Assembly (NCBI RefSeq): GCF_002112505.1
Contig: NZ_NEHW01000005.1
Coordinates: forward strand, 1 to 64,000
Direction: 5' to 3'
Source: Pseudomonas sp. R28(2017)
GTDB lineage: Bacteria; Pseudomonadota; Gammaproteobacteria; Pseudomonadales; Pseudomonadaceae
DNA: 64,000 nt
Shown here one piece after another: positions 1 through 64,000 of the stretch. A program made the position numbers and the translations under genes. The notes beneath the pieces were generated by a model that ran no database searches, had not been told where the DNA came from, and saw nothing but the letters and a program-made list of their open reading frames with translations. The first letter of the stretch is position 1. Every line of letters starts with the position of its first letter.

Positions 1-51
1 GAACAGTCGGCGATGCTGCGGCGTCAGGCGCGCGGCCAGGTCCATGATCAT
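1..51 (-). CDS. 5' end of an unidentified gene (partial)
   Basis: The first 17 codons of a minus-strand gene that runs off the left edge, reading MIMDLAARLTPQHRRLF. The ATG at 51-49 has an AAGGA ribosome binding site seven bases upstream, and the frame stays open to the edge. The gene is divergent from sbcD. Seventeen residues are too few to name a family; the call rests only on the start signal and open frame. Confidence 0.45.
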   Translation of the reverse strand, partial: MIMDLAARLTPQHRRLF

Positions 52-457
52 TGCGTTGTCCTTGAATGCGAGAAGCGTTCGGAGGTTAGGGCAATGATCA
101 AAAGGCCAGCAATGAACGGTGTGTTGAAGGAAAACAGGCATTTGTAGGACGGAGAAACCGGGCGATTTCACGTTTTCCTACACAGCCTGCGAGCGCCCAT
201 CGTCGTGAGGGGCGCGCCGGCCCAGCAACGGCGCTGCTTTGCGCCAGATGCGCGGCTGACAAGGACTTCGCCCCCGTTCGGGGGTAAATCCGCACTCAAG
301 GGCCGCTGATTAAAGTGTTACAAAAAAACCACCCCTCGCACTTACCTGCCGGGAGCAACTGCCTTGTCGCCCGGGCTTGGGTTACCATACCCGGCTCCGC
401 GAAGCCCATCATTCACGCCAAGCCACGGCTTGCTGACTCGACACCGACAGGTCATCC
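52..457. other. Divergent intergenic region upstream of sbcD
   Basis: About 400 bases between the divergent left-edge gene and sbcD. It must hold both promoters, but I could not assign -35/-10 boxes with confidence. A G/C hairpin (CCCCC, loop GTTC, GGGGG) lies near 271-284 with no T-run. A 65-codon minus-strand open frame at 98-295 has no convincing start signal or protein-like composition and is not called. Confidence 0.5.
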
Positions 458-1696
458 ATGCGTCTGTTTCACACCTCCGACTGGCACCTGGGCCAAAGCC
501 TGCACGGCCAGGAACGCGACTTCGAACACGCCTGCTTCCTCGACTGGCTGCTCGGCCAGCTGCGCCTGCGCCAGCCGGACGCGCTGCTGATCGCCGGCGA
601 CATCTTCGACACGGTCAACCCGCCGGTCAAAGCCCAGGAACGGCTCTACGACTTCATCGTCCAGGCCCATGAGCAGCAGCCGAAACTGGACATCGTGATG
701 ATCGCCGGCAACCACGATTCCGGCTCGCGCATCGAGTTGCCCGCCGCACTCATGCGCCGCCTGCGCACCCACGCGCTGGGCCGCGTGCACTGGCTCGACG
801 AAGGCCAGCTGGATGCCGAGCGCCTGCTGATCCCGCTGACCAACGGCCGCGGCAAGGTCGCCGCCTGGTGCCTGGCCCTGCCCTTCCTGCGCCCGGCCGA
901 AGTGACCGGCCCGCAGCTGGGCGACGACTACCTGCAAGGCATCACCCAGGTGCACCAGCAGCTGATTGGCGCGGCGCAGAAGAAGCGCAAGAAAGACCAG
1001 GCATTGATCGCCATCAGCCATGCGCACATGGCCGGTGGCGCGGTGTCCGAAGACTCCGAACGCAGCCTGATCATCGGCAACGCCGAGGCACTGCCGGCCA
1101 AGCTGTTCGACAAGTCGATCAGCTACGTGGCGCTCGGCCATCTGCACAAGCCGCAGAAGGTCAACCGCGAAAACCGCATCCGTTACAGTGGCTCGCCAAT
1201 CCCGCTGTCGTTCGCCGAAATCAACTACCCGCACCAGGTGCTGGAAGTCGAGCTCGAGGGCAGTGAGTTGGTCAGCGTCGAACCACGCCCGGTACCGCGT
1301 GCGGTGGCCCTGCAGCGAGTCGGCCCGGCGCCGCTGGGCGAGCTGCTCGAACAACTGGCCGAGCTGCCGGTGATCGACCTGCTCGAAGACCCCAACCGCC
1401 AGCCCTGGCTGGAGGTGCGGGTCGTGCTGGATGAGCCGCAACCCGACCTGCGCCTGCAGATCGAAACCGCGCTTGATGGCAAGGCCGTGCGGTTGATCCG
1501 CATCAGCGCCGAATACGCCGGCCGCAACAACAGCGAAGATGACGACCTGCAATTCGTCGAGCTGGCGCAGATGACCCCGCAGGACCTGTTCAGCCGTGCC
1601 TGGGAACAGGCCTACGGCAACCCCGTCGACGAGCAGGCCCTGGCCGACTTCGCCCTGCTGCTGCAGGACGTCCAGCTGGAAGAGGAACAGCCATGA
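458..1696 (+). CDS. sbcD: Exonuclease subunit SbcD (Mre11-type nuclease)
   Basis: 412 aa nuclease subunit of the SbcCD complex, which cleaves hairpins and processes DNA ends in the cytoplasm; it is the bacterial Mre11. The calcineurin-type phosphoesterase metal motifs are all present in order: SDWHLG (residues 7-12), GDIFD (47-51), GNHDS (near 80), SHAHM (near 187) and GHLHKP (near 227). A capping domain follows. The length is normal for the family. It overlaps sbcC by ATGA at 1693-1696, so the subunits are probably translationally coupled. The start ATG has an AGG six bases upstream. Confidence 0.97.
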   Translation: MRLFHTSDWHLGQSLHGQERDFEHACFLDWLLGQLRLRQPDALLIAGDIFDTVNPPVKAQERLYDFIVQAHEQQPKLDIVMIAGNHDSGSRIELPAALMRRLRTHALGRVHWLDEGQLDAERLLIPLTNGRGKVAAWCLALPFLRPAEVTGPQLGDDYLQGITQVHQQLIGAAQKKRKKDQALIAISHAHMAGGAVSEDSERSLIIGNAEALPAKLFDKSISYVALGHLHKPQKVNRENRIRYSGSPIPLSFAEINYPHQVLEVELEGSELVSVEPRPVPRAVALQRVGPAPLGELLEQLAELPVIDLLEDPNRQPWLEVRVVLDEPQPDLRLQIETALDGKAVRLIRISAEYAGRNNSEDDDLQFVELAQMTPQDLFSRAWEQAYGNPVDEQALADFALLLQDVQLEEEQP

Positions 1697-4600
1697 AGAT
1701 TCTCGCCATCCGCCTGAAGAACCTGGCATCCCTCGCCGGCCCGGTCGACATCGACTTCACCGCCGAACCCTTGGCCAGCGCCGGCCTGTTCGCCATCACC
1801 GGGCCGACCGGCGCCGGCAAGAGCACGCTGCTCGATGCCCTGTGCCTGGCCCTGTTCGGCACCGTGCCGCGCCTGAACGACATCGGCCGCGAAGCCAAGG
1901 TGCCGGATGCCGACGGCGAAATCCCCACGTCGGACCCGCGCAACCTGCTGCGCCGGGGCACCGGCAGCGGCTTTGCCGAAGTCGATTTCGTCGGCATCGA
2001 CAGCCACCGCTACCGTGCCCGCTGGGAAGCCAACCGCGCCCGCGACAAGGCCAACGGCAAGCTGCAGCTCAGCCGCCAGAGCCTGTACGACCTGGACAGC
2101 GAACAGCTGCTGGGCAGCGGCAAGAACGAGTACAAGCAACTGATCGAAGCGCGCCTGGGCCTGAATTTCGAGCAGTTCACCCGCGCGGTGATGCTGGCGC
2201 AAAGCGAGTTCGGCGCCTTCCTCAAGGCCGATGACAAAGAGCGCAGCGAACTGCTGGAAAAGCTCACCAACACCGCCATCTACACCCGCCTCGGCCAACG
2301 CGCCTTCAGCAAGGCGCGGGAAACCGCCGAAGCGCACAACGCCCTCAAGGAGCGCGCCAGCCACTTGCTGCCGATGGCCGCCGAAGCCCGCGCCGAACTC
2401 GACCAGCGCCTGGAGCAGGCGTTGCAGCAGTTCAAGGCCGACCAGGCCGGCGAGCGCCAGCTGGAGCAGCAACGCAGCTGGCTCAAGGAGCAACATCAGC
2501 TGCAGGCCCAGCACGCCGAAGCCGGCGCCACCCTGCAAGCCGCCGAACAGGGCTGGCAGCAGCTGGCCGAGCAGCGCCTCGACCTGCAACGCCTGGAACG
2601 CCTGGCACCGCAACGCCACCAGTTCCACCGCCAGCAGATGCTCGGCGCGCAACTGGCACCGCTCACTGCTCAGATCGCCGAGCAACAGCGCCAGCAAACC
2701 GAACTGCAGACGCGCACCGCAGAACTGGAGCAGGCTCAGCTGGCGGCTCGCGAGGCCCTGGCGCAGCGCCAGGCCCTGCACAGCGAAAATGCCCCGCGCC
2801 TGCGCCAGGCCTTCGCCGGCCAGGACAACCTGGTGCGCCTCGATCAGCAGAAGGTGGAGCAACACGCGACCTGCCAGCAAGCCGATCAGCTTGTAGCCGA
2901 GGGCCAGCAGCAGCTGCAACAAACGGAAGAAAACCAGCAGCGCAGCCAGCAGCAACTGGCCCGGATCGACACCGCACTGGCCGACAGCCAGCACCTGGCC
3001 GGCCTGGCCAATGCCTGGCAGGCCTACCTGCCGCAGCTCAAGCAGGTGATGCTGATCGGCGGCCGCCTGGCCAAGGGCCGCGAAGAGTTGCCTGGCCTGC
3101 AGGCGCAGGCTAGCCAGGCCAACGCCCAGCTGCAGGCCCAACGCGACCACTTCGAGCTGCTGTTCCGCGAAGCCAAGGCCGAACCCCAGGCCCTGGCCGA
3201 ACAGATCGACCTGCTCGGCAACATGCTGCAGGACAACCGCAAGCAGCACCGCGCCGTCGAAGAGCTGTCGCGCCTGCACAGCCGTGAACTGGAACTGCGC
3301 CAGCAACTCGATACCCTGCGCCAGCGCCAACAACAGGCCATGCAGCAGCGCCAGCAACTGATCGGCGAAGGCACCGCAGCCAAGGCCGAACTGGAAGCCG
3401 CCGAACAGGCGCTCAACCTCACCCGCCAGTTGCTGCAGCGCCAGCGCCTGGCGCGCAATACCAGCGTCGAAGAACTGCGTGGCCAATTGCGCGAGGGTGA
3501 GCCCTGCCCGGTATGCGGCAGCGCCGAGCACCCGTTCCATCAACCCGAAGCACTGCTGCAGAGCCTCGGGCGCCATGACCAGGCCGAAGAGGACGCAGCG
3601 CAGAAACAGGTCGAAACCCTCAACGGCAAGCTGGTCGAACTGCGCACCCAGCTGGGCGTGGTCAACGCCCAGCTCAAGGACTACCAGCAGCAACAACAGC
3701 AGCTTGGCGAACAGTTGCAGCCGCTGGTGGCCCAAGTGCAGGCGCACAGCCTCTGGCCCGCCCTCGCCCCGCAGGACGACAAGGCCCGCAGCGCCTGGCT
3801 CGACAGCCAGCTGCGGCGCCTGGACGAAGAAATCGGCAAGGACGAGAAACGCCAGAGCGCCCTGCTCGCCCTGCAGAAGGATGCCGCTCGCCTCAATCAG
3901 CAGCTGCAGGCCGCGCAGCAAGCCCAGGAGCAGGCCCAGCGCCATCTCGACCAGCAACACCAGGCGCTGGCCAGTGATGAACAACAGCTGGAGCAGGGTC
4001 TGAACGACCTGGCCAACGTGCTCCCGGGCGATGTGCTCAAAGCCCTGGGCGATGACCCGGCCAATGCCTTCCTCGCCTTGGACCAACAGATCGCCCAGCG
4101 CCTGCAGCAACTGGAACAGCGCAAGGACGAACAGGAAGAACAGCAGACGCGCCAACTGCAGCTGGACAAGCTGCGCGACCAGCAACAAGTGCGCGTCCAG
4201 GCCCAGGCCCAGGCGCAGCAGCAGCTCGCCGCACTCGACTCGCAGTATCAGCAGGCCCAAGCCGCACTGGCCGAGTTGCTTGGCCAGCAGGCCAGCGCCG
4301 AAGCCTGGCAGCAGCACATGGACAGCCAGCTGGAGCAAGCCCGCACCCATGATGCCGACACCGCCCAGCGCCTGCAGGACCTGCGCACTCAGGGGGTGCA
4401 GCTGGCCGGCGAACTCAAAGCCAATACCCAGCAGCAGCAGGCACTGGCGCAGGAATGCCAGCAGCTGCAAGGCGACATCGCGCAGTGGCGCGCCGAGCAT
4501 CCGGAGCTGGACGACGCCGGGCTGGATCGCCTGCTGGCCATCGACGATGCCCAATTGGGTGAGCTGCGCCAGCGCCTGCAGCTTGCCGAAAAGGCCATCG

Positions 4601-5337
4601 AACAGAACCGCGTGCTGCTTCAGGAACGCGAACAGCGCCTGCAGCAACACGCCGCGCTAATGAGCGTCGACGCTTCGGTCGAAGACCTTGAGCAAGCACT
4701 GGGCGAGCTGCGCGAGCGGCTGGCCGGCCACGAGCACCACTGCGCCGAACTGCGCGCGCAGCAGGCCGACGACCAACGCCGCCAGCAGGCCAGCCAGGCC
4801 CTGGCCGGGGAAATCGAGCAGGCCCGCCAGCAGTGGCAGCGTTGGGCGCGGCTGAGCGCGCTGATCGGCTCGGCCTCGGGCGACGTGTTCCGCAAGATCG
4901 CCCAGGGCTACAACCTCGACCTGCTGCTGCACCACGCCAACGCCCAGCTGCGCCAGCTGGCGCGCCGCTATCGCCTCAAGCGCGGCGGCAGCGCCCTGGG
5001 CCTGCTGGTGCTGGACACCGAAATGGGCGACGAGCTGCGCTCGGTGCACTCGCTGTCCGGCGGTGAAACCTTCCTGGTCTCGCTGGCCCTGGCCCTGGGA
5101 CTAGCGTCGATGGCCTCGAGCACCCTGCGCATCGAGTCGCTGTTCATCGACGAAGGTTTCGGCAGCCTCGACCCGGAGTCGCTGCAACTGGCCATGGATG
5201 CCCTCGACGGCCTGCAGGCGCAGGGCCGCAAGGTCGCGGTGATCTCCCACGTGCAAGACATGCACGAACGCATCCCGGTGCAGATCCAGGTGCGCCGCCA
5301 GGGCAATGGCCTGAGCGACGTGGAGGTGTGCGGGTGA
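1693..5337 (+). CDS. sbcC: Exonuclease subunit SbcC (Rad50-type SMC ATPase)
   Basis: 1214 aa SMC-like ATPase of SbcCD. The Walker A motif GPTGAGKST is at 37-45. Two very long Gln/Leu/Ala/Glu-rich coiled-coil arms flank a zinc hook, CPVC, near residues 605-608. The ABC signature LSGGE lies near 1120 and the Walker B stretch LFIDEGFGSLD near 1150. The arms dimerise through the hook while the ATPase heads bind two SbcD subunits; this is family knowledge. It is the second gene of sbcD-sbcC-GST, overlapping both neighbours by four bases. The arm repeats create long meaningless open frames on the other strand. Confidence 0.97.
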   Translation: MKILAIRLKNLASLAGPVDIDFTAEPLASAGLFAITGPTGAGKSTLLDALCLALFGTVPRLNDIGREAKVPDADGEIPTSDPRNLLRRGTGSGFAEVDFVGIDSHRYRARWEANRARDKANGKLQLSRQSLYDLDSEQLLGSGKNEYKQLIEARLGLNFEQFTRAVMLAQSEFGAFLKADDKERSELLEKLTNTAIYTRLGQRAFSKARETAEAHNALKERASHLLPMAAEARAELDQRLEQALQQFKADQAGERQLEQQRSWLKEQHQLQAQHAEAGATLQAAEQGWQQLAEQRLDLQRLERLAPQRHQFHRQQMLGAQLAPLTAQIAEQQRQQTELQTRTAELEQAQLAAREALAQRQALHSENAPRLRQAFAGQDNLVRLDQQKVEQHATCQQADQLVAEGQQQLQQTEENQQRSQQQLARIDTALADSQHLAGLANAWQAYLPQLKQVMLIGGRLAKGREELPGLQAQASQANAQLQAQRDHFELLFREAKAEPQALAEQIDLLGNMLQDNRKQHRAVEELSRLHSRELELRQQLDTLRQRQQQAMQQRQQLIGEGTAAKAELEAAEQALNLTRQLLQRQRLARNTSVEELRGQLREGEPCPVCGSAEHPFHQPEALLQSLGRHDQAEEDAAQKQVETLNGKLVELRTQLGVVNAQLKDYQQQQQQLGEQLQPLVAQVQAHSLWPALAPQDDKARSAWLDSQLRRLDEEIGKDEKRQSALLALQKDAARLNQQLQAAQQAQEQAQRHLDQQHQALASDEQQLEQGLNDLANVLPGDVLKALGDDPANAFLALDQQIAQRLQQLEQRKDEQEEQQTRQLQLDKLRDQQQVRVQAQAQAQQQLAALDSQYQQAQAALAELLGQQASAEAWQQHMDSQLEQARTHDADTAQRLQDLRTQGVQLAGELKANTQQQQALAQECQQLQGDIAQWRAEHPELDDAGLDRLLAIDDAQLGELRQRLQLAEKAIEQNRVLLQEREQRLQQHAALMSVDASVEDLEQALGELRERLAGHEHHCAELRAQQADDQRRQQASQALAGEIEQARQQWQRWARLSALIGSASGDVFRKIAQGYNLDLLLHHANAQLRQLARRYRLKRGGSALGLLVLDTEMGDELRSVHSLSGGETFLVSLALALGLASMASSTLRIESLFIDEGFGSLDPESLQLAMDALDGLQAQGRKVAVISHVQDMHERIPVQIQVRRQGNGLSDVEVCG

Positions 5338-5927
5338 TCCTTTACTCGTTCCGCCGCTGCCCGTGGGCGATGCGTGCGCGCCTGGCGCTGCGCTATGCCG
5401 GCTGCGCGGTGGAGGTCGTCGAGGTGGCGATGAAAAACAAGCCGGCAGAGTTGCTGGCGTTGTCGCCCAAGGGGACGGTGCCGGTGCTCGACACCGGTGC
5501 CGGGGTACTGGAAGAGAGCCTGGACATCATGCGCTGGGCGCTGCAGCAGCACGATCCAGAGGACTGGCGCCTGCAGGCCGACCCCGATGCCGCGCAACAC
5601 GCCGAGGCGCTGATTGCCCGCAACGACAGCACGTTCAAGGCGCAGGTGAACCTGTACAAGTACGCCGAGCGCTACCCTGAGCATTCACGCGAGCACTATC
5701 GCCAGCAGGCCGAAGCCTGGCTGGCAGAGCTTGAACAGTTGCTCGAGGACCGGCCCTACTTGCTGGCCGCACACCCGAGCCTGGTCGATGCCGCGCTGTT
5801 GCCCCTGATGCGCCAGTTTGCCGGGGTCGAACCGCTGTGGTTCGCCGAGGCGGCTTATCCGCGGGTGCGGAGCTGGCTGGAGGGGTGGTTGGCCTCAGAG
5901 CTGTTCAAGTCGGTGATGGCTCGCTAG
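5334..5927 (+). CDS. Glutathione S-transferase family protein
   Basis: About 197 aa. An N-terminal thioredoxin-like domain carries a CPWAMRARLAL motif (Cys near residue 8) and a TVPVLD cis-proline segment; an all-helical C-terminal domain follows. This is the layout of small cytosolic glutathione transferases with an N-terminal cysteine. I place the start at GTG 5334, inside the sbcC stop (GTGA overlap) with GGAGG seven bases upstream; GTG 5328 is too close to that site. Coupling to sbcDC is visible in the sequence, but the substrate and any link to DNA repair are unknown. Confidence 0.85.
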   Translation: MILYSFRRCPWAMRARLALRYAGCAVEVVEVAMKNKPAELLALSPKGTVPVLDTGAGVLEESLDIMRWALQQHDPEDWRLQADPDAAQHAEALIARNDSTFKAQVNLYKYAERYPEHSREHYRQQAEAWLAELEQLLEDRPYLLAAHPSLVDAALLPLMRQFAGVEPLWFAEAAYPRVRSWLEGWLASELFKSVMAR

Positions 5928-5950
5928 CACCTTCGATTGCAACTCAGTCC

Positions 5951-6039
5951 CTGTGGGAGCGGGCTTGCCCGCGAACACCGGCTATGCCGGTGCCAAGCAC
6001 CGCGGTGCCTGATTCGCGGGCAAGCCCGCTCCCACAAGG
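5951..6039. repeat. REP pair (inverted)
   Basis: Two P. putida-type REP elements face each other. The left arm has GTGGGAGCGGGCTTGCCCGC and the right arm its complement. They are separated by a spacer that contains two further small hairpins (CCGGCTATGCCGG and GCACCGCGGTGC). The pair lies just after the GST stop in a convergent gap with the small exported gene, a usual place for REP clusters. Confidence 0.9.
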
Positions 6040-6055
6040 TCCGAGTCAACCTGGA

Positions 6056-6232
6056 TCAATGGTTTTGCTTGCCACTCAGTGCCGCATGGAAATTGGCGCT
6101 CTGGCGCAGGTACTGCTCGGTGTAGCTGTGGGTGGCGGTGGCCTTGCTGCTGTCGGCGTGGGCATGGGCCGGCAGCACGACGGAGGCGGAAATGGCGGAT
6201 GCGGCAATCACGGGGAAGAGATTGAAGTTCAT
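6056..6232 (-). CDS. Small exported protein, 58 aa
   Basis: A short gene found by reading the minus strand. It starts MNFNLFPVIAASAISASVV and ends GKQNH. The first 22-25 residues look like a signal peptide: a hydrophobic Ala/Ile/Val core, then PAHA as a likely signal peptidase I site. The mature part is only about 33 residues, polar and rich in Ser/Ala/His. A GAGG lies nine bases before the ATG. I do not recognise the family. It lies between the GST gene (convergent) and the lactonase-like gene upstream on its own strand. Confidence 0.6.
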   Translation of the reverse strand: MNFNLFPVIAASAISASVVLPAHAHADSSKATATHSYTEQYLRQSANFHAALSGKQNH

Positions 6233-6371
6233 GGTGGCTGACCTCGGCTTGTGGGGGTTTGACGTTCAGCCACTTGGGCCTTGGGTCAAACTTACGCCGC
6301 TGAGGTCGCCCGCAGAAATTCATTGCGCTGGTAAGGATTATTACCCGTATCGATAGTCCTTGTGGCGCGCC

Positions 6372-7502
6372 TCACTTGATGAACTTGAGGTCAGAAGGCG
6401 CATCCTGGGTAAAGGTCTGTACCGTCTCGCCGAGCTTGCCATTGCGCGGGTCGCGGCGCATGACCACGATCTGGTTGCTCTTCTGGTTGGCCACCAGCAG
6501 GAAGTTGTCGCTCGGGTCCAGGGCGAACTCGCGGGGGTGGTCACCTTCCACCGAACGGCGTTGCAGGAAGGCCAGCTGTCCATCGTCCTTGCCCACGCTG
6601 AACACCACGATCTCGTTCGCCGTGCCGCGGTTGCTGACATACAGGAAGCGCCCGTCCGCCGACAGGTGCAGGCCACCCGAGGCTTTGGCGGCGGCATCCT
6701 GCTGGTCGGTCAGCGGCAGGCGCTGACGCTCCAGCAAGGCTGCGTCCTTGACGTCGAACATCACCACTTCACCGCTCATCTCCAGGGTCAGGTAGGCGTG
6801 CCGGCCCTTGGCATCGAACAGCAGGTGACGCGGCCCGCTGCCGGGCGGCAGGTCCACCGATGCCGGGATCGCCGGGCTCAGTGGATGATCGGCGCTGGCG
6901 CCGTCGTAGCGATAGATGAACACCTTGTCGGCCCCCAGGTCGCAGGCATACACATGCTGGCCATCCGGCGACAGCACCAGCGAATGCACATGGGCGCCGG
7001 CCTGGCGCTCGGGGTTGACGCCACTGGGCTGGTGCCGAAGCTGCTGCACCCTGTCCTTGAGCTTGCCGTCCTTGGCCACCGGGATCACCACCAGGCTGCC
7101 GCCCGGGTCGGGGGCGACGGCGTAGTTGGCGACAAACAGGTAACGCTGGTCGCGGCTGAGGCTGGCGTGGGTAGGCTCGTCACCCCCGCTGCTCACTCGG
7201 TTCAGCGGCTTGATCACGCCCTTGGCACTGACGCTGAAGCTGCTGACGTGGCCGTTCGGGGTTTCATTGACCGCGAACAGCTGGCGCTGGTCGGCCGACA
7301 GCACCAGCCACGACGGGCTGACGCTCTTGACCACCTGCTGCGGCGTCGGGCCGATCTGCCCCGTCTTGCTGTCGAACGCGTAGCGGTAGATGCCCTGGCT
7401 CTGGCCATCGGTGTAGCTGCCCACCAGCAACGTGTCGGCGTGGGCAGTGATTGTCAGGCTCATCAGGCTAGCGGTCAGCAGGTGGGTCCAGGTCCGGTTC
7501 AT
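6372..7502 (-). CDS. Exported lactonase-family beta-propeller (6-phosphogluconolactonase-like)
   Basis: About 376 aa from the ATG at 7502. A signal peptide (MNRTWTHLL...TITAHA) precedes LLVGSYTDGQSQGIYRY, the first blade of the seven-bladed YbhE/Pgl-type lactonase propeller. Later blades carry GDEPTHASLSRDQRY, GSGPRHLLFDAKGRHAYL and GLHLSADGRFLYVSNRG. Cytosolic E. coli Pgl hydrolyses 6-phosphogluconolactone; the export signal here makes another lactone or a sugar-acid substrate more likely, which is inference. An ATG at 7514 is also possible. The gene start overlaps the end of the upstream gene by 35 bases. Confidence 0.85.
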   Translation of the reverse strand: MNRTWTHLLTASLMSLTITAHADTLLVGSYTDGQSQGIYRYAFDSKTGQIGPTPQQVVKSVSPSWLVLSADQRQLFAVNETPNGHVSSFSVSAKGVIKPLNRVSSGGDEPTHASLSRDQRYLFVANYAVAPDPGGSLVVIPVAKDGKLKDRVQQLRHQPSGVNPERQAGAHVHSLVLSPDGQHVYACDLGADKVFIYRYDGASADHPLSPAIPASVDLPPGSGPRHLLFDAKGRHAYLTLEMSGEVVMFDVKDAALLERQRLPLTDQQDAAAKASGGLHLSADGRFLYVSNRGTANEIVVFSVGKDDGQLAFLQRRSVEGDHPREFALDPSDNFLLVANQKSNQIVVMRRDPRNGKLGETVQTFTQDAPSDLKFIK

Positions 7503-7758
7503 CGTCGTCTTCATCCGGGGCGCGAAAGGCACTCATACAGACTAGACGATGCTCGCCCTGGGCATCGTTGAGTTGCCATTCATCATTGGCACCGGTGGCG
7601 GCAGCGATCTGCTCGGGGGTGAATGACCAGCGGCGCAGTTGGCGACCGTCCATGCACTCGATGGTCAGGCCGGATTCGTCGCAGGTGAAGTCGAAGGCGT
7701 GCAGGCCGTCGATCAGGAGCATGTCGCAGGATGCGAGGGCGGTGGCGAGGGGGGACAT
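7468..7758 (-). CDS. DUF5629-like small protein
   Basis: 96 aa, acidic, starting MSPLATALASCDMLLIDGLH. It has a compact pattern (HAFDFTCDESGLTIECMDGR, then RRWSFTPEQIAAA) and a very acidic tail (APDEDDDEPDLDPP). From memory this matches a Pseudomonas-specific domain of unknown function (DUF5629); I could not search for it. There are no membrane segments, signal or catalytic motif. The 3' end overlaps the lactonase-like gene, suggesting co-translation. Function unknown. Confidence 0.7.
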   Translation of the reverse strand: MSPLATALASCDMLLIDGLHAFDFTCDESGLTIECMDGRQLRRWSFTPEQIAAATGANDEWQLNDAQGEHRLVCMSAFRAPDEDDDEPDLDPPADR

Positions 7759-7822
7759 GGGGATACCGATCAGAAATGAGACGGCAGTATAACCCTGGGG
7801 CCGCTTTGCGGCCCCTGGCGAT

Positions 7823-10222
7823 TCAATGGGCGAAAATGGAACCGCCCTCCTTGCCCGCCAACTTCTGCGGCTTGATCAGGAACCGCGCCAGCGCCGGCAG
7901 CAGCCACAGCGCGCCAAACATGTTCCACAACAGCATGAAGGTCAGCATCAGCCCCATGTCGGCCTGGAACTTGATCGCCGAGAAGATCCAGGTGCACACG
8001 CCGATCGCCAGGCACAGGCCGGTGAACAGCACCGCTTTACCGGTCGAACGCAGGGTCTGGTAGTAAGCCTCCTGCAACGGCAGGCCGGCACGCAGGAAGC
8101 TTTCCAGGCGGCTGTAGATGTAGATGCCGTAGTCCACGCCGATGCCCACGCCCAGAGCCACCACCGGCAAGGTGGCGACCTTGACGCCGATCCCCATGAA
8201 CGCCATCAGCGCGTTACCCAGCACCGAGGTCAGCACCAGCGGCAGGACGATGCACAGGGTCGCGGCGAACGAGCGGAAGGTGATCATGCACATCACCGCC
8301 ACGCAGAGGTAGACCAGGATCAGGATGGTCAGCTCGGCCGACTTGATCACCTCGTTGGTGGCCGCCTCGATCCCGGCGTTGCCCGCCGCCAGCAGGAACT
8401 GCAGGCCCTCCTTGTCATGGCTGTCGGCAAACGCCTTGGCCACCGTGGTGACACGTTCCAGGGTCTCGGCCTTGTGGTCGTTGAGGAACACCAGCACCGG
8501 CGCCAGCGAGCAGTCGGCGTTGTACAGGCCGTCGGCGCGGGCGATGGAGTTGTTGAGGATGTCCGGGTTGCGCGACAGCGTCTCCCACTTCAGGCTGCCC
8601 TCGTTCATGCCCTTGATCACCTGCTTGGACACGGTCACCAGGGAGATCGCCGACTGCACGCCGGGAGTGTTCTGCATGGTCCACATCAGCTCGTCGATCG
8701 GGGCCATGGTCGCGTGGATCGAGCAGCTCTCCGCCGGGGTCTTGACCATGATCACCAGCACATCGGAACTGGTCGAGTAGTTGCTGATGATGAAGTTGTT
8801 GTCCTGGTTGTAGCGCGAGTCCGGGCGCAGTTCCGGCGCGCCCTGGTCAAGGTCGCCGATCTTCAGGTTCTGGCTGTACCACAGGCCGCCAGCGAAGGCG
8901 ATCAATGCCAGGGTGATGGACACCGGCGCCACCTTGGCGCTGGCGAAGTTCGACAGCAGGCGCCAGAACGGGTGCTCGCGGGTCGCGTCCTTCTTGCTGC
9001 GTTCGATGGCCTTCTTGCTGATGCCGACATAGGAAATCGCCACCGGCAGCAGGATCAGGTTGGTGAACACGATCACCGCCACGCCGATGGACGCACCGAT
9101 GGCCAGCTCGCGGATCACGCCGATGTCGATGATCAGCAGGGTGATGAAGCCCACGGCATCGGCGAGGATGGCTATCATCCCCGGCAGGAACAGCTGGCGG
9201 AAGGTGCGCCGGGCCGCGGTCAGGGCATTGTCGGCGTCACTGGACTGCAAGGCGATGCCGTTGATCTTCTGCACCCCGTGGGAAATACCGATGGCGAAGA
9301 TCAGGAACGGTACCAGCATCGAGTACGGGTCCAGGCCGAAGCCCACCGCATGCATCAACCCCAACTGCCAGACCACCGCCACCAGGGTGGTGATGAGCAC
9401 GGCGATGGCGCTGCGGATGCACCAGGTGAACCAGTACAGCAGGATCCAGGTGATCACCAGGGCCACGCCGAAGAACATCGCCACCATCACCAGGCCGTCG
9501 ATCAGGTCGCCGACCTTCTTGGCGAAACCGATGATGTGGATCTTCACATTGGGGTTCTGTGCCTGGAACTTGTCGCGGATTTTCTCTTCCAGCTGGTGCG
9601 AGAACTGCTGGTAATCCAGTTTGACCTGCTTGCCGGGGTCCTGCGGGTCGGGGAAGCTCTCCAGCAGCGGCACGTCGACGATGCTGGACTTGAAGTTGTT
9701 GCCCACCAGGCGCCCGACCTGGCCAGACTTGAGCACGTTGTCGCGCAGGGTGTCGAGGCTGTCCTGGGAGCCGTTGTAGGTATTGGGGATGACTTCGCCG
9801 CCGGAGAAGCCCTCCTCGGTGACCTCGCTCCAGCGCACGCTGGGGCTCCACAGTGACTTGAGGCCGGCCCGGTCGACACCGGGGATGTAGAACACCTCGT
9901 CATGGATCTGGCGCAGCGTCTCCATGTAGTCCTTGTCGAAGATGTCGCCGTTGACCGCCTCGACCGAGATGCGCACGGTGTTGCCGAGGTTGGCCAGGTC
10001 GTTGCGGTGCTCCATCATCTGCTCGATGAACGGGTGCTGCAGCGGGATCATCTTCTCGAAGCTGGTCGAGGGGCGGATCTGCGTGGCCTGCCAGAACAGG
10101 AAAATGCTGACCAGCAGGCACAGGGCGATGACCACCGGGCGGTTGTTGAAGATCAGCCGTTCGAGCAGCGTGGCCTTGTCCTGGTGATGCGGGTGCATGG
10201 TGATGCTCTCCCTGCTGGTCAT
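7823..10222 (-). CDS. RND/MMPL-family transporter
   Basis: 799 aa inner-membrane transporter with the RND duplicated plan. One transmembrane helix near residues 33-52 precedes a large periplasmic loop; a five-helix bundle follows around 245-400 (containing FAIGISHGVQKING). A second helix and loop start near 440, with a final bundle around 640-780 (VALGVGIGVDYGIYIYSRLE). It resembles the MMPL/HpnN-like lipid or hydrophobic-compound exporters rather than AcrB. The start ATG overlaps the stop of the upstream gene (ATGA) and has AGGAGG seven bases before it. No adaptor or outer-membrane channel is encoded here. Substrate unknown. Confidence 0.88.
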   Translation of the reverse strand: MTSRESITMHPHHQDKATLLERLIFNNRPVVIALCLLVSIFLFWQATQIRPSTSFEKMIPLQHPFIEQMMEHRNDLANLGNTVRISVEAVNGDIFDKDYMETLRQIHDEVFYIPGVDRAGLKSLWSPSVRWSEVTEEGFSGGEVIPNTYNGSQDSLDTLRDNVLKSGQVGRLVGNNFKSSIVDVPLLESFPDPQDPGKQVKLDYQQFSHQLEEKIRDKFQAQNPNVKIHIIGFAKKVGDLIDGLVMVAMFFGVALVITWILLYWFTWCIRSAIAVLITTLVAVVWQLGLMHAVGFGLDPYSMLVPFLIFAIGISHGVQKINGIALQSSDADNALTAARRTFRQLFLPGMIAILADAVGFITLLIIDIGVIRELAIGASIGVAVIVFTNLILLPVAISYVGISKKAIERSKKDATREHPFWRLLSNFASAKVAPVSITLALIAFAGGLWYSQNLKIGDLDQGAPELRPDSRYNQDNNFIISNYSTSSDVLVIMVKTPAESCSIHATMAPIDELMWTMQNTPGVQSAISLVTVSKQVIKGMNEGSLKWETLSRNPDILNNSIARADGLYNADCSLAPVLVFLNDHKAETLERVTTVAKAFADSHDKEGLQFLLAAGNAGIEAATNEVIKSAELTILILVYLCVAVMCMITFRSFAATLCIVLPLVLTSVLGNALMAFMGIGVKVATLPVVALGVGIGVDYGIYIYSRLESFLRAGLPLQEAYYQTLRSTGKAVLFTGLCLAIGVCTWIFSAIKFQADMGLMLTFMLLWNMFGALWLLPALARFLIKPQKLAGKEGGSIFAH

Positions 10223-11259
10223 GGACGCACCTCCTTGGCAGCCGGCTCTGCGCCCTCGGCGTTGGCCAGGTGTACGCCCCCCTGCCCCACCAGCAGCAAG
10301 CCACCGTCGGCCAGGCCAGTGACACCGGCCAGGGCAATGCGGTCGCTGCGGTTGTAGACGCTGAAGGTCTGCCCGTCATCGGTGCTGCGCAGCACGCTGC
10401 CACCATTGCCGACCAGCACCAGGCTGCCATCCTCGACAAGCGTAGCGCCTGCCAGGCCGAATTCGAGCTCGCCGCGTGCGGCCTTGAGCGCGATCGGCTG
10501 CCAGCTGTCACCAAAGTCGCTGGAGCGGAACAGGTTGCCGCGCAGCCCGTAAGCCAGCAGGGTACTCGCCTTGGCGGTGCCGATCACACCGAACAGCGAG
10601 CCCTCGTAGGGGCCCTGGACCTTGGCCCAGGTCTGGCCGTTGTCGCTGGAGCGGTACATGCCGCCCTGCTCGCCGACGATGAACAGGCCAGCGTCGCGCA
10701 CCCGGGTGATGCCGTTGAGGTGCAGCTGGTCAGGGTTGTCCAGGCGTTCGGCGATGTCCTGCCAGTGCTGGCCGCCGTCGGTGGTTTCCAGCAGCGCGCC
10801 ATAGGCCCCCACGGCAAAGCCGTGCTGGGCGTCGAGGAAGGTGACATCGAGCAAAGGCGCTTCGCGGGCGAGGTCTTCGAACTGCTTGCTCCAGGTGGCC
10901 CCGCCATCGCTGCTGGCGAGGATCTGTGCATCGTGGCCTACCGCCCAGCCGCGCTTGTCGTCGAGGAAGAACACGGCGGTGAGCAGTTGCCGGGTGGGCA
11001 CCCGGGCCTGGGTCCAGGTGCTGCCCTGGTCGTCTGAGAACAGAATGTGGCCGCGATCACCGACCACCACCAGGCGCTTGCCGGCATGGGCAGCGCCGAT
11101 CAGCAGGCTCTGGCTGGCCTTGGCTGATTCGGTCGAGTATTCGTCGGCTGCAGCGGCCTGCGCGCTGTCGGCCCACATCCCCAGTGCCAGCGCCAGCATC
11201 GCGCCGGCGGCCAATGGCCAGGCACCACGCCTGGCCTGCGTCATCACCCGCTGCTTCAT
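10219..11259 (-). CDS. Exported YCF48/BNR-type beta-propeller, partner of the RND transporter
   Basis: About 346 aa. The start at ATG 11259 has AGGGG six bases upstream. An Arg-rich N-terminus and hydrophobic stretch ending in SAQAAAADEY form a signal peptide. The rest is a propeller of photosystem II stability factor (YCF48) or BNR repeats, seen as repeated blades with DQGSTWTQ, DGGATWSKQ, DGGQHWQDI, DNGQTWAKV, DFGDSWQPI and DDGQTFSVY. The gene is coupled by ATGA to the RND transporter, so a periplasmic accessory role for that exporter is likely. What it binds is not known. Confidence 0.87.
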   Translation of the reverse strand: MKQRVMTQARRGAWPLAAGAMLALALGMWADSAQAAAADEYSTESAKASQSLLIGAAHAGKRLVVVGDRGHILFSDDQGSTWTQARVPTRQLLTAVFFLDDKRGWAVGHDAQILASSDGGATWSKQFEDLAREAPLLDVTFLDAQHGFAVGAYGALLETTDGGQHWQDIAERLDNPDQLHLNGITRVRDAGLFIVGEQGGMYRSSDNGQTWAKVQGPYEGSLFGVIGTAKASTLLAYGLRGNLFRSSDFGDSWQPIALKAARGELEFGLAGATLVEDGSLVLVGNGGSVLRSTDDGQTFSVYNRSDRIALAGVTGLADGGLLLVGQGGVHLANAEGAEPAAKEVRP

Positions 11260-11407
11260 GACCATCCCCTGTTGTGTTCTTCTTGGTGGGTCTGTGCTGT
11301 GAAAAGCCTGTGTTAGAGGCTTGCAGGGATCGTATCGGGGAAGGTCGCGGGAATACAACGCGCGCTGCGTTATGTTTTGTTAACCGAAAAAACTGGGGCC
11401 GCTGTGC

Positions 11408-11485
11408 GGCCCTTCGCGGGCAAGCCCGCTCCCACAGGTCCAGGTCAACACCTCTCTGTAGGAGCGGGCTTGCCCGCGAAGGGCT
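11408..11485. repeat. REP pair (inverted)
   Basis: Two facing REP elements (CTTCGCGGGCAAGCCCGCTC and its complement) sit between the YCF48-type gene start and the pepN stop. Flanking GGCCGC/GCAGCCC bases extend the inverted symmetry. On the minus strand the pair lies just 3' of pepN and could mark its transcript end. Confidence 0.9.
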
Positions 11486-11512
11486 GCACAGCAGCCCCAG
11501 GATCTACCAGGC

Positions 11513-14170
11513 TTATGCCAGGCTCTTGCTCACCACTTCATACACATCGCTGGACAGCTCGCCGGAAGCCAGAATCCGCTCCAGCTCACCCTTCATCAGC
11601 ACCTGCCGCGCATCGTCATACTTGCGCCAGCGGGTCAGCGGTGCCAGTTGCCGCGAGGCAATCTGCGGGTTCAGCGCATTCAGCTCGATCACCAGGTCCG
11701 CCAGGAAGCGATACCCCGAACCATCGGCCGCGTGGAAGTTGACCAGGTTCTGCCCGGCAAAGGCACCGATCAGCGCCCGGACCTTGTTCGGGTTCTTCAG
11801 GGTGAACGCCGGGTGCTGCATCAGCGCCTTGACCCGCGCCAGCCCACCCGGCAGCGTGCTGGCTGCCTGCACGCTGAACCACTGGTCCATGACCAGCGGG
11901 TTGTCCTTGAAGTGCTCGGCAAAGGTTTCCAGGGCCTTGGCGCGCTCGGCTTCGAACGGCGAGTTGACCAGCACGGCCAGCGCGGTCAGGCGCTCGGTCA
12001 TGTTGTCGCATTGGCCGAACTGCTCCAGGGTCGCCTCCAGCACCTGCGGCTTGCCGCTCTGCATCAGGTACGACAGGGCGATGTTCTGCAGGCTGCGGCG
12101 GGCGAAGTGCTCGGCGGCGGCCACGTAGGCGGTGTTGCGCGACACCTCGCGGTTGGCCTGGTAGCGCGCCCACAGGGCGTCGAACAGCTGCTCGGCGATC
12201 TGCTGGCGGGCGAATTCGCGGGCGGCGTGGATGGCATCGACGTCGGCCACCTGGCTGATTTCGGTCAGGTAGGCTTCGCCTGGCAGCGAGAGCATCTCGG
12301 CGACCATGGCGGCGTCCAGCGATTCGTTACCCAGCACGGTGCCAAGGGCGGTGATCAGGCGCTGGTCGAGCTTCAGCGCTTCGCCACGCTGGTGCTGGCC
12401 GATCAGCTCCTGCAGCACCTGCACCGACAGCTGCTGGCCCGCTTCCCAGCGGTTGAAGCCGTCGCTGTCGTGCTGCATGAGGAACATCAGCTGGTCGCGG
12501 TCGTATGGGAAGCTCAGCTTGACCGGCGCGCTGAAACCGCGCAGCAGCGACGGCAGCGGCTTGGCGGCGATGCCCTGGAAGGTGAAGGTCTGCTCGGCTT
12601 CGGTCACCGACAGCACACGGCTGGTACCTGCCGCCGAGCCTTCGCCGGCCAGTTGCAGCGGCAGGTCGTTGCCGGCAGCGTCCAGCAGGCCCAGCTCGAC
12701 CGGGATCACGAACGGCAGCTTCTCGGCCTTGTCCGGGGTTTGCGGGCAGCTCTGGCGGAAGGTCAGGCTGTAAGTCTGCGCAGCGGCGTCATAGGCTTCA
12801 CTGACGTCCAGGCGCGGGGTGCCGGCCTGGTTGTACCAGCGCTTGAACTGGGTGAGGTCGACGCCGTTGGCGTCTTCCATGGCCTTGATGAAATCGTCGG
12901 TGGTCACGGCCTGGCCATCGTGGCGCTCGAAGTACAGGTCGCTGCCCTTGCGGAAGCCATCAGCGCCCAGCAGGGTGCGCACCATGCGCACCACTTCGGC
13001 ACCCTTCTCGTACACGGTCAGGGTGTAGAAGTTGGAGATTTCGATGAAGCTGTCCGGGCGCACCGGGTGGGCCATGGGGCCGGCGTCTTCGGCGAACTGG
13101 TGGGTGCGCAGGTAGGCGACATCCTCGATGCGCTTGACCGTGCGCGAGTTCATGTCGGCGCTGAACTCGGCATCGCGGAACACCGTGAAGCCTTCCTTGA
13201 GCGACAGCTGGAACCAGTCGCGGCAGGTCACGCGGTTGCCCGACCAGTTGTGGAAGTACTCGTGGGCGACAACGCCCTCGACGCGCTGGTGGGCGGCATC
13301 AGTGGCGGTTTCGGCGCGGGCCAGCACGCAGCTCGAGTTGAAGATGTTCAGGCCCTTGTTTTCCATGGCGCCCATGTTGAAGTCGTTGACGGCGACGATC
13401 ATGAAGATGTCCAGGTCGTACTCGCGACCGTAGACTTCTTCATCCCAGCGCATGGACTTCTTCAGGCTGACCATGGCGTGGTCGCACTTGTCGATGTTCT
13501 CGGGCTCGACGTAGATGCGCAGGGTCACATCGCGGCCGGACTGGCGGACGAAGTTGTCTTCGACGCACCACAGGTCACCAGCCACCAGCGCGAACAGGTA
13601 GGCCGGCTTCATGAACGGGTCTTCCCAGGTCGCCCAGTGCCGGCCGTCTTCTTCCGGCCCGCTGCCGATCGGGTTGCCGTTGCTCAGCAGCACCGGGTAA
13701 CGATGCTGCTCGGCGATCACCGTGGTGGTGAAGGTGCTCATCACGTCCGGGCGGTCGAGGTAGTAGGTGATCTTGCGGAAGCCCTCGGCCTCGCACTGGG
13801 TGCAGAACATCTTGCCGGACTTGTACAGGCCTTCCAGCGCGGTGTTGCGCTCCGGGTGGATCTTCACGCTGGTGTCGAGGGTGAAGCGTTCGGCCTTGGG
13901 GTGAACGGTCAGGCTGTCAGCGTCGAGCTGGTAGTCGCCCGCCTGCAATTCCTGGTCGTCCAGCGAGGCACGCAGCAGCTCCAGCTGCTGGCCGTCCAGC
14001 ACCAGCGGCGGCAGGCCGGCACCGCGTGCCGGGTTGCGGCGCATGACCAGTTGCGCGTGGACCAGGGTGTGGTCCTCGAACAGCTCGAAGGTCAGGTGCG
14101 TCTCGTCGATCAGGTACTCGGGCGCCTGGTAATCCTTGAGGTAGATCACTTGCGGTTGTTCGGTACGCAT
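11513..14170 (-). CDS. pepN: Aminopeptidase N
   Basis: 885 aa M1-family zinc metallopeptidase of the bacterial PepN type, which removes N-terminal residues from peptides in the cytoplasm. The exopeptidase motif GAMENKGLNIFN and the zinc site HEYFHNWSGNR, followed by LKEGFTVFRD supplying the third zinc ligand Glu, lie near residues 262-325. An N-terminal beta domain and the long C-terminal helical domain complete the usual length. AAGGA lies upstream of the ATG. The DUF2797 gene ends 13 bases upstream on the same strand, so pepN may be the last gene of that run. Confidence 0.96.
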   Translation of the reverse strand: MRTEQPQVIYLKDYQAPEYLIDETHLTFELFEDHTLVHAQLVMRRNPARGAGLPPLVLDGQQLELLRASLDDQELQAGDYQLDADSLTVHPKAERFTLDTSVKIHPERNTALEGLYKSGKMFCTQCEAEGFRKITYYLDRPDVMSTFTTTVIAEQHRYPVLLSNGNPIGSGPEEDGRHWATWEDPFMKPAYLFALVAGDLWCVEDNFVRQSGRDVTLRIYVEPENIDKCDHAMVSLKKSMRWDEEVYGREYDLDIFMIVAVNDFNMGAMENKGLNIFNSSCVLARAETATDAAHQRVEGVVAHEYFHNWSGNRVTCRDWFQLSLKEGFTVFRDAEFSADMNSRTVKRIEDVAYLRTHQFAEDAGPMAHPVRPDSFIEISNFYTLTVYEKGAEVVRMVRTLLGADGFRKGSDLYFERHDGQAVTTDDFIKAMEDANGVDLTQFKRWYNQAGTPRLDVSEAYDAAAQTYSLTFRQSCPQTPDKAEKLPFVIPVELGLLDAAGNDLPLQLAGEGSAAGTSRVLSVTEAEQTFTFQGIAAKPLPSLLRGFSAPVKLSFPYDRDQLMFLMQHDSDGFNRWEAGQQLSVQVLQELIGQHQRGEALKLDQRLITALGTVLGNESLDAAMVAEMLSLPGEAYLTEISQVADVDAIHAAREFARQQIAEQLFDALWARYQANREVSRNTAYVAAAEHFARRSLQNIALSYLMQSGKPQVLEATLEQFGQCDNMTERLTALAVLVNSPFEAERAKALETFAEHFKDNPLVMDQWFSVQAASTLPGGLARVKALMQHPAFTLKNPNKVRALIGAFAGQNLVNFHAADGSGYRFLADLVIELNALNPQIASRQLAPLTRWRKYDDARQVLMKGELERILASGELSSDVYEVVSKSLA

Positions 14171-14183
14171 GTGCAGGTCCTTT

Positions 14184-15014
14184 TTACTGGAGCACGGCCA
14201 ACTGGTAGGCCGTGTACTTGCGAATATTGATCACGCCGGTGTCGAAGATCAGGTACTGGCCCTTGATGCCCAGCAGCGTGCCTTCGGCCACCGGGTCCTT
14301 GTCGAGGTTGAAGCTGACGATCTTTTTCGGATAGGCCTCGACCGGGTAGCGTATTTCCACCACTTCGGCGTCGGGCAGCGGCTGGATCGCCTGCAGGCCG
14401 AAGCGGCCCTGCAGTTCGCGCAGGCCGTCGGCACAGGCTTCGAAGATCTGCTCGCGAATGGCGGCCAGGTCGAGCACTTCGGCGTCGCCCTTGAGCAGCG
14501 TGCGCCAGTTGGTGCGGTCCGGTACCTGGCTGCGCAGGATGTCTTCGACCAGGCCCGATTGCTGGCGGGTGGCCACGCGCATGATGGGCAGCGCCTGGCT
14601 GGCGCCCTGGTCGAGCCAGCGGGTGGGCAGCTGGGTGGCGCGGGTGATGCCGACCTTGATCCCCGACGAGTTGGCCAGGTACACCACGTGGTCGGTCATG
14701 CAGAACTGTTCGCCCCACGACGGCTCGCGGCAAGTGCCGGCGTCGTAGTGGCATTTTTCCGGGGCCATGATGCACACGTCGCACTGGGCCAGCTTGGTCA
14801 TGCACGGGTAGCAGTAACCCTGGCTGAAGCTGGTCTTGGTGCGCTTGCCGCAATGGCTGCAGTGAATGGCGCCGAGGTATTCCAGGCGCAGGCGCTGGCC
14901 GATCAGCGGGTTGACCGGCACCTGGGTGTCATCCAGGCGGAAGCTGTATTGCACCACTGGTGCCTGCAGGCTGACCGCCATCTTGCTCAAAGAGCCACGA
15001 GCGAGTTCGATCAA
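14184..15014 (-). CDS. DUF2797 protein with cysteine pairs
   Basis: About 276 aa. The N-terminal third has metal-binding-type cysteine pairs: CSHCGK, CYPC and CDVC, plus further single cysteines (KCHYDAGTC). A conserved core follows (DHVVYLANSSGIKVGITR, resembling a GIY-YIG-like start, then TRWLDQGAS) and ends LLGIKGQYLIFDTGVINIRK. I recognise this as DUF2797; biochemical function unknown. The start is uncertain: TTG 15014 overlaps the stop of the yeaC-like gene (TTGA), while ATG 14981 would give a 265 aa protein. A longer open frame upstream runs into the neighbouring gene and is not used. Confidence 0.82.
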   Translation of the reverse strand: MIELARGSLSKMAVSLQAPVVQYSFRLDDTQVPVNPLIGQRLRLEYLGAIHCSHCGKRTKTSFSQGYCYPCMTKLAQCDVCIMAPEKCHYDAGTCREPSWGEQFCMTDHVVYLANSSGIKVGITRATQLPTRWLDQGASQALPIMRVATRQQSGLVEDILRSQVPDRTNWRTLLKGDAEVLDLAAIREQIFEACADGLRELQGRFGLQAIQPLPDAEVVEIRYPVEAYPKKIVSFNLDKDPVAEGTLLGIKGQYLIFDTGVINIRKYTAYQLAVLQ

Positions 15015-15271
15015 TGTACCGAGTCCGACTTGAACAGAATGTTGGCGATGGGTGCCGACTTCGACGCGCATTCCTGCGGGCCCATGTAACCGGTGCGCTG
15101 CTCTTCGGGCAGGTTTTTCATCTCCCAGGCGATCACCGCCTGCAGCGACAGTTCTTTCTGCTCGGCGGTGAGCTTGCGCCCGTCCGACCATTTGCCGATT
15201 TCCACGGCCAGCTTCAGGCTCTGGTAGATTTCCGGGGTGATGTTTTCGATCATTTGCGCGAAAGTGGACAT
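15011..15271 (-). CDS. YeaC-like DUF1315 protein
   Basis: 86 aa starting MSTFAQMIENITPEIYQSLK, typical of the DUF1315/YeaC family. It is helical and soluble with no signal peptide or catalytic motif. GGAG lies seven bases before the ATG. It sits between the rhomboid protease gene (upstream) and the DUF2797 gene, whose likely TTG start overlaps this stop codon. Function unknown in any organism that I know of. Confidence 0.85.
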   Translation of the reverse strand: MSTFAQMIENITPEIYQSLKLAVEIGKWSDGRKLTAEQKELSLQAVIAWEMKNLPEEQRTGYMGPQECASKSAPIANILFKSDSVH

Positions 15272-15284
15272 AGTGTCTCCTGAT

Positions 15285-16163
15285 TCAAGCCGACAGTTTA
15301 CGCCGGGCCAGCGCCCCGCCCAAGAGCCCGGTCAGGCATCCGATGAGCAGCCCGCCGACGTGGGCGGCGTTGGCGATCTGGCCGAAGCCGAGCTGGCCGA
15401 CCACGCCGGTCAGGCAGATCACCAGCCAGATCAGCATCATCACCAGCACGCCCTTGGGCAGGTTGAAGTGAGGGTTGGGCGCCAGCCACTGGTACAGCCA
15501 GACATGGCCGAGCAAGCCGTAGAGCACGCCGGACAGGCCGCCGAACAGGCTCGGGCCACTGGTGTAGTGCTGGGCCAGGTTGGACACCAGGCTGAACAGC
15601 AGGGTCAGGCCCAGCAGCAGCCAGGGGCCCTGGCGCAGTTCGATGCGTTTGCCCAGCTCCCAGTACCACAGGCCGTTCATGGCCAGGTGCAGCACGCCGA
15701 AGTGCAGCAGCATGGGCGACACCAGGCGCCACCACTGGCCTTTGGCGAGGCCCTGGGCCAGCGGCGTGAAGTGCAGGTATTCACCCTGGACACGGAAGTC
15801 GAGGAAGGTGAACCAGCTGATGACGTTCAGGTTGTCGCCCAGGCGGGTGAGGCCGGCGACGATCAGGCAGAGAACGAGGACGGTGGCGGTGACCTTGCAG
15901 GCTTTGGCCTGGTCTGCCAGGGAGGGCTGTGTGGGGGCCATCGCGGATGAATCCGCGCCTACAGCAAGTTGTACGTCGGCGTTACCGTCCGGGAAGCGCT
16001 GGTACAGTTCGCGTACGTCGGTGGCCAGGCTGTCGGGGGCCCAGAGCACTTGCTCCTCGCCCTCCTCGCTGACCCGGTGCGGCACCTGCAGGCGCTGCAG
16101 CAGGTGGACGAAGCCGCTGAGGTCGACCGACAGCGGCAGGCGCATCACTTCGATGATAGTCAT
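15285..16163 (-). CDS. Rhomboid family intramembrane serine protease (GlpG-like)
   Basis: 292 aa. A cytoplasmic N-terminal domain (about residues 1-95, FVHLLQRLQVPHRVSEEGEE) precedes six hydrophobic segments. The rhomboid residues are visible: HLAMNGLWYWELGKRIE in the L1/TM2 region, the catalytic serine in GLSGVLYGLLGH, and the catalytic histidine in NAAHVGGLLIG. It cleaves substrates within the inner membrane; the natural substrate cannot be read from sequence. Its start overlaps the phosphoesterase stop (ATGA at 16160-16163). Confidence 0.93.
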   Translation of the reverse strand: MTIIEVMRLPLSVDLSGFVHLLQRLQVPHRVSEEGEEQVLWAPDSLATDVRELYQRFPDGNADVQLAVGADSSAMAPTQPSLADQAKACKVTATVLVLCLIVAGLTRLGDNLNVISWFTFLDFRVQGEYLHFTPLAQGLAKGQWWRLVSPMLLHFGVLHLAMNGLWYWELGKRIELRQGPWLLLGLTLLFSLVSNLAQHYTSGPSLFGGLSGVLYGLLGHVWLYQWLAPNPHFNLPKGVLVMMLIWLVICLTGVVGQLGFGQIANAAHVGGLLIGCLTGLLGGALARRKLSA

Positions 16164-17131
16164 TGGTTGGCCTGCGGGCGTTCGACGTCGACCCAGACGA
16201 ACTTGTGCGGGTCGATGCGGGTTTCATCATCCAGCCGGTAGGCCGCCAGCTTGCCGTACAGCACCGCACTGTAGTCCAGGCAGGCCAGGTTGGCGCGGAT
16301 CGGCGCCGGGCGGCCGCTGCGCCAGTAGTGGCCGACGAACAGCAGCGGTTCGTCTTCGGCATAGCGCAGCAGGGCATTTTTTTCGGTATGGCTCAGTGGC
16401 GTGCGGGCAACGTCATCGGGCAACGCATCAGGCTGGAAGACGATGTCGCCGTAGGTCTGCGGGTCCTCTTCCCAGAACTTGGTGCGGAAGAAGGCACGGG
16501 TCAGGCCGTCGCCACCGGTCAGGGTCAGGCCGTCCGGCAAGCGCATGTCGGTGCCGCGCAGCAGGCGGTTGCACACGGTGGCGGCAAAGCTGCCGGACAC
16601 CGCCGAGGCCTGGATGAAGTGCTCGTCGATACGCCCGCCAGGGTATTGCTGGCGCAGCGGCTCGATCAGCCGCGGGTCCCAGCAGGCGTGCACCAGGCGG
16701 AAGCGCCCGGCGTCGACGAACAGCGGCAGGTCGTAGAACCACTGCACGAAGTCGTGCCAGTCGCCCGGGTGATGGGCGAACTGGGTCAGGGTTTCGTCGA
16801 TCAGCCGGGCGTGGCGCGGGGTGTGTTCGCGCACGAACGACTTGCCGCTGCCAGGCAATGCCGGGGTGACCCAGCCCAGGGCGTTGTACTCGTGGTTGCC
16901 CATGATGCAGAACGCCTGGCCGGCCTCGACCATGTCATGCACGATATGCAGCGCCTCGCGAATGCGCGGGCCACGGTCGACGATGTCACCGAGGAACAAT
17001 GCCTGCCGCCGCGGGTGGCGCCATACACCACCGACGCGTTTGTAGCCGAGGGCGTCGAGCAGGCGTTCGAGGGTCAATGCACAACCGTGCACGTCGCCGA
17101 TGATGTCGAAACTGCGCGCCGGATCGAGCAT
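16160..17131 (-). CDS. Calcineurin-type metallophosphoesterase
   Basis: About 323 aa. Metal-binding phosphoesterase motifs appear in order: DIIGDVHGC (residues 9-17), FLGDIVDRGPRI (near 50), IMGNHEYNA (near 80) and VGHYWRSG (near 265). This PPP-like pattern resembles bis(5'-nucleosyl)-tetraphosphatases and serine/threonine phosphatases such as PrpA; the exact substrate is unknown. The ATG at 17131 lies inside the nadK stop (TGATG) and the 3' end overlaps the rhomboid start, so nadK, this gene and the rhomboid gene form one coupled operon. A longer frame extends into nadK and is not used. Confidence 0.88.
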   Translation of the reverse strand: MLDPARSFDIIGDVHGCALTLERLLDALGYKRVGGVWRHPRRQALFLGDIVDRGPRIREALHIVHDMVEAGQAFCIMGNHEYNALGWVTPALPGSGKSFVREHTPRHARLIDETLTQFAHHPGDWHDFVQWFYDLPLFVDAGRFRLVHACWDPRLIEPLRQQYPGGRIDEHFIQASAVSGSFAATVCNRLLRGTDMRLPDGLTLTGGDGLTRAFFRTKFWEEDPQTYGDIVFQPDALPDDVARTPLSHTEKNALLRYAEDEPLLFVGHYWRSGRPAPIRANLACLDYSAVLYGKLAAYRLDDETRIDPHKFVWVDVERPQANQ

Positions 17132-18021
17132 CAGTCGTCCCTGCCTCCCAGGCGGCTGCCCCAGCCGAGTTTGGTGCGACACACCTCATAGTAGTTGTGG
17201 TCGAGCGGATGGATCAGGCGCAGCTTCTGCGGCTTTTTACTTACCGTGATGGTGTCGCCCGGGGCGCAGGTGAAGTGGTTCTGGCCGTCGCACGACACTT
17301 GTGGGTAGATCTGCAGGTCCTTGGACACCACGATCTTCAGCTCACTGTTGCCGTCGACCACGATCGGCCGGCCCGACAGGGTGTGCGGGTACATCGGCAC
17401 GATGACGATGGCGTCGAGCTTGGGGTGCATGATCGGGCCGCCGGCCGACAGCGCGTAGGCGGTGGAGCCGGTGGGGGTGGCGACGATCAGGCCGTCGGCC
17501 TTCTGGCTGCAGACGAACTGGCCATCGATGTAGATCTCGAACTCGATCATCCGCGTCGACTTGCCCGGGTGCAGGACCACGTCGTTGAGCGCGTCGCCCT
17601 GGCCGATGGCCTCGTGATGGCGGCGCACTTCGGCCTGCAGCAGGAAGCGGTTTTCCACCAGGTAGTGGCCGTCGAGCACTTCGGCGACTTTCTGTTCCAG
17701 CTCGTCCGGGCGGATATCGGTCAGGAAGCCCAGGTTGCCGCGGTTGATACCCAGCACCGGCACATTGTGCCGGGCCAGCGCGCGGGCGGCGCCAAGCAGG
17801 CTACCGTCGCCACCGACCACGATGACCAGGTCGCAGACCTCGCCAAGCAGCTTGCGCGTCGAGGTCTGCAGGCCGTGGCCGGGCAGCACTTCGGCGATGG
17901 TGTCCTCGAGGATCACGTGCAGGTGGCGCTCGAGGAGGAATTTTTTCAGTCGGCGAATGGTGTCGAGCACCTGCGAGCTGCCAAGGCGGCCGATGATACC
18001 GATATTGCGAAATTGCTCCAT
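17131..18021 (-). CDS. nadK: NAD kinase
   Basis: 296 aa ATP-dependent kinase that phosphorylates NAD to NADP in the cytoplasm. The family GGDGS motif is present (VIVVGGDGSLLGAAR, near residues 66-80) together with GINRGNLGFLTDI and the substrate loop ATPTGSTAYALSAGGP near 180. The length is normal. AGGAG lies four bases before the ATG. It heads a compact minus-strand operon with the phosphoesterase and rhomboid genes and is divergent from the DUF1853 gene. Confidence 0.96.
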   Translation of the reverse strand: MEQFRNIGIIGRLGSSQVLDTIRRLKKFLLERHLHVILEDTIAEVLPGHGLQTSTRKLLGEVCDLVIVVGGDGSLLGAARALARHNVPVLGINRGNLGFLTDIRPDELEQKVAEVLDGHYLVENRFLLQAEVRRHHEAIGQGDALNDVVLHPGKSTRMIEFEIYIDGQFVCSQKADGLIVATPTGSTAYALSAGGPIMHPKLDAIVIVPMYPHTLSGRPIVVDGNSELKIVVSKDLQIYPQVSCDGQNHFTCAPGDTITVSKKPQKLRLIHPLDHNYYEVCRTKLGWGSRLGGRDD

Positions 18022-18110
18022 GGGGCTCCTGCGAGGCTCTGCGGCGGGGTGACGATGTCGCGATTATGGGCGAAACGACCGGGCAGCGGCAAACCGGCTA
18101 TGCTCGCAGC

Positions 18111-19046
18111 ATGATGCCATTTGCCGAGCTCCATGAACTGCCCCGCCGCTTGCGCCGCCCAGCCGTGCGCGACTTGGCCTGGACCCTGCTGTCGCCGGCG
18201 TTGCTGAGCGCCCCGCCCTGCCCCCAGCGCCATCCGCTGGCGGGCAGCGCCTGGGTGGGCGACCCGCAACGGCTGCACGACTGGCTGCGTGCCCTGGATG
18301 CGGATGACCTGCCCTTGCGCGACTGGTTGGCGAAGATCACCAGCCGGCGCCTGGGGCTGTACTACGAAGGTCTGTGGCAGTTCGCCCTGGCGCACGCGCC
18401 CGGGGTCGAGTTGCTGGCGTCCAACCTGGCGATTCGCGCGGGTGGGCGGACCTTGGGCGAGCTGGATATTCTGCTGCGTGATGGCGAGGGCACCCATCAT
18501 CTGGAGCTGGCCATAAAGCTGTACCTTGGGCCCACCGAAGGCGACGGACGCGACCCGGCGCACTGGCTCGGGCCTGGGTGTCACGATCGGCTCGGCAGCA
18601 AACTGGCGCACCTGGCCGGGCATCAGCTGCCCATGTCGGGGGGCTCGCAGAGCCGCGAAGCACTGGCCGCTGTAGGGGTCGACCAGGTGCAGGCACACCT
18701 GTGGCTGGGCGGCTACCTGTTCTACCCGTGGCCGGGGCACGCCGAGCCGCCTGCAGGTGCCAATCCCCGGCATTTGCGCGGGCGCTGGGTAAGGCGAAGC
18801 GACTGGCACATGGCAGCGGATGAACACTGGCAACCACTGGCGCGGCATGCCTGGCTGGCGCCAGCGCGGGTCGAGGCGGATGAATACTGGACTGTGCAGC
18901 GGTCTGGAGACTGGCTGGAGCAGCTGGACGAGCATGCACCGGCGCAGTTACTGGTCAGGCTGGAGCTTGATGACGAGGGCGTCTGGCAGGAAGCCGAGCG
19001 CTTGTTTCTGGTGGCTGACAGCTGGCCGCATTTGCCCGGCAATTGA
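18111..19046 (+). CDS. DUF1853 family protein
   Basis: About 311 aa, starting MMPFAELHELPRRL. It has no signal or membrane segment. Features typical of DUF1853 are visible: LGLYYEGLWQFAL, then a stretch like a PD-(D/E)XK nuclease core (GELDILLRDGEGTHHLELAIKLYLG near 120-145), then ARLW-type tryptophan-rich blocks. The nuclease-fold idea is my inference from the E-LD-ELAIK pattern. The ATG at 18111 or 18114 could be used; neither has a strong ribosome binding site. It is divergent from nadK. Confidence 0.8.
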   Translation: MMPFAELHELPRRLRRPAVRDLAWTLLSPALLSAPPCPQRHPLAGSAWVGDPQRLHDWLRALDADDLPLRDWLAKITSRRLGLYYEGLWQFALAHAPGVELLASNLAIRAGGRTLGELDILLRDGEGTHHLELAIKLYLGPTEGDGRDPAHWLGPGCHDRLGSKLAHLAGHQLPMSGGSQSREALAAVGVDQVQAHLWLGGYLFYPWPGHAEPPAGANPRHLRGRWVRRSDWHMAADEHWQPLARHAWLAPARVEADEYWTVQRSGDWLEQLDEHAPAQLLVRLELDDEGVWQEAERLFLVADSWPHLPGN

Positions 19047-19059
19047 TTTTGCCTGCCCT

Positions 19060-19153
19060 GGCCCTTTCGCGGGCAAGCCCGCTCCCACAGGTACATCACA
19101 GCCTGCGAATTGTGTGGTGACTCTTTGGGAGCGGGTTCACCCGCGAAAGGGGC
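19060..19153. repeat. REP pair (inverted, right copy diverged)
   Basis: A REP element (CTTTCGCGGGCAAGCCCGCT) followed about 45 bases later by a facing copy that has changed in the core (GGGAGCGGGTTCACCCGCGA). The compensating changes keep the second hairpin intact. It lies between the DUF1853 gene and the cytochrome b561 gene. Confidence 0.85.
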
Positions 19154-19270
19154 GGCACTGACAACACAAATTTCACCGACCTGGCGCAAAACTATATTCC
19201 CAGATAGCGATTACAGTTACCCCAGAGCGCCAGCAAGAGCGCCATTCCGACCTGATGACGAGGACCGATC

Positions 19271-19816
19271 ATGGTTTCATCCACACCCGCGCCCCATTAC
19301 GCACGCCTGTCCATCGCCCTGCATTGGCTGATGCTGGTGCTGCTGGCCGCTGTTTACGCCTGTATCGAATTCCGCGGCCTGTTCCCCAAGGACAGCGCCG
19401 AACGCAACCTGATGAAAGACCTGCACTTCATGCTCGGCCTGAGTGTGTTCGTGCTGGTCTGGCTGCGCCTGGCCGTGCGCCTGAGCCGCCCGACCCCGCC
19501 GATTGTGCCCAAGCCACCGGCCTGGCAGACCGGCCTTGCGCACCTGATGCACCTGGCACTGTACCTGCTGATGATCGGCCTGCCCGTGGCCGGCTGGCTG
19601 ATCCTCAGTGCCGCCGACAAGCCGGTGCCGTTCTTTGGCCTGGAGCTGCCGCACCTGATCAGCCCGGACCCGGACCAGGCCAAGTTCATCAAAGGCTGGC
19701 ATGAGCGTGTGGCGACCTGGGGTTACTGGCTGATCGGCCTGCATGCGCTGGCCGGGCTGTACCACCACTACGTGCAGCGCGACAACACGCTGCTGCGCAT
19801 GCTGCCCTACAAGTAA
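19271..19816 (+). CDS. Cytochrome b561 family protein
   Basis: 181 aa with four predicted membrane helices (near 12-32, 45-65, 88-110 and 143-163). Histidines are suitably placed for two b hemes: ALHWLMLV in helix 1, MKDLHFMLGL in helix 2, and GYWLIGLHALAGLYHHYV in helix 4. This matches the bacterial YodB/CybB cytochrome b561 family, which moves electrons between quinone and other partners in the inner membrane (superoxide:ubiquinone oxidoreductase in E. coli CybB). The 3' end overlaps the convergent desulfhydrase-like gene by 10 bases. Confidence 0.92.
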   Translation: MVSSTPAPHYARLSIALHWLMLVLLAAVYACIEFRGLFPKDSAERNLMKDLHFMLGLSVFVLVWLRLAVRLSRPTPPIVPKPPAWQTGLAHLMHLALYLLMIGLPVAGWLILSAADKPVPFFGLELPHLISPDPDQAKFIKGWHERVATWGYWLIGLHALAGLYHHYVQRDNTLLRMLPYK

Positions 19817-20706
19817 CCGCGCCGGCCCTGCAGGCCGCCGGTGTGCACGAAGATCAGCCGGGTACCGGGCGCGAACAGCCCGGCCTCGACCTGATCGCGC
19901 AGGGCCAGCAAGGCCTTGCCGGTGTACAGGGCTTCCAGCGGCACGCCACTGTGCCGCTCGCTCTCGGCGATGAAGGCCAGCAACTCATCATCGAACTTTC
20001 CGAAGCCACCTCGGCAGGCGTCATGCAGCTGGTAGCCCTGCGCGCCAGCCAGCTCGGCGACTGCCTGCGGCACACCGTGATCCCTCGGCACCGCCAGGGC
20101 ACCATGCACCGCATGTGCCCCTGCCTCGGCAAGGGCCAGGCCGGCCAAGGTCGTGCCGGTGCCTGCGGCCAGCCACCAGGCGTCGTAGCCCGACCATCCC
20201 AGCGCAGAAAGCTGCAAACGGGCCTGCTCGATGATCAGCGCACAACCCTTGGCACCCGCCACCCCACCACCGCCCTCAGGAATACAGTGCCAGCCCGGAT
20301 AACGAGCCTGCCAAGGTTGCCAGAAGCCCGCTTCATGGCGCGCGCGGTAGCCGCCGTAACCCAGCCAGTGCAATTCCATGCCCAACCCTTGCAGGTCGCG
20401 CACCGTGGGGGTGTCCTGGGGGTGGCCGCGCAGCAGGCCGGCGGTGGCGAAGCCAAAGCGTTTGCCGGCGGCAGCCAGGGCATGCAGGTGATTGGAATGG
20501 TTGCCGCCCAGGCTGATCAGGCCGGGGGCGCCTGCGGCATGGGCATGCTGCAGGTGGTGGCGGAGCTTGAACCACTTGTTGCCGCTGATCAGCGGATCGA
20601 TCAGGTCCAGGCGCAGGATGGCGGCCACGACATGGGCCATTTCCAGCCAGGGTAGGTTGAAGGGTTGTAGTGGGGCGTCGGGGAGGTTCAGGAATGAGTT
20701 GGGCAT
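19807..20706 (-). CDS. PLP-dependent D-cysteine desulfhydrase / ACC deaminase-like enzyme
   Basis: 299 aa fold-type II PLP enzyme. The lysine for PLP is in LISGNKWFKLR (near residue 40), followed by GGNHSNHLHALA for the cofactor phosphate region and WWLAAGTGTTLAGLALA as the Gly-rich PLP-phosphate loop. The family contains D-cysteine desulfhydrases and ACC deaminases. The residues that separate the two activities cannot be settled here, and I would favour a desulfhydrase or unknown amino-acid substrate. It is convergent with cytochrome b561 (10-base overlap). Confidence 0.88.
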   Translation of the reverse strand: MPNSFLNLPDAPLQPFNLPWLEMAHVVAAILRLDLIDPLISGNKWFKLRHHLQHAHAAGAPGLISLGGNHSNHLHALAAAGKRFGFATAGLLRGHPQDTPTVRDLQGLGMELHWLGYGGYRARHEAGFWQPWQARYPGWHCIPEGGGGVAGAKGCALIIEQARLQLSALGWSGYDAWWLAAGTGTTLAGLALAEAGAHAVHGALAVPRDHGVPQAVAELAGAQGYQLHDACRGGFGKFDDELLAFIAESERHSGVPLEALYTGKALLALRDQVEAGLFAPGTRLIFVHTGGLQGRRGYL

Positions 20707-20753
20707 CGCCCGAGTTTAACCGAGAAATCCTTGGGGCCGCCTTGCCGGCGAAA

Positions 20754-20770
20754 GGGGTGCAAAGCACCCC
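20754..20770 (-). terminator. Possible terminator after fadH
   Basis: Perfect hairpin GGGGTGC, AAA, GCACCCC placed 8 bases beyond the fadH stop on the minus strand, followed by TTTCGCC. The T-run is short, so it is weak as an intrinsic terminator. Confidence 0.45.
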
Positions 20771-20778
20771 CGGCGATC

Positions 20779-22839
<2,061 letters not shown>

Positions 22840-22849
22840 TCACGGAATG

Positions 22850-22871
22850 CGGGCACCTCGGCGGGTGCCCG
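22850..22871 (-). promoter_or_regulatory. Leader hairpin upstream of fadH
   Basis: An 8 bp perfect stem (CGGGCACC with GGTGCCCG, 6-base loop) begins 35 bases upstream of the fadH start. It would form in the fadH 5' leader. There is no T-run in the fadH direction, so I read it as a possible mRNA structure, not a terminator. Confidence 0.45.
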
Positions 22872-22903
22872 TCGTTTGTCTGCCTGCGACATTAAACAGC
22901 CGT

Positions 22904-22917
22904 TTGAACGCGTTCAA
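22904..22917. promoter_or_regulatory. Perfect 14 bp palindrome, likely operator between fadH and the nitrilase-like gene
   Basis: TTGAACGCGTTCAA is fully self-complementary and lies in the divergent promoter gap of fadH (minus) and the nitrilase-like gene (plus). Its place and symmetry suit a dimeric repressor. Fatty-acid regulators such as PsrA bind GAAAC-type palindromes, which are similar but not the same, so the binding protein is a guess. Confidence 0.55.
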
Positions 22918-23002
22918 TGATCGAAACTGACAACTTATTGATCCTCCCGTGCAGCGGGACTACCCTAGGGAACCCTCGATTCCCAAGGCGCTGTACCGCT
23001 TG

Positions 23003-24121
23003 ATGCGAAAACTCCTGGCAGGCGCCCTGGCGCTGGTAATGATCACCGCTGCGTGCGGCTATGGCTTCTGGACCCAACAGCGCCCGGAAGGCCACTACCT
23101 CTCCGATCTGCGCATCGAACTGGCGCTCAACCATGGCGTACCCGGCGAGCATGGCAACCTGCTCGGCATCGAACCGCTGCTGTTCCCCAGCGACTACCAG
23201 AACCTGCAACGCCTGCACCGCAAGCTCTCCGCCTACCTGGAGCAGGCACGCGCCCAGGGCCTGGTTGGCCCGCGCACGATCGTGGTGCTGCCCGAGCACA
23301 TCGGCACCTGGCTGTGGGCACGAGGCGAAAAGAACGAGCTGTACCAGGCCACTCGCAACCGTGATGCCGAGCAATGGCTGGAGCTGAGCAACCCGCTGCG
23401 CTATGGCCTGGCAATGCTGAGCGCCAATGGCGATGATCGGCGCGCCGATGCTCACCTGCGCATGAAAGCCCAGCAGATGGCCAGCGATTACCAGCAATTG
23501 TTCGGCGGCCTGGCCAAGGAGTTCGGCGTCACCCTGGTGGCCGGTTCGATCGTGCTGCCCGCCCCGTACGTCGACCAGGGCGTGCTGCACATTGGCCAAG
23601 GGCCGCTGTTCAACAGCAGCCTGGTGTTCGCCGCGGATGGCTCGCCGCTGGGCCAGCCGCAGCACCAGCAATACCCCGACAGCGAGACACGGCGCTACAT
23701 CCACCCTGGGCGGCATTTCCCGTTGCAGGTACTGCAGACCCCCGCCGGGCGCCTGGGCGTGCTGATTGGCAGCGACAGCTGGTACCCCGAGAACCAGCAT
23801 CAGTTGCAGCAACAGCAGGTTCAGCTGATCGCCAACCCGGTGTTCCTCAGTGGCAAAGGCAGCTGGGATGCCCCCTGGCGCGGCAATCGCCACCAGGACG
23901 CCGCTGCCGAGCTGGGCCTGCAACGCGGTGAAGTCAGCGAGCAGACCGCCTGGCAACGCCTGACCCAGGTCGCAGGTGACAGCGTCAGCAGCATGAGCGT
24001 GTTCATGCGTGGGCAGTTCTGGGAACAGGGCAGCGACGGCCAGGGCTTTGCCCATCAGGCCGGTGAGTTGCTGGCGGGCCCTCCCAGCCATGGCGCACGC
24101 CTGCTGAACCTGTGGCTGTAG
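23003..24121 (+). CDS. Membrane-anchored nitrilase-fold protein lacking catalytic residues
   Basis: About 372 aa. The N-terminus (MRKLLAGALALVMITAACG) is a membrane anchor or an unusual lipoprotein signal. The rest follows the carbon-nitrogen hydrolase fold: TIVVLPEHIGTWL holds the usual catalytic Glu, FNSSLVFAADGSPLGQ aligns with the block before the catalytic Lys, and GVLIGSDSWYPEN aligns with the ICYDxxFPE block. The Cys of that last block is Gly and the Lys region reads QPQHQQYPDSE without Lys. Catalysis is therefore unlikely. The ATG at 23003 is chosen because the signal starts there; an ATG at 22949 is in frame. An AraC regulator follows after four bases. Confidence 0.8.
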   Translation: MRKLLAGALALVMITAACGYGFWTQQRPEGHYLSDLRIELALNHGVPGEHGNLLGIEPLLFPSDYQNLQRLHRKLSAYLEQARAQGLVGPRTIVVLPEHIGTWLWARGEKNELYQATRNRDAEQWLELSNPLRYGLAMLSANGDDRRADAHLRMKAQQMASDYQQLFGGLAKEFGVTLVAGSIVLPAPYVDQGVLHIGQGPLFNSSLVFAADGSPLGQPQHQQYPDSETRRYIHPGRHFPLQVLQTPAGRLGVLIGSDSWYPENQHQLQQQQVQLIANPVFLSGKGSWDAPWRGNRHQDAAAELGLQRGEVSEQTAWQRLTQVAGDSVSSMSVFMRGQFWEQGSDGQGFAHQAGELLAGPPSHGARLLNLWL

Positions 24122-24125
24122 GCGC

Positions 24126-25166
24126 ATGAGCCGCCCCCGCGTACGCCTGGGTGACCTTTCGGTCGGGTTCGTCCAACCCCTGGCCGAGGCCCTGCGCGAG
24201 CAAGGCCATGATCCGGTGCCACTCTTGCAGCAATACGGGCTCGATGCCGAGCGCCTGGCCGAAGCCGGCGCACGCCTGTCGATCCCGCGCTACATGCACC
24301 TTGGGCATGCGGCCATCGCGCTGTGTGGCGAGCCGGCGCTGGGCCTGCGCATGGGGCGCCGCAGCCGCCTGGCCCAGGCCGGGTTGGCCGGCGTCACAGC
24401 GGCCCAGGCCCCTACCCTGGGCGAGGCGGCACGCACGCTGCTGCGCTTCGAGCCACTGTACGCTGCCAACTACCGTGGCCAGTCCAGCTACCAGGAAGAC
24501 CCCCAAGGTGCGTGGCTGCGCTTCTATTCGATCAGCCCCTACAACGACTACAACCGCTTTGTGGTCGATTCGCTGCTGGCCGGCTGGCTGGCTCAGCTCG
24601 CCGCCCTGACGGGCGCCCCTTTGCTGGCCGAGCGCCTGGAAGTCGAATTCGATGCACCCGCCTACGCCGCCGGGTATCAATCCCTCTGCAGCACCCCGGT
24701 GCAGTTCGCCGCCAGCGCCAACCGCCTGCGCCTGGGCCGCAGCACGCTGGAGCTGGCCAACCCACAGCACTGCCCGAGCACCTTCGGCCACCTGCTGCAG
24801 TTGTGTGAAGCGGAAATGCACCAGCGCACCCGGGTTCGCAGCCTGGGCGAGCGCATTACCCACCTGCTCGGGCCGTTGCTCAATGGCGGCCGGGAACCCG
24901 ACCTGGAAGAAGTGGCAGTGCACCTGCAACTGCCCACCTGGACACTGCGGCGCAAACTGGCCGAAGAAGGCACGCGCTTTCGCGATTTGCTCAATGACAC
25001 ACGGCGTGACCTTGCCGAAGCCTATATCCGCGATACGGAGCTGGCCTTTGGCGAGATCGCCTACCTATTGGGGTTTGCTTCGGCTGAGGCCTTCCAGCGC
25101 GCATTCAAGCGCTGGACGGGCCTTACGCCGGGGGAGTTTCGCCGCAGCCAGCGGCAGGCAGGTTAA
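24126..25166 (+). CDS. AraC-family transcriptional regulator
   Basis: 346 aa. The N-terminal two-thirds match the arabinose-binding-like effector domain of the OruR/ArgR-type AraC regulators (GLDAERLAEAGARLSIPRY, LGLRMGRRSRLAQAGLAG). The C-terminal AraC DNA-binding domain has two helix-turn-helix motifs (EVAVHLQLPTWTLRRKLAEEG near 260 and FGEIAYLLGFASAEAFQRAF, KRWTGLTPGEFR near 310-335). It starts four bases after the nitrilase-like gene, so the two are probably one transcript and may share a signal. Effector unknown. The stop overlaps the small convergent ORF. Confidence 0.9.
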   Translation: MSRPRVRLGDLSVGFVQPLAEALREQGHDPVPLLQQYGLDAERLAEAGARLSIPRYMHLGHAAIALCGEPALGLRMGRRSRLAQAGLAGVTAAQAPTLGEAARTLLRFEPLYAANYRGQSSYQEDPQGAWLRFYSISPYNDYNRFVVDSLLAGWLAQLAALTGAPLLAERLEVEFDAPAYAAGYQSLCSTPVQFAASANRLRLGRSTLELANPQHCPSTFGHLLQLCEAEMHQRTRVRSLGERITHLLGPLLNGGREPDLEEVAVHLQLPTWTLRRKLAEEGTRFRDLLNDTRRDLAEAYIRDTELAFGEIAYLLGFASAEAFQRAFKRWTGLTPGEFRRSQRQAG

Positions 25167-25249
25167 AGCTCCGTGGCGTCGTCTGCCGGCTCTGGCGGGT
25201 CCAGTTCGTAAGCTTGAAACTCGAGCAGCTCTTCCTGATAGTCATCCAT
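25163..25249 (-). CDS. 28-residue acidic mini-protein
   Basis: A 28-codon frame reading MDDYQEELLEFQAYELDPPE and ending ADDATEL. It is very acidic (12 Asp/Glu, no Lys or Arg). Its ATG is preceded by GAGGAAGCAGGG, giving a plausible ribosome binding site. It overlaps the last four bases of the convergent AraC gene. I have a faint memory of similar short Pseudomonas proteins but cannot check it. Function unknown. A competing frame (ATG near 25288) would give a basic, low-quality peptide, so I prefer this one. Confidence 0.45.
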   Translation of the reverse strand: MDDYQEELLEFQAYELDPPEPADDATEL

Positions 25250-25390
25250 CGCCCTGCTTCCTCTTCTCGTCTGTCTTCGTTGGTCATGCCTTCAACCTAA
25301 GCGGGCTGGGTGAAGGAATGATGACAAGCTTATGAGTGGTAAACGTAGCAGGTGTTCAGGCAATTATCGCCGCCCATCTGTAACAGCGAA

Positions 25391-26215
25391 TTAAAGCGGC
25401 GCCGGCGCCGGCTCTGCAGGCTGCGCATCCTGCTGCACCTGAATGGGTGCAGCCTCCGCTGGCGGCGCCACCGGTTGCGAGCCCTGGCTGTCATCGACCA
25501 CCGGCTTGGCCACAGCTTCACTGGCAGGCGCGACCGCCGCAGGTGCGGGAGCAGCGTCAACCAACGGTGCGGCCGCTGGTGGTGCGACGGCAGGTGCCAC
25601 CGAGGCCTGCTCCGGCAAGCCCAGGTCCGGCGCCAGCTTCTCGGGCTTGGCCACAGGCGCCTCGACCTTGGCCTTGGCGACCTTCTTCGGCTTGGGCAGG
25701 AAACTCTCGACCAGGGCGAAGTAACGGTCGTAGAACTGTGCCGCCGTCACCGTCTCGCTGGCGACCTTGACCATCGAATCGTCGCTGGAGCCGATCGGCA
25801 TGGAGACCGAGCCGAGCACACCGACCCCCAGGCTGGCCGAGCTGTTGGACTTCTTCAGGCTGTAGCGGTCCTGCAACGCGTTGGCGAACATGGTCGAACG
25901 CTTGTCGTCGTTGACGTCTGGCGCACAGGTCACGTTGAAGCTGATCTGCAGGTGGTTTTCGCTGTTCTGCTGGAAGCTCTTGTTGCCCACCACCTGGTTG
26001 GCACCACTGCTGGTGATGATGTAGCCCTGGCTGAGCAACGCACGGCGTGCCGCTTCGCAGGAGCCGGCATCGGTCACCGGGAAGCTGCGCGAGTAGGTCC
26101 CCGAGTCGTCGAAGTTCTCGTGCTCGTAGATGGCGGCTTTCTTCGAAGAGCAACCGGTCACGCCCGCCAGCACCAGGGCCAGCCCGAGCGCACCAAAGAC
26201 GGATGACTTGGTCAT
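25391..26215 (-). CDS. DUF2242 lipoprotein
   Basis: About 274 aa from the ATG at 26215 (GGA seven bases upstream). A lipoprotein signal ends in LAGVTGC with Cys near residue 22. The globular part (AAIYEHENFDDSGTYSRSFP, GSCEAARRALLSQGYIITSS, and a ventral RYSLKKSNSSASLGVGVLGS) matches DUF2242. From about residue 165 the protein becomes a low-complexity Ala/Pro/Val tail, likely a periplasmic spacer. The mature protein probably sits on a membrane facing the periplasm. Function unknown. Confidence 0.85.
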   Translation of the reverse strand: MTKSSVFGALGLALVLAGVTGCSSKKAAIYEHENFDDSGTYSRSFPVTDAGSCEAARRALLSQGYIITSSGANQVVGNKSFQQNSENHLQISFNVTCAPDVNDDKRSTMFANALQDRYSLKKSNSSASLGVGVLGSVSMPIGSSDDSMVKVASETVTAAQFYDRYFALVESFLPKPKKVAKAKVEAPVAKPEKLAPDLGLPEQASVAPAVAPPAAAPLVDAAPAPAAVAPASEAVAKPVVDDSQGSQPVAPPAEAAPIQVQQDAQPAEPAPAPL

Positions 26216-26340
26216 TGCGAATTCCGGGAAAGTCAAAAAGATGCCTATTGTGCATCACTGCAGGCGAGCACTGGAACCGTTGATCGGTGAAGAGTCTGTC
26301 AGGATCGTGTAAATCTGGTCGCCGGCATGGCTCAGAAACG

Positions 26341-26365
26341 AAAAAAGCGACCCGAAGGTCGCTTT
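26341..26365 (-). terminator. Terminator of the tRNA-Val/Asp operon
   Basis: On the minus strand: stem GCGACC, loop TTCG, GGTCGC, then TTTTTT. It lies 41 bases after the last tRNA-Asp. A strong intrinsic terminator. Confidence 0.9.
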
Positions 26366-26405
26366 CTCGTTGCTTCAAGGCGTTCAAGGGGCCTTGAGGC
26401 GAAGA

Positions 26406-26482
26406 TGGCGCAGCGGACGGGACTCGAACCCGCGACCCCCGGCGTGACAGGCCGGTATTCTAACCGACTGAACTACCGCTGC
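26406..26482 (-). tRNA. tRNA-Asp (GTC), third copy
   Basis: 77 bases including the encoded CCA. The acceptor stem GCAGCGG pairs with CCGCTGC, the D and T arms are standard (GTTCGAGTC), and the anticodon loop CTGTCAC gives GTC. Identical to the two copies upstream; last gene before the terminator. Confidence 0.97.
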
Positions 26483-26553
26483 GTATCATTCGGGCTTGCG
26501 CCCGATTGAAACCTGGGTCTACCCTTCCGGCGCGCTGGCCTCAGGGCAGGCAC

Positions 26554-26577
26554 AAAAAAAGCGACATCTGATCGCTT
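26554..26577 (-). terminator. Terminator-like hairpin inside the tRNA-Asp array
   Basis: On the minus strand AAGCGA, a 7-base loop, TCGCTT, then a T-run. It sits between the second and third tRNA-Asp and resembles the array's final terminator (GCGA...TCGC plus T-run). It may stop some transcripts before the last copy. Confidence 0.65.
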
Positions 26578-26622
26578 CGTTTGTGTGTGCTTCAAGGTGT
26601 TCTAGGGACCTTGAAACGAAGA

Positions 26623-26699
26623 TGGCGCAGCGGACGGGACTCGAACCCGCGACCCCCGGCGTGACAGGCCGGTATTCTAACCGACTGAACTACCGCTGC
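26623..26699 (-). tRNA. tRNA-Asp (GTC), second copy
   Basis: 77 bases with CCA, same sequence as the other two copies, anticodon GTC. The flanks on both sides resemble those of the third copy (a CTTCAAGG...CCTTGA...CGAAGATGG block and a CGCCCGATTGAAAC block), showing that the repeated unit is larger than the tRNA. Confidence 0.97.
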
Positions 26700-26798
26700 G
26701 TATCGTTCAGGCTTTCGCCCGATTGAAACTGGGATCAGTCTCTGGCATTTCGCCTTCGACTTCAGACCGGTGCCAGGCACCCATCTGTTACTGAAAAA

Positions 26799-26875
26799 TG
26801 GCGCAGCGGACGGGACTCGAACCCGCGACCCCCGGCGTGACAGGCCGGTATTCTAACCGACTGAACTACCGCTGC
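26799..26875 (-). tRNA. tRNA-Asp (GTC), first copy
   Basis: 77 bases with CCA, anticodon GTC, identical to the other copies. It is the first Asp gene after tRNA-Val in the transcript. Confidence 0.97.
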
Positions 26876-26943
26876 GCAGTGCGTTTCTCTCCGGCTATCG
26901 GCTTCAACCTGAAGCGTCCAGCGCTAGAAACATTCTCAGGAAG

Positions 26944-27019
26944 TGGTGGGTGATGACGGGATCGAACCGCCGACCCTCTGCTTGTAAGGCAGATGCTCTC
27001 CCGGCTGAGCTAATCACCC
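26944..27019 (-). tRNA. tRNA-Val (TAC)
   Basis: 76 bases with CCA. Acceptor GGGTGAT pairs with ATCACCC; the anticodon loop CTTACAA gives TAC. It leads the Val-Asp-Asp-Asp operon, with a consensus promoter just upstream. Confidence 0.97.
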
Positions 27020-27060
27020 TCGCGATGTTGCTTGTTGCGTTTGCTTCGCTGAGGCCGCGA

Positions 27061-27089
27061 AATTTACGCAGGTGCCGAAGCTAAGTCAA
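27061..27089 (-). promoter_or_regulatory. Sigma-70 promoter of the tRNA-Val/Asp operon
   Basis: On the minus strand TTGACT (27089-27084), 17 bases, TAAATT (27066-27061), followed by a G/C-rich discriminator (TCGCGGCC) that is typical of stringently controlled stable RNA promoters. An A/T-rich run lies directly upstream of the -35. Confidence 0.85.
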
Positions 27090-27112
27090 TAGCCCCGTTG
27101 AATTTTTTTCAA

Positions 27113-27150
27113 AAAAGGCAAAAAAGCAAAAGGGACCTTTCGGTCCCCTT
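27113..27150 (-). terminator. Terminator after the SDR gene
   Basis: On the minus strand a stem AAGGGGACC / GGTCCCTT with a GAAA loop, then TTTTGCTTTTTT. It closes the purF-metZ-SDR run just before the tRNA promoter. Confidence 0.8.
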
Positions 27151-27167
27151 CGCGTGTGACTGCCTGC

Positions 27168-27938
27168 TCAGGTGTAGATCATCTTGCGGGTCATGCCGCC
27201 GTCGACCACGAACTCCTGGCCAGTGACGAACCCGGCCTGGCGCGACAGCAACCAGGCGACCATGGCCGCCACATCCTCCACGGTGCCTACCCTGCCCGTC
27301 GGATGCTGGGCGTGGTCGGCATCGGTCAATGGCTCGGCACGCCGCTGGGACGGGTCACGGGCATCGATCCAGCCCGGGCTCACCGCATTGACGCGGATCT
27401 CCGGGCCCAGGCTCATGGCCAGGGCATGGGTCAGGGCCACCAGGCCACCCTTGCTCGCCGCGTAGGCCTCGGTGTCCGGCTCGGATTGCCGGGCACGGGT
27501 CGAGGTCAGGTTGACGATCGCGCCATTGTGCGCACGCAGGTACGGCGCACAATGCTTGGCCAGCAACATCGGGCCATTGAGGTTGACCGCCAGCACCCGG
27601 TTCCATTGTGCCAGGCTCAGGCTTTCGAGGGTCTGGTTGTGCGGGTTGGCGATCGCCGCGTTGCACACCAGCGCATCCAGGCGCCCGAACTGGCCGAGCA
27701 CTTCGGATACCCCGGCGCTGACCTGGGCCTCGTCGGCCACATCCATGGTGATGAACCAGGCGTTTTCGCCCAGGGCCTTGGCCACCTTGGCACCGCGTTG
27801 GCGGTCGAGGTCGCTGAGCACTACCTGCCAACCTTCGCAGATCAGCCAGGCGGCAATGCCCAGGCCGATGCCGCGGGCGGCACCGGTCACCAGGGCAACC
27901 CGGCCGTTATGGCCTGGCGCACCGCCACGGATTTCCAT
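27168..27938 (-). CDS. SDR-family NAD(P)-dependent oxidoreductase
   Basis: About 256 aa classical short-chain dehydrogenase. The cofactor motif [10 protein letters not shown] lies near residues 17-26, NAA near 92, the active-site Ser in VNLTSTRAR near 140, and Tyr-Lys in EAYAASKGG near 155. The C-terminal [25 protein letters not shown] segment is typical. The substrate cannot be assigned. The ATG overlaps the metZ stop (TGATG), so it is coupled to metZ; the conserved pairing hints at sulfur or amino-acid metabolism, but this is inference. Confidence 0.9.
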
Positions 27939-29149
27939 CACAGCACCGCCAGCCCACGGGCGAGGTCCGCCTGCAGGTCAGCCACGTCTTCCAGGCCCAC
28001 GGCAACCCGGATCAGGCTGTCGCGAATGCCCGCCGCTTCACGCTCCTGCGGCGTCAGGCGGCCGTGGGAGGTGGTGGCCGGGTGGGCGATGGTGGTCTTG
28101 CTGTCGCCCAGGTTGGTGGTGATCGAAATCACCCGGGTCGCATCGATGAAGCGCCAGGCGCCTTCCTTGCCACCCTTGACCTCGAAGCTCACCACCGCGC
28201 CGAAGCCGCTCATCTGGCGCTTGGCCAGTTCGTGCTGCGGGTGGCTTGGCAGGCCAGCGTAATGCACCTTCTCCACGCCGTCCTGCTGCTCCAGCCATTC
28301 GGCCAGGCGCTGGGCGCTCTCGCAGTGCGCACGCATGCGCAGCTTGAGGGTTTCCAGGCCCTTGGTGAAGATCCAGGCGTTGAACGGGCTGAGGGTCGGC
28401 CCCGCAGTGCGCAGGAAGCCCACCACTTCTTTCATCTGCTCGGCACGGCCGGCGACCACACCACCCATGCAACGGCCCTGGCCGTCGATGAACTTGGTGG
28501 CCGAGTGGAAGACGATGTCGGCGCCCAGCTTCAACGGCTGCTGCAAGGCCGGGGTGCTGAAGCAGTTGTCCACCACCAGCATGGCGCCACGGGCGTGGGC
28601 AATTTCGGCCAACGCAGTGACGTCGACCAGTTCGGCCAGCGGGTTGGAGGGCGACTCGACGATCAGCAGCTTGGTGTTGTCCTTGATGGCCTTTTCCCAA
28701 CCCGTGAGGTCGACCAGTGGCACGTAGTCCACCTGCACACCGAAGCGCTTGAAGTACTTCTCGAACAGGCTGATGGTCGAGCCGAACACGCTCTGCGACA
28801 CCAGCACGTGGTCGCCGGCGCTGCACAGCGACATGACCACGGCAAGGATCGCCGCCATGCCGGTGGAGGTGCCCACGGCCTGCTCGGCACCTTCCATGGC
28901 CGCCAGGCGCTCTTCGAACGCACGCACGGACGGGTTGGTATAGCGCGAGTAGACGTTGCCCGGCGTTTCGCCGGCAAAACGCGCAGCGGCATCGGCCGCC
29001 GTGCGGAACACATAGCTGGAGGTCAGGAACAGCGCTTCGCTGTGCTCGGCCTCCGGTGTACGGTTTTGACCGGCGCGCACCGCCAGGGTGTCGAAACCGA
29101 CACCCTCGAGGTCACTGTCCAGTCGCCCGGCATCCCATTGATCCGTCAT
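27938..29149 (-). CDS. metZ: O-succinylhomoserine sulfhydrylase
   Basis: 403 aa PLP enzyme of the Cys/Met metabolism family that makes homocysteine directly from O-succinylhomoserine and sulfide, the main route in Pseudomonas. The PLP lysine is in [13 protein letters not shown] (near residue 210). [21 protein letters not shown]-type residues near 70 and the C-terminal [13 protein letters not shown] complete the family. It lies 15 bases after purF on the same strand and overlaps the SDR gene. Sulfhydrylase rather than cystathionine synthase is inferred from the metZ position next to purF and overall similarity. Confidence 0.93.
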
Positions 29150-29164
29150 GCCGTCGCTCCCAAA

Positions 29165-30670
29165 TCAGTTGTTGTAGAGGTCGATGATCGCACTGACCGC
29201 CTGGTTCTTGACCTTGGCCAGGTCGTTACGGGCCTGTTCGATGCGGTCAAGGTAGGCTTCGTCGATGTCGCCGGTGACGTATTCACCGTTGAACACTGCG
29301 CAATCGAAGTGATCGATCTTGATCTTGCCGCCACCGACCGAGTCGATCAGGTCGGGCAGGTCCTGGTAGACCAGCCAGTCGGCGCCGATCAACTCGGCCA
29401 CCTGTTCGGTGGTACGGTTGTGGGCGATCAGCTCGTGAACACTCGGCATGTCGATGCCGTAGACGTTGGGGTAGCGCACCGCAGGGGCTGCGGAGCAGAA
29501 GTAGACGTTCTTGGCACCGGCTTCGCGGGCCATCTGGATGATCTGCTTGCAGGTGGTGCCGCGCACGATCGAGTCATCGACCAGCATCACGTTCTTGCCG
29601 CGGAACTCCAGTTCGATGGCGTTGAGCTTCTGGCGCACCGATTTCTTCCGTGCAGCCTGGCCAGGCATGATGAAGGTACGGCCGATGTAACGGTTCTTGA
29701 CGAAGCCTTCGCGGAACTTAACGCCCAGGCGGTTGGCCAGCTCCAGCGCGGCGGTGCGGCTGGTGTCCGGGATCGGGATGACCACGTCGATATCGTGTTC
29801 CGGGCGCTCGCGCATGATCTTGTCGGCGAGTTTTTCACCCATGCGCAGGCGGGCCTTGTACACCGAGATACCGTCGATGATTGAGTCCGGGCGGGCCAGG
29901 TAGACGTGCTCGAAGATGCACGGCTGCAGCTTCGGCGCTTCGGCGCACTGCTTGGTGAAGAGCTGGCCTTCTTCGGTGATGTACACCGCTTCGCCCGGGG
30001 CCAGGTCGCGGATCAGGGTGAAGCCGAGCACGTCGAGGGCGACGCTTTCCGAGGCGATCATGTATTCCACGCCTTCGTCGGTGTGGCGCTGGCCGAACAC
30101 CACCGGGCGGATGCCGTTCGGGTCACGGAAGCCGACGATGCCGTAGCCGGTGATCATCGCGACCACTGCGTAGCCACCGACGCAACGGCTGTGCACGTGG
30201 GAAACCGCGGCGAACACGTCTTCTTCGGTCGGCTGCAGCTTGCCACGCACGGCCAGCTCGTGGGCGAACACGTTCAGCAGCACTTCCGAGTCGGAATTGG
30301 TGTTGACGTGGCGCAGGTCGGACTCGTAGATCTCCTTGGCCAGCTGCTCGACGTTGGTCAGGTTGCCGTTGTGCGCCAGGGTGATGCCGTACGGCGAGTT
30401 GACGTAGAACGGCTGGGCTTCGGCCGAGGTCGAGCTGCCCGCAGTCGGGTAGCGCACGTGGCCGATGCCGATGCTGCCGACCAAGCGCTGCATGTGGCGC
30501 TGCTGGAAGACATCACGCACCAGGCCATTATCCTTGCGCAGGAACAACCGGCCGTCGTGGCTGGTCACGATACCGGCAGCGTCCTGGCCGCGGTGCTGGA
30601 GGACCGTAAGCGCGTCATACAGCGCCTGATTGACGTTCGACTTACCGACGATACCGACGATGCCACACAT
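29165..30670 (-). CDS. purF: Amidophosphoribosyltransferase
   Basis: 501 aa; first step of purine biosynthesis, transferring the glutamine amide nitrogen to PRPP. The N-terminal nucleophile Cys is residue 2 (MCGIVGIVG), exposed after Met removal. The glutaminase domain has [11 protein letters not shown] and NGNLTN; the PRTase domain has the PRPP motif [13 protein letters not shown] near residue 365. The start at 30670 is fixed by this Cys; in-frame codons before it are not used. It lies 42 bases after cvpA, as in many gamma-proteobacteria. Confidence 0.97.
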
Positions 30671-30712
30671 GCGACGCAACCCCTACTTTGATGAAACTAG
30701 AACGAACAGCGC

Positions 30713-31270
30713 TCAGGGCTTTGCCGGCCCGAGCAACTGCTCCTTGAATGGAAGATCAGCCGGAGCGCTGATCACCCCACTGGATGTCCACTGACCGGTG
30801 AAACCCAGGATCAGGTTTTTCGACCAGTCAGCGACCATTAGAAACTGTGGTATCAGGCGTGATTCCTGCCACCAGGTGTCTTGCTGCACCGGCCCCAGGC
30901 TGAGCAGCCCGACGGCCACCACCACCAGCAAGGCCCCACGCGCGGCGCCAAAGGCCATGCCGAGGAAACGATCGGTACCGGACAACCCGGTCACGCGGAT
31001 CAGCTCGCCGATGAGGAAGTTGAGCATGGCCCCCACCAGCAGGGTGGCGACGAAAAGAATCGCGCAGCCGGCGATGGTGCGCATCGACGGCGTCTGGATA
31101 TAGCTTTCAAGGTACACCGAAAGCGACCCACCGAACATCCAGGCGACCGCCCCTGCAACGATCCAGATGAGCAGGGACAAGGCTTCCTTGACGAAGCCGC
31201 GCTTGAGACTGATCAGTGTGGAGACGGCGATGATCGCGATGATCGCCCAATCAACCAGGGTAAAGGCCAC
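30713..31270 (-). CDS. cvpA: CvpA family membrane protein
   Basis: 185 aa with four hydrophobic segments (near 5-22, 28-47, 66-88 and 103-122), starting at GTG 31270 and reading VDWAIIAIIAVSTLISLKRG, the CvpA signature. Known in E. coli for colicin V export and linked to envelope stress; its molecular role is unclear. It comes after dedD and before purF on the minus strand, the classic dedD-cvpA-purF order. Confidence 0.93.
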   Translation of the reverse strand: MAFTLVDWAIIAIIAVSTLISLKRGFVKEALSLLIWIVAGAVAWMFGGSLSVYLESYIQTPSMRTIAGCAILFVATLLVGAMLNFLIGELIRVTGLSGTDRFLGMAFGAARGALLVVVAVGLLSLGPVQQDTWWQESRLIPQFLMVADWSKNLILGFTGQWTSSGVISAPADLPFKEQLLGPAKP

Positions 31271-31429
31271 GGTGCTGCCTGCAGACGTTTGAGGCGGCGC
31301 ATTTTACCAGAGCACGGGGCCGGGGGTAAGCGGAATGTCAGCAGATTCGCAGCACCGCTTTCGCGGCCAAAGCCCACAGGCACGGGCCTTTCATGGACCC
31401 CGAGGTCAAGAAAAGCCCAAAGCCCTGCC

Positions 31430-32092
31430 TCAGCCGCGCTCCGGCTGGAAGCGCACCACGAAGCCGTTGAGTTTCTGCTGGCGGTTGATCACTTCGCGCA
31501 GCTTGTCAGCTTCGGCTCGCTCGATCAGCGGCCCCACATATACCCGGTTCATGCCACCGGCCGAGCGGATATACGCGTTGTAGCCCTGGCTGCGCAGGGT
31601 TTTCTGCAGGTTTTCGGCGCCGGCCCGGCTGGACAGGCTGGCCAGCTGGATCGACCAGCTTACCGGCAAGCCATTGGCGTCGATCTTCGATGGCGCAGTC
31701 GCAGTCGTCACCGGTGCTGTTGCCTTGGCAGCGGGTGCGGGGGCGGGTGCTGGCGTTGGTACAGGCGTCTGCGGCTTGGGCTGGGGCTGAGGCTGGGCCT
31801 GCGGCGACGGCGTGATCGGCTGGCTCGGCGCCCTCACCGGTGCCGTCGATTCGTTGACCACCACCGGCGGCTGCTCGGGCTGCTCCGGCAGCGGCTGCGG
31901 CTCAGGGACTGCCACCTGCTCCACCTTGACCTCCGGCAGGCTCGGCATGGCCGGCGCCTGCGGGGCGTCGACACGCACCTGGCGCATTTCGTCCTGGCGG
32001 GTGAACAGCATCGGCAGGAAGATCACCGCCAGCGCCACCAGCACCAACGCACCCACCATGCGCTGCTTCATCCCTTTGTCCAGCACTGCCAT
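31430..32092 (-). CDS. dedD: SPOR-domain cell-division protein DedD
   Basis: 220 aa. A short cytoplasmic N-terminus and one membrane helix (GALVLVALAVIFLPMLF, residues 14-30) lead to a Pro/Gln/Ala-rich periplasmic linker (about 45-140). A C-terminal SPOR domain follows (WSIQLASLSSRAGAENLQKTL ... VYVGPLIERAEADKLRE). SPOR domains bind denuded peptidoglycan at the septum. It starts four bases after the folC stop. A decayed REP-like half site lies in the gap towards cvpA (near 31360-31383). Confidence 0.9.
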   Translation of the reverse strand: MAVLDKGMKQRMVGALVLVALAVIFLPMLFTRQDEMRQVRVDAPQAPAMPSLPEVKVEQVAVPEPQPLPEQPEQPPVVVNESTAPVRAPSQPITPSPQAQPQPQPKPQTPVPTPAPAPAPAAKATAPVTTATAPSKIDANGLPVSWSIQLASLSSRAGAENLQKTLRSQGYNAYIRSAGGMNRVYVGPLIERAEADKLREVINRQQKLNGFVVRFQPERG

Positions 32093-32096
32093 CTAG

Positions 32097-33382
32097 TCAC
32101 CCCTCCAGGGCCTGCCGCTCCAGCCATTCCAGGGCCTCGGCGACACAGAAAAACGAACCGAACAGCAGAATCTGATCATCCGCCGTTGCCTGCGCACATT
32201 GCCCTTCAAGGGCGGCGTCGACGCTGGCGTAAGACTTCACCGCTGCGCCGTGGTTCGTCAAGGCAACGGCCAGTTCGGCAGCCGGACGGCTGCGTGGCGT
32301 GTGAAGAGGCGCTACCGCCCAGTCGTCGACCAGACCCTGCAGCGGCGCGATGACGCCCTGCAGGTCCTTGTCGGCAAGCAGGCCGAACACCGCCAGGCGA
32401 CGACCTTTCAGCGGACGAGCGGCCAGGCGCCGAGCCAGATACTCCGCCGCATGCGGGTTGTGCCCGACATCCAGCAGCAGTTCCACAGCCCTGCCTTGCC
32501 AGGTCAGCTGGCGACGATCGAGGCGACCGGTGATGCGAGTATCGAGCAAGGCCTGGCGGATCTGCCCGGCATCCCACGGCAAGCCCATCAGCAGGTACGC
32601 CTGCAGGGCCAGGGTGGCGTTCTCCATGGGCAGGTCGAGCAGCGGCAGGCCAGGCAACGCGACGGGCTTGCCGTCTGCCGTGACCCCGCGCCAGTCCCAG
32701 CCACCTGCGCGGGTTGCCAGGTCGAAGTCACGGCCGCGCAGGAACAATGGCGCTGTCAGTTCGGCGGCCTTGTCCAGCAACGGCTGTGGTGGATCCAGGT
32801 CACCGCACAGCGCCGGCTTGCCCTGACGGAAGATGCCGGCCTTCTCGAAGGCCACCAGTTCCCGGGTATCGCCCAGGTAGTCGACATGATCGACGCCGAT
32901 GCTGGTCACCAGCGCCAGGTCGGCATCCACCACGTTCACGGTGTCCAGGCGGCCACCGAGCCCCACTTCGAGCACCACGGCATCCAGCTGCGACTGGTAG
33001 AACAACCAGAACGCCGCCAGCGTGCCCATTTCGAAGTAGGTCAGGGAAATGTCGCCCCGCGCCGCCTCGACGGCGGCAAAGGCTTCGCACAGGCGCTCAT
33101 CGCTGGCTTCCTGGCCATCGATCAGTACCCGTTCGTTGTAGCGCAGCAGGTGTGGCGAGCTGTACACGCCCACCTTCAGCCCCTGGGCGCGCAGCAGCGA
33201 GGCCACGAAGGCGCAGGTCGAGCCCTTGCCGTTGGTGCCCGTCACCGTGACCACGCGTGGCGCCAACTTGCCCAGCGCCAGCCGGGCAAGCACCTTCTGC
33301 GACCGTTCCAGGCCCATGTCGATGGCCGAAGGGTGCAACTGCTCGAGGTAGGCGAGCCACTCGCCCAGGGATCGTTGTTTCA

Positions 33383-33383
<1 letters not shown>
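32097..33383 (-). CDS. folC: Bifunctional dihydrofolate / folylpolyglutamate synthase
   Basis: About 428 aa Mur-ligase-type enzyme that adds glutamate to dihydropteroate and folates. The ATP-binding loop VTGTNGKGSTCAF is near residues 45-57, LEVGLGGRLDTVN near 125, and SIGVDHVDYLGDT near 145. The C-terminal domain has LLDVGHNPHAAEYL. The start ATG overlaps the accD stop (TGATG), so accD and folC are coupled; dedD follows closely. Confidence 0.95.
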
Positions 33384-34276
<893 letters not shown>

Positions 34277-34416
34277 GCTTTCTTTCTCCAGTATTGGCGG
34301 ACGGGGACCGGACTGGCCGGCCATGCCCTGCCCTTGAGCTCAAATTCTTCTATGAAACGATGACGGCCCGGCCACAGGGGCTGCCTGCGTACCGCGCCGT
34401 CTTCAATCTGTCGTTT

Positions 34417-34439
34417 GGCCAAGCGGCATGCCGCTGGCC
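34417..34439. repeat. Imperfect 23 bp palindrome between trpF and accD
   Basis: A perfect core AGCGGCATGCCGCT is extended by GGCC arms with a single bulged A. It lies 60 bases past the trpF stop and 140 bases before accD. It has no T-run, so it may be an operator or mRNA structure. The rest of this 222-base gap shows nothing I can name. Confidence 0.4.
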
Positions 34440-34498
34440 GCCCCGCAGGGCTGCGAAACCTATGGACGATGGCGCGCCGCCAGCCGTCACATCTGCTG

Positions 34499-35119
34499 TC
34501 ACGCCTGTTTTACCGCACGCATGAAGGCGTCGATTTTTGCCGCATCCTTGATGCCCTTGGCCTGCTCCACGCCACCACTGACATCCACCGCATACGGCCG
34601 CACCTGGGCGATCGCCTGGCCGACGTTGGCGGCCGACAACCCGCCCGCGAGGATGATCGGCTTGCTCAGCCGCGCCGGCACCAGCGACCAGTCGAAGGCC
34701 TCACCGGTACCGCCAGGCACACCGGCCACGTAGGTGTCGAGGAGAATGCCGCGGGCGCCGGCATAGTGCCGGCAGGCCGCTTCCAGGTCATCGCCCGGAC
34801 GCACCCGCAGGGCCTTGATCCAGGGGCGGTGATAGCCTTCGCAATCGGCCGGGGTTTCGTCGCCGTGGAACTGTAGCAGGTCCAGCGGCACCACCTCGAG
34901 AATCTCGTTCAGCTCGCAACGCGAGGCGTTGACGAACAGCCCGACCGTGGTCACGAACGGTGGCAGTTCGGCAATGATCGCCCGTGCCTGGCGCACGTCC
35001 ACCGCACGCGGGCTTTTGGCATAGAAGACGAAACCGATGGCATCGGCCCCCGCCTCGGCGGCGGCCAACGCGTCTTCGATGCGGGTGATCCCGCAGATCT
35101 TGCTGCGAACGTTGCTCAT
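34499..35119 (-). CDS. trpF: Phosphoribosylanthranilate isomerase
   Basis: 206 aa TIM-barrel enzyme of tryptophan synthesis. The catalytic Cys lies in [12 protein letters not shown] (residues 6-17) and the general acid Asp in [19 protein letters not shown] (near 125-143). The phosphate-binding end [15 protein letters not shown] and VDVSGGVE follow. The start at 35119 gives the usual length; the 15 residues before it are not family-like. It comes after truA on the minus strand. Confidence 0.96.
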
Positions 35120-35179
35120 GGACAGCAAACCTTGAGTGAGTGGTGAAAGGCCCGATGGTAGCAAATGACTTCTGACGCG

Positions 35180-36034
35180 TCAGTCGGCCAGCGCCTCGTA
35201 ACCGGTCAAAAAGTGTGGGCCGATGTAACGCTGCGGCAGCTGGAACTCGTCCGGGTACTCCACCTGCACCAGGTACAAGCCATAAGGATGCGCGGTCACC
35301 CCGCCTTCGCGACGGTTGCGCCCCTCCAGCACTTCACGGGCCCACTCGACCGGGCGCTCGCCGGCACCGATGGTCATCAGCACCCCGGCGATATTGCGCA
35401 CCATGTGGTGCAGGAAGGCGGTAGCGCGCACGTCCAGCACGATCATCTGGCCGTGGCGGGTCACGCGCAGATGGTGGATGTGCTTGATCGGCGACTTGGC
35501 CTGGCACTGGCTGGCGCGGAAGGCACTGAAGTCATGGGTGCCGAGCAGGTATTGGGCGGCCTGGGCCATGCGCTCGACATCCAGCGGGCGGTGGTTCCAG
35601 GTCACTTCCTCGGCCATGTGCGCGGGGCGGATCGGGTCGTTGTAGATCACGTAGCGATAGCGCCGGGCACAGGCCTTGAAGCGCGCATGGAAGTCGGCCG
35701 GCATCGGCCGTGACCAGACCACACTGATGTCGTGGGGCAGGTTGAAATTGGTGCCCAGGGTCCAGGCGCGCTCGTCACGCACGGCGCGGGTGTCGAAATG
35801 CACGATCTGCCCGCAGCCGTGCACGCCGGCATCGGTACGCCCGGCGCAGATGACGCTGATCGGCTCGTCGGCCACCTTCGACAGCGCCTGCTCGAGGGCC
35901 TGCTGGACGCTGGGCACGCCGCTGGCCTGGCGCTGCCAGCCGCGGTAGCGCGAGCCTTTGTATTCCACACCCAGGGCAATGCGGGTGAAGCCTTCGGCGG
36001 CCGATTCGGTGGCGGCGGTATCGATGATGTCCAA
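35180..36034 (-). CDS. truA: tRNA pseudouridine(38-40) synthase
   Basis: About 284 aa enzyme that converts uridines 38-40 of tRNA anticodon arms to pseudouridine. The catalytic Asp lies in CAGRTDAGVHGCGQ (near residue 70), after VEYKGSRYRGWQRQ. The C-terminal half has FHHMVRNIAGVL and GLYLVQVEYP. No ATG fits the family N-terminus; I use TTG at 36034 (LDIIDTAATES), because the frame further upstream runs into a REP pair. The exact start is uncertain. Confidence 0.92.
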   Translation of the reverse strand: MDIIDTAATESAAEGFTRIALGVEYKGSRYRGWQRQASGVPSVQQALEQALSKVADEPISVICAGRTDAGVHGCGQIVHFDTRAVRDERAWTLGTNFNLPHDISVVWSRPMPADFHARFKACARRYRYVIYNDPIRPAHMAEEVTWNHRPLDVERMAQAAQYLLGTHDFSAFRASQCQAKSPIKHIHHLRVTRHGQMIVLDVRATAFLHHMVRNIAGVLMTIGAGERPVEWAREVLEGRNRREGGVTAHPYGLYLVQVEYPDEFQLPQRYIGPHFLTGYEALAD

Positions 36035-36085
36035 GAGCGTGAAACCTGTGGGTGGTACGAAATGGCGGGGATTATAACGATAACG

Positions 36086-36175
36086 GCTGTGGCAGCGGGC
36101 TTGCCCGCGAAGCAGGCACCTCGCTGGACGGCACGGGCTTCGCCCGTGTTCGCGGGCAAGCCCGCTCCCACAAGG
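36086..36175. repeat. REP pair (inverted) upstream of truA
   Basis: Facing REP copies with an inner hairpin (ACGGGCTTCGCCCGT). It lies between fimV and truA, which argues for a separate truA promoter or a processing point in this transcript. Confidence 0.88.
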
Positions 36176-36242
36176 GCCGTGCAAGCTTTCAAGTGTTGAG
36201 CATGACTGCTGCTCCCACAAGGACCGACTTCAGCTGCAGCTT

Positions 36243-38960
36243 TCAGACCAGCCGCGAGAGCATTTCTTCGGCTTCCTGGCGCTGGCCGTCATCGCCATCC
36301 TTGACCACTTCGTCGAGGATGTCGCGGGCGCCCTGGTGGTCGCCCATGTCGATGTAGGCGCGTGCCAGGTCGAGCTTGGTCGCGACTTCGTCGGCACCGG
36401 AGAAGAAGTCGAAGTCGAGGTCGTCCAGCGGCTCGGGCTCGGCGGCGGCGTCTTCGGCGGTGAAGTGCGGCTCCAGCGATGGCGACTCCAGGCTCTGCGA
36501 CAGCTTGTCGAGCTCGGCGTTGACGTCGTTCAGTTCCGAAGCAAAGCTCTTGGCCGCCGGCGAGTCATCATCCAGCGACAGCGAGAGGTCGAAGTCTTCC
36601 GGCAGCTCCAGCTCGGAAATCGGGTCGAATTCCGGGATGGCGTCGAAGGCTGCCAGTTCGGCCGCGACATCCACTGGCTCTTCTTCCGCCACAACCGGGG
36701 CGGCCGGGGCAGCCGTCTGGCCACTGTCCAGGTCGAAATCGGCCAGGTCGAAATCAGCCAGGTCGTCGATGCTCTGCGGCTCGGCCTGAGCCTGGGCCAG
36801 CAGGGTTTCGAAATCGGCATCGGCATCGGTTTGCGGCTCGGCGGCAGCCGGTTCGACTGCTGCCTGGGCTTCGACCGGCGGCGCTTCATCCAGCATCGGT
36901 GGCTCGAGTTGATCTTCCACCGGCAGATCATCACCCAGGCTCAGGTCGAAGGCGCTGTCCAGGTCGTTGTCATCGAGCACCGACGTCTCGGTGAAGGCCT
37001 CGGCGGCAGCTTCGAGTTCTGGCTCGGAGTCAAGTGCCGGAGCTGGCTCGACGAGTGACTGCGGCTCTGGTTCTGACTCTGCTTCAGCTACAGCGTGTTC
37101 TTGCGGCTGATCCTGGAGCAACGCCTGCACATACTGCTCGTCCATTTCGGCGGCCAGCGCCGCAGCCCCCGCGCCAACGGCCGCGAGACCCAGCATGGCC
37201 GGGTAGCGCTCCTTGAGGCTGTTGACCTGGGCCGTGTTCGCTTCGTTGCCAGGCAACTTGCGCTCCTGCTCGACGAAGGCGCTGTGGTCGCCCTGACGGG
37301 CATAGACGTCCATCAGCTTGAGGCGCAGGGTGTCATTTTCAGGCTGCGCCGCCACTGCCGTTTCCAGCAGGTCGGCCGCGTGATTCAGGCGGCCACGCGA
37401 CAGGCTCAAGTCGACTTCGGCCAGCAATTCGGCATTCGGGTCCTGTAGCGGCTCGGGCTCGGCAATCGGCGCCGCAGGTGCAGCCGACTTTTCCGCAGCC
37501 ACAGCGGCGGCGGCCGAGGCAGCCACCACAGCAGGCGAAAGGGTCACACTCGGCGCGGACACTTCCAGCTCATCGAAGCTGTTCGGCGGCAGGTCGAGGT
37601 CCGGGTTACGCTCACCCTCCTCGGCCAGCGCGCGGGCCATGCGCAGGTGTTTTTCCGCCTCTTGCTGGGCCTTGCGCTTGCGCGCCAGCAGCAACAGCAA
37701 AAGCAGCAGCACCAGGAACGCGGACCCGGCGATCAGGCCCAATACCACTGGATTACCTAGCATATCGTCCAGGGCACTCGGCTGCTGCTGTGCAGCCACC
37801 GCCTGGTCAGCGGGCGCCTCGGCAGGCGCCGTGTCGACCGCTGCCGGTGCTGGCGCGACCACAGGTTCGGCCGGCGCAGCATCGGCTGCCGGGGGCTGTG
37901 CAGGTGCCGGCTCGCCCGGCAAGGTGGCCGCAGGCGGCGCTTCAGGTGCCGCCCCTTGGGCCTCCAGGCGCGCCAACTGGTCGTTCTTGAGCTGGATCAG
38001 CTTCTGCAGCTTGTCCATCTGGCTCTGCAGGTCCGCTACCCGGCTCTTCAGTTCGTCGTTGTCACGACGGCTGGTGTCCAGGCTTTCCTGGGCGACGGCC
38101 AGCTTGTCGTTGATGGCCTTGGCACTGTTACCGCCGGCCTGGTTGCCGGGGCTGACCAGGCGCAGGTTATCGCCCTGGGCAATACGCTCGGGCGCTGCGT
38201 CGGCGGCGCCGCGGCGGGTGGCATCCAGCTGTCGCGCACGCGGCCCCAGGCGCCGGCCTTCACGCCAGGCGGCGTACTGCTCGGCCACTTCACGATTGGC
38301 TTCGCCCTGGGGGATGCTCTGGATCTGCTGCTGGTCGGGCAGGCGCAGGACCTGGCCAACCTTGAGCTGGTTGATGTTGTTGCCGATGAAGGCATCCGGG
38401 TTGAGCGCCTGGATGGCGATCATGGTCTGTTGCACCGAGCCACCGCCCTGGGTATTGCGGGCAGCGATCTGCCACAGGGTGTCGCGGCGCTTGGTGGTGT
38501 AGCTGCCTGCGCTGCTGGTGGCCGGGTTGACATTGGCTGCCGCGGGCTGCTGGCCCTGGGCCTTGGCCTGGTCGAGCAGCACACTGTAGTCACGCAACAG
38601 GCGGCCTTGGGGCCACATCACCTGGACCAGGAACTTGACCACCGTGCCGGGCAGCGGCTGGCTGGAGGTGACCCGCAGCACGCTCTTGCCGTTGGGGTTG
38701 ATCACCGGGGTGAAGGTCAGGTCTTCGAGGTAGCTCGGAAACTCCACACCGGCCTTGCTGAACTCTTCCGGTGGCGCCAGGCTCGGCGCCACTTCGGCTG
38801 CGGTGAGGTCGCGCACGTCGAGCAGTTCGATCTCGGCATCCAGGGGCTGGTTCTGCGCCGACTTCAATGTCAGCTCACCCAACCCCAGGGCATTCGCCAT
38901 GCCCGACGTCAGCGCAGACGCTGCCGCCATGGCCAGAACCAGTTTGCGAATTCGAAGCAT
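36243..38960 (-). CDS. fimV: FimV family peptidoglycan-binding polarity protein
   Basis: 905 aa. A signal peptide (residues 1-24) and a FimV N-terminal domain with LTLKSAQNQPLDAEIELLDV are followed by a LysM domain (RRDTLWQIAARN ... QLKVGQVLRLPD, near 157-208), a coiled-coil near 290-330, a Pro/Ala linker and one membrane helix (GLIAGSAFLVLLLLLLLLAR, near 408-427). A long acidic cytoplasmic region leads to a C-terminal TPR-like FimV domain (LARAYIDMGDHQGARDIL). In Pseudomonas it organises the cell pole, type IV pili and cAMP signalling. It is followed by truA. Confidence 0.95.
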   Translation of the reverse strand: MLRIRKLVLAMAAASALTSGMANALGLGELTLKSAQNQPLDAEIELLDVRDLTAAEVAPSLAPPEEFSKAGVEFPSYLEDLTFTPVINPNGKSVLRVTSSQPLPGTVVKFLVQVMWPQGRLLRDYSVLLDQAKAQGQQPAAANVNPATSSAGSYTTKRRDTLWQIAARNTQGGGSVQQTMIAIQALNPDAFIGNNINQLKVGQVLRLPDQQQIQSIPQGEANREVAEQYAAWREGRRLGPRARQLDATRRGAADAAPERIAQGDNLRLVSPGNQAGGNSAKAINDKLAVAQESLDTSRRDNDELKSRVADLQSQMDKLQKLIQLKNDQLARLEAQGAAPEAPPAATLPGEPAPAQPPAADAAPAEPVVAPAPAAVDTAPAEAPADQAVAAQQQPSALDDMLGNPVVLGLIAGSAFLVLLLLLLLLARKRKAQQEAEKHLRMARALAEEGERNPDLDLPPNSFDELEVSAPSVTLSPAVVAASAAAAVAAEKSAAPAAPIAEPEPLQDPNAELLAEVDLSLSRGRLNHAADLLETAVAAQPENDTLRLKLMDVYARQGDHSAFVEQERKLPGNEANTAQVNSLKERYPAMLGLAAVGAGAAALAAEMDEQYVQALLQDQPQEHAVAEAESEPEPQSLVEPAPALDSEPELEAAAEAFTETSVLDDNDLDSAFDLSLGDDLPVEDQLEPPMLDEAPPVEAQAAVEPAAAEPQTDADADFETLLAQAQAEPQSIDDLADFDLADFDLDSGQTAAPAAPVVAEEEPVDVAAELAAFDAIPEFDPISELELPEDFDLSLSLDDDSPAAKSFASELNDVNAELDKLSQSLESPSLEPHFTAEDAAAEPEPLDDLDFDFFSGADEVATKLDLARAYIDMGDHQGARDILDEVVKDGDDGQRQEAEEMLSRLV

Positions 38961-39032
38961 GACCTCTTCCCTTGTATGAATCGTCCCAAAAACCTGCGTG
39001 CGGCGCGGGACAAAAGTGCTCGCCAGTATCTT

Positions 39033-40037
39033 TTACGCCATGTGTTTAATCAACAATTGCGCCACTTGCACGGCGTTCAGCGCAGCGCCCTTGCGCACAT
39101 TGTCGGTGGTCAACCAGAGGTTGAGCTGCTGGTTTTCGTCGATTCCATGGCGTACACGACCAACATAGACCACGTCTTGGCCGACTGCGTCACCGACCGG
39201 GGTCGGATAATCATCGTTTTCCACCAGCTCGACGCTTTCGGCGCCTTCCAGTGCCTGGTTGACCTGCGCCAGATCGACTGGGCGACGGCTCTGCACCGCC
39301 ACACTGAAGCTATCGCCGAAAAACACCGGGACTTGAATGCAGCTTACGGAAATCTTCAGTTCCGGCAGGCCCAACAGCACGCGCAGCTCGCCCACAAGGC
39401 GGCGCTCGACGGCGCTGTGGCCCTGCTCGTCGACGGTACCGACCTGGGCCAGCAGGTTGAACGCCACCTGCCGATCGAAAAAGCGCGGTTCCAGCGGCCG
39501 GGCGTTGAGCAGCTCGGCGGTTTGCCGGGCCAGTTCGTTGACCGCTTCGCGGCCTTGCGCGGATACCGCCAGGGCGGCCATGACCTGCACCCGCTCGATG
39601 TCCAGTTGGCTTTTGAGCGGTGCCAGGGCAACCGCCAAGGCAACGGCTGCGCAGCTGGGACTGGTGATGCGCGCAGGTAGCTTCAGGGCGCCAATGCTGT
39701 CGCCATTGGCCTCCGGCACCACGGCCAGGGCATCCTCCAGGCCGCCGGAAAGGTCGATGACCGTGCAACCGGCCTGCACTGCCTTGCTGGCAAAGCTGCA
39801 ACTGACGGCCGGGCTGGCGGCGAAGAAGGCCAGCTTGACCTGGGCGAAGTCGAAACTGTCGACCTCGCGCACCTTGATCTTCTTGCCGGCGAACATCACG
39901 CTGCTGCCCGCCGATTCCATGCTGGCCAGCAGGTGCAGGGTGCCGACCGGGAACGCCAGCTCTTCGAGGATCTGTACGAGGGTTTCACCGACGCTGCCGG
40001 TGGCGCCGACGATGGCGATGTCCAGGGGAGTGGTCAT
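39033..40037 (-). CDS. usg: Usg-type paralogue of aspartate-semialdehyde dehydrogenase
   Basis: 334 aa with the ASADH fold: NAD(P)-binding IAIVGATGSVGETLVQIL (residues 7-24), a block with Cys (ITSPSCAAVALA, near 130), and an end AVQVAQLLIKHM. In active enzymes a His follows the VPV strand (VPVLxxHS); here the same place reads VPVFFGDS, with Asp. The glutamate/arginine substrate residues are also not clear. I therefore call it a non-catalytic or altered relative of Asd, which lies intact just upstream. A good AAGGA site precedes the ATG. Function of Usg proteins is unknown. Confidence 0.88.
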   Translation of the reverse strand: MTTPLDIAIVGATGSVGETLVQILEELAFPVGTLHLLASMESAGSSVMFAGKKIKVREVDSFDFAQVKLAFFAASPAVSCSFASKAVQAGCTVIDLSGGLEDALAVVPEANGDSIGALKLPARITSPSCAAVALAVALAPLKSQLDIERVQVMAALAVSAQGREAVNELARQTAELLNARPLEPRFFDRQVAFNLLAQVGTVDEQGHSAVERRLVGELRVLLGLPELKISVSCIQVPVFFGDSFSVAVQSRRPVDLAQVNQALEGAESVELVENDDYPTPVGDAVGQDVVYVGRVRHGIDENQQLNLWLTTDNVRKGAALNAVQVAQLLIKHMA

Positions 40038-40104
40038 GGAGGGGTCCTTTTGCTGAAACGGCGGGGGGCGGCACTTTACTTGGATTGTAGGCTTTTGTCT
40101 GTGC

Positions 40105-40202
40105 TGGCCTCTTCGCGGGCAAGCCTGCTCCCACAGGTGCAGCGCTATCTTCTGAATCTGTGATTTCCCTGTGGGAGCGGGCTTGCCCGCGAAGAGGCCG
40201 GC
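40105..40202. repeat. REP pair (inverted) between asd and usg
   Basis: Facing REP copies (one with T in place of C in the core) with about 30 bases between. It is adjacent to the asd terminator. Confidence 0.9.
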
Positions 40203-40210
40203 ACATGCAT

Positions 40211-40243
40211 AAAAAAACCCGCACTGTCACCAGCGCGGGTTTT
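40211..40243 (-). terminator. Terminator after asd
   Basis: On the minus strand AAACCCGC, a 12-base loop, GCGGGTTT, then a T-run (seven T in all). It lies 20 bases beyond the asd stop. An A-run on the other side makes it partly bidirectional. Confidence 0.82.
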
Positions 40244-40260
40244 CGGTGCAGCAGGAACGA

Positions 40261-41373
40261 TCAACGCTCCAGCAGGATCCGCAGCATGCGGCGCAGCGGC
40301 TCGGCGGCGCCCCACAGCAGCTGGTCACCCACGGTGAACGCGCCCAGGTACTGGGAACCCATGTTCAGCTTGCGCAGGCGGCCAACCGGAATGTTCAGGG
40401 TACCGGTCACCTTGGTCGGAGTCAGCTCTTGCATGCTGATCTCGCGCTGGTTCGGCACCAGTTTCACCCACGGGTTGTGCTGACTGATCATGCCTTCGAT
40501 GTCGGCCAGTGGCACATCCTTGTTCAGCTTGATGGTCAGTGCCTGGCTGTGGCAACGCATGGCGCCGATGCGCACGCAGATACCGTCGACCGGGATCGGG
40601 CTCTTGAAGCGGCCGAGGATCTTGTTGGTCTCGGCCTGGGCCTTCCACTCTTCACGGCTCTGCCCGTTCGGCAGCTCCTTGTCGATCCACGGGATCAGGC
40701 TGCCAGCCAGTGGCACGCCGAAGTTCTCGGTGGGGAAGCCTTCGCCACGCATGGTTTCGGCCACCTTGCGGTCGATGTCGAGGATGGCGCTGGCCGGGTT
40801 GGCCAGGTCATCGGCGACGGCCGCGTGGGTAGCGCCCATCTGCTTGATCAGCTCGCGCATGTTCTGCGCGCCAGCACCGGAGGCCGCCTGGTAGGTCATG
40901 GCGCTCATCCACTCGACCAGCCCGGCCTCGAACAGGCCGCCCAGGCCCATCAGCATCAGGCTGACGGTGCAGTTGCCGCCGATGTAGTTCTTGGTACCGG
41001 CATCGAGCTGCTGGTCGATGACCTTGCGGTTGACCGGGTCGAGCACGATGACCGCGTCGTCCTGCATGCGCAGCGACGAAGCGGCATCGATCCAGTAACC
41101 CTGCCAGCCGGCTTCACGCAGCTTGGGGAACACCTCGTTGGTGTAGTCGCCGCCCTGGCAGGTCAGGATCACGTCGAGGGTCTTGAGTTCTTCAATCGAA
41201 TAAGCGTCCTTGAGCGGAGCAATATCCTTGCCCACGTTCGGGCCCTGGCCACCCACGTTGGAGGTGGTGAAGAACACCGGCTCGATAAGGTCGAAATCCT
41301 GCTCCTCCAGCATCCGCTGCATGAGCACGGAACCGACCATACCGCGCCAACCGATCAGACCTACACGTTTCAT
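40261..41373 (-). CDS. asd: Aspartate-semialdehyde dehydrogenase
   Basis: 370 aa enzyme that reduces beta-aspartyl phosphate to the semialdehyde, feeding lysine/diaminopimelate, threonine and methionine synthesis. NADP-binding [17 protein letters not shown] starts at residue 5; the catalytic Cys is in [13 protein letters not shown] (near 134) and the catalytic His in [11 protein letters not shown] (near 273). This is the E. coli-like Asd type. It lies after leuB and is closed by its own terminator. Confidence 0.97.
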
Positions 41374-41397
41374 CGCAACTACACCTTTGCTAAAAGT

Positions 41398-41429
41398 GGG
41401 CCGCCACCTCGAGTTTTTGGTGGCGGGCC
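41398..41429 (-). terminator. Hairpin terminator after leuB
   Basis: An 11-base inverted repeat (GGCCGCCACC / GGTGGCGGGCC with one G-T or mismatch) lies 8 bases after the leuB stop and just before the asd ribosome binding site, followed on the minus strand by ACTTTTAG. The T-run is short, so partial read-through to asd is likely. Confidence 0.55.
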
Positions 41430-41436
41430 AGAGAGA

Positions 41437-42519
<1,083 letters not shown>

Positions 42520-42573
42520 GCTTTCCTCTATCCATTCACGCGGTGCGGCCAAACGGGCCCCACCGAAAAGTGC

Positions 42574-43338
42574 TTAACGCTCGGCCCACAACACCAGCAC
42601 GTCGGTGCTGAACGAGCCATCGGCCTCGATCTGGTAATACTGCCGTACTTCTTCGCCCATGGCTTGCTGCAATTGGCGGATGGCAACGCGCATCGGCTCC
42701 GGGGTGCGCATGCGCTCGACCCAGCTGGCAAACTCCAGGCGCAAGGGCTGGCGCGTGTGGCTGCGCACGTGCAGGCCGGCTTCGCTGACCTGGCGCTGCC
42801 ATTCGGCGGCGGAGTAGTCGCGCACGTGGCTGGTGTCGCGCAACACTTCGACGGTTTGCAGGTAAGTGTCGAGCAGCGGGCTGCCTGGCGACATCACGTC
42901 GATGAACGCTGCCACGCCACCCGGCTTGAGCACCCGGCGCACTTCGCGCAGGGCCACGCCGAGGTCGCTCCAGTGGTGCGCCGAGTAGCGGCTGAAGACG
43001 AAATCGAACGAAGCGTCGGCGAACGGCAGGCGTTCGGCGGCACCGCATTCGGTAGTGATATTGCCCAGGCCGCGCTCGCGGGCGGCGCTGGCGACCACGT
43101 CGAGCATCGATTGCGAGAGGTCGTAGGCGACCACCTCGGCAACCAGCGGCGCGACGTGAAAACTGACATGACCGGCACCGCAGCCCAGGTCCAGCACGCG
43201 GGCATCGCCCTGCCCCGCCAGTGCGGCTTGCAGCAGGGCGAATTCGCTGCCCTGGGCGTGCACGGCACTGCTGAGGTAGGCGCTGGCCTGCTCGCCAAAC
43301 TGGCGTTGAACCACATCGGTGTGGGTGGTGCTGGTCAT
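42574..43338 (-). CDS. Class I SAM-dependent methyltransferase
   Basis: 254 aa from MTSTTHTDVVQRQFGEQA at 43338. SAM-binding motif I VLDLGCGAGHVSF is near residues 48-60, acidic motif AYDLSQSMLDVV near 72, and SRYSAHHWSDLGVALREV near 115. This resembles UbiE/BioC-type small-molecule methyltransferases; the substrate is unknown. It sits between leuD and leuB on the same strand with a REP pair upstream, a conserved Pseudomonas location that hints at co-expression with leucine synthesis but not at its role. The longer upstream frame is REP sequence. Confidence 0.88.
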   Translation of the reverse strand: MTSTTHTDVVQRQFGEQASAYLSSAVHAQGSEFALLQAALAGQGDARVLDLGCGAGHVSFHVAPLVAEVVAYDLSQSMLDVVASAARERGLGNITTECGAAERLPFADASFDFVFSRYSAHHWSDLGVALREVRRVLKPGGVAAFIDVMSPGSPLLDTYLQTVEVLRDTSHVRDYSAAEWQRQVSEAGLHVRSHTRQPLRLEFASWVERMRTPEPMRVAIRQLQQAMGEEVRQYYQIEADGSFSTDVLVLWAER

Positions 43339-43371
43339 GGCTAAATCCTTTAAGTTTTTTGTTGCCTGTTC

Positions 43372-43467
43372 TGGCCCTTTCGCGGGCAAGCCCGCTCCCA
43401 CAGGTACAACACTTGCCCGGGGTTTGTGATATCCCTGTGGGAGCGGGCTTGCCCGCGAAGAGGCCGG
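43372..43467. repeat. REP pair (inverted) between leuD and the methyltransferase
   Basis: Two facing REP copies about 30 bases apart inside the leuCD-methyltransferase-leuB run. It may stabilise or end the leuCD message. Confidence 0.9.
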
Positions 43468-43485
43468 TACTGTCACCTACCTATT

Positions 43486-44130
43486 TCAGGCATCCCGGAA
43501 CAGCCATGGCTGGCTGGCGCGGTGCTTGCCTTCGAATGCCTTGATCGCATCGCTGTCCTGCAAGGTCAGGCCGATGTCGTCCAGGCCATTGAGCAGGCAG
43601 TGCTTGCGGAACGCATCGATCTCGAAGTGCAGCACCTTGCCATCCGGGCGGGTCACCGCCTGCGCCTGCAGGTCGATGGTCAGCTGGTAGCCCGGGTTGG
43701 CTTCGACCTGTTTGAACAGCTCGTCGACTTCCTCGTCGCTGAGGATGATCGGCAGCAAGCCGTTCTTGAAGCTGTTGTTGAAGAAGATGTCGGCAAAGCT
43801 CGGGGCGATCACGCTGCGGAAGCCGTATTCGTCCAGCGCCCATGGCGCGTGCTCACGGCTCGAACCGCAGCCGAAGTTCTCCCGCGCCAGCAGCACGCTG
43901 GCACCTTGGTAACGTGCGTGGTTGAGCACGAATTCCTGGTTCAGCGGGCGCTTGCTGTTGTCCTGGTACGGCTGGCCGACATCCAGGTAACGCCACTCAT
44001 CGAACAGGTTGGGGCCGAAGCCGGTGCGCTTGATCGACTTGAGGAACTGCTTGGGGATGATCTGGTCGGTGTCGACGTTGGCACGATCCAACGGCGCGAC
44101 GAGACCGGTGTGCTGGGTAAAGGCTTTCAT
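43486..44130 (-). CDS. leuD: 3-isopropylmalate dehydratase small subunit
   Basis: 214 aa small subunit of isopropylmalate isomerase. It starts [34 protein letters not shown] and [19 protein letters not shown] are the family's substrate-recognition segments. The ATG overlaps the leuC stop (ATGA), giving coupled synthesis of the two subunits. The longer frame upstream is shadow of leuC. Confidence 0.97.
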
Positions 44131-45560
44131 GCTGCGCTCCCTTGGATCAACTCGCGGACATCGATGAAGTGGCCGGTCACCGCGGCAGCGGCGGCCATGG
44201 CCGGGCTGACCAGGTGGGTACGGCCACCGGCGCCCTGGCGGCCCTCGAAGTTGCGGTTGGAGGTGGACGCGCAGTGCTCGCCGCTTTCCAGGCGGTCCGG
44301 GTTCATCGCCAGACACATCGAGCAGCCAGGTTCACGCCATTCGAAGCCCGCCTCGAGGAAGATCTTGTCCAGGCCTTCACGCTCGGCCTGGGCCTTGACC
44401 AGGCCCGAGCCCGGCACCACCAGCGCCTGCTTGACCGTCGCGGCGACCTTGCGGCCCTTGGCGATTGCGGCGGCAGCGCGCAGGTCTTCGATGCGCGAGT
44501 TGGTGCACGAACCGATGAATACGCGGTCGAGCTTGATGTCGGTGATCGCCTGGTTGGCGGCGAGGCCCATGTACTTCAGGGCACGCTCGATCGAGCCACG
44601 CTTGATCAGGTCGGGCTCGGCGGCCGGGTCCGGCACGCGCTGATCCACGGCCAGCACCATCTCCGGCGAAGTACCCCAGCTGACTTGCGGCTTGATTTGC
44701 GCGGCATCGAGCTCGACCACGGTGTCGAACACCGCATCGTCATCGGAAACCAGGTCCTTCCACGCTTCGACGGCACGCTTCCAGTCCTCGCCCTTCGGCG
44801 CATAGGGGCGGCCTTCAACGTAGGCAACGGTGGTGGCGTCGGTCGCCACCAGGCCCACACGGGCACCGGCTTCGATCGACATGTTGCAGATGGTCATGCG
44901 GCCTTCCATCGACAATTCGCGGATGGCGCTGCCGGCGAATTCCATGGCGTGGCCGTTACCACCGGCGGTGCCGATCTTGCCGATCACGGCCAGCACGATG
45001 TCCTTGGCGGTGACGCCGGCCGGCAACTGGCCTTCAACCCGCACCAGCATGTTTTTCATCTTCTTGGCGACCAGGCATTGGGTGGCGAGCACGTGCTCCA
45101 CCTCGGACGTGCCGATGCCATGGGCCAAGGCACCGAAAGCGCCGTGGGTGGAAGTGTGCGAGTCGCCGCAGACCACGGTCATGCCCGGCAAGGTGGCACC
45201 CTGCTCCGGGCTGATGACGTGGACGATGCCCTGGCGCTCGTCGTTCATCTTGAATTCGACGATGCCGTATTCGTCACAGTTCTCATCGAGGGTCTGCACC
45301 TGCAGGCGCGACACTTGGTCGACGATGGCTTCGATGCCGCCCTTGCGCTCTGGCGTGGTCGGCACGTTGTGGTCCGGGGTGGCGATGTTGGCATCGATGC
45401 GCCATGGCTTGCGATTGGCCAGGCGCAGGCCTTCGAAGGCCTGGGGCGACGTCACTTCGTGAATGATATGGCGGTCGATGTAGATCAAGGACGAGCCGTC
45501 ATCACGGCGCTTGACCTCATGGGCTTCCCAGAGTTTGTCGTAGAGCGTTTTGCCAGCCAT
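44127..45560 (-). CDS. leuC: 3-isopropylmalate dehydratase large subunit
   Basis: 477 aa aconitase-family subunit from [16 protein letters not shown] at 45560. The 4Fe-4S cysteines are in FIGSCTNSR (near 347) and [10 protein letters not shown] (near 407-416); [17 protein letters not shown] near 130 and [16 protein letters not shown] near 30 are substrate segments. With LeuD it interconverts 2- and 3-isopropylmalate. The gene is divergent from a LysR regulator, with two dyad motifs in the 130-base gap. Confidence 0.97.
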
Positions 45561-45589
45561 CAGACTGTTCCTCATCAGCGTCTTTCTAT

Positions 45590-45651
45590 GCCAAAGACCC
45601 CTTGGCTTGTACGGACGATGCTATGGGGTTAGATTGAATAACTCAAATTCA
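45590..45651. promoter_or_regulatory. Two LysR-type dyads in the leuC / lysR gap
   Basis: GCCAA-N7-TTGGC (45590-45606) and TGAAT-N7-ATTCA (45635-45651) are perfect interrupted dyads with LysR-regulator geometry (the second fits T-N11-A). They lie between divergent leuC and the LysR gene, as expected for binding and activation sites of the adjacent regulator. The binding itself is inference. Confidence 0.55.
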
Positions 45652-45691
45652 TAATTTTTATGCTTTGGATAACCAACAGGAATTCGACGCC

Positions 45692-46570
45692 GTGGACCTG
45701 GCCAACCTGAGTGCCTTCATCGCCATTGCCGAAACCGGCAGCTTTTCCGGCGCCGGCGAACGCCTGTTCCTGACCCAGCCGGCCATCAGCAAACGCATCG
45801 CCGGGCTGGAGCAGCAACTGGATGTGCGCCTGTTCGACCGCCTGGGCCGCGAGGTCACCCTGACCGAAGCGGGCCGCGCCCTGCTGCCACGCGCCTACCA
45901 GATCCTCAATGTCCTCGATGATACTCGACGGGCGCTGACCAACCTCAACGGCGAGGTGAGCGGTCGCCTGACCCTGGCCACCAGCCACCACATCGGCCTG
46001 CACCGCCTGCCGCCGCTGTTGCGGGCCTTCACCCGTCAGCACCCTGCCGTGGCGCTGGATATTCAGTTCATGGATTCGGAACAGGCCTACGATGAAATTC
46101 TCCATGGCCGTGCTGAAATCGCCGTCATTACCCTCGCCCCCGAGCCTCACCACCTGGTCAGGGCCGTTCCGGTGTGGGACGACGCCCTGGATTTCGTGGC
46201 GGCGCCCGAGCACCCGCTGGCCAGCAACCGCGCGGTCAGCCTGGCCGACGTCGCCCGCCACCCGGCGGTGTTCCCCGGCGGCAACACGTTCACCCACCAC
46301 ATTGTCCAGCGCCTGTTCGAAAGCCAGGGCCTGACACCGAACATCGCCATGAGCACCAACTACCTGGAGACCATCAAGATGATGGTGTCGATCGGCCTGG
46401 CCTGGAGCGTGCTCCCCCGGACTATGCTGGATGATCAGGTTGCACCCATCGCCTTGCCCGGCATACAGCTGTCGCGCCAGCTAGGCTACATTCTGCACAC
46501 GGAGCGCACGCTATCGAACGCTGCACGGGCCTTCATGGCCCTGCTCGACAGCCACGCAGGGTCCGCCTGA
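45692..46570 (+). CDS. LysR-family transcriptional regulator
   Basis: About 292 aa. The N-terminal winged helix-turn-helix reads MDLANLSAFIAIAETGSFSG, then AGERLFLTQPAISKRIAGLE, followed by the two-lobed effector domain (GRLTLATSHHIGLHRLPPLL, HPAVALDIQFMDSEQAYDEI). I use GTG 45692, which puts the family-typical MDLANL at the N-terminus with AGGA nine bases upstream; a TTG at 45665 is in frame. It is divergent from leuC, so control of leuCD is the simple inference. The effector (perhaps a leucine-pathway intermediate) is unknown. Confidence 0.92.
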   Translation: MDLANLSAFIAIAETGSFSGAGERLFLTQPAISKRIAGLEQQLDVRLFDRLGREVTLTEAGRALLPRAYQILNVLDDTRRALTNLNGEVSGRLTLATSHHIGLHRLPPLLRAFTRQHPAVALDIQFMDSEQAYDEILHGRAEIAVITLAPEPHHLVRAVPVWDDALDFVAAPEHPLASNRAVSLADVARHPAVFPGGNTFTHHIVQRLFESQGLTPNIAMSTNYLETIKMMVSIGLAWSVLPRTMLDDQVAPIALPGIQLSRQLGYILHTERTLSNAARAFMALLDSHAGSA

Positions 46571-46598
46571 CCGGTCGTCAGCTCGGCATTTCCAACTC

Positions 46599-49500
46599 AT
46601 GGACGCGTCACACGCCAAAGGTCTGGTACCGATGCCCAAATCAGCAAATCGCTTTCCGCGCCTGCCGCGCATCCCAGCGGCCGACCCTCAGGAATCGGAA
46701 CAGGCCTGGCAGAACGCCCCGCAGCTGCTGGCCGCGCTCAATGGCGCCCGCCTGGGCGCCTGGCTGTGGGACATCGACACCGGCCGCATCAGCTGGTCAC
46801 GGGGTACCCAGGCGCTGTTCGGCTTCGACCCGCAACGCCCGCTGCCCAACGACATCGACTACCTGGACCTGCTGCCAGAGGAAGACCGCGCCCGCACCCG
46901 CCAGTTGTTCCACGCCGTGGTCAATGGCGAGCCGGTGGAACAGGCCATGCGCCACCGCATCCGCTGGCCGGACGGCAGCCTGCACTGGCTGGAAATCAAC
47001 GGCAGCCTGACCCACGACCACCATGGCCGCCGGCAGATGATCGGGGTGATCCGCGAAATCACCCGCCAGCGTGAACGGGAAACCGCCCTGATCAACTCGG
47101 AAAAGCGCTTCGCCACGCTGTTCCACCTGAGCCCCAACGCCATTTTGCTGAGCCGCCGCCAGGACGGGATGATCATCGAGGTCAACCAGCACTTCGAGGA
47201 CATGTTCGGCTGGCCCGGCGGCCAGGTGATCGGCAAGACCAGCATCGAACTGGGCCTGTGGGTCAACCCCGAACAACGCCATCAGGTCATCGAGGCCACC
47301 CGTGGCAACCAGGGCCCGGCGATCATGGAGGTGCAGTTCCGCGCCAGCACCGGCAAGCTCCACGACGGCATCCTGTGCACCCAGAGCATCGACATGGAGG
47401 GCGTCACCTACCTGATCAGCACCTTCGTCGACACCACCGAACGCAAACGCGCCGAGCAGGCCCTCAAGGACAGCCAGGAGCGCCTCGACCTGGCGCTGGA
47501 CTCGGCACAGCTGGGCACCTGGGACTGGCACATCCCCAGCGGTATGCTCTACGGCTCGGCCCGCGCCGCGCAACTGCACGGGCTGGACCCGGTGCCGTTC
47601 CACGAGTCGTTCGATTCGTTCTTCGAAGGTGTGCCAGAACATGAGCGTGCCAGCATGCGCCAGGCCTACCGCAGCCTGCGCGAAGGCCCGGCCGGCAATT
47701 ACCAGATCACCTACCGCGTGCAGCTGGAAAACGGCACCTCGCGCTACATCGAAAGCCGTGCACGGCTGTATCGCGACGACCAGGGCAACCCGTTGCGCAT
47801 GGCCGGCACCCTGCTCGACATCACCGAGCAGGTGGAACGCGAACAGCGCCTGAGCGCCTCGGAAGAGAAATTCGCCAGCCTGTTCCAGGTCAGCCCCGAC
47901 CCGATCTGCGTGACGCGCCAGGACACCGGCCAGTTCATCGAGATCAACCCGGCCTTCACCCAGACTTTCGGCTGGAGTGCCGAGCAGGTGATCGGCCGCA
48001 CCGCCGAAGAGATCGGCCTGTGGGCCGAATCGATCGAGCGTGCCCAGCGCATCGAGCGAGTGATCCGCGAACAGGCGCTGAGCAATGTCGCGGTGGTGGT
48101 CAACCACCGCAATGGCGCGCCACTGACCTGCGTGATCGCCAGCCGCCTGATCAGCGTCGACGACCAGCCGTGCAGCGTCACCACCCTGCGCGACATCACC
48201 CAGCAACAACGTGCCGAGGCGGCGCTCAAATCCAGCGAAGAGAAATTCGCCAAGGCCTTCCACTCCAGCCCCGACGCCATCACCATCACCGAACGCCGCA
48301 GCGGCCGCTACCTGGAGGTCAACGACGGGTTCTGCCGGCTGACCGGCTACAGCGCCGCCGAGGTGATCGGCCGCAGCGTCTACGAAATCGGCATCTGGGC
48401 CGACGACAAGCAGCGCGGCGCCCTGCTCAGCGAGCTCAAGGAACGTGGCCGGGTGCACCACCGAGAGATGCTCGGGCGCAACAAGCGCGGCGACATCCTT
48501 ACCGTCGAGGTGTCGGTGGAGCCGATCAGCCTCAACGAGGTCGACTGCCTGCTGCTGACCGCCCGCGATGTCAGCCAGCTGAAGAACGCCCAGGCGCAGA
48601 TCCGCCACCTCGCCTACCACGACCCACTGACCAACCTGCCCAACCGCGCCTTGCTGATGGACCGCCTGAGCCAGCAGATCGCCCTGCTGCGCCGGCACAA
48701 CCTGCGCGGTGCGCTGCTGTTCCTCGACCTCGACCACTTCAAGCACATCAACGACTCGCTCGGGCATCCGGTGGGCGACACCGTGCTGAAGATCATCACC
48801 GCACGCCTGGAGGCCAGCGTGCGCCTGGAAGACACCGTGGCGCGCCTGGGGGGTGATGAGTTCGTGGTGCTGCTCAGCGGCCTGGAAGGCAGCCGCGAAG
48901 CGGTGGAAGGCAAGGTCCGCGAGCTGGCCGACACCCTGCGCGAGCTGCTGGCCGAACCGATGTCGCTGGACGGCCAGCGCCTGCAGGTGACGCCGAGCAT
49001 CGGTGTGGCGCTGATCCCCGACCACGGTGCGACGCCCGCCGACCTGCTCAAGCGCGCCGACATTGCCCTGTACCGGGCCAAGGATTCCGGGCGCAACACC
49101 ACCCAACTGTTCCACACCACCATGCAAAAGGCCGCCAGCGAGCGCCTGCGCATGGAAAGCGACCTGCGCCTGGCCCTGGCCCGCGGCGAGCTGGCCTTGC
49201 ATTTCCAGCCCCAGGTCGATGCCCGCGACAACCGCATCGTCGGCGCCGAAGTGCTGCTGCGCTGGCACCACCCGCAACTGGGCCAGCAGCCCCCCGCGCA
49301 GTTCATCCAGGTACTGGAAGAAAGCGGCCTGATACTCGAAGTTGGCAGCTGGATCCTCGACGAAGCCTGCGACGCCTGCGCGCGCATGCTGGAAGACGGC
49401 CTGATCGATGCCGATGATTTCAGCCTGTGCGTGAACATCAGCCCGCGCCAGTTCCGCCAGAACGACTTCGTCGAGCGAGTGCTGCGCAGCCTGGACGACT

Positions 49501-49928
49501 ACCGCCTGCCGCGGCAGATGCTGAAGCTGGAGATCACCGAGGGCATCGTCATCCAGAACCTCGAAGACACCATCAGCAAGATGCGCGAACTCAAGCGCTA
49601 CGGCGTGAGCTTCGCCATGGACGACTTTGGCACCGGCTATTCCTCGCTGACCTACCTCAAGCGCCTGCCGGTGGACGCGCTGAAAATCGACCAGACTTTC
49701 GTCCGCGACGCCCCGGAAGACCCCAACGATGCCGAAATTGTCCGCGCCATCGTGGCCATGGCCCGCAGCCTTGACCTGGCGGTGATCGCCGAAGGGGTGG
49801 AACTGACCGAGCAACTGGCGTTTCTCGAGCGCCTGGGTTGCCACCTGTACCAGGGTTACCTGCACAGCCGGCCACTGCCGCTGCCGGAATTCAGGCAAAT
49901 GTTGATGGAAGCGCCGGCGGATTACTGA
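46599..49928 (+). CDS. Multi-PAS GGDEF/EAL cyclic-di-GMP protein
   Basis: 1109 aa, no membrane helix. Five PAS/PAC sensor repeats can be seen (starting near residues 40, 168, 297, 423 and 546), then a GGDEF domain with an intact RLGGDEFVVL motif (near 750) and an EAL domain. The EAL motif reads AEVLLRW; the other phosphodiesterase residues (FQPQVD, LEITEG, DDFGTGYSSL, KIDQTFV) are present. Both synthesis and breakdown of c-di-GMP are possible. Repeats 2, 4 and 5 are similar (EEKFA.LF..SPD.I), suggesting internal duplication. ATG 46632 is an alternative start. Confidence 0.93.
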   Translation: MDASHAKGLVPMPKSANRFPRLPRIPAADPQESEQAWQNAPQLLAALNGARLGAWLWDIDTGRISWSRGTQALFGFDPQRPLPNDIDYLDLLPEEDRARTRQLFHAVVNGEPVEQAMRHRIRWPDGSLHWLEINGSLTHDHHGRRQMIGVIREITRQRERETALINSEKRFATLFHLSPNAILLSRRQDGMIIEVNQHFEDMFGWPGGQVIGKTSIELGLWVNPEQRHQVIEATRGNQGPAIMEVQFRASTGKLHDGILCTQSIDMEGVTYLISTFVDTTERKRAEQALKDSQERLDLALDSAQLGTWDWHIPSGMLYGSARAAQLHGLDPVPFHESFDSFFEGVPEHERASMRQAYRSLREGPAGNYQITYRVQLENGTSRYIESRARLYRDDQGNPLRMAGTLLDITEQVEREQRLSASEEKFASLFQVSPDPICVTRQDTGQFIEINPAFTQTFGWSAEQVIGRTAEEIGLWAESIERAQRIERVIREQALSNVAVVVNHRNGAPLTCVIASRLISVDDQPCSVTTLRDITQQQRAEAALKSSEEKFAKAFHSSPDAITITERRSGRYLEVNDGFCRLTGYSAAEVIGRSVYEIGIWADDKQRGALLSELKERGRVHHREMLGRNKRGDILTVEVSVEPISLNEVDCLLLTARDVSQLKNAQAQIRHLAYHDPLTNLPNRALLMDRLSQQIALLRRHNLRGALLFLDLDHFKHINDSLGHPVGDTVLKIITARLEASVRLEDTVARLGGDEFVVLLSGLEGSREAVEGKVRELADTLRELLAEPMSLDGQRLQVTPSIGVALIPDHGATPADLLKRADIALYRAKDSGRNTTQLFHTTMQKAASERLRMESDLRLALARGELALHFQPQVDARDNRIVGAEVLLRWHHPQLGQQPPAQFIQVLEESGLILEVGSWILDEACDACARMLEDGLIDADDFSLCVNISPRQFRQNDFVERVLRSLDDYRLPRQMLKLEITEGIVIQNLEDTISKMRELKRYGVSFAMDDFGTGYSSLTYLKRLPVDALKIDQTFVRDAPEDPNDAEIVRAIVAMARSLDLAVIAEGVELTEQLAFLERLGCHLYQGYLHSRPLPLPEFRQMLMEAPADY

Positions 49929-49934
49929 AACGCA

Positions 49935-49964
49935 GAAAGGGCACCCGAAGGTGCCCTTTCTTTC
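49935..49964. terminator. Bidirectional terminator between the GGDEF/EAL gene and ibpA
   Basis: Perfect stem GAAAGGGCACC, loop CGAA, GGTGCCCTTTC, then TTTC on the plus strand. It separates two convergent genes and could stop both. Confidence 0.85.
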
Positions 49965-49976
49965 ATCCCGCCGAAC

Positions 49977-50420
49977 TCAGTTCAGAACCGGCTTGTCGCC
50001 ATTGATCGGGATGCGTTTGGCCTTGGCTTCTTCCGGCACGATGCGCAGCAGGTCGATGCTGAGCAGGCCGTTGGCCAGGCCCGCCGATTTGACCTCGATA
50101 TGGTCAGCCAGGCGGAACGACAGCTTGAAGGCGCGCTGGGCAATACCCTGGTGCAGGTAGGTCACTTCAGCGGCGCTGTTTTCGCGCTTGCCACCGATCA
50201 CGGTCAGGACGCCTTTTTCGACTTGCAGGTCGAGGTCCTGTTCCTGGAAACCGGCTGCGGCAACCACGATGCGATAGTGGTCATCGCCATGTTTTTCCAC
50301 GTTGTAGGGTGGATAGCTGCTACCCGCCTCATTGCGTGCCGCAGACTCGAACAGGTCGTTGAAGCGGTCGAAGCCAACGGAATGGCGGAACAGTGGAGCG
50401 AGAGAGAAAGCGCTGGTCAT
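49977..50420 (-). CDS. ibpA: Small heat-shock protein IbpA (Hsp20)
   Basis: 147 aa alpha-crystallin-type chaperone that holds unfolded proteins on aggregates for DnaK/ClpB. N-terminal TSAFSLAPLFRHSVGFDRF, then the crystallin domain (YPPYNVEKHGDDHYRIVVA ... GVLTVIGGKRE) and the conserved GLANGLLSIDL (A-x-x-x-G-v-L) motif near 118-128. I choose ATG 50420 because the AGGAG at 50434-50430 is nine bases away; the ATG at 50426 is too close. Expression is probably under a heat sigma promoter and an RNA thermometer (next entries). Confidence 0.96.
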   Translation of the reverse strand: MTSAFSLAPLFRHSVGFDRFNDLFESAARNEAGSSYPPYNVEKHGDDHYRIVVAAAGFQEQDLDLQVEKGVLTVIGGKRENSAAEVTYLHQGIAQRAFKLSFRLADHIEVKSAGLANGLLSIDLLRIVPEEAKAKRIPINGDKPVLN

Positions 50421-50426
50421 GGTCAT

Positions 50427-50482
50427 AAACTCCTGAAATTCAGCAAGTAGGTCATTACGCGACCCGACTTCGGCATCGCGTA
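50427..50482 (-). promoter_or_regulatory. ROSE-like RNA thermometer in the ibpA leader
   Basis: The ibpA leader can fold into two hairpins. The 5' one has stem TACGCGA/TCGCGTA (50456-50482) with an inner CCG/CGG. The 3' one pairs UUGCU (50446-50442) with the ribosome site AGGAG (50434-50430), including a G-G opposition. UYGCU against the ribosome site is the hallmark of ROSE elements, and short ROSE-like thermometers are known upstream of Pseudomonas ibpA. Melting on heating would expose the site. Confidence 0.85.
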
Positions 50483-50488
50483 CTAAAG

Positions 50489-50516
50489 AGATATGGCCTT
50501 GGGGAAAGCTTTCAAG
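50489..50516 (-). promoter_or_regulatory. Sigma-32-type heat-shock promoter of ibpA
   Basis: On the minus strand CTTGAAA (50516-50510), 11 bases, then GGCCATATCT (50498-50489). This is close to the sigma-32 consensus CTTGAAA / CCCCATnTA and sits just before the thermometer leader. Confidence 0.78.
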
Positions 50517-50556
50517 AGGAACGAGGAAAAAATCTTGATTCAGCTTTTGATCTGAT

Positions 50557-50650
50557 GGCCTCTTCGCGGGCAAGCCCGCTCCCACAGGGATCTCGCTAAG
50601 CCTGAGGGCAGCGCCGAACCTGTGGGAGCGGGCTTGCCCGCGAAGAGGCC
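50557..50650. repeat. REP pair (inverted) between dusC and ibpA
   Basis: Two facing consensus REP copies. The right copy ends only four bases from the dusC stop codon. Confidence 0.9.
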
Positions 50651-50653
50651 AGA

Positions 50654-51625
50654 TCAGGCAACACAAGATTCGAAGGAAGTTACCTCAACACCAAGCAACT
50701 GGCTGATGCGGGCGCAGTCATCCTCGCGCCGCAACTCGGCAAACAGCACCACCGCCTCGGGGTAACTGCGGGTCAGCATCGCCAGCCACTGTTTCATCCG
50801 CCCCGGCGCATAGCGCGGCGACAGCTTGGCCTGGGCCTGGCGCCAGAACTCGCGCAGCAACGGCAGCAGCTGATCCCAGCTCATGGGCTGGTACTCGCGC
50901 CCGTCACGCGCCGCCGCGATCTGCAGGGCCAGGTCCGGCCGTGACACCAACCCGCGCCCCAACATGATGTCCTCGGCACCGCTGACCTCGCGGCAGCGCC
51001 GCCAGTCATCGACGGTCCAGATTTCACCGTTGGCGAACACGGGCACCTGGACCACATCCTGCACGCGCGCCACCCACTCCCAGTGGGCGGGCGGCTTATA
51101 GCCTTCAACCTTGGTCCGCGCGTGCACCACCAGGTGCGCCGAACCGCCCTCGGCCAAGGCCGTGGCACAGTCCAGCGCGCCGTCCGGGCTGTCGAAGCCC
51201 AGGCGCATCTTTGACGTGACCGGGATATGCGTCGGCACCGCACGGCGCACTTCACGCACGATGGCATGCAGCAATTCCGGCTCCTTGAGCAGCACCGCAC
51301 CGCCACGCGACTTGTTCACGGTCTTGGCCGGGCAGCCGAAGTTCAGGTCGATGACCGGTGCGCCCAGCTCGCAGGCGAGCGCGGCGTTTTCCGCCAGGCA
51401 TACCGGGTCCGACCCCAGCAACTGCACGCGCATCGGCACGCCGGCCGCCGTGCGCGCGCCCTGGCGCAGCTCAGGGGCGAGCTTGTCGAACGAAGAAGCC
51501 GGCAGCAGGCGGTCGCACACGCGGATGAACTCGGTGACGCACCAATCGATGCCGCCCACTCGGGTCAGGACGTCGCGCAGGATGTTGTCGACCAGCCCCT
51601 CCATGGGGGCCAGGGCAATTTGCAT
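50654..51625 (-). CDS. dusC: tRNA-dihydrouridine(16) synthase
   Basis: 323 aa FMN enzyme that reduces a tRNA uridine to dihydrouridine. It starts [20 protein letters not shown]; the catalytic Cys is in [21 protein letters not shown] (near 93-113), and [26 protein letters not shown] and [11 protein letters not shown] are FMN/tRNA-site segments. The C-terminal helical tRNA-binding domain fits DusC rather than DusA/B; position specificity is inferred. The ATG is preceded by a weak site. It reads towards ibpA. Confidence 0.93.
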
Positions 51626-51676
51626 GTCTGGGTCTCGGCGGAAAAAGGCCGCAGTCTAGCAAAAAAAGCCGCCGCC

Positions 51677-52111
51677 TCAGCTGCCGATCAGCGCCGGCCC
51701 GTAACCGTCGAGGAACTCGGCCGGCATGCGCTTGGGCTTGCCGCTGGACAACTCGATGCAGGCGAAGGTGGTTTGCGCGCGCAGCAGGGTCACGCCGTCG
51801 CGTGGGCGCTTGAGCTGGAAGCGCCGGGTCATGCGCAGGCGCTGGTCCCAGTCGATGATCCAGGTGGCCAGTTGCAGCTCATCGTCCTCGTAGCCGGCGG
51901 CGAGGTAGTCGATTTCGTGGCGCACCACTGCCATGGCCCGGTCCAGGCGCCGGTATTCGGCCAGGTCCAGGCCCAGGCGCTGGGAGTGGCGCCAGGCGCA
52001 GCGCTCAAGCCAGGTGACGTAGACCGCGTTGTTGGCGTGGCCGAGGCCGTCGATGTCCTCGCTGCCGACGCGCAGGTCGATGATGAATGGCGTTGCCAGG
52101 TCCCAGCTCAT
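51677..52111 (-). CDS. Hot-dog acyl-CoA thioesterase
   Basis: About 144 aa from MSWDLATPFIIDLRVG at 52111. The 4HBT hot-dog pattern is clear: DIDGLGHANNAVYVTWLERCA (Asp-x-x-Gly-His-x-x-Asn, near 21-41) and MAVVRHEIDYLAAGYEDDELQL. Such proteins hydrolyse acyl-CoA thioesters in the cytoplasm (YbgC/FadM-like). The acyl preference is unknown. It follows the alpha/beta hydrolase after 43 bases on the same strand. Residues before the ATG are out-of-family. Confidence 0.9.
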   Translation of the reverse strand: MSWDLATPFIIDLRVGSEDIDGLGHANNAVYVTWLERCAWRHSQRLGLDLAEYRRLDRAMAVVRHEIDYLAAGYEDDELQLATWIIDWDQRLRMTRRFQLKRPRDGVTLLRAQTTFACIELSSGKPKRMPAEFLDGYGPALIGS

Positions 52112-52154
52112 GCCCGCTCCCGATATCAGTGAACGGGCCGAGTGTAACGGATGT

Positions 52155-52982
52155 TCAAGCACTCTGCCGCGAAGGTTCACGGGCCAGCAGCTCCAGCACC
52201 GCCTCGCTCAGACGCGGGTCGGCCAGCACGCGCTGGTGCCCGCCCTCCTCCAGCAACATCAGGCGGCTGTCGAACCAGGCCTTGTGGATGACCTGTGCCT
52301 CAGCGGCAGGCACCAGGGCGTCATCGGCGGCATGCACCACCAGGCCCGGCAGTTCCAGCTGATAGCCGCTGACATCCAGACGCGCGATCTGCATGCCGAC
52401 ATCCTGTTCGACCTGGCGAATGAAGGCCGCCCTGGCCCGCGCCGGCAAGCCCAGGCGATGGGCAAAACCACGCAACACACCGAGCAGCTGCGCCGGCGCC
52501 GCAATGCTCACGGCAGCCTCGGCACGCAGCCCCATCTGCAGCGCCAGCAGCACACTGGCGCCGCCCATGGAATGGCCGATCACGGCACGCAGCGGCGGCA
52601 GCTCGGCGGCCGCTTCCAGCAGCGCCCGGGCAAACAGCACCACATGCGCCTGCTGGCCGGGTGAGCGGCCATGGGCCGGGCCTTCCAGAGACACCACGGT
52701 GTGCCCGGCCTGCACCAGGGTTTCGATCAGCGCCGCAAACTGTGTCGGGCGCCCTTCCCAACCGTGCATCAGCAACACCGTCGGCCCCTTGCCCCAGCGC
52801 AAGGCCGACAGGCCGAAGCGCAAGGTGATGCGCTCGGCGCTGGCCAGCAGTGGCAGCTCCCATTGCCGGGGCGGCAGGTTGCGCGGGGTCATGAAGGCGC
52901 GGCGCATCTTGCCGGCGACATGCTCGGGGGCCAGCCGGCCGAGGGTGCCATTCACGCCACGAATCCAGTTCAGGGTAGTCAT
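52155..52982 (-). CDS. Alpha/beta hydrolase
   Basis: 275 aa. The nucleophile elbow GHSMGGASVLL (near residue 138) and an oxyanion segment LLMHGWEGRPTQFAALIE (near 68-85) are intact; the acid is probably in HAADDALVPAAEA and the His in EEGGHQRVLAD. This is a serine esterase/lipase-like cytosolic enzyme without a signal peptide. Substrate unknown. GGAG lies upstream of the ATG. It is followed by the thioesterase and preceded by a TetR regulator on the same strand, so the three may form one operon. Confidence 0.9.
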   Translation of the reverse strand: MTTLNWIRGVNGTLGRLAPEHVAGKMRRAFMTPRNLPPRQWELPLLASAERITLRFGLSALRWGKGPTVLLMHGWEGRPTQFAALIETLVQAGHTVVSLEGPAHGRSPGQQAHVVLFARALLEAAAELPPLRAVIGHSMGGASVLLALQMGLRAEAAVSIAAPAQLLGVLRGFAHRLGLPARARAAFIRQVEQDVGMQIARLDVSGYQLELPGLVVHAADDALVPAAEAQVIHKAWFDSRLMLLEEGGHQRVLADPRLSEAVLELLAREPSRQSA

Positions 52983-53006
52983 CGCCTTGCTCCAGGATCA
53001 GGGGTA

Positions 53007-53546
53007 TCAGAGAACTGCCGACTTGGCGGCTCGCAGCATGCGGTCGGACAACTCGCCGGGGCCCAAGGCACGCGCCAAGGCCAGGCCGCCGATCATCAAC
53101 GCCAGGTCAGCCAGGGCTTTGTCGGCGTCTTCCGGGCGGTCGACCATGGCTGCGGTCATCAGCTCGATATGCTCGGCCAGGACCTCGCGGAAGGCTTCGG
53201 GCAGGCGTTGCATCTCGCCGAGCGAATTGGGCAGCGGGCAGGCATGCACTTCGGCGTCACGGTGCTTGCGCGACAGGTAGAAGGCACTGACCAGGGCGCG
53301 GCGCCCTTCGCCATCCAGGTTTGGGTCGACCTGGGCGAGCAAGGCGCGACGCTCGTTCAGCAACTGGCGGAAGGCCTCGAGCATGAGCTCGTCCTTGCTC
53401 TCGAAGTGCGCATAGAAACCGCCAACGGTCAGGCCTGCAGCGCCCATCACCTGGCTGACACTCGGCTCGGCCGGGCCATGCTGGATCAATGCACTGCGCG
53501 CCGCTTCAAGGATGCGTTCGCGGGTCTTGCTCTTCTTGTCGCTCAT
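53007..53546 (-). CDS. TetR/AcrR-family repressor
   Basis: About 179 aa from MSDKKSKTRERILEAARSAL at 53546. The TetR helix-turn-helix reads SVSQVMGAAGLTVGGFYAHF (near 31-50), then FESKDELMLEAF; the remainder is a helical ligand domain. The VGGFYAHF form is common in regulators of efflux or aldehyde/quinone detoxification. A perfect 11-base inverted repeat lies 18 bases upstream of the start (next entry). The alpha/beta hydrolase gene follows after 24 bases. Ligand unknown. Confidence 0.92.
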   Translation of the reverse strand: MSDKKSKTRERILEAARSALIQHGPAEPSVSQVMGAAGLTVGGFYAHFESKDELMLEAFRQLLNERRALLAQVDPNLDGEGRRALVSAFYLSRKHRDAEVHACPLPNSLGEMQRLPEAFREVLAEHIELMTAAMVDRPEDADKALADLALMIGGLALARALGPGELSDRMLRAAKSAVL

Positions 53547-53563
53547 TCGCCGGCTCGCCAAGC

Positions 53564-53601
53564 AAAATATGATGATCGAAATATTATTCCCATCATATTT
53601 T
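53564..53601. promoter_or_regulatory. Inverted-repeat operator upstream of the TetR gene
   Basis: AAAATATGATG, 16 bases, CATCATATTTT: a perfect 11 bp inverted repeat in an A/T-rich gap. TetR proteins usually bind such sites over their own promoter, so autoregulation is the likely role. Confidence 0.75.
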
Positions 53602-53662
53602 TTGGCAAGCGAAATCTGCCACCGCTTGTCGGCGCCATAATTTTCTCGAGGGCAAGAAAAAC

Positions 53663-53694
53663 AAAAGGCCCATTCAATAAGCGAATGAGCCTTT
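53663..53694 (-). terminator. Terminator of the tRNA-Ala/Glu array
   Basis: On the minus strand AAAGGCTCATTC, loop GCTTATT, GAATGGGCCTTTT, followed by GTTTTTC. It comes after the last tRNA-Glu. Confidence 0.85.
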
Positions 53695-53720
53695 AAAGTC
53701 CCGCAAAACGCGGGTAAAAA

Positions 53721-53796
53721 TGGCGTCCCCTAGGGGACTCGAACCCCTGTTACCGCCGTGAAAGGGCGGTGTCCTAGGCCACTAGACGAAGGGGAC
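53721..53796 (-). tRNA. tRNA-Glu (TTC), last copy
   Basis: 76 bases with CCA. Acceptor GTCCCCT pairs with AGGGGAC; the anticodon loop CTTTCAC gives TTC. Final gene of the Ala-Glu array. Confidence 0.97.
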
Positions 53797-53838
53797 GTAA
53801 CCTTCGCGAAGATTCGATGAATCGAACCCTGGCAGAAA

Positions 53839-53914
53839 TGGTGGAGCTAAGCGGGATCGAACCGCTGACCTCCTGCATGCCATGCAGGCGCTCTCCCAGC
53901 TGAGCTATAGCCCC
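53839..53914 (-). tRNA. tRNA-Ala (GGC), last copy
   Basis: 76 bases with CCA. Acceptor GGGGCTA pairs with TAGCTCC (one G-T pair); anticodon GGC within CATGGCATG. Confidence 0.97.
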
Positions 53915-53919
53915 GAAAC

Positions 53920-53952
53920 AAAAGACTCATTCAATAAGCGAACGAGCCTTTT
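53920..53952 (-). terminator. Internal copy of the array terminator
   Basis: A near copy of the final terminator (shared core CTTATTGAATG, flanking CCCGCGTTTTGCGGG block also shared) between the second tRNA-Glu and the last tRNA-Ala. G-T pairs keep the stem closed on the minus strand, and it ends in TCTTTTG. Confidence 0.65.
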
Positions 53953-53978
53953 TAAGTCCCGCAAAACGCGGGTAAAAG

Positions 53979-54054
53979 TGGCGTCCCCTAGGGGACTCGA
54001 ACCCCTGTTACCGCCGTGAAAGGGCGGTGTCCTAGGCCACTAGACGAAGGGGAC
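53979..54054 (-). tRNA. tRNA-Glu (TTC), second copy
   Basis: 76 bases with CCA, identical to the other two tRNA-Glu copies, anticodon TTC. Confidence 0.97.
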
Positions 54055-54096
54055 GTAACCTTCGTGCCGATCCGTTTTCACGAACCGCGGCAAAAT

Positions 54097-54172
54097 TGGT
54101 GGAGCTAAGCGGGATCGAACCGCTGACCTCCTGCATGCCATGCAGGCGCTCTCCCAGCTGAGCTATAGCCCC
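54097..54172 (-). tRNA. tRNA-Ala (GGC), second copy
   Basis: 76 bases with CCA, identical to the other tRNA-Ala copies here, anticodon GGC. Confidence 0.97.
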
Positions 54173-54225
54173 GGATTTCTAGCCTCTCGGCCCAGCGACA
54201 TCCTGAAACATCGCTTGTGCAAAAC

Positions 54226-54301
54226 TGGCGTCCCCTAGGGGACTCGAACCCCTGTTACCGCCGTGAAAGGGCGGTGTCCTAGGCCACTAGACGAAGGGGA
54301 C
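54226..54301 (-). tRNA. tRNA-Glu (TTC), first copy
   Basis: 76 bases with CCA, anticodon TTC, identical to the later copies. It is followed by the second tRNA-Ala. Confidence 0.97.
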
Positions 54302-54373
54302 GAACCTTCTCACCTTCAAGACCCGGTTGCTGGACCCGGCCTTGCTCGACAGCCTTGGCTGCCAAGCGGAATT

Positions 54374-54449
54374 TGGTGGAGCTAAGCGGGATCGAACCGC
54401 TGACCTCCTGCATGCCATGCAGGCGCTCTCCCAGCTGAGCTATAGCCCC
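54374..54449 (-). tRNA. tRNA-Ala (GGC), first copy
   Basis: 76 bases with CCA, anticodon GGC. First gene of the Ala-Glu array, 76 bases after a consensus promoter and downstream of gltX on the same strand. Confidence 0.97.
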
Positions 54450-54524
54450 ACAATGTCGCTCTGAACAGAAGCGCTGGCTGGGTGCCTGGCGTTTCGTTTT
54501 CGTTCATCGCTGTGGACGGGGCGC

Positions 54525-54580
54525 ATATTAAGATCGGAATGCAGGGCTGTCAAACTAAATTTTGAAAATATTCAAAATTT
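54525..54580 (-). promoter_or_regulatory. Strong sigma-70 promoter with UP-like palindrome for the tRNA-Ala/Glu array
   Basis: On the minus strand TTGACA (54553-54548), exactly 17 bases, TAATAT (54530-54525), then a GCGCCCC discriminator of the stringent type. Directly upstream of the -35 is a perfect 10 bp A/T inverted repeat (AAATTTTGAA / TTCAAAATTT, 54557-54580) in the UP-element position. Confidence 0.9.
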
Positions 54581-54638
54581 TTTTCACAGATAACAATCAC
54601 TTACCGCCCTGCCCCACTCAAAACCTGAACGCTGAGCC

Positions 54639-54713
54639 CTGTGGGAGCGGGTTTACCCGCGAATGCGGCGGTGCATGCCCCATCGTATTCGCGGGCAAAC
54701 CCGCTCCCACAGG
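54639..54713. repeat. REP pair (inverted, variant core) after gltX
   Basis: Facing REP copies in which both cores carry the same C-to-T type change (GGGTTTACCC / GGGCAAACCC), so pairing between them is kept. It lies between gltX and the tRNA array promoter. Confidence 0.88.
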
Positions 54714-54738
54714 TTCAGCTATCGCCTCAAGAAGGCTA

Positions 54739-56220
54739 TCAGGCGATGTTGGCCAGCAGCTTTTCCCATTCCTTGTTTTCTTTCTTCGACACACCACCGA
54801 GCAGGTCCAGGGCCTGGCGCAGACGGTAGCGGGTCAGGTCCGGGCCGAGAATTTCCATAGCGTCGAGCACCGATACCGAGCTGGCCTGGCCGGTAATGGC
54901 GGCGAACATCAGCGGCATGGCGTCACGCAGCTTCAGCTCCAGCGCCTCGACCACGGCCTGGATGCAGCCGGTGATGCGCTCTTTCTCCCACTGACGCAGG
55001 CTTTCCAGTTTCCACAGGATCAGCTGCATCACCTGGCGCACCTGGTCGGCGGACAGCTTCTTGCTTTCGAACAGCTTGGCATCGAGCTTGAGCGCGCCTT
55101 CGAAGAAGAAGCCACCCAGCGGGGCGATCTGGCTGAAGGTCTCGACGCGGCCCTGCACATGCGGGGCGATCTTCATCATGTAGTCGCTGTTGAACGCCCA
55201 CTTCTGTACGCGCGCAGCGAATTCTTCCACCGGCAGCTCACGCAGCCACTGGCCGTTGAGCCAGGACAGCTTCTCGATGTCGAAGATCGGGCCACCCAGG
55301 GAGATACGCGACAGGTCGAAATGCTCGACCATCTCGGCCAGGGAGAACTTCTCGCGCTCGTCCGGCATCGACCAGCCCATGCGGCCGAGGTAGTTGAGCA
55401 TGGCCTCGGGCATGAAGCCCATGCGCTCGTAGAAGGTCACCGACGTCGGGTTCTTGCGCTTGGACAGCTTGGACTTGTCGGGGTTACGCAGCAGCGGCAT
55501 GTAGCACAGCTTCGGCTGTTCCCAACCGAAGTACTCGTACAGCTTGATCAGCTTCGGCGCCGACGGCAGCCACTCTTCGCCACGCAGCACGTGGGTGATG
55601 CCCATCAGGTGGTCGTCGACCACGTTGGCCAGGAAGTAGGTCGGCAGGCCGTCGTTCTTCATCAGCACCTGCATGTCCATGCGGTCCCAAGGAATTTCGA
55701 CATCGCCACGGAGCATGTCCGGGACCACGCAGATGCCTTCGCTCGGCACCTTCATGCGGATCACGTGTGGCTCGCCAGCGGCCAGGCGGCGCTGCACTTC
55801 CTCGGCGCTCAGCAGCAGGGCACGGCCGTCGTAGCGCGGAGTTTCACCACGGGCCATCTGCTCGGCGCGCATCTGCTCCAGCTCTTCGGCGGTGCAGAAG
55901 CAGTAGAAGGCATGGCCGGCGTCCACCAGCTCCTTGGCGTACTTGGCGTAGATCTCGCCACGCTCGCTCTGCCGGTACGGGCCGTGCGGGCCACCGACAT
56001 CCGGGCCTTCGTTCCATTCGATGCCGAGCCAGCGCAAGGCGTCGAAGATCTGCTGTTCCGACTCGCGGGTGGAGCGCAGCTGGTCGGTGTCTTCGATACG
56101 CAGGATGAACTCACCGCCGTGCTGCTTGGCAAAGCAGTAGTTGAACAGGGCGATGTAGGCGGTGCCGACATGGGGGTCGCCAGTGGGCGATGGCGCGATA
56201 CGCGTGCGAACGGTGGTCAT
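54739..56220 (-). CDS. gltX: Glutamyl-tRNA synthetase
   Basis: 493 aa class I synthetase from [19 protein letters not shown] at 56220. The HIGH-type signature is [16 protein letters not shown] (residues 9-24) and the KMSKS-type loop is KLSKRKN (near 250). [17 protein letters not shown] binds the substrate end. The C-terminal helical anticodon-binding domain completes the usual length. The gene reads directly towards three copies of tRNA-Glu, its own substrate. It is divergent from emrA. Confidence 0.97.
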
Positions 56221-56363
56221 GGAGAGTCTCGAACGAAAGATGAAACAAAGGCGGGATGTTAGCAGGGAGCAGGCACCGGGCTCCAGCAATGGCGCGAACG
56301 TCACTTGTCGACTGGCCATTCGCCGCTGTTAAAATTACTTACATTTCTGGAACGATAGTCCTC

Positions 56364-57419
56364 ATGCCTGCCCAACTCAAACGCCGCCTGGCGATCTTCT
56401 TCACCCTGGTGGCCCTCATCGCCCTCGGCTTCCTGGCCGAGTGGTATTTCAAAGGCCGCTTCTATGAAAGCACCGACAACGCCTACGTGCAGGGTGAAAT
56501 CACCCGTATCTCCAGCCAGCTCGGCGCACGCATCGACGAGGTGAAAGTCGACGACAACCAGCACGTGAACAAGGGCGACCTGCTGGTGCGCCTGGAGGCC
56601 GCCGACTTCCAGCTGGCCGTGGAACGCGCCCGCGCCGCCCTGGCCACCCGCGAGGCCGAGTATGCACAGGCCCAGAGCCGGCTGACCCAGCAAGGCAGCC
56701 TGATCGCCGCCGGCCAGGCCCAGGTATCCGCCAACCAGGCGACCTTCGACCGCTCGCGCCTGGACCTGAGCCGCGCCGAAAAACTGCGCAAGCCCGGCTT
56801 TGTCTCGGAAGCGCAGGTCACCACCCTGTCGGCGGAAAGCCACGTGGCCGGCTCCCAGGTCGACAAGGCCCGCGCCGACCTTCAAAGCCAGCGCCAGCAG
56901 GTCAACGCCCTGAATGCCGACCTCAAGCGCCTCGACGCCCAGATCGCCAATGCCCGTGCCGACCTGGCCCAGGCCGAGCTGAACCTGACCCGTTGCGAGA
57001 TCCGCGCCCCGCTGAGCGGCACCATCGGCCAGCGCAATGCCCGCAATGGTCAGGTGGTGCAAGCCGGCGCCTACCTGCTGTCGATCGTGCCCGATGAAAA
57101 CATCTGGGTGCAGGCCAACTTCAAGGAAACCCAGATCGGCAAGATGCAGCCCGGCCAGCGTGCCGAACTGCTGTTCGACAGCTACCCCGACACCCCGATC
57201 GAGGGCCGCGTCGACAGCCTGTTCGCCGCGTCCGGCGCGCAGTTCAGCCTGCTGCCACCCGACAACGCCACCGGCAACTTTACCAAGGTGGTGCAGCGCA
57301 TTCCGGTGAAGCTGACGTTCGCTGCCGACAACCCGCTGCATGGGCGCATTCGCCCCGGCATGTCGGTGACCGCCACCGTCGACCTGCGCCGCGAGGACGA
57401 AGGCCACGATGGCCGGTGA
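56364..57419 (+). CDS. emrA: EmrA-type membrane fusion protein
   Basis: 351 aa from MPAQLKRRLAIFFTLVALIA at 56364, with one membrane helix (about 10-29). A biotinyl-lipoyl half-motif (STDNAYVQGEITRISSQLGA ... RLEAADFQ), a long alpha-helical hairpin (about 90-205) and a second lipoyl/barrel part (CEIRAPLSGTIGQRNARNG, GQRAELLFDSYP) follow in the HlyD/EmrA order. It bridges the EmrB pump to an outer-membrane channel, which is not encoded nearby. It overlaps emrB by 11 bases. Confidence 0.92.
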   Translation: MPAQLKRRLAIFFTLVALIALGFLAEWYFKGRFYESTDNAYVQGEITRISSQLGARIDEVKVDDNQHVNKGDLLVRLEAADFQLAVERARAALATREAEYAQAQSRLTQQGSLIAAGQAQVSANQATFDRSRLDLSRAEKLRKPGFVSEAQVTTLSAESHVAGSQVDKARADLQSQRQQVNALNADLKRLDAQIANARADLAQAELNLTRCEIRAPLSGTIGQRNARNGQVVQAGAYLLSIVPDENIWVQANFKETQIGKMQPGQRAELLFDSYPDTPIEGRVDSLFAASGAQFSLLPPDNATGNFTKVVQRIPVKLTFAADNPLHGRIRPGMSVTATVDLRREDEGHDGR

Positions 57420-58959
57420 TCAACTGCTCCGCCCTACTGCGGAGCCGACCCGGCGCGACTGGATCGCGGTGATGAGCGTGATGCTCGGCGCCTTCATGGC
57501 GGTGCTGGACATCCAGATCACCAACTCCTCGCTCAAGGACATCCAGGGGGCGCTGTCAGCAACCCTGGAGGAAGGCTCATGGATCTCCACCTCGTACCTG
57601 GTGGCGGAGATCATCATGATTCCGCTGACCGCCTGGCTGGTGCAGCTGCTCTCGGCGCGGCGCCTGGCGGTGTGGGTGTCTGGTGGCTTCCTGCTGTCTT
57701 CGCTGCTGTGCTCGATGGCCTGGAACCTCGAGAGCATGATCCTGTTCCGTGCCCTGCAAGGCTTCACAGGTGGCGCGCTGATTCCGCTGGCTTTCACCCT
57801 GACGCTGATCAAGCTACCCGAGCACCACCGCGCCAAAGGCATGGCCATGTTTGCCATGACCGCCACTTTCGCCCCGTCGATCGGCCCGACGCTGGGTGGC
57901 TGGCTGACCGAGAACTGGGGCTGGGAATACATCTTCTACATCAACATCCCGCCCGGGCTGGTGATGATCGCCGGCCTGCTCTACGGGCTGGAAAAGAAGG
58001 AAGCGCACTGGGAACTGCTGAAAAGCACCGACTATGCCGGCATTTTCACCCTCGGCGTGGGCCTGGGCTGCCTGCAAGTCTTCCTCGAGGAAGGCCATCG
58101 CAAGGACTGGCTGGAGTCCAACCTGATCGTCGGCCTGGCGACCGTCGCCCTGATCAGCCTGATCACCTTCGTCATCCTGCAGCTTTCCAAGCCACACCCC
58201 TTGATCAACCTGCGCATCCTTGGCAACCGTAATTTCGGCCTGTCGAGCATTGCCAGCCTGGGCATGGGCGTGGGGCTTTATGGGTCGATCTACCTGTTGC
58301 CGCTGTACCTGGCGCAGATCCAGGGCTACAACGCCCTGCAGATCGGCGAGGTGATCATGTGGATGGGCATACCGCAGCTGTTCCTGATTCCGCTGGTGCC
58401 ACAGCTGATGAAGGCGGTGTCGCCCAAGCTGCTGTGCGCCATCGGCTTCTGCCTGTTCGGTGTTGCCAGCTTTGGTTCGGGGGTGCTGAACCCGGACTTT
58501 GCCGGGCCGCAGTTCAACCATATCCAGATCATCCGCGCCCTTGGCCAACCGATGATCATGGTGACCATTTCGCTGATCGCCACGGCGTATATCCAGCCTC
58601 AGGATGCCGGGTCGGCTTCGAGCCTGTTCAACATCCTGCGTAACCTGGGTGGTGCCATCGGCATTGCCCTGCTGGCGACCTTGCTGGATGCGCGGACCAA
58701 GGTGTATTTCGATTACCTGAGGGAGTCGGTGGTGCCGAACAACCCACAGGTGGCGGAACGACTGGCGCAGTTGGCGGAGCGCCTGGGCAATGACAATGCG
58801 GCGCTGGGCAAATTGAGCGAGATTGCCCACCAGCAGGCGCTGATCATGGCCTACAACGATGCCTTCCACTTTGTCGGGATCGGGCTGGCGGTGAGCATGG
58901 TGGCAGTGCTCTTGACCCGCAAGTTGCCGGAGGGGTTGAAGGCTGGGGAAGCTCATTAG
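57409..58959 (+). CDS. emrB: EmrB/QacA-type MFS drug exporter
   Basis: 516 aa DHA2-family proton antiporter with 14 predicted membrane segments. The helix 1/2 region MLGAFMAVLDIQITNSSLKD with SWISTSYLVAEIIMIPLTAW, and the motif C-like stretch PSIGPTLGGWLTENWGWEYIF near 160-180, are characteristic. It exports hydrophobic toxic compounds with EmrA. The start is within emrA (11-base overlap), so translation is coupled. No MarR-type regulator is adjacent. Confidence 0.93.
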   Translation: MAGDQLLRPTAEPTRRDWIAVMSVMLGAFMAVLDIQITNSSLKDIQGALSATLEEGSWISTSYLVAEIIMIPLTAWLVQLLSARRLAVWVSGGFLLSSLLCSMAWNLESMILFRALQGFTGGALIPLAFTLTLIKLPEHHRAKGMAMFAMTATFAPSIGPTLGGWLTENWGWEYIFYINIPPGLVMIAGLLYGLEKKEAHWELLKSTDYAGIFTLGVGLGCLQVFLEEGHRKDWLESNLIVGLATVALISLITFVILQLSKPHPLINLRILGNRNFGLSSIASLGMGVGLYGSIYLLPLYLAQIQGYNALQIGEVIMWMGIPQLFLIPLVPQLMKAVSPKLLCAIGFCLFGVASFGSGVLNPDFAGPQFNHIQIIRALGQPMIMVTISLIATAYIQPQDAGSASSLFNILRNLGGAIGIALLATLLDARTKVYFDYLRESVVPNNPQVAERLAQLAERLGNDNAALGKLSEIAHQQALIMAYNDAFHFVGIGLAVSMVAVLLTRKLPEGLKAGEAH

Positions 58960-58966
58960 CCTGTAC

Positions 58967-59133
58967 TGGCCTCTTCGCGGGCAAGCCCGCTCCTACAGGA
59001 TATCTGCAAAGCGAAGACCTGCGCAGTACCTGTGGGAGATCACCCAGCCCTTTGGGCTGCGCTGTCGCGCAGAGAACAAAGCCTCAGCAAGCGCCGCTTT
59101 ACCCTGTGGGAGCGGGCTTGCCCGCGAAGAGGC
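58967..59133. repeat. REP cluster with a truncated middle copy
   Basis: Two facing full REP copies (58967-58998 and 59104-59133). Between them CCTGTGGGAG at 59029-59038 looks like one end of a third REP that is cut off and continues into unrelated hairpin-rich bases (CAGCCCTTTGGGCTG and CTGTCGCGCAG). It lies between convergent emrB and uvrB. Confidence 0.82.
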
Positions 59134-59153
59134 CAGTAAAGCCAGCAAGGAAA

Positions 59154-61169
<2,016 letters not shown>

Positions 61170-61194
61170 GACGGACCTCGCGGTAACGCAGCAA

Positions 61195-61210
61195 CTGTAA
61201 ATTTAGCCAG
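61195..61210. promoter_or_regulatory. Candidate LexA box upstream of uvrB
   Basis: CTGTAAATTTAGCCAG fits CTG-N10-CAG with an A/T-rich centre and lies 26 bases before the uvrB start. It differs from CTGT-N8-ACAG at one outer base. SOS control of uvrB is known in other bacteria; here it is inferred. Confidence 0.5.
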
Positions 61211-61456
61211 TAGTCTATACCCAAATGCGCCCGCCCGGGGCCCGAATCAAGGGCAAGCTGTGAGCGCGCATTACGGTGGACCTGGCAATTCGACCAATGG
61301 TCGAAAAATATTTGCGCAAATTGCCGGAAAACCTGCGCCAGGCTGTCGCAGTGACCGGGCGGTATCACTATACTGACTCCCCGTTTGTGCACCGCTTCAG
61401 TGCATTCGGCTGGAGCGTGTACGCCCTATCACTCTCCAATCAGAGCCGAAGTAACA

Positions 61457-62653
61457 ATGAGCCTGTTTTCCGCTGTCGAGCTGGCACCCCGCGACCCTAT
61501 CCTGGGCCTCAACGAAGCCTTCAACGCCGACCCACGTACCGACAAGGTCAACCTGGGTGTAGGCGTTTACTGCAATGAGGAAGGCCGCATTCCGCTGCTG
61601 CGCGCCGTGATCGAAGCCGAGACCCAGCGTGCCGCCCAGCACGCCTCGCGCGGCTACCTGCCGATCGATGGTATCGCCACCTACGACCTGGCCGTGCAGA
61701 AGCTGCTGTTCGGTGCCGAATCGCCACTGCTGGCCGCTGGCCGCGTGGTCACCGTGCAGGCCGTTGGCGGCACTGGCGCACTGAAGATCGGTGCCGACTT
61801 CCTCAAGCGCATTTCGCCGAACGCCGTGGTGGCCATCAGCGACCCCAGCTGGGAAAACCACCGCGCACTGTTCGAAAGCGCTGGTTTCCCGGTGCAGAAC
61901 TACCGTTACTACGACGCTCCGAGCAATGACGTCAACCGTGCCGGCATGCTCGAAGACCTCAACGCCCTGCCGTCCGGCTCGATCGTGGTACTGCACGCCT
62001 GCTGCCATAACCCGACCGGCGTCGACCTGACCCTGGACGACTGGAAAAAGGTTCTGGAAGTGGTCAAGGCCAAGGGCCACGTGCCGTTCCTCGACATGGC
62101 CTACCAGGGCTTCGGTGATGGCATTGGCGAAGACGCCTTCGCTGTGCGCCTGTTCGCCGAGTCGGGCATGGAGTTCTTCGTTTCCAGCTCGTTCTCCAAG
62201 TCGTTCTCGCTGTACGGCGAGCGCGTCGGCGCACTGTCGATCGTCACCGCCTCGAAGGACGAAAGCACCCGCGTGCTGTCGCAGGTCAAGCGCGTGATCC
62301 GCACCACCTACTCCAACCCGCCGACCCACGGCGCGACCATCGTCGCCACCGTGCTGAACAGCGCCGAACTGCGCCAGATGTGGGAAGCCGAGCTGGGCGA
62401 GATGCGTGAGCGCATCCATGGCATGCGCAAGCAGATGGTTGCGCTGCTGGCCGAATACGGCGCCAAGCGCGACTTCAGCTTCGTCGGCCGCCAGGTGGGC
62501 ATGTTCTCGTACTCGGGCCTGACCGTTGAGCAGGTTGCCCGCCTGAAGAACGACTTTGGCATCTACGCCCTGGACACCGGCCGCATCGCCGTCGCCGCAC
62601 TGAACCAGAGCAACATTCACGTGGTTACCAAGGCCATCGTTGAAGTGCTGTAA
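61457..62653 (+). CDS. tyrB: Aromatic amino acid aminotransferase
   Basis: 398 aa class I PLP aminotransferase from MSLFSAVELAPRDPILGLNE at 61457. The PLP lysine is in SSSFSKSFSLYGERVGALS (near 245). Also present are the conserved CCHNPTGVDLTLDDW near 190, LDMAYQGFGDG near 220 and the substrate arginine in GMFSYSGLTVEQV...DTGRIAVAAL. It transaminates tyrosine, phenylalanine and aspartate; the aromatic preference is a family inference. It is divergent from uvrB with a -10-like TATACT at 61369-61374 in the gap. Confidence 0.94.
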   Translation: MSLFSAVELAPRDPILGLNEAFNADPRTDKVNLGVGVYCNEEGRIPLLRAVIEAETQRAAQHASRGYLPIDGIATYDLAVQKLLFGAESPLLAAGRVVTVQAVGGTGALKIGADFLKRISPNAVVAISDPSWENHRALFESAGFPVQNYRYYDAPSNDVNRAGMLEDLNALPSGSIVVLHACCHNPTGVDLTLDDWKKVLEVVKAKGHVPFLDMAYQGFGDGIGEDAFAVRLFAESGMEFFVSSSFSKSFSLYGERVGALSIVTASKDESTRVLSQVKRVIRTTYSNPPTHGATIVATVLNSAELRQMWEAELGEMRERIHGMRKQMVALLAEYGAKRDFSFVGRQVGMFSYSGLTVEQVARLKNDFGIYALDTGRIAVAALNQSNIHVVTKAIVEVL

Positions 62654-62662
62654 CTGCTTGAT

Positions 62663-62695
62663 TTGTCAGGAGGTCGCTTGACTTCCTCCTGACAA
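62663..62695. repeat. Perfect 11 bp inverted repeat between tyrB and tRNA-Asn
   Basis: TTGTCAGGAGG, an 11-base loop, CCTCCTGACAA. It begins 9 bases after the tyrB stop. No T-run follows, so it is a poor intrinsic terminator. The -35 of the tRNA-Asn promoter lies within its loop. Confidence 0.7.
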
Positions 62696-62705
62696 TCGGT
62701 AAGAT
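62678..62705 (+). promoter_or_regulatory. Sigma-70 promoter of tRNA-Asn
   Basis: TTGACT (62678-62683), 16 bases, TAAGAT (62700-62705), ten bases before the tRNA. The -35 is in the loop of the inverted repeat, so the promoter and the tyrB 3' hairpin overlap. Confidence 0.75.
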
Positions 62706-62715
62706 ACGCGCAGAT

Positions 62716-62791
62716 TCCGCGATAGCTCAGTCGGTAGAGCAAATGACTGTTAATCATTGGGTCCCTGGTTCGAGTCCAGGTCGCGGAGCCA
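62716..62791 (+). tRNA. tRNA-Asn (GTT)
   Basis: 76 bases with CCA. Acceptor TCCGCGA pairs with TCGCGGA; the anticodon loop CTGTTAA gives GTT. It has its own promoter and terminator. Confidence 0.97.
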
Positions 62792-62800
62792 AACACTGAG

Positions 62801-62835
62801 AAAGCCCCCGAATGCGCAAGCATCGGGGGCTTTTT
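62801..62835 (+). terminator. Terminator of tRNA-Asn
   Basis: AAAGCCCCCGA and TCGGGGGCTTT stem with a short loop, then a run of five T. It starts 10 bases after the tRNA and may also serve the convergent cupin gene. Confidence 0.92.
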
Positions 62836-62877
62836 CGTTGCCCGTACTGAAGGTTTGGGGCGCCTTTCGGCTCAACC

Positions 62878-63294
62878 TTACTTCCCTGTCGGCTCAGTCA
62901 CCGGCTTGCCTTCGTCCACCAAACTCCACACCAGCAATTTTGCCGGCCGGGTCTTGCTGGCGTTGCGCGAAATGCTGTGCACGGTGCCGGGCGCTTCGTA
63001 CCAGTACTCACCCGCCTTGTAGGTCTTTTCCTGTTCGTCGTTGAGCTTCGAGACCACCGCCCCTTCCAGCACATAGGCCATGACAGCACCCGGATGCTGA
63101 TGGGCGGGCGATGCCTGCCCGGGGGCATAGCTGACCGTAAGCATGACGGCTTTCTTGCCAGGCGCATTGGCGGGCTGTTTTTCCTGCAGGACCTTTACCT
63201 GATCAGGCACGTCGCCGTGCGCCCAAGCGGCGCTCTGGCCACCGAGCAGGCCAGCACTGACGAACAAGGCAAGGCAAAGACGGGTAGGTTTCAT
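62878..63294 (-). CDS. Exported cupin-domain protein
   Basis: 138 aa from MKPTRLCLALFVSAGLLGGQ at 63294. A signal peptide ends at SAAWA before HGDVPDQVK. The single cupin domain has motif 1 PGQASPAHQHPGAVMAYVLEG (two His, near 63-83) and motif 2 GEYWYEAPGTVHSISRN (near 101-117), which would bind a metal in the periplasm. It is a small metal cupin of unknown substrate, possibly a binding or isomerase protein. The frame upstream of this ATG overlaps the DUF1285 gene and lacks family features. Confidence 0.88.
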   Translation of the reverse strand: MKPTRLCLALFVSAGLLGGQSAAWAHGDVPDQVKVLQEKQPANAPGKKAVMLTVSYAPGQASPAHQHPGAVMAYVLEGAVVSKLNDEQEKTYKAGEYWYEAPGTVHSISRNASKTRPAKLLVWSLVDEGKPVTEPTGK

Positions 63295-63395
63295 AGGGCT
63301 TCTCCTGATTGGCAAGTGCCTGCAGGTTAGGCCCGGTAGCCCATCGCGCAAACGGCCAATCAGGAGAAAAAACAGGGGGCCAGCGGCAATCGGCC

Positions 63396-63956
63396 TCAGC
63401 AATTGCGCCCGATCGGGTAGAACTCGCCGTGGCTCCAGACCCCGAGCCACTCCTCGCCCTCGATCATGCGTGGTACTGCCAGGTCGACCAACTGGTAGAA
63501 CACATTGCGGTGGATCAGCGCCTCCAGATTCGTGCGCATCAAGACGTAGGGTGACGGCTCCTGGGTGAGCGGATCGATCTCGACCCGCAACGGGTTCTGC
63601 GGCCCCGCCTCGGCCTGATCTTCGACATTGCTGGTAAAGCGCAGCACCTGCGCCTCGCCACTGCCCAGCACCTCCAGCGTCACGGCCACGAACGGCGCAT
63701 CATCGACGTGGATGCCAACCTTCTCCACCGGCGTGATCAGGAAGTAATTATCGCCATCGCGGCGAATGATGGTGGAAAACAGCCGGACCATCGGCTTGCG
63801 CCCAATGGGCGTGCCCAGGTAATACCAGGTGCCGTCACGGGCGATACGCATGTCGATATCGCCGCAGAAATCCGGGTTCCACAGATGCACCGGCGGCAGC
63901 CCCTTGTGCTTGGGAATCTGCGCCAATATATCGTTGGCCTTGCCGGAATCCGTCAT
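63396..63956 (-). CDS. DUF1285 family protein
   Basis: 186 aa starting MTDSGKANDILAQIPKHKGL. The DUF1285 pattern is clear: PVHLWNPDFCGDIDMRIARD, GTWYYLGTPIGRKPMVRLFS, then VEIDPLTQEPSPYVLMR. It has no signal, membrane segment or catalytic motif. AGGG lies before the ATG; a GTG one codon earlier is possible. It lies upstream of the cupin gene on the same strand, 101 bases apart. Function unknown. Confidence 0.87.
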   Translation of the reverse strand: MTDSGKANDILAQIPKHKGLPPVHLWNPDFCGDIDMRIARDGTWYYLGTPIGRKPMVRLFSTIIRRDGDNYFLITPVEKVGIHVDDAPFVAVTLEVLGSGEAQVLRFTSNVEDQAEAGPQNPLRVEIDPLTQEPSPYVLMRTNLEALIHRNVFYQLVDLAVPRMIEGEEWLGVWSHGEFYPIGRNC

Positions 63957-63966
63957 CACCCTGCCC

Positions 63967-64000
63967 TCACTCGCTCATGCCCAGAAGGCTACGAGCGTAC
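63967..64000 (-). CDS. Possible 3' end of an upstream gene (partial)
   Basis: A frame entering from the right edge reads YARSLLGMSE and stops 10 bases before the DUF1285 ATG, a spacing typical of an operon. A second frame (TLVAFWA, stop) is equally open, so even the reading frame is uncertain. Confidence 0.25.
   Translation of the reverse strand, partial: YARSLLGMSE

Follow-up and report, generated by a model that had tools for sequence, protein, structure and literature searches.

A membrane-tethered nitrilase-fold protein without the catalytic Cys and Lys, and its neighbouring AraC-family regulator as a candidate regulator of fadH in Pseudomonadaceae

The window, by which we mean the whole 64,000-nucleotide stretch of Pseudomonas sp. 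R28(2017) contig NZ_NEHW01000005.1 that was analysed, carries a pseudo-nitrilase gene, here called nit (23003-24121, forward strand), whose 372-aa product was identified by a Pfam match, a structure model, PDB matches and its orthologues. The ORFs confirm that an AraC-family regulator of 346 aa (24126-25166, forward strand), recognized by its position and by its PF12625 (Arabinose_bd, 141 bits) and HTH_18 (58.7 bits) domains, begins 4 nt past the nit stop, as the preliminary description had stated. On the other side of nit lies a divergent fadH-type gene (20779-22815, reverse strand), the predicted AraC target in view of its co-occurrence with the regulator, whose product matches the 2,4-dienoyl-CoA reductase 1ps9 over residues 5-677 with 933 bits; none of the 25 NCBIfam models listed for this product passes its cut-off, so that no equivalog names it. 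Between fadH and nit is a predicted AraC operator of 41 bp (22913-22953, forward strand), and a terminator-like hairpin (22849-22872, forward strand) stands between fadH and this operator. A DUF2242 protein (188.9 bits) is encoded downstream of AraC in convergent orientation (25391-26236, reverse strand). An Rfam scan of 22500-25600 returned no RNA element at gathering score.

The nit product scores 42.4 bits against Pfam PF00795 (CN_hydrolase; cut-off 23.2, E 6.7e-11). Its AlphaFold model (mean pLDDT 91.2, pTM 0.87) consists of an N-terminal helix (residues 2-26), a low-confidence joint (residues 27-32) and a compact domain with the alpha-beta-beta-alpha sandwich fold. Foldseek matched the model to a D-carbamoylase at E 7.0e-13, and VIA-align superimposed 240 residues on the H. 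pylori CN-hydrolase 6mg6_B (Z 24.6, rmsd 2.5 Å). The model thus has a single predicted membrane helix at the N terminus, followed by a nitrilase-fold domain, in keeping with the membrane-anchored nitrilase fold proposed at the outset.

The predicted helix (codons 23006-23080, forward strand) is seen in the model and in the hydropathy of the orthologues. We parsed 160 nit loci, one per genome, from about 215 genomes with a nit match; in these, the hydrophobic 19-residue stretch has a median hydropathy of 2.16 and a minimum of 1.33. The charge on the N-terminal flank is +2 in 121 and +1 in 31 of the 160 orthologues, while that on the C-terminal flank is 0 in 81, +1 in 45, -1 in 19 and +2 in 15. 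These flank charges suggest an N-in orientation that would place the domain in the periplasm. All 27 rows of an alignment have W23 at the membrane boundary, which argues against a cleaved signal. A lipoprotein was also considered and rejected, the TAAC stretch being unconserved among 70 orthologues.

In the translated ORF, the motifs VVLPEHIG, QPQHQQYPDSE and GVLIGSDSWYPE read as originally reported. Glu98 (codon 23294-23296, forward strand), presumably the retained triad residue, shows the expected strand-then-PE pattern, and at this position 140 of the 160 orthologues have E, 17 have D, two have A and one has P; because the Glu block lies outside the hhalign match, its assignment rests on this pattern together with the fold match. 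The genome of the window encodes seven other CN-hydrolases that we found, six of which were aligned as a control and share an invariant Glu, Lys and Cys. In the profile alignment, Gly256 of nit (codon 23768-23770, forward strand) falls on the invariant Cys of these six enzymes. The place of the catalytic Lys is occupied by Gln222 (codon 23666-23668, forward strand) in a register that varies from one alignment to another by one or two positions, and residues 218-231 contain no Lys at all. The RK..P of triad-bearing nit orthologues aligns with the RRK..P of solved nitrilases, and a profile of these orthologues matches the Nit6803 nitrilase 3wuy (E 5e-9) in an alignment that runs through RK..P and the Cys block. 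The reported loss of Cys and Lys is thereby corroborated, with a probable retention of Glu, and catalysis by the window protein appears very unlikely on the strength of its residues.

Whether the two losses are fixed among orthologues had been raised as a question, and they proved to be widespread but not universal: position 256 is Gly in 118 and Cys in 13 of the 160 loci, and position 222 is Lys in 46. Taken together, positions 98, 222 and 256 read EQG, the state of the window, in 72 loci, EKG in 29, EKC in 13 and other combinations in 46, with columns 222 and 256 being poorly aligned in the shortest nit clades. The loci with the intact EKC state comprise 10 of the 13 in group g326, two of 13 in group g329 and one of 98 in group g1; the two g329 loci represent two genomes with an identical nit protein. 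With Gly256 present in 118 loci, a recent local mutation was rejected. On a tree of the AraC protein (100 rows), the Cys column needs four changes and the Lys column eight; this tree came from a quick search, leaves 37 of 97 inner branches open and has no inferred root, so loss and gain are not separable from it alone. Since active relatives carry Cys and Lys, we read these changes as repeated losses, and their most likely direction is away from a Glu-Lys-Cys ancestor whose type of triad persists in some lineages. Given that 13 of the 160 orthologues keep Glu-Lys-Cys, the nit family therefore seems to record the decay of an enzyme. Orthologues with the intact triad, which had been named at the outset as refuting evidence in favour of a recent local mutation, do exist, but they point to old and repeated loss across the family instead. 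One locus from a genome coded g326 (L175, genome G641) has the EQG state, and in the tree its AraC falls among g1 rows close to the clade of the window.

We searched for nit at three taxonomic depths. By row count, 86 of 89 same-genus genomes, the own genome included, match with an E-value no higher than 1e-60, and 132 of 198 family genomes, in 13 of 19 genera, match at E 1e-12. In a class-wide sample, the nit profile A1 matched three of 369 genomes at E 1e-10, of which the own genome and one same-family genome carry orthologues, whereas the third match is to a 529-aa frame and is limited to 169-293. The triad-bearing profile A2 matched 60 of the 369 at 1e-8; among the matches listed, those other than the own genome and G304 covered the domain partially, mostly in the Lys-Cys region. 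Full-length nit orthologues would therefore appear, in these searches, to be confined to Pseudomonadaceae. Two records titled Pantoea sp. and a Paucimonas MAG (L086, L128 and L159) carry nit at 92, 78 and 68% identity and are perhaps misnamed pseudomonads.

In 153 of the 160 loci, the AraC start is at most 30 nt from the stop codon of nit, with a 4-nt overlap in 68 of the 153. A second set, comprising the best 80 of 565 confirmed relatives (77 titled Pseudomonas), has AraC next to nit in 80 of 80, although it overlaps the 160 and is not independent of them. The seven exceptions are a frame-broken nit beside an AraC gene (L063, genome G080) and six loci without AraC, so the answer to the question whether AraC is always adjacent is nearly, but not strictly, yes. 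Three of the six AraC-less loci (L207, L235 and L236) share, as judged by eye, a conserved divergent gene upstream of nit whose product has about 425-460 aa.

A different picture emerged when presence was scored by genome. Of the 198 family genomes, 176 carry AraC (E 1e-85), 178 carry fadH (E 1e-280) and 132 carry nit. AraC and fadH are both present in 176 genomes and both absent from 20; fadH occurs alone in two (G543, which is 87% complete, and G575), and AraC never does. These counts are not independent, as the 20 genomes without both fall in five genera, and two AraC-negative genomes (G591 and G599) were assigned by elimination. By contrast, nit and AraC are both present in 126 genomes and both absent from 16, with nit alone in six and AraC alone in 50. 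Twelve of these 50 nit-lacking AraC loci were inspected; the nit profile found nothing in any of them, and fadH is a neighbour in 10. In three same-genus genomes (L250-L252), AraC and fadH are direct neighbours with no nit between them. The co-occurrence counts and the nit-lacking loci therefore identify fadH as the steady companion of AraC.

The intergenic region between fadH and nit, or between fadH and AraC where nit is missing, contains a strongly conserved stretch, from whose footprint a matrix was built for the predicted operator (CTCAATGAyCnAAAnTGACAAsTTAtTGATC...). We tried 170 loci, of which 146 have fadH within 600 bp and 24 do not. The operator was found in 146 of the 146 (136 nit-bearing and 10 nit-lacking) with scores of 16.0 to 68.0, although the matrix used here had been trained on these very loci. 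With a matrix from the 136 nit-bearing loci, the 10 nit-lacking loci score 4.8 to 52.9, the lowest being four loci of group g322 (4.8-15.8), and shuffled sequence scores -24 or less. The window operator scores 49.8, and the next best site on both strands of the 64 kb scores -19.3. One strict 30-base pattern, allowing up to three mismatches, has a single place in this genome, and its reversed control has none. Across the 146 sites, the operator matches itself at 0.61 with an offset of 21 bp, compared to 0.16-0.32 at other offsets from 15 to 25. In AraC-type operators, such as araI, the direct repeats are spaced by roughly two turns of the helix, as is the case for the 21-bp direct repeat.

All 136 nit-bearing loci with a nearby fadH have the operator ahead of nit, and none of the 24 others does. 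In eight loci where fadH stands apart from nit-AraC, the operator lies 75-122 bp from fadH in each, and no second site above -17 was detected in the stretch with nit. Likewise, nothing above -31 was detected in the 500 bp before nit in six AraC-less loci, and nothing above -11 before nit in 10 loci whose examined stretch lacks fadH. From its presence and absence across the 146 and 24 loci, we conclude that the operator belongs to fadH rather than to nit. Two AraC-bearing loci with neither nit nor a nearby fadH (L260 and L261) have no operator in the examined stretch. In genome G630 (L219 and L274), fadH is about 174 kb away from nit-AraC; the operator accompanies fadH and is missing ahead of nit, which means that AraC must be transcribed from a different promoter in this genome. 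In the window, a scan of 22750-23100 detected no consensus sigma-70 promoter beside the operator.

These results bear on the idea that nit and AraC form a sensor-regulator unit, in which a dead nitrilase domain would bind a periplasmic ligand and signal to AraC, either directly or by controlling inducer entry. Its sensor or binding-protein part is compatible with the near-constant adjacency of the two genes and with the shared loss of Cys and Lys in most orthologues that nonetheless keep Glu98. The dedicated pairing fares less well: the genes separate both ways, in six and 50 of 198 genomes, the operator is retained in nit-lacking lineages, and both operator and AraC follow fadH. Moreover, AraC carries a ligand-type domain of its own (PF12625). 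We take this separability as evidence against a dedicated unit and consider the sensor-regulator explanation as a whole to be unlikely.

Loss in nit extends beyond single residues. Several clades have nit proteins of 306-342 aa in which the profile match stops between positions 226 and 293, and none of 16 such shortened proteins matches Pfam CN_hydrolase at E 0.1. The model of one of them (L197, 310 aa; pLDDT 78.2) nevertheless resembles the fold, with Z 11.8 and rmsd 4.2 over 202 residues of 6ftq. A single bacterial family thus contains nit proteins with the complete triad, others that lack one or two of its residues and still others from which the catalytic half is gone altogether. Pairwise identity averages 0.59 over residues 34-200 versus 0.35 over 201-372 (3000 sampled pairs). 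The 146 triad-less sequences have 47 positions conserved at 97% or more, 44 of which precede residue 214; P97, G101 and T102 are each found in 160 of 160 orthologues and E109 in 159, so that all four are better kept than Glu98. Median dN/dS values in six groups, from pairs with dS of 0.1-1.5 only and with one group represented by the first 25 of its list, are 0.15-0.30 for the N-terminal half and 0.27-0.36 for the C-terminal half. The AraC-less group g333 has values of 0.25-0.35, and triad-bearing g326 is no more constrained than the triad-less groups. With medians of 0.15-0.36 in every group, the nit protein is therefore under purifying selection.

Purifying selection in triad-less groups, along with the frequency of Glu98, might be taken to mean that nit is still catalytic through other residues or a partner and that the family was never dead. 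Ser257 was considered as a nucleophile and rejected, as the position after Gly256 varies (S in 74, W in 19, A in 18, C in 15, G in 13 and T in 11 of 160, with others in the remainder) and holds no conserved nucleophile. In addition, 120 of the 160 orthologues have no Cys beyond residue 30, and some clades have no recognizable Cys/Lys region, which makes surviving catalysis highly improbable in our estimation. The notion that the nit ORF is kept mainly as a leader or passenger cistron coupling translation to AraC, with a protein that matters little, accords with the close coupling and the shortened C-terminal halves, but we give it equally small credence given dN/dS well below 1 in all groups tested, including the AraC-less one, the 47 highly conserved positions and the three same-genus genomes in which AraC stands without nit.

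The explanation that we prefer, and to which we would assign an even chance, is that AraC controls fadH through the 21-bp-repeat operator, and that the probably dead, membrane-tethered nit protein is a rider, likely a non-catalytic binding protein that serves unsaturated-acyl metabolism from the periplasm. Co-occurrence and site conservation suggest the regulation of fadH by AraC through the predicted operator. As an optional passenger between fadH and AraC, nit would share the operon of AraC by position and appears to have been lost from there in some lineages. Its ancestor was presumably an enzyme with the Glu-Lys-Cys triad, of which the window protein is probably a catalytically dead descendant. 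The latter retains the first half of the fold, with the Glu98 loop, G101-T102...E109-K110, the MA.DYQ.LF helix and the AGSI.LP.P strand. Since nit persists without AraC in g333 under selection, an independent function of the protein is probable; its probable position in the envelope, together with the proximity of fadH, leads us to favour, as a guess, a role in binding acyl or amide compounds. The ligand would most likely be such a compound with a link to unsaturated fatty acids, in whose breakdown FadH takes part; both ligand and step are guesses. Several points weigh against this explanation. The coupling of nit to AraC, with its frequent 4-nt overlap, is tighter than a mere rider needs, and loss of the triad residues is compatible with other chemistry, with g326 showing no stronger constraint. 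The interdependence of the co-occurrence counts, the training of the matrix on its own loci, the low scores of the g322 loci, the missing operator at L260 and L261 and the lack of a consensus sigma-70 promoter and of a naming equivalog for the fadH product also count against it.

A further reading, which we offer as rather speculative, is that the nit family is midway in a shift from a membrane-bound amide-handling enzyme to a non-catalytic envelope protein, whose retained half might bind an acyl or amide compound that contributes to the supply of inducer for the regulator of fadH and so act as a sensor or delivery factor.

Regardless of its exact role, the nit family offers a natural series in close relatives, from intact triad through residue-dead to half-lost, that should be useful for asking what the nitrilase fold does without chemistry. 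Our findings also propose a candidate target, an operator and a likely physiology for a little-studied AraC regulator that is widespread in pseudomonads, including its likely P. aeruginosa orthologue PA3094. They further serve as a caution, in that adjacency alone would have paired AraC with the wrong gene.

PA3094 of P. aeruginosa is the likely counterpart of this AraC, with PA3093 and PA3092 assigned to its neighbours by synteny in the gene order PA3092-PA3095. The literature collection searched contained no paper that names PA3093 and none that combines the nitrilase superfamily with pseudoenzymes, although other published work may exist. In a recent study (eLife 2026, PMC13086498), EMSA showed binding of PA3094 to predicted sites, and lecA was found to be under its positive control; the main text searched mentions neither 'fadH' nor 'PA3092'. 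As PA3094 activates lecA in P. aeruginosa, fadH is not established as the only target of AraC. The gene order at a g329 locus is fadH, a 310-aa nit, AraC and T2SSM (XcpZ-like), as expected for xcpZ of P. aeruginosa; its nit is an eroded form, unlike the 372-aa protein of the window.

The solved folds nearest to nit are 6mg6, 8pt4 (beta-ureidopropionase), 5h8i (N-carbamoylputrescine amidase) and 3wuy, with Z of 21.3 to 24.6. Apolipoprotein N-acyltransferase (Lnt) has several membrane helices, an intact triad and a nitrilase-fold domain at the inner membrane. Like Lnt, nit has a nitrilase-fold domain attached to the membrane, but it differs in having one predicted helix and no triad. With the nitrilase superfamily (PF00795) at large, nit has in common the whole fold, probably the Glu block, and the outline of the Cys block, while the window protein differs from the superfamily enzymes in lacking Cys and Lys and in bearing a single N-terminal membrane helix.
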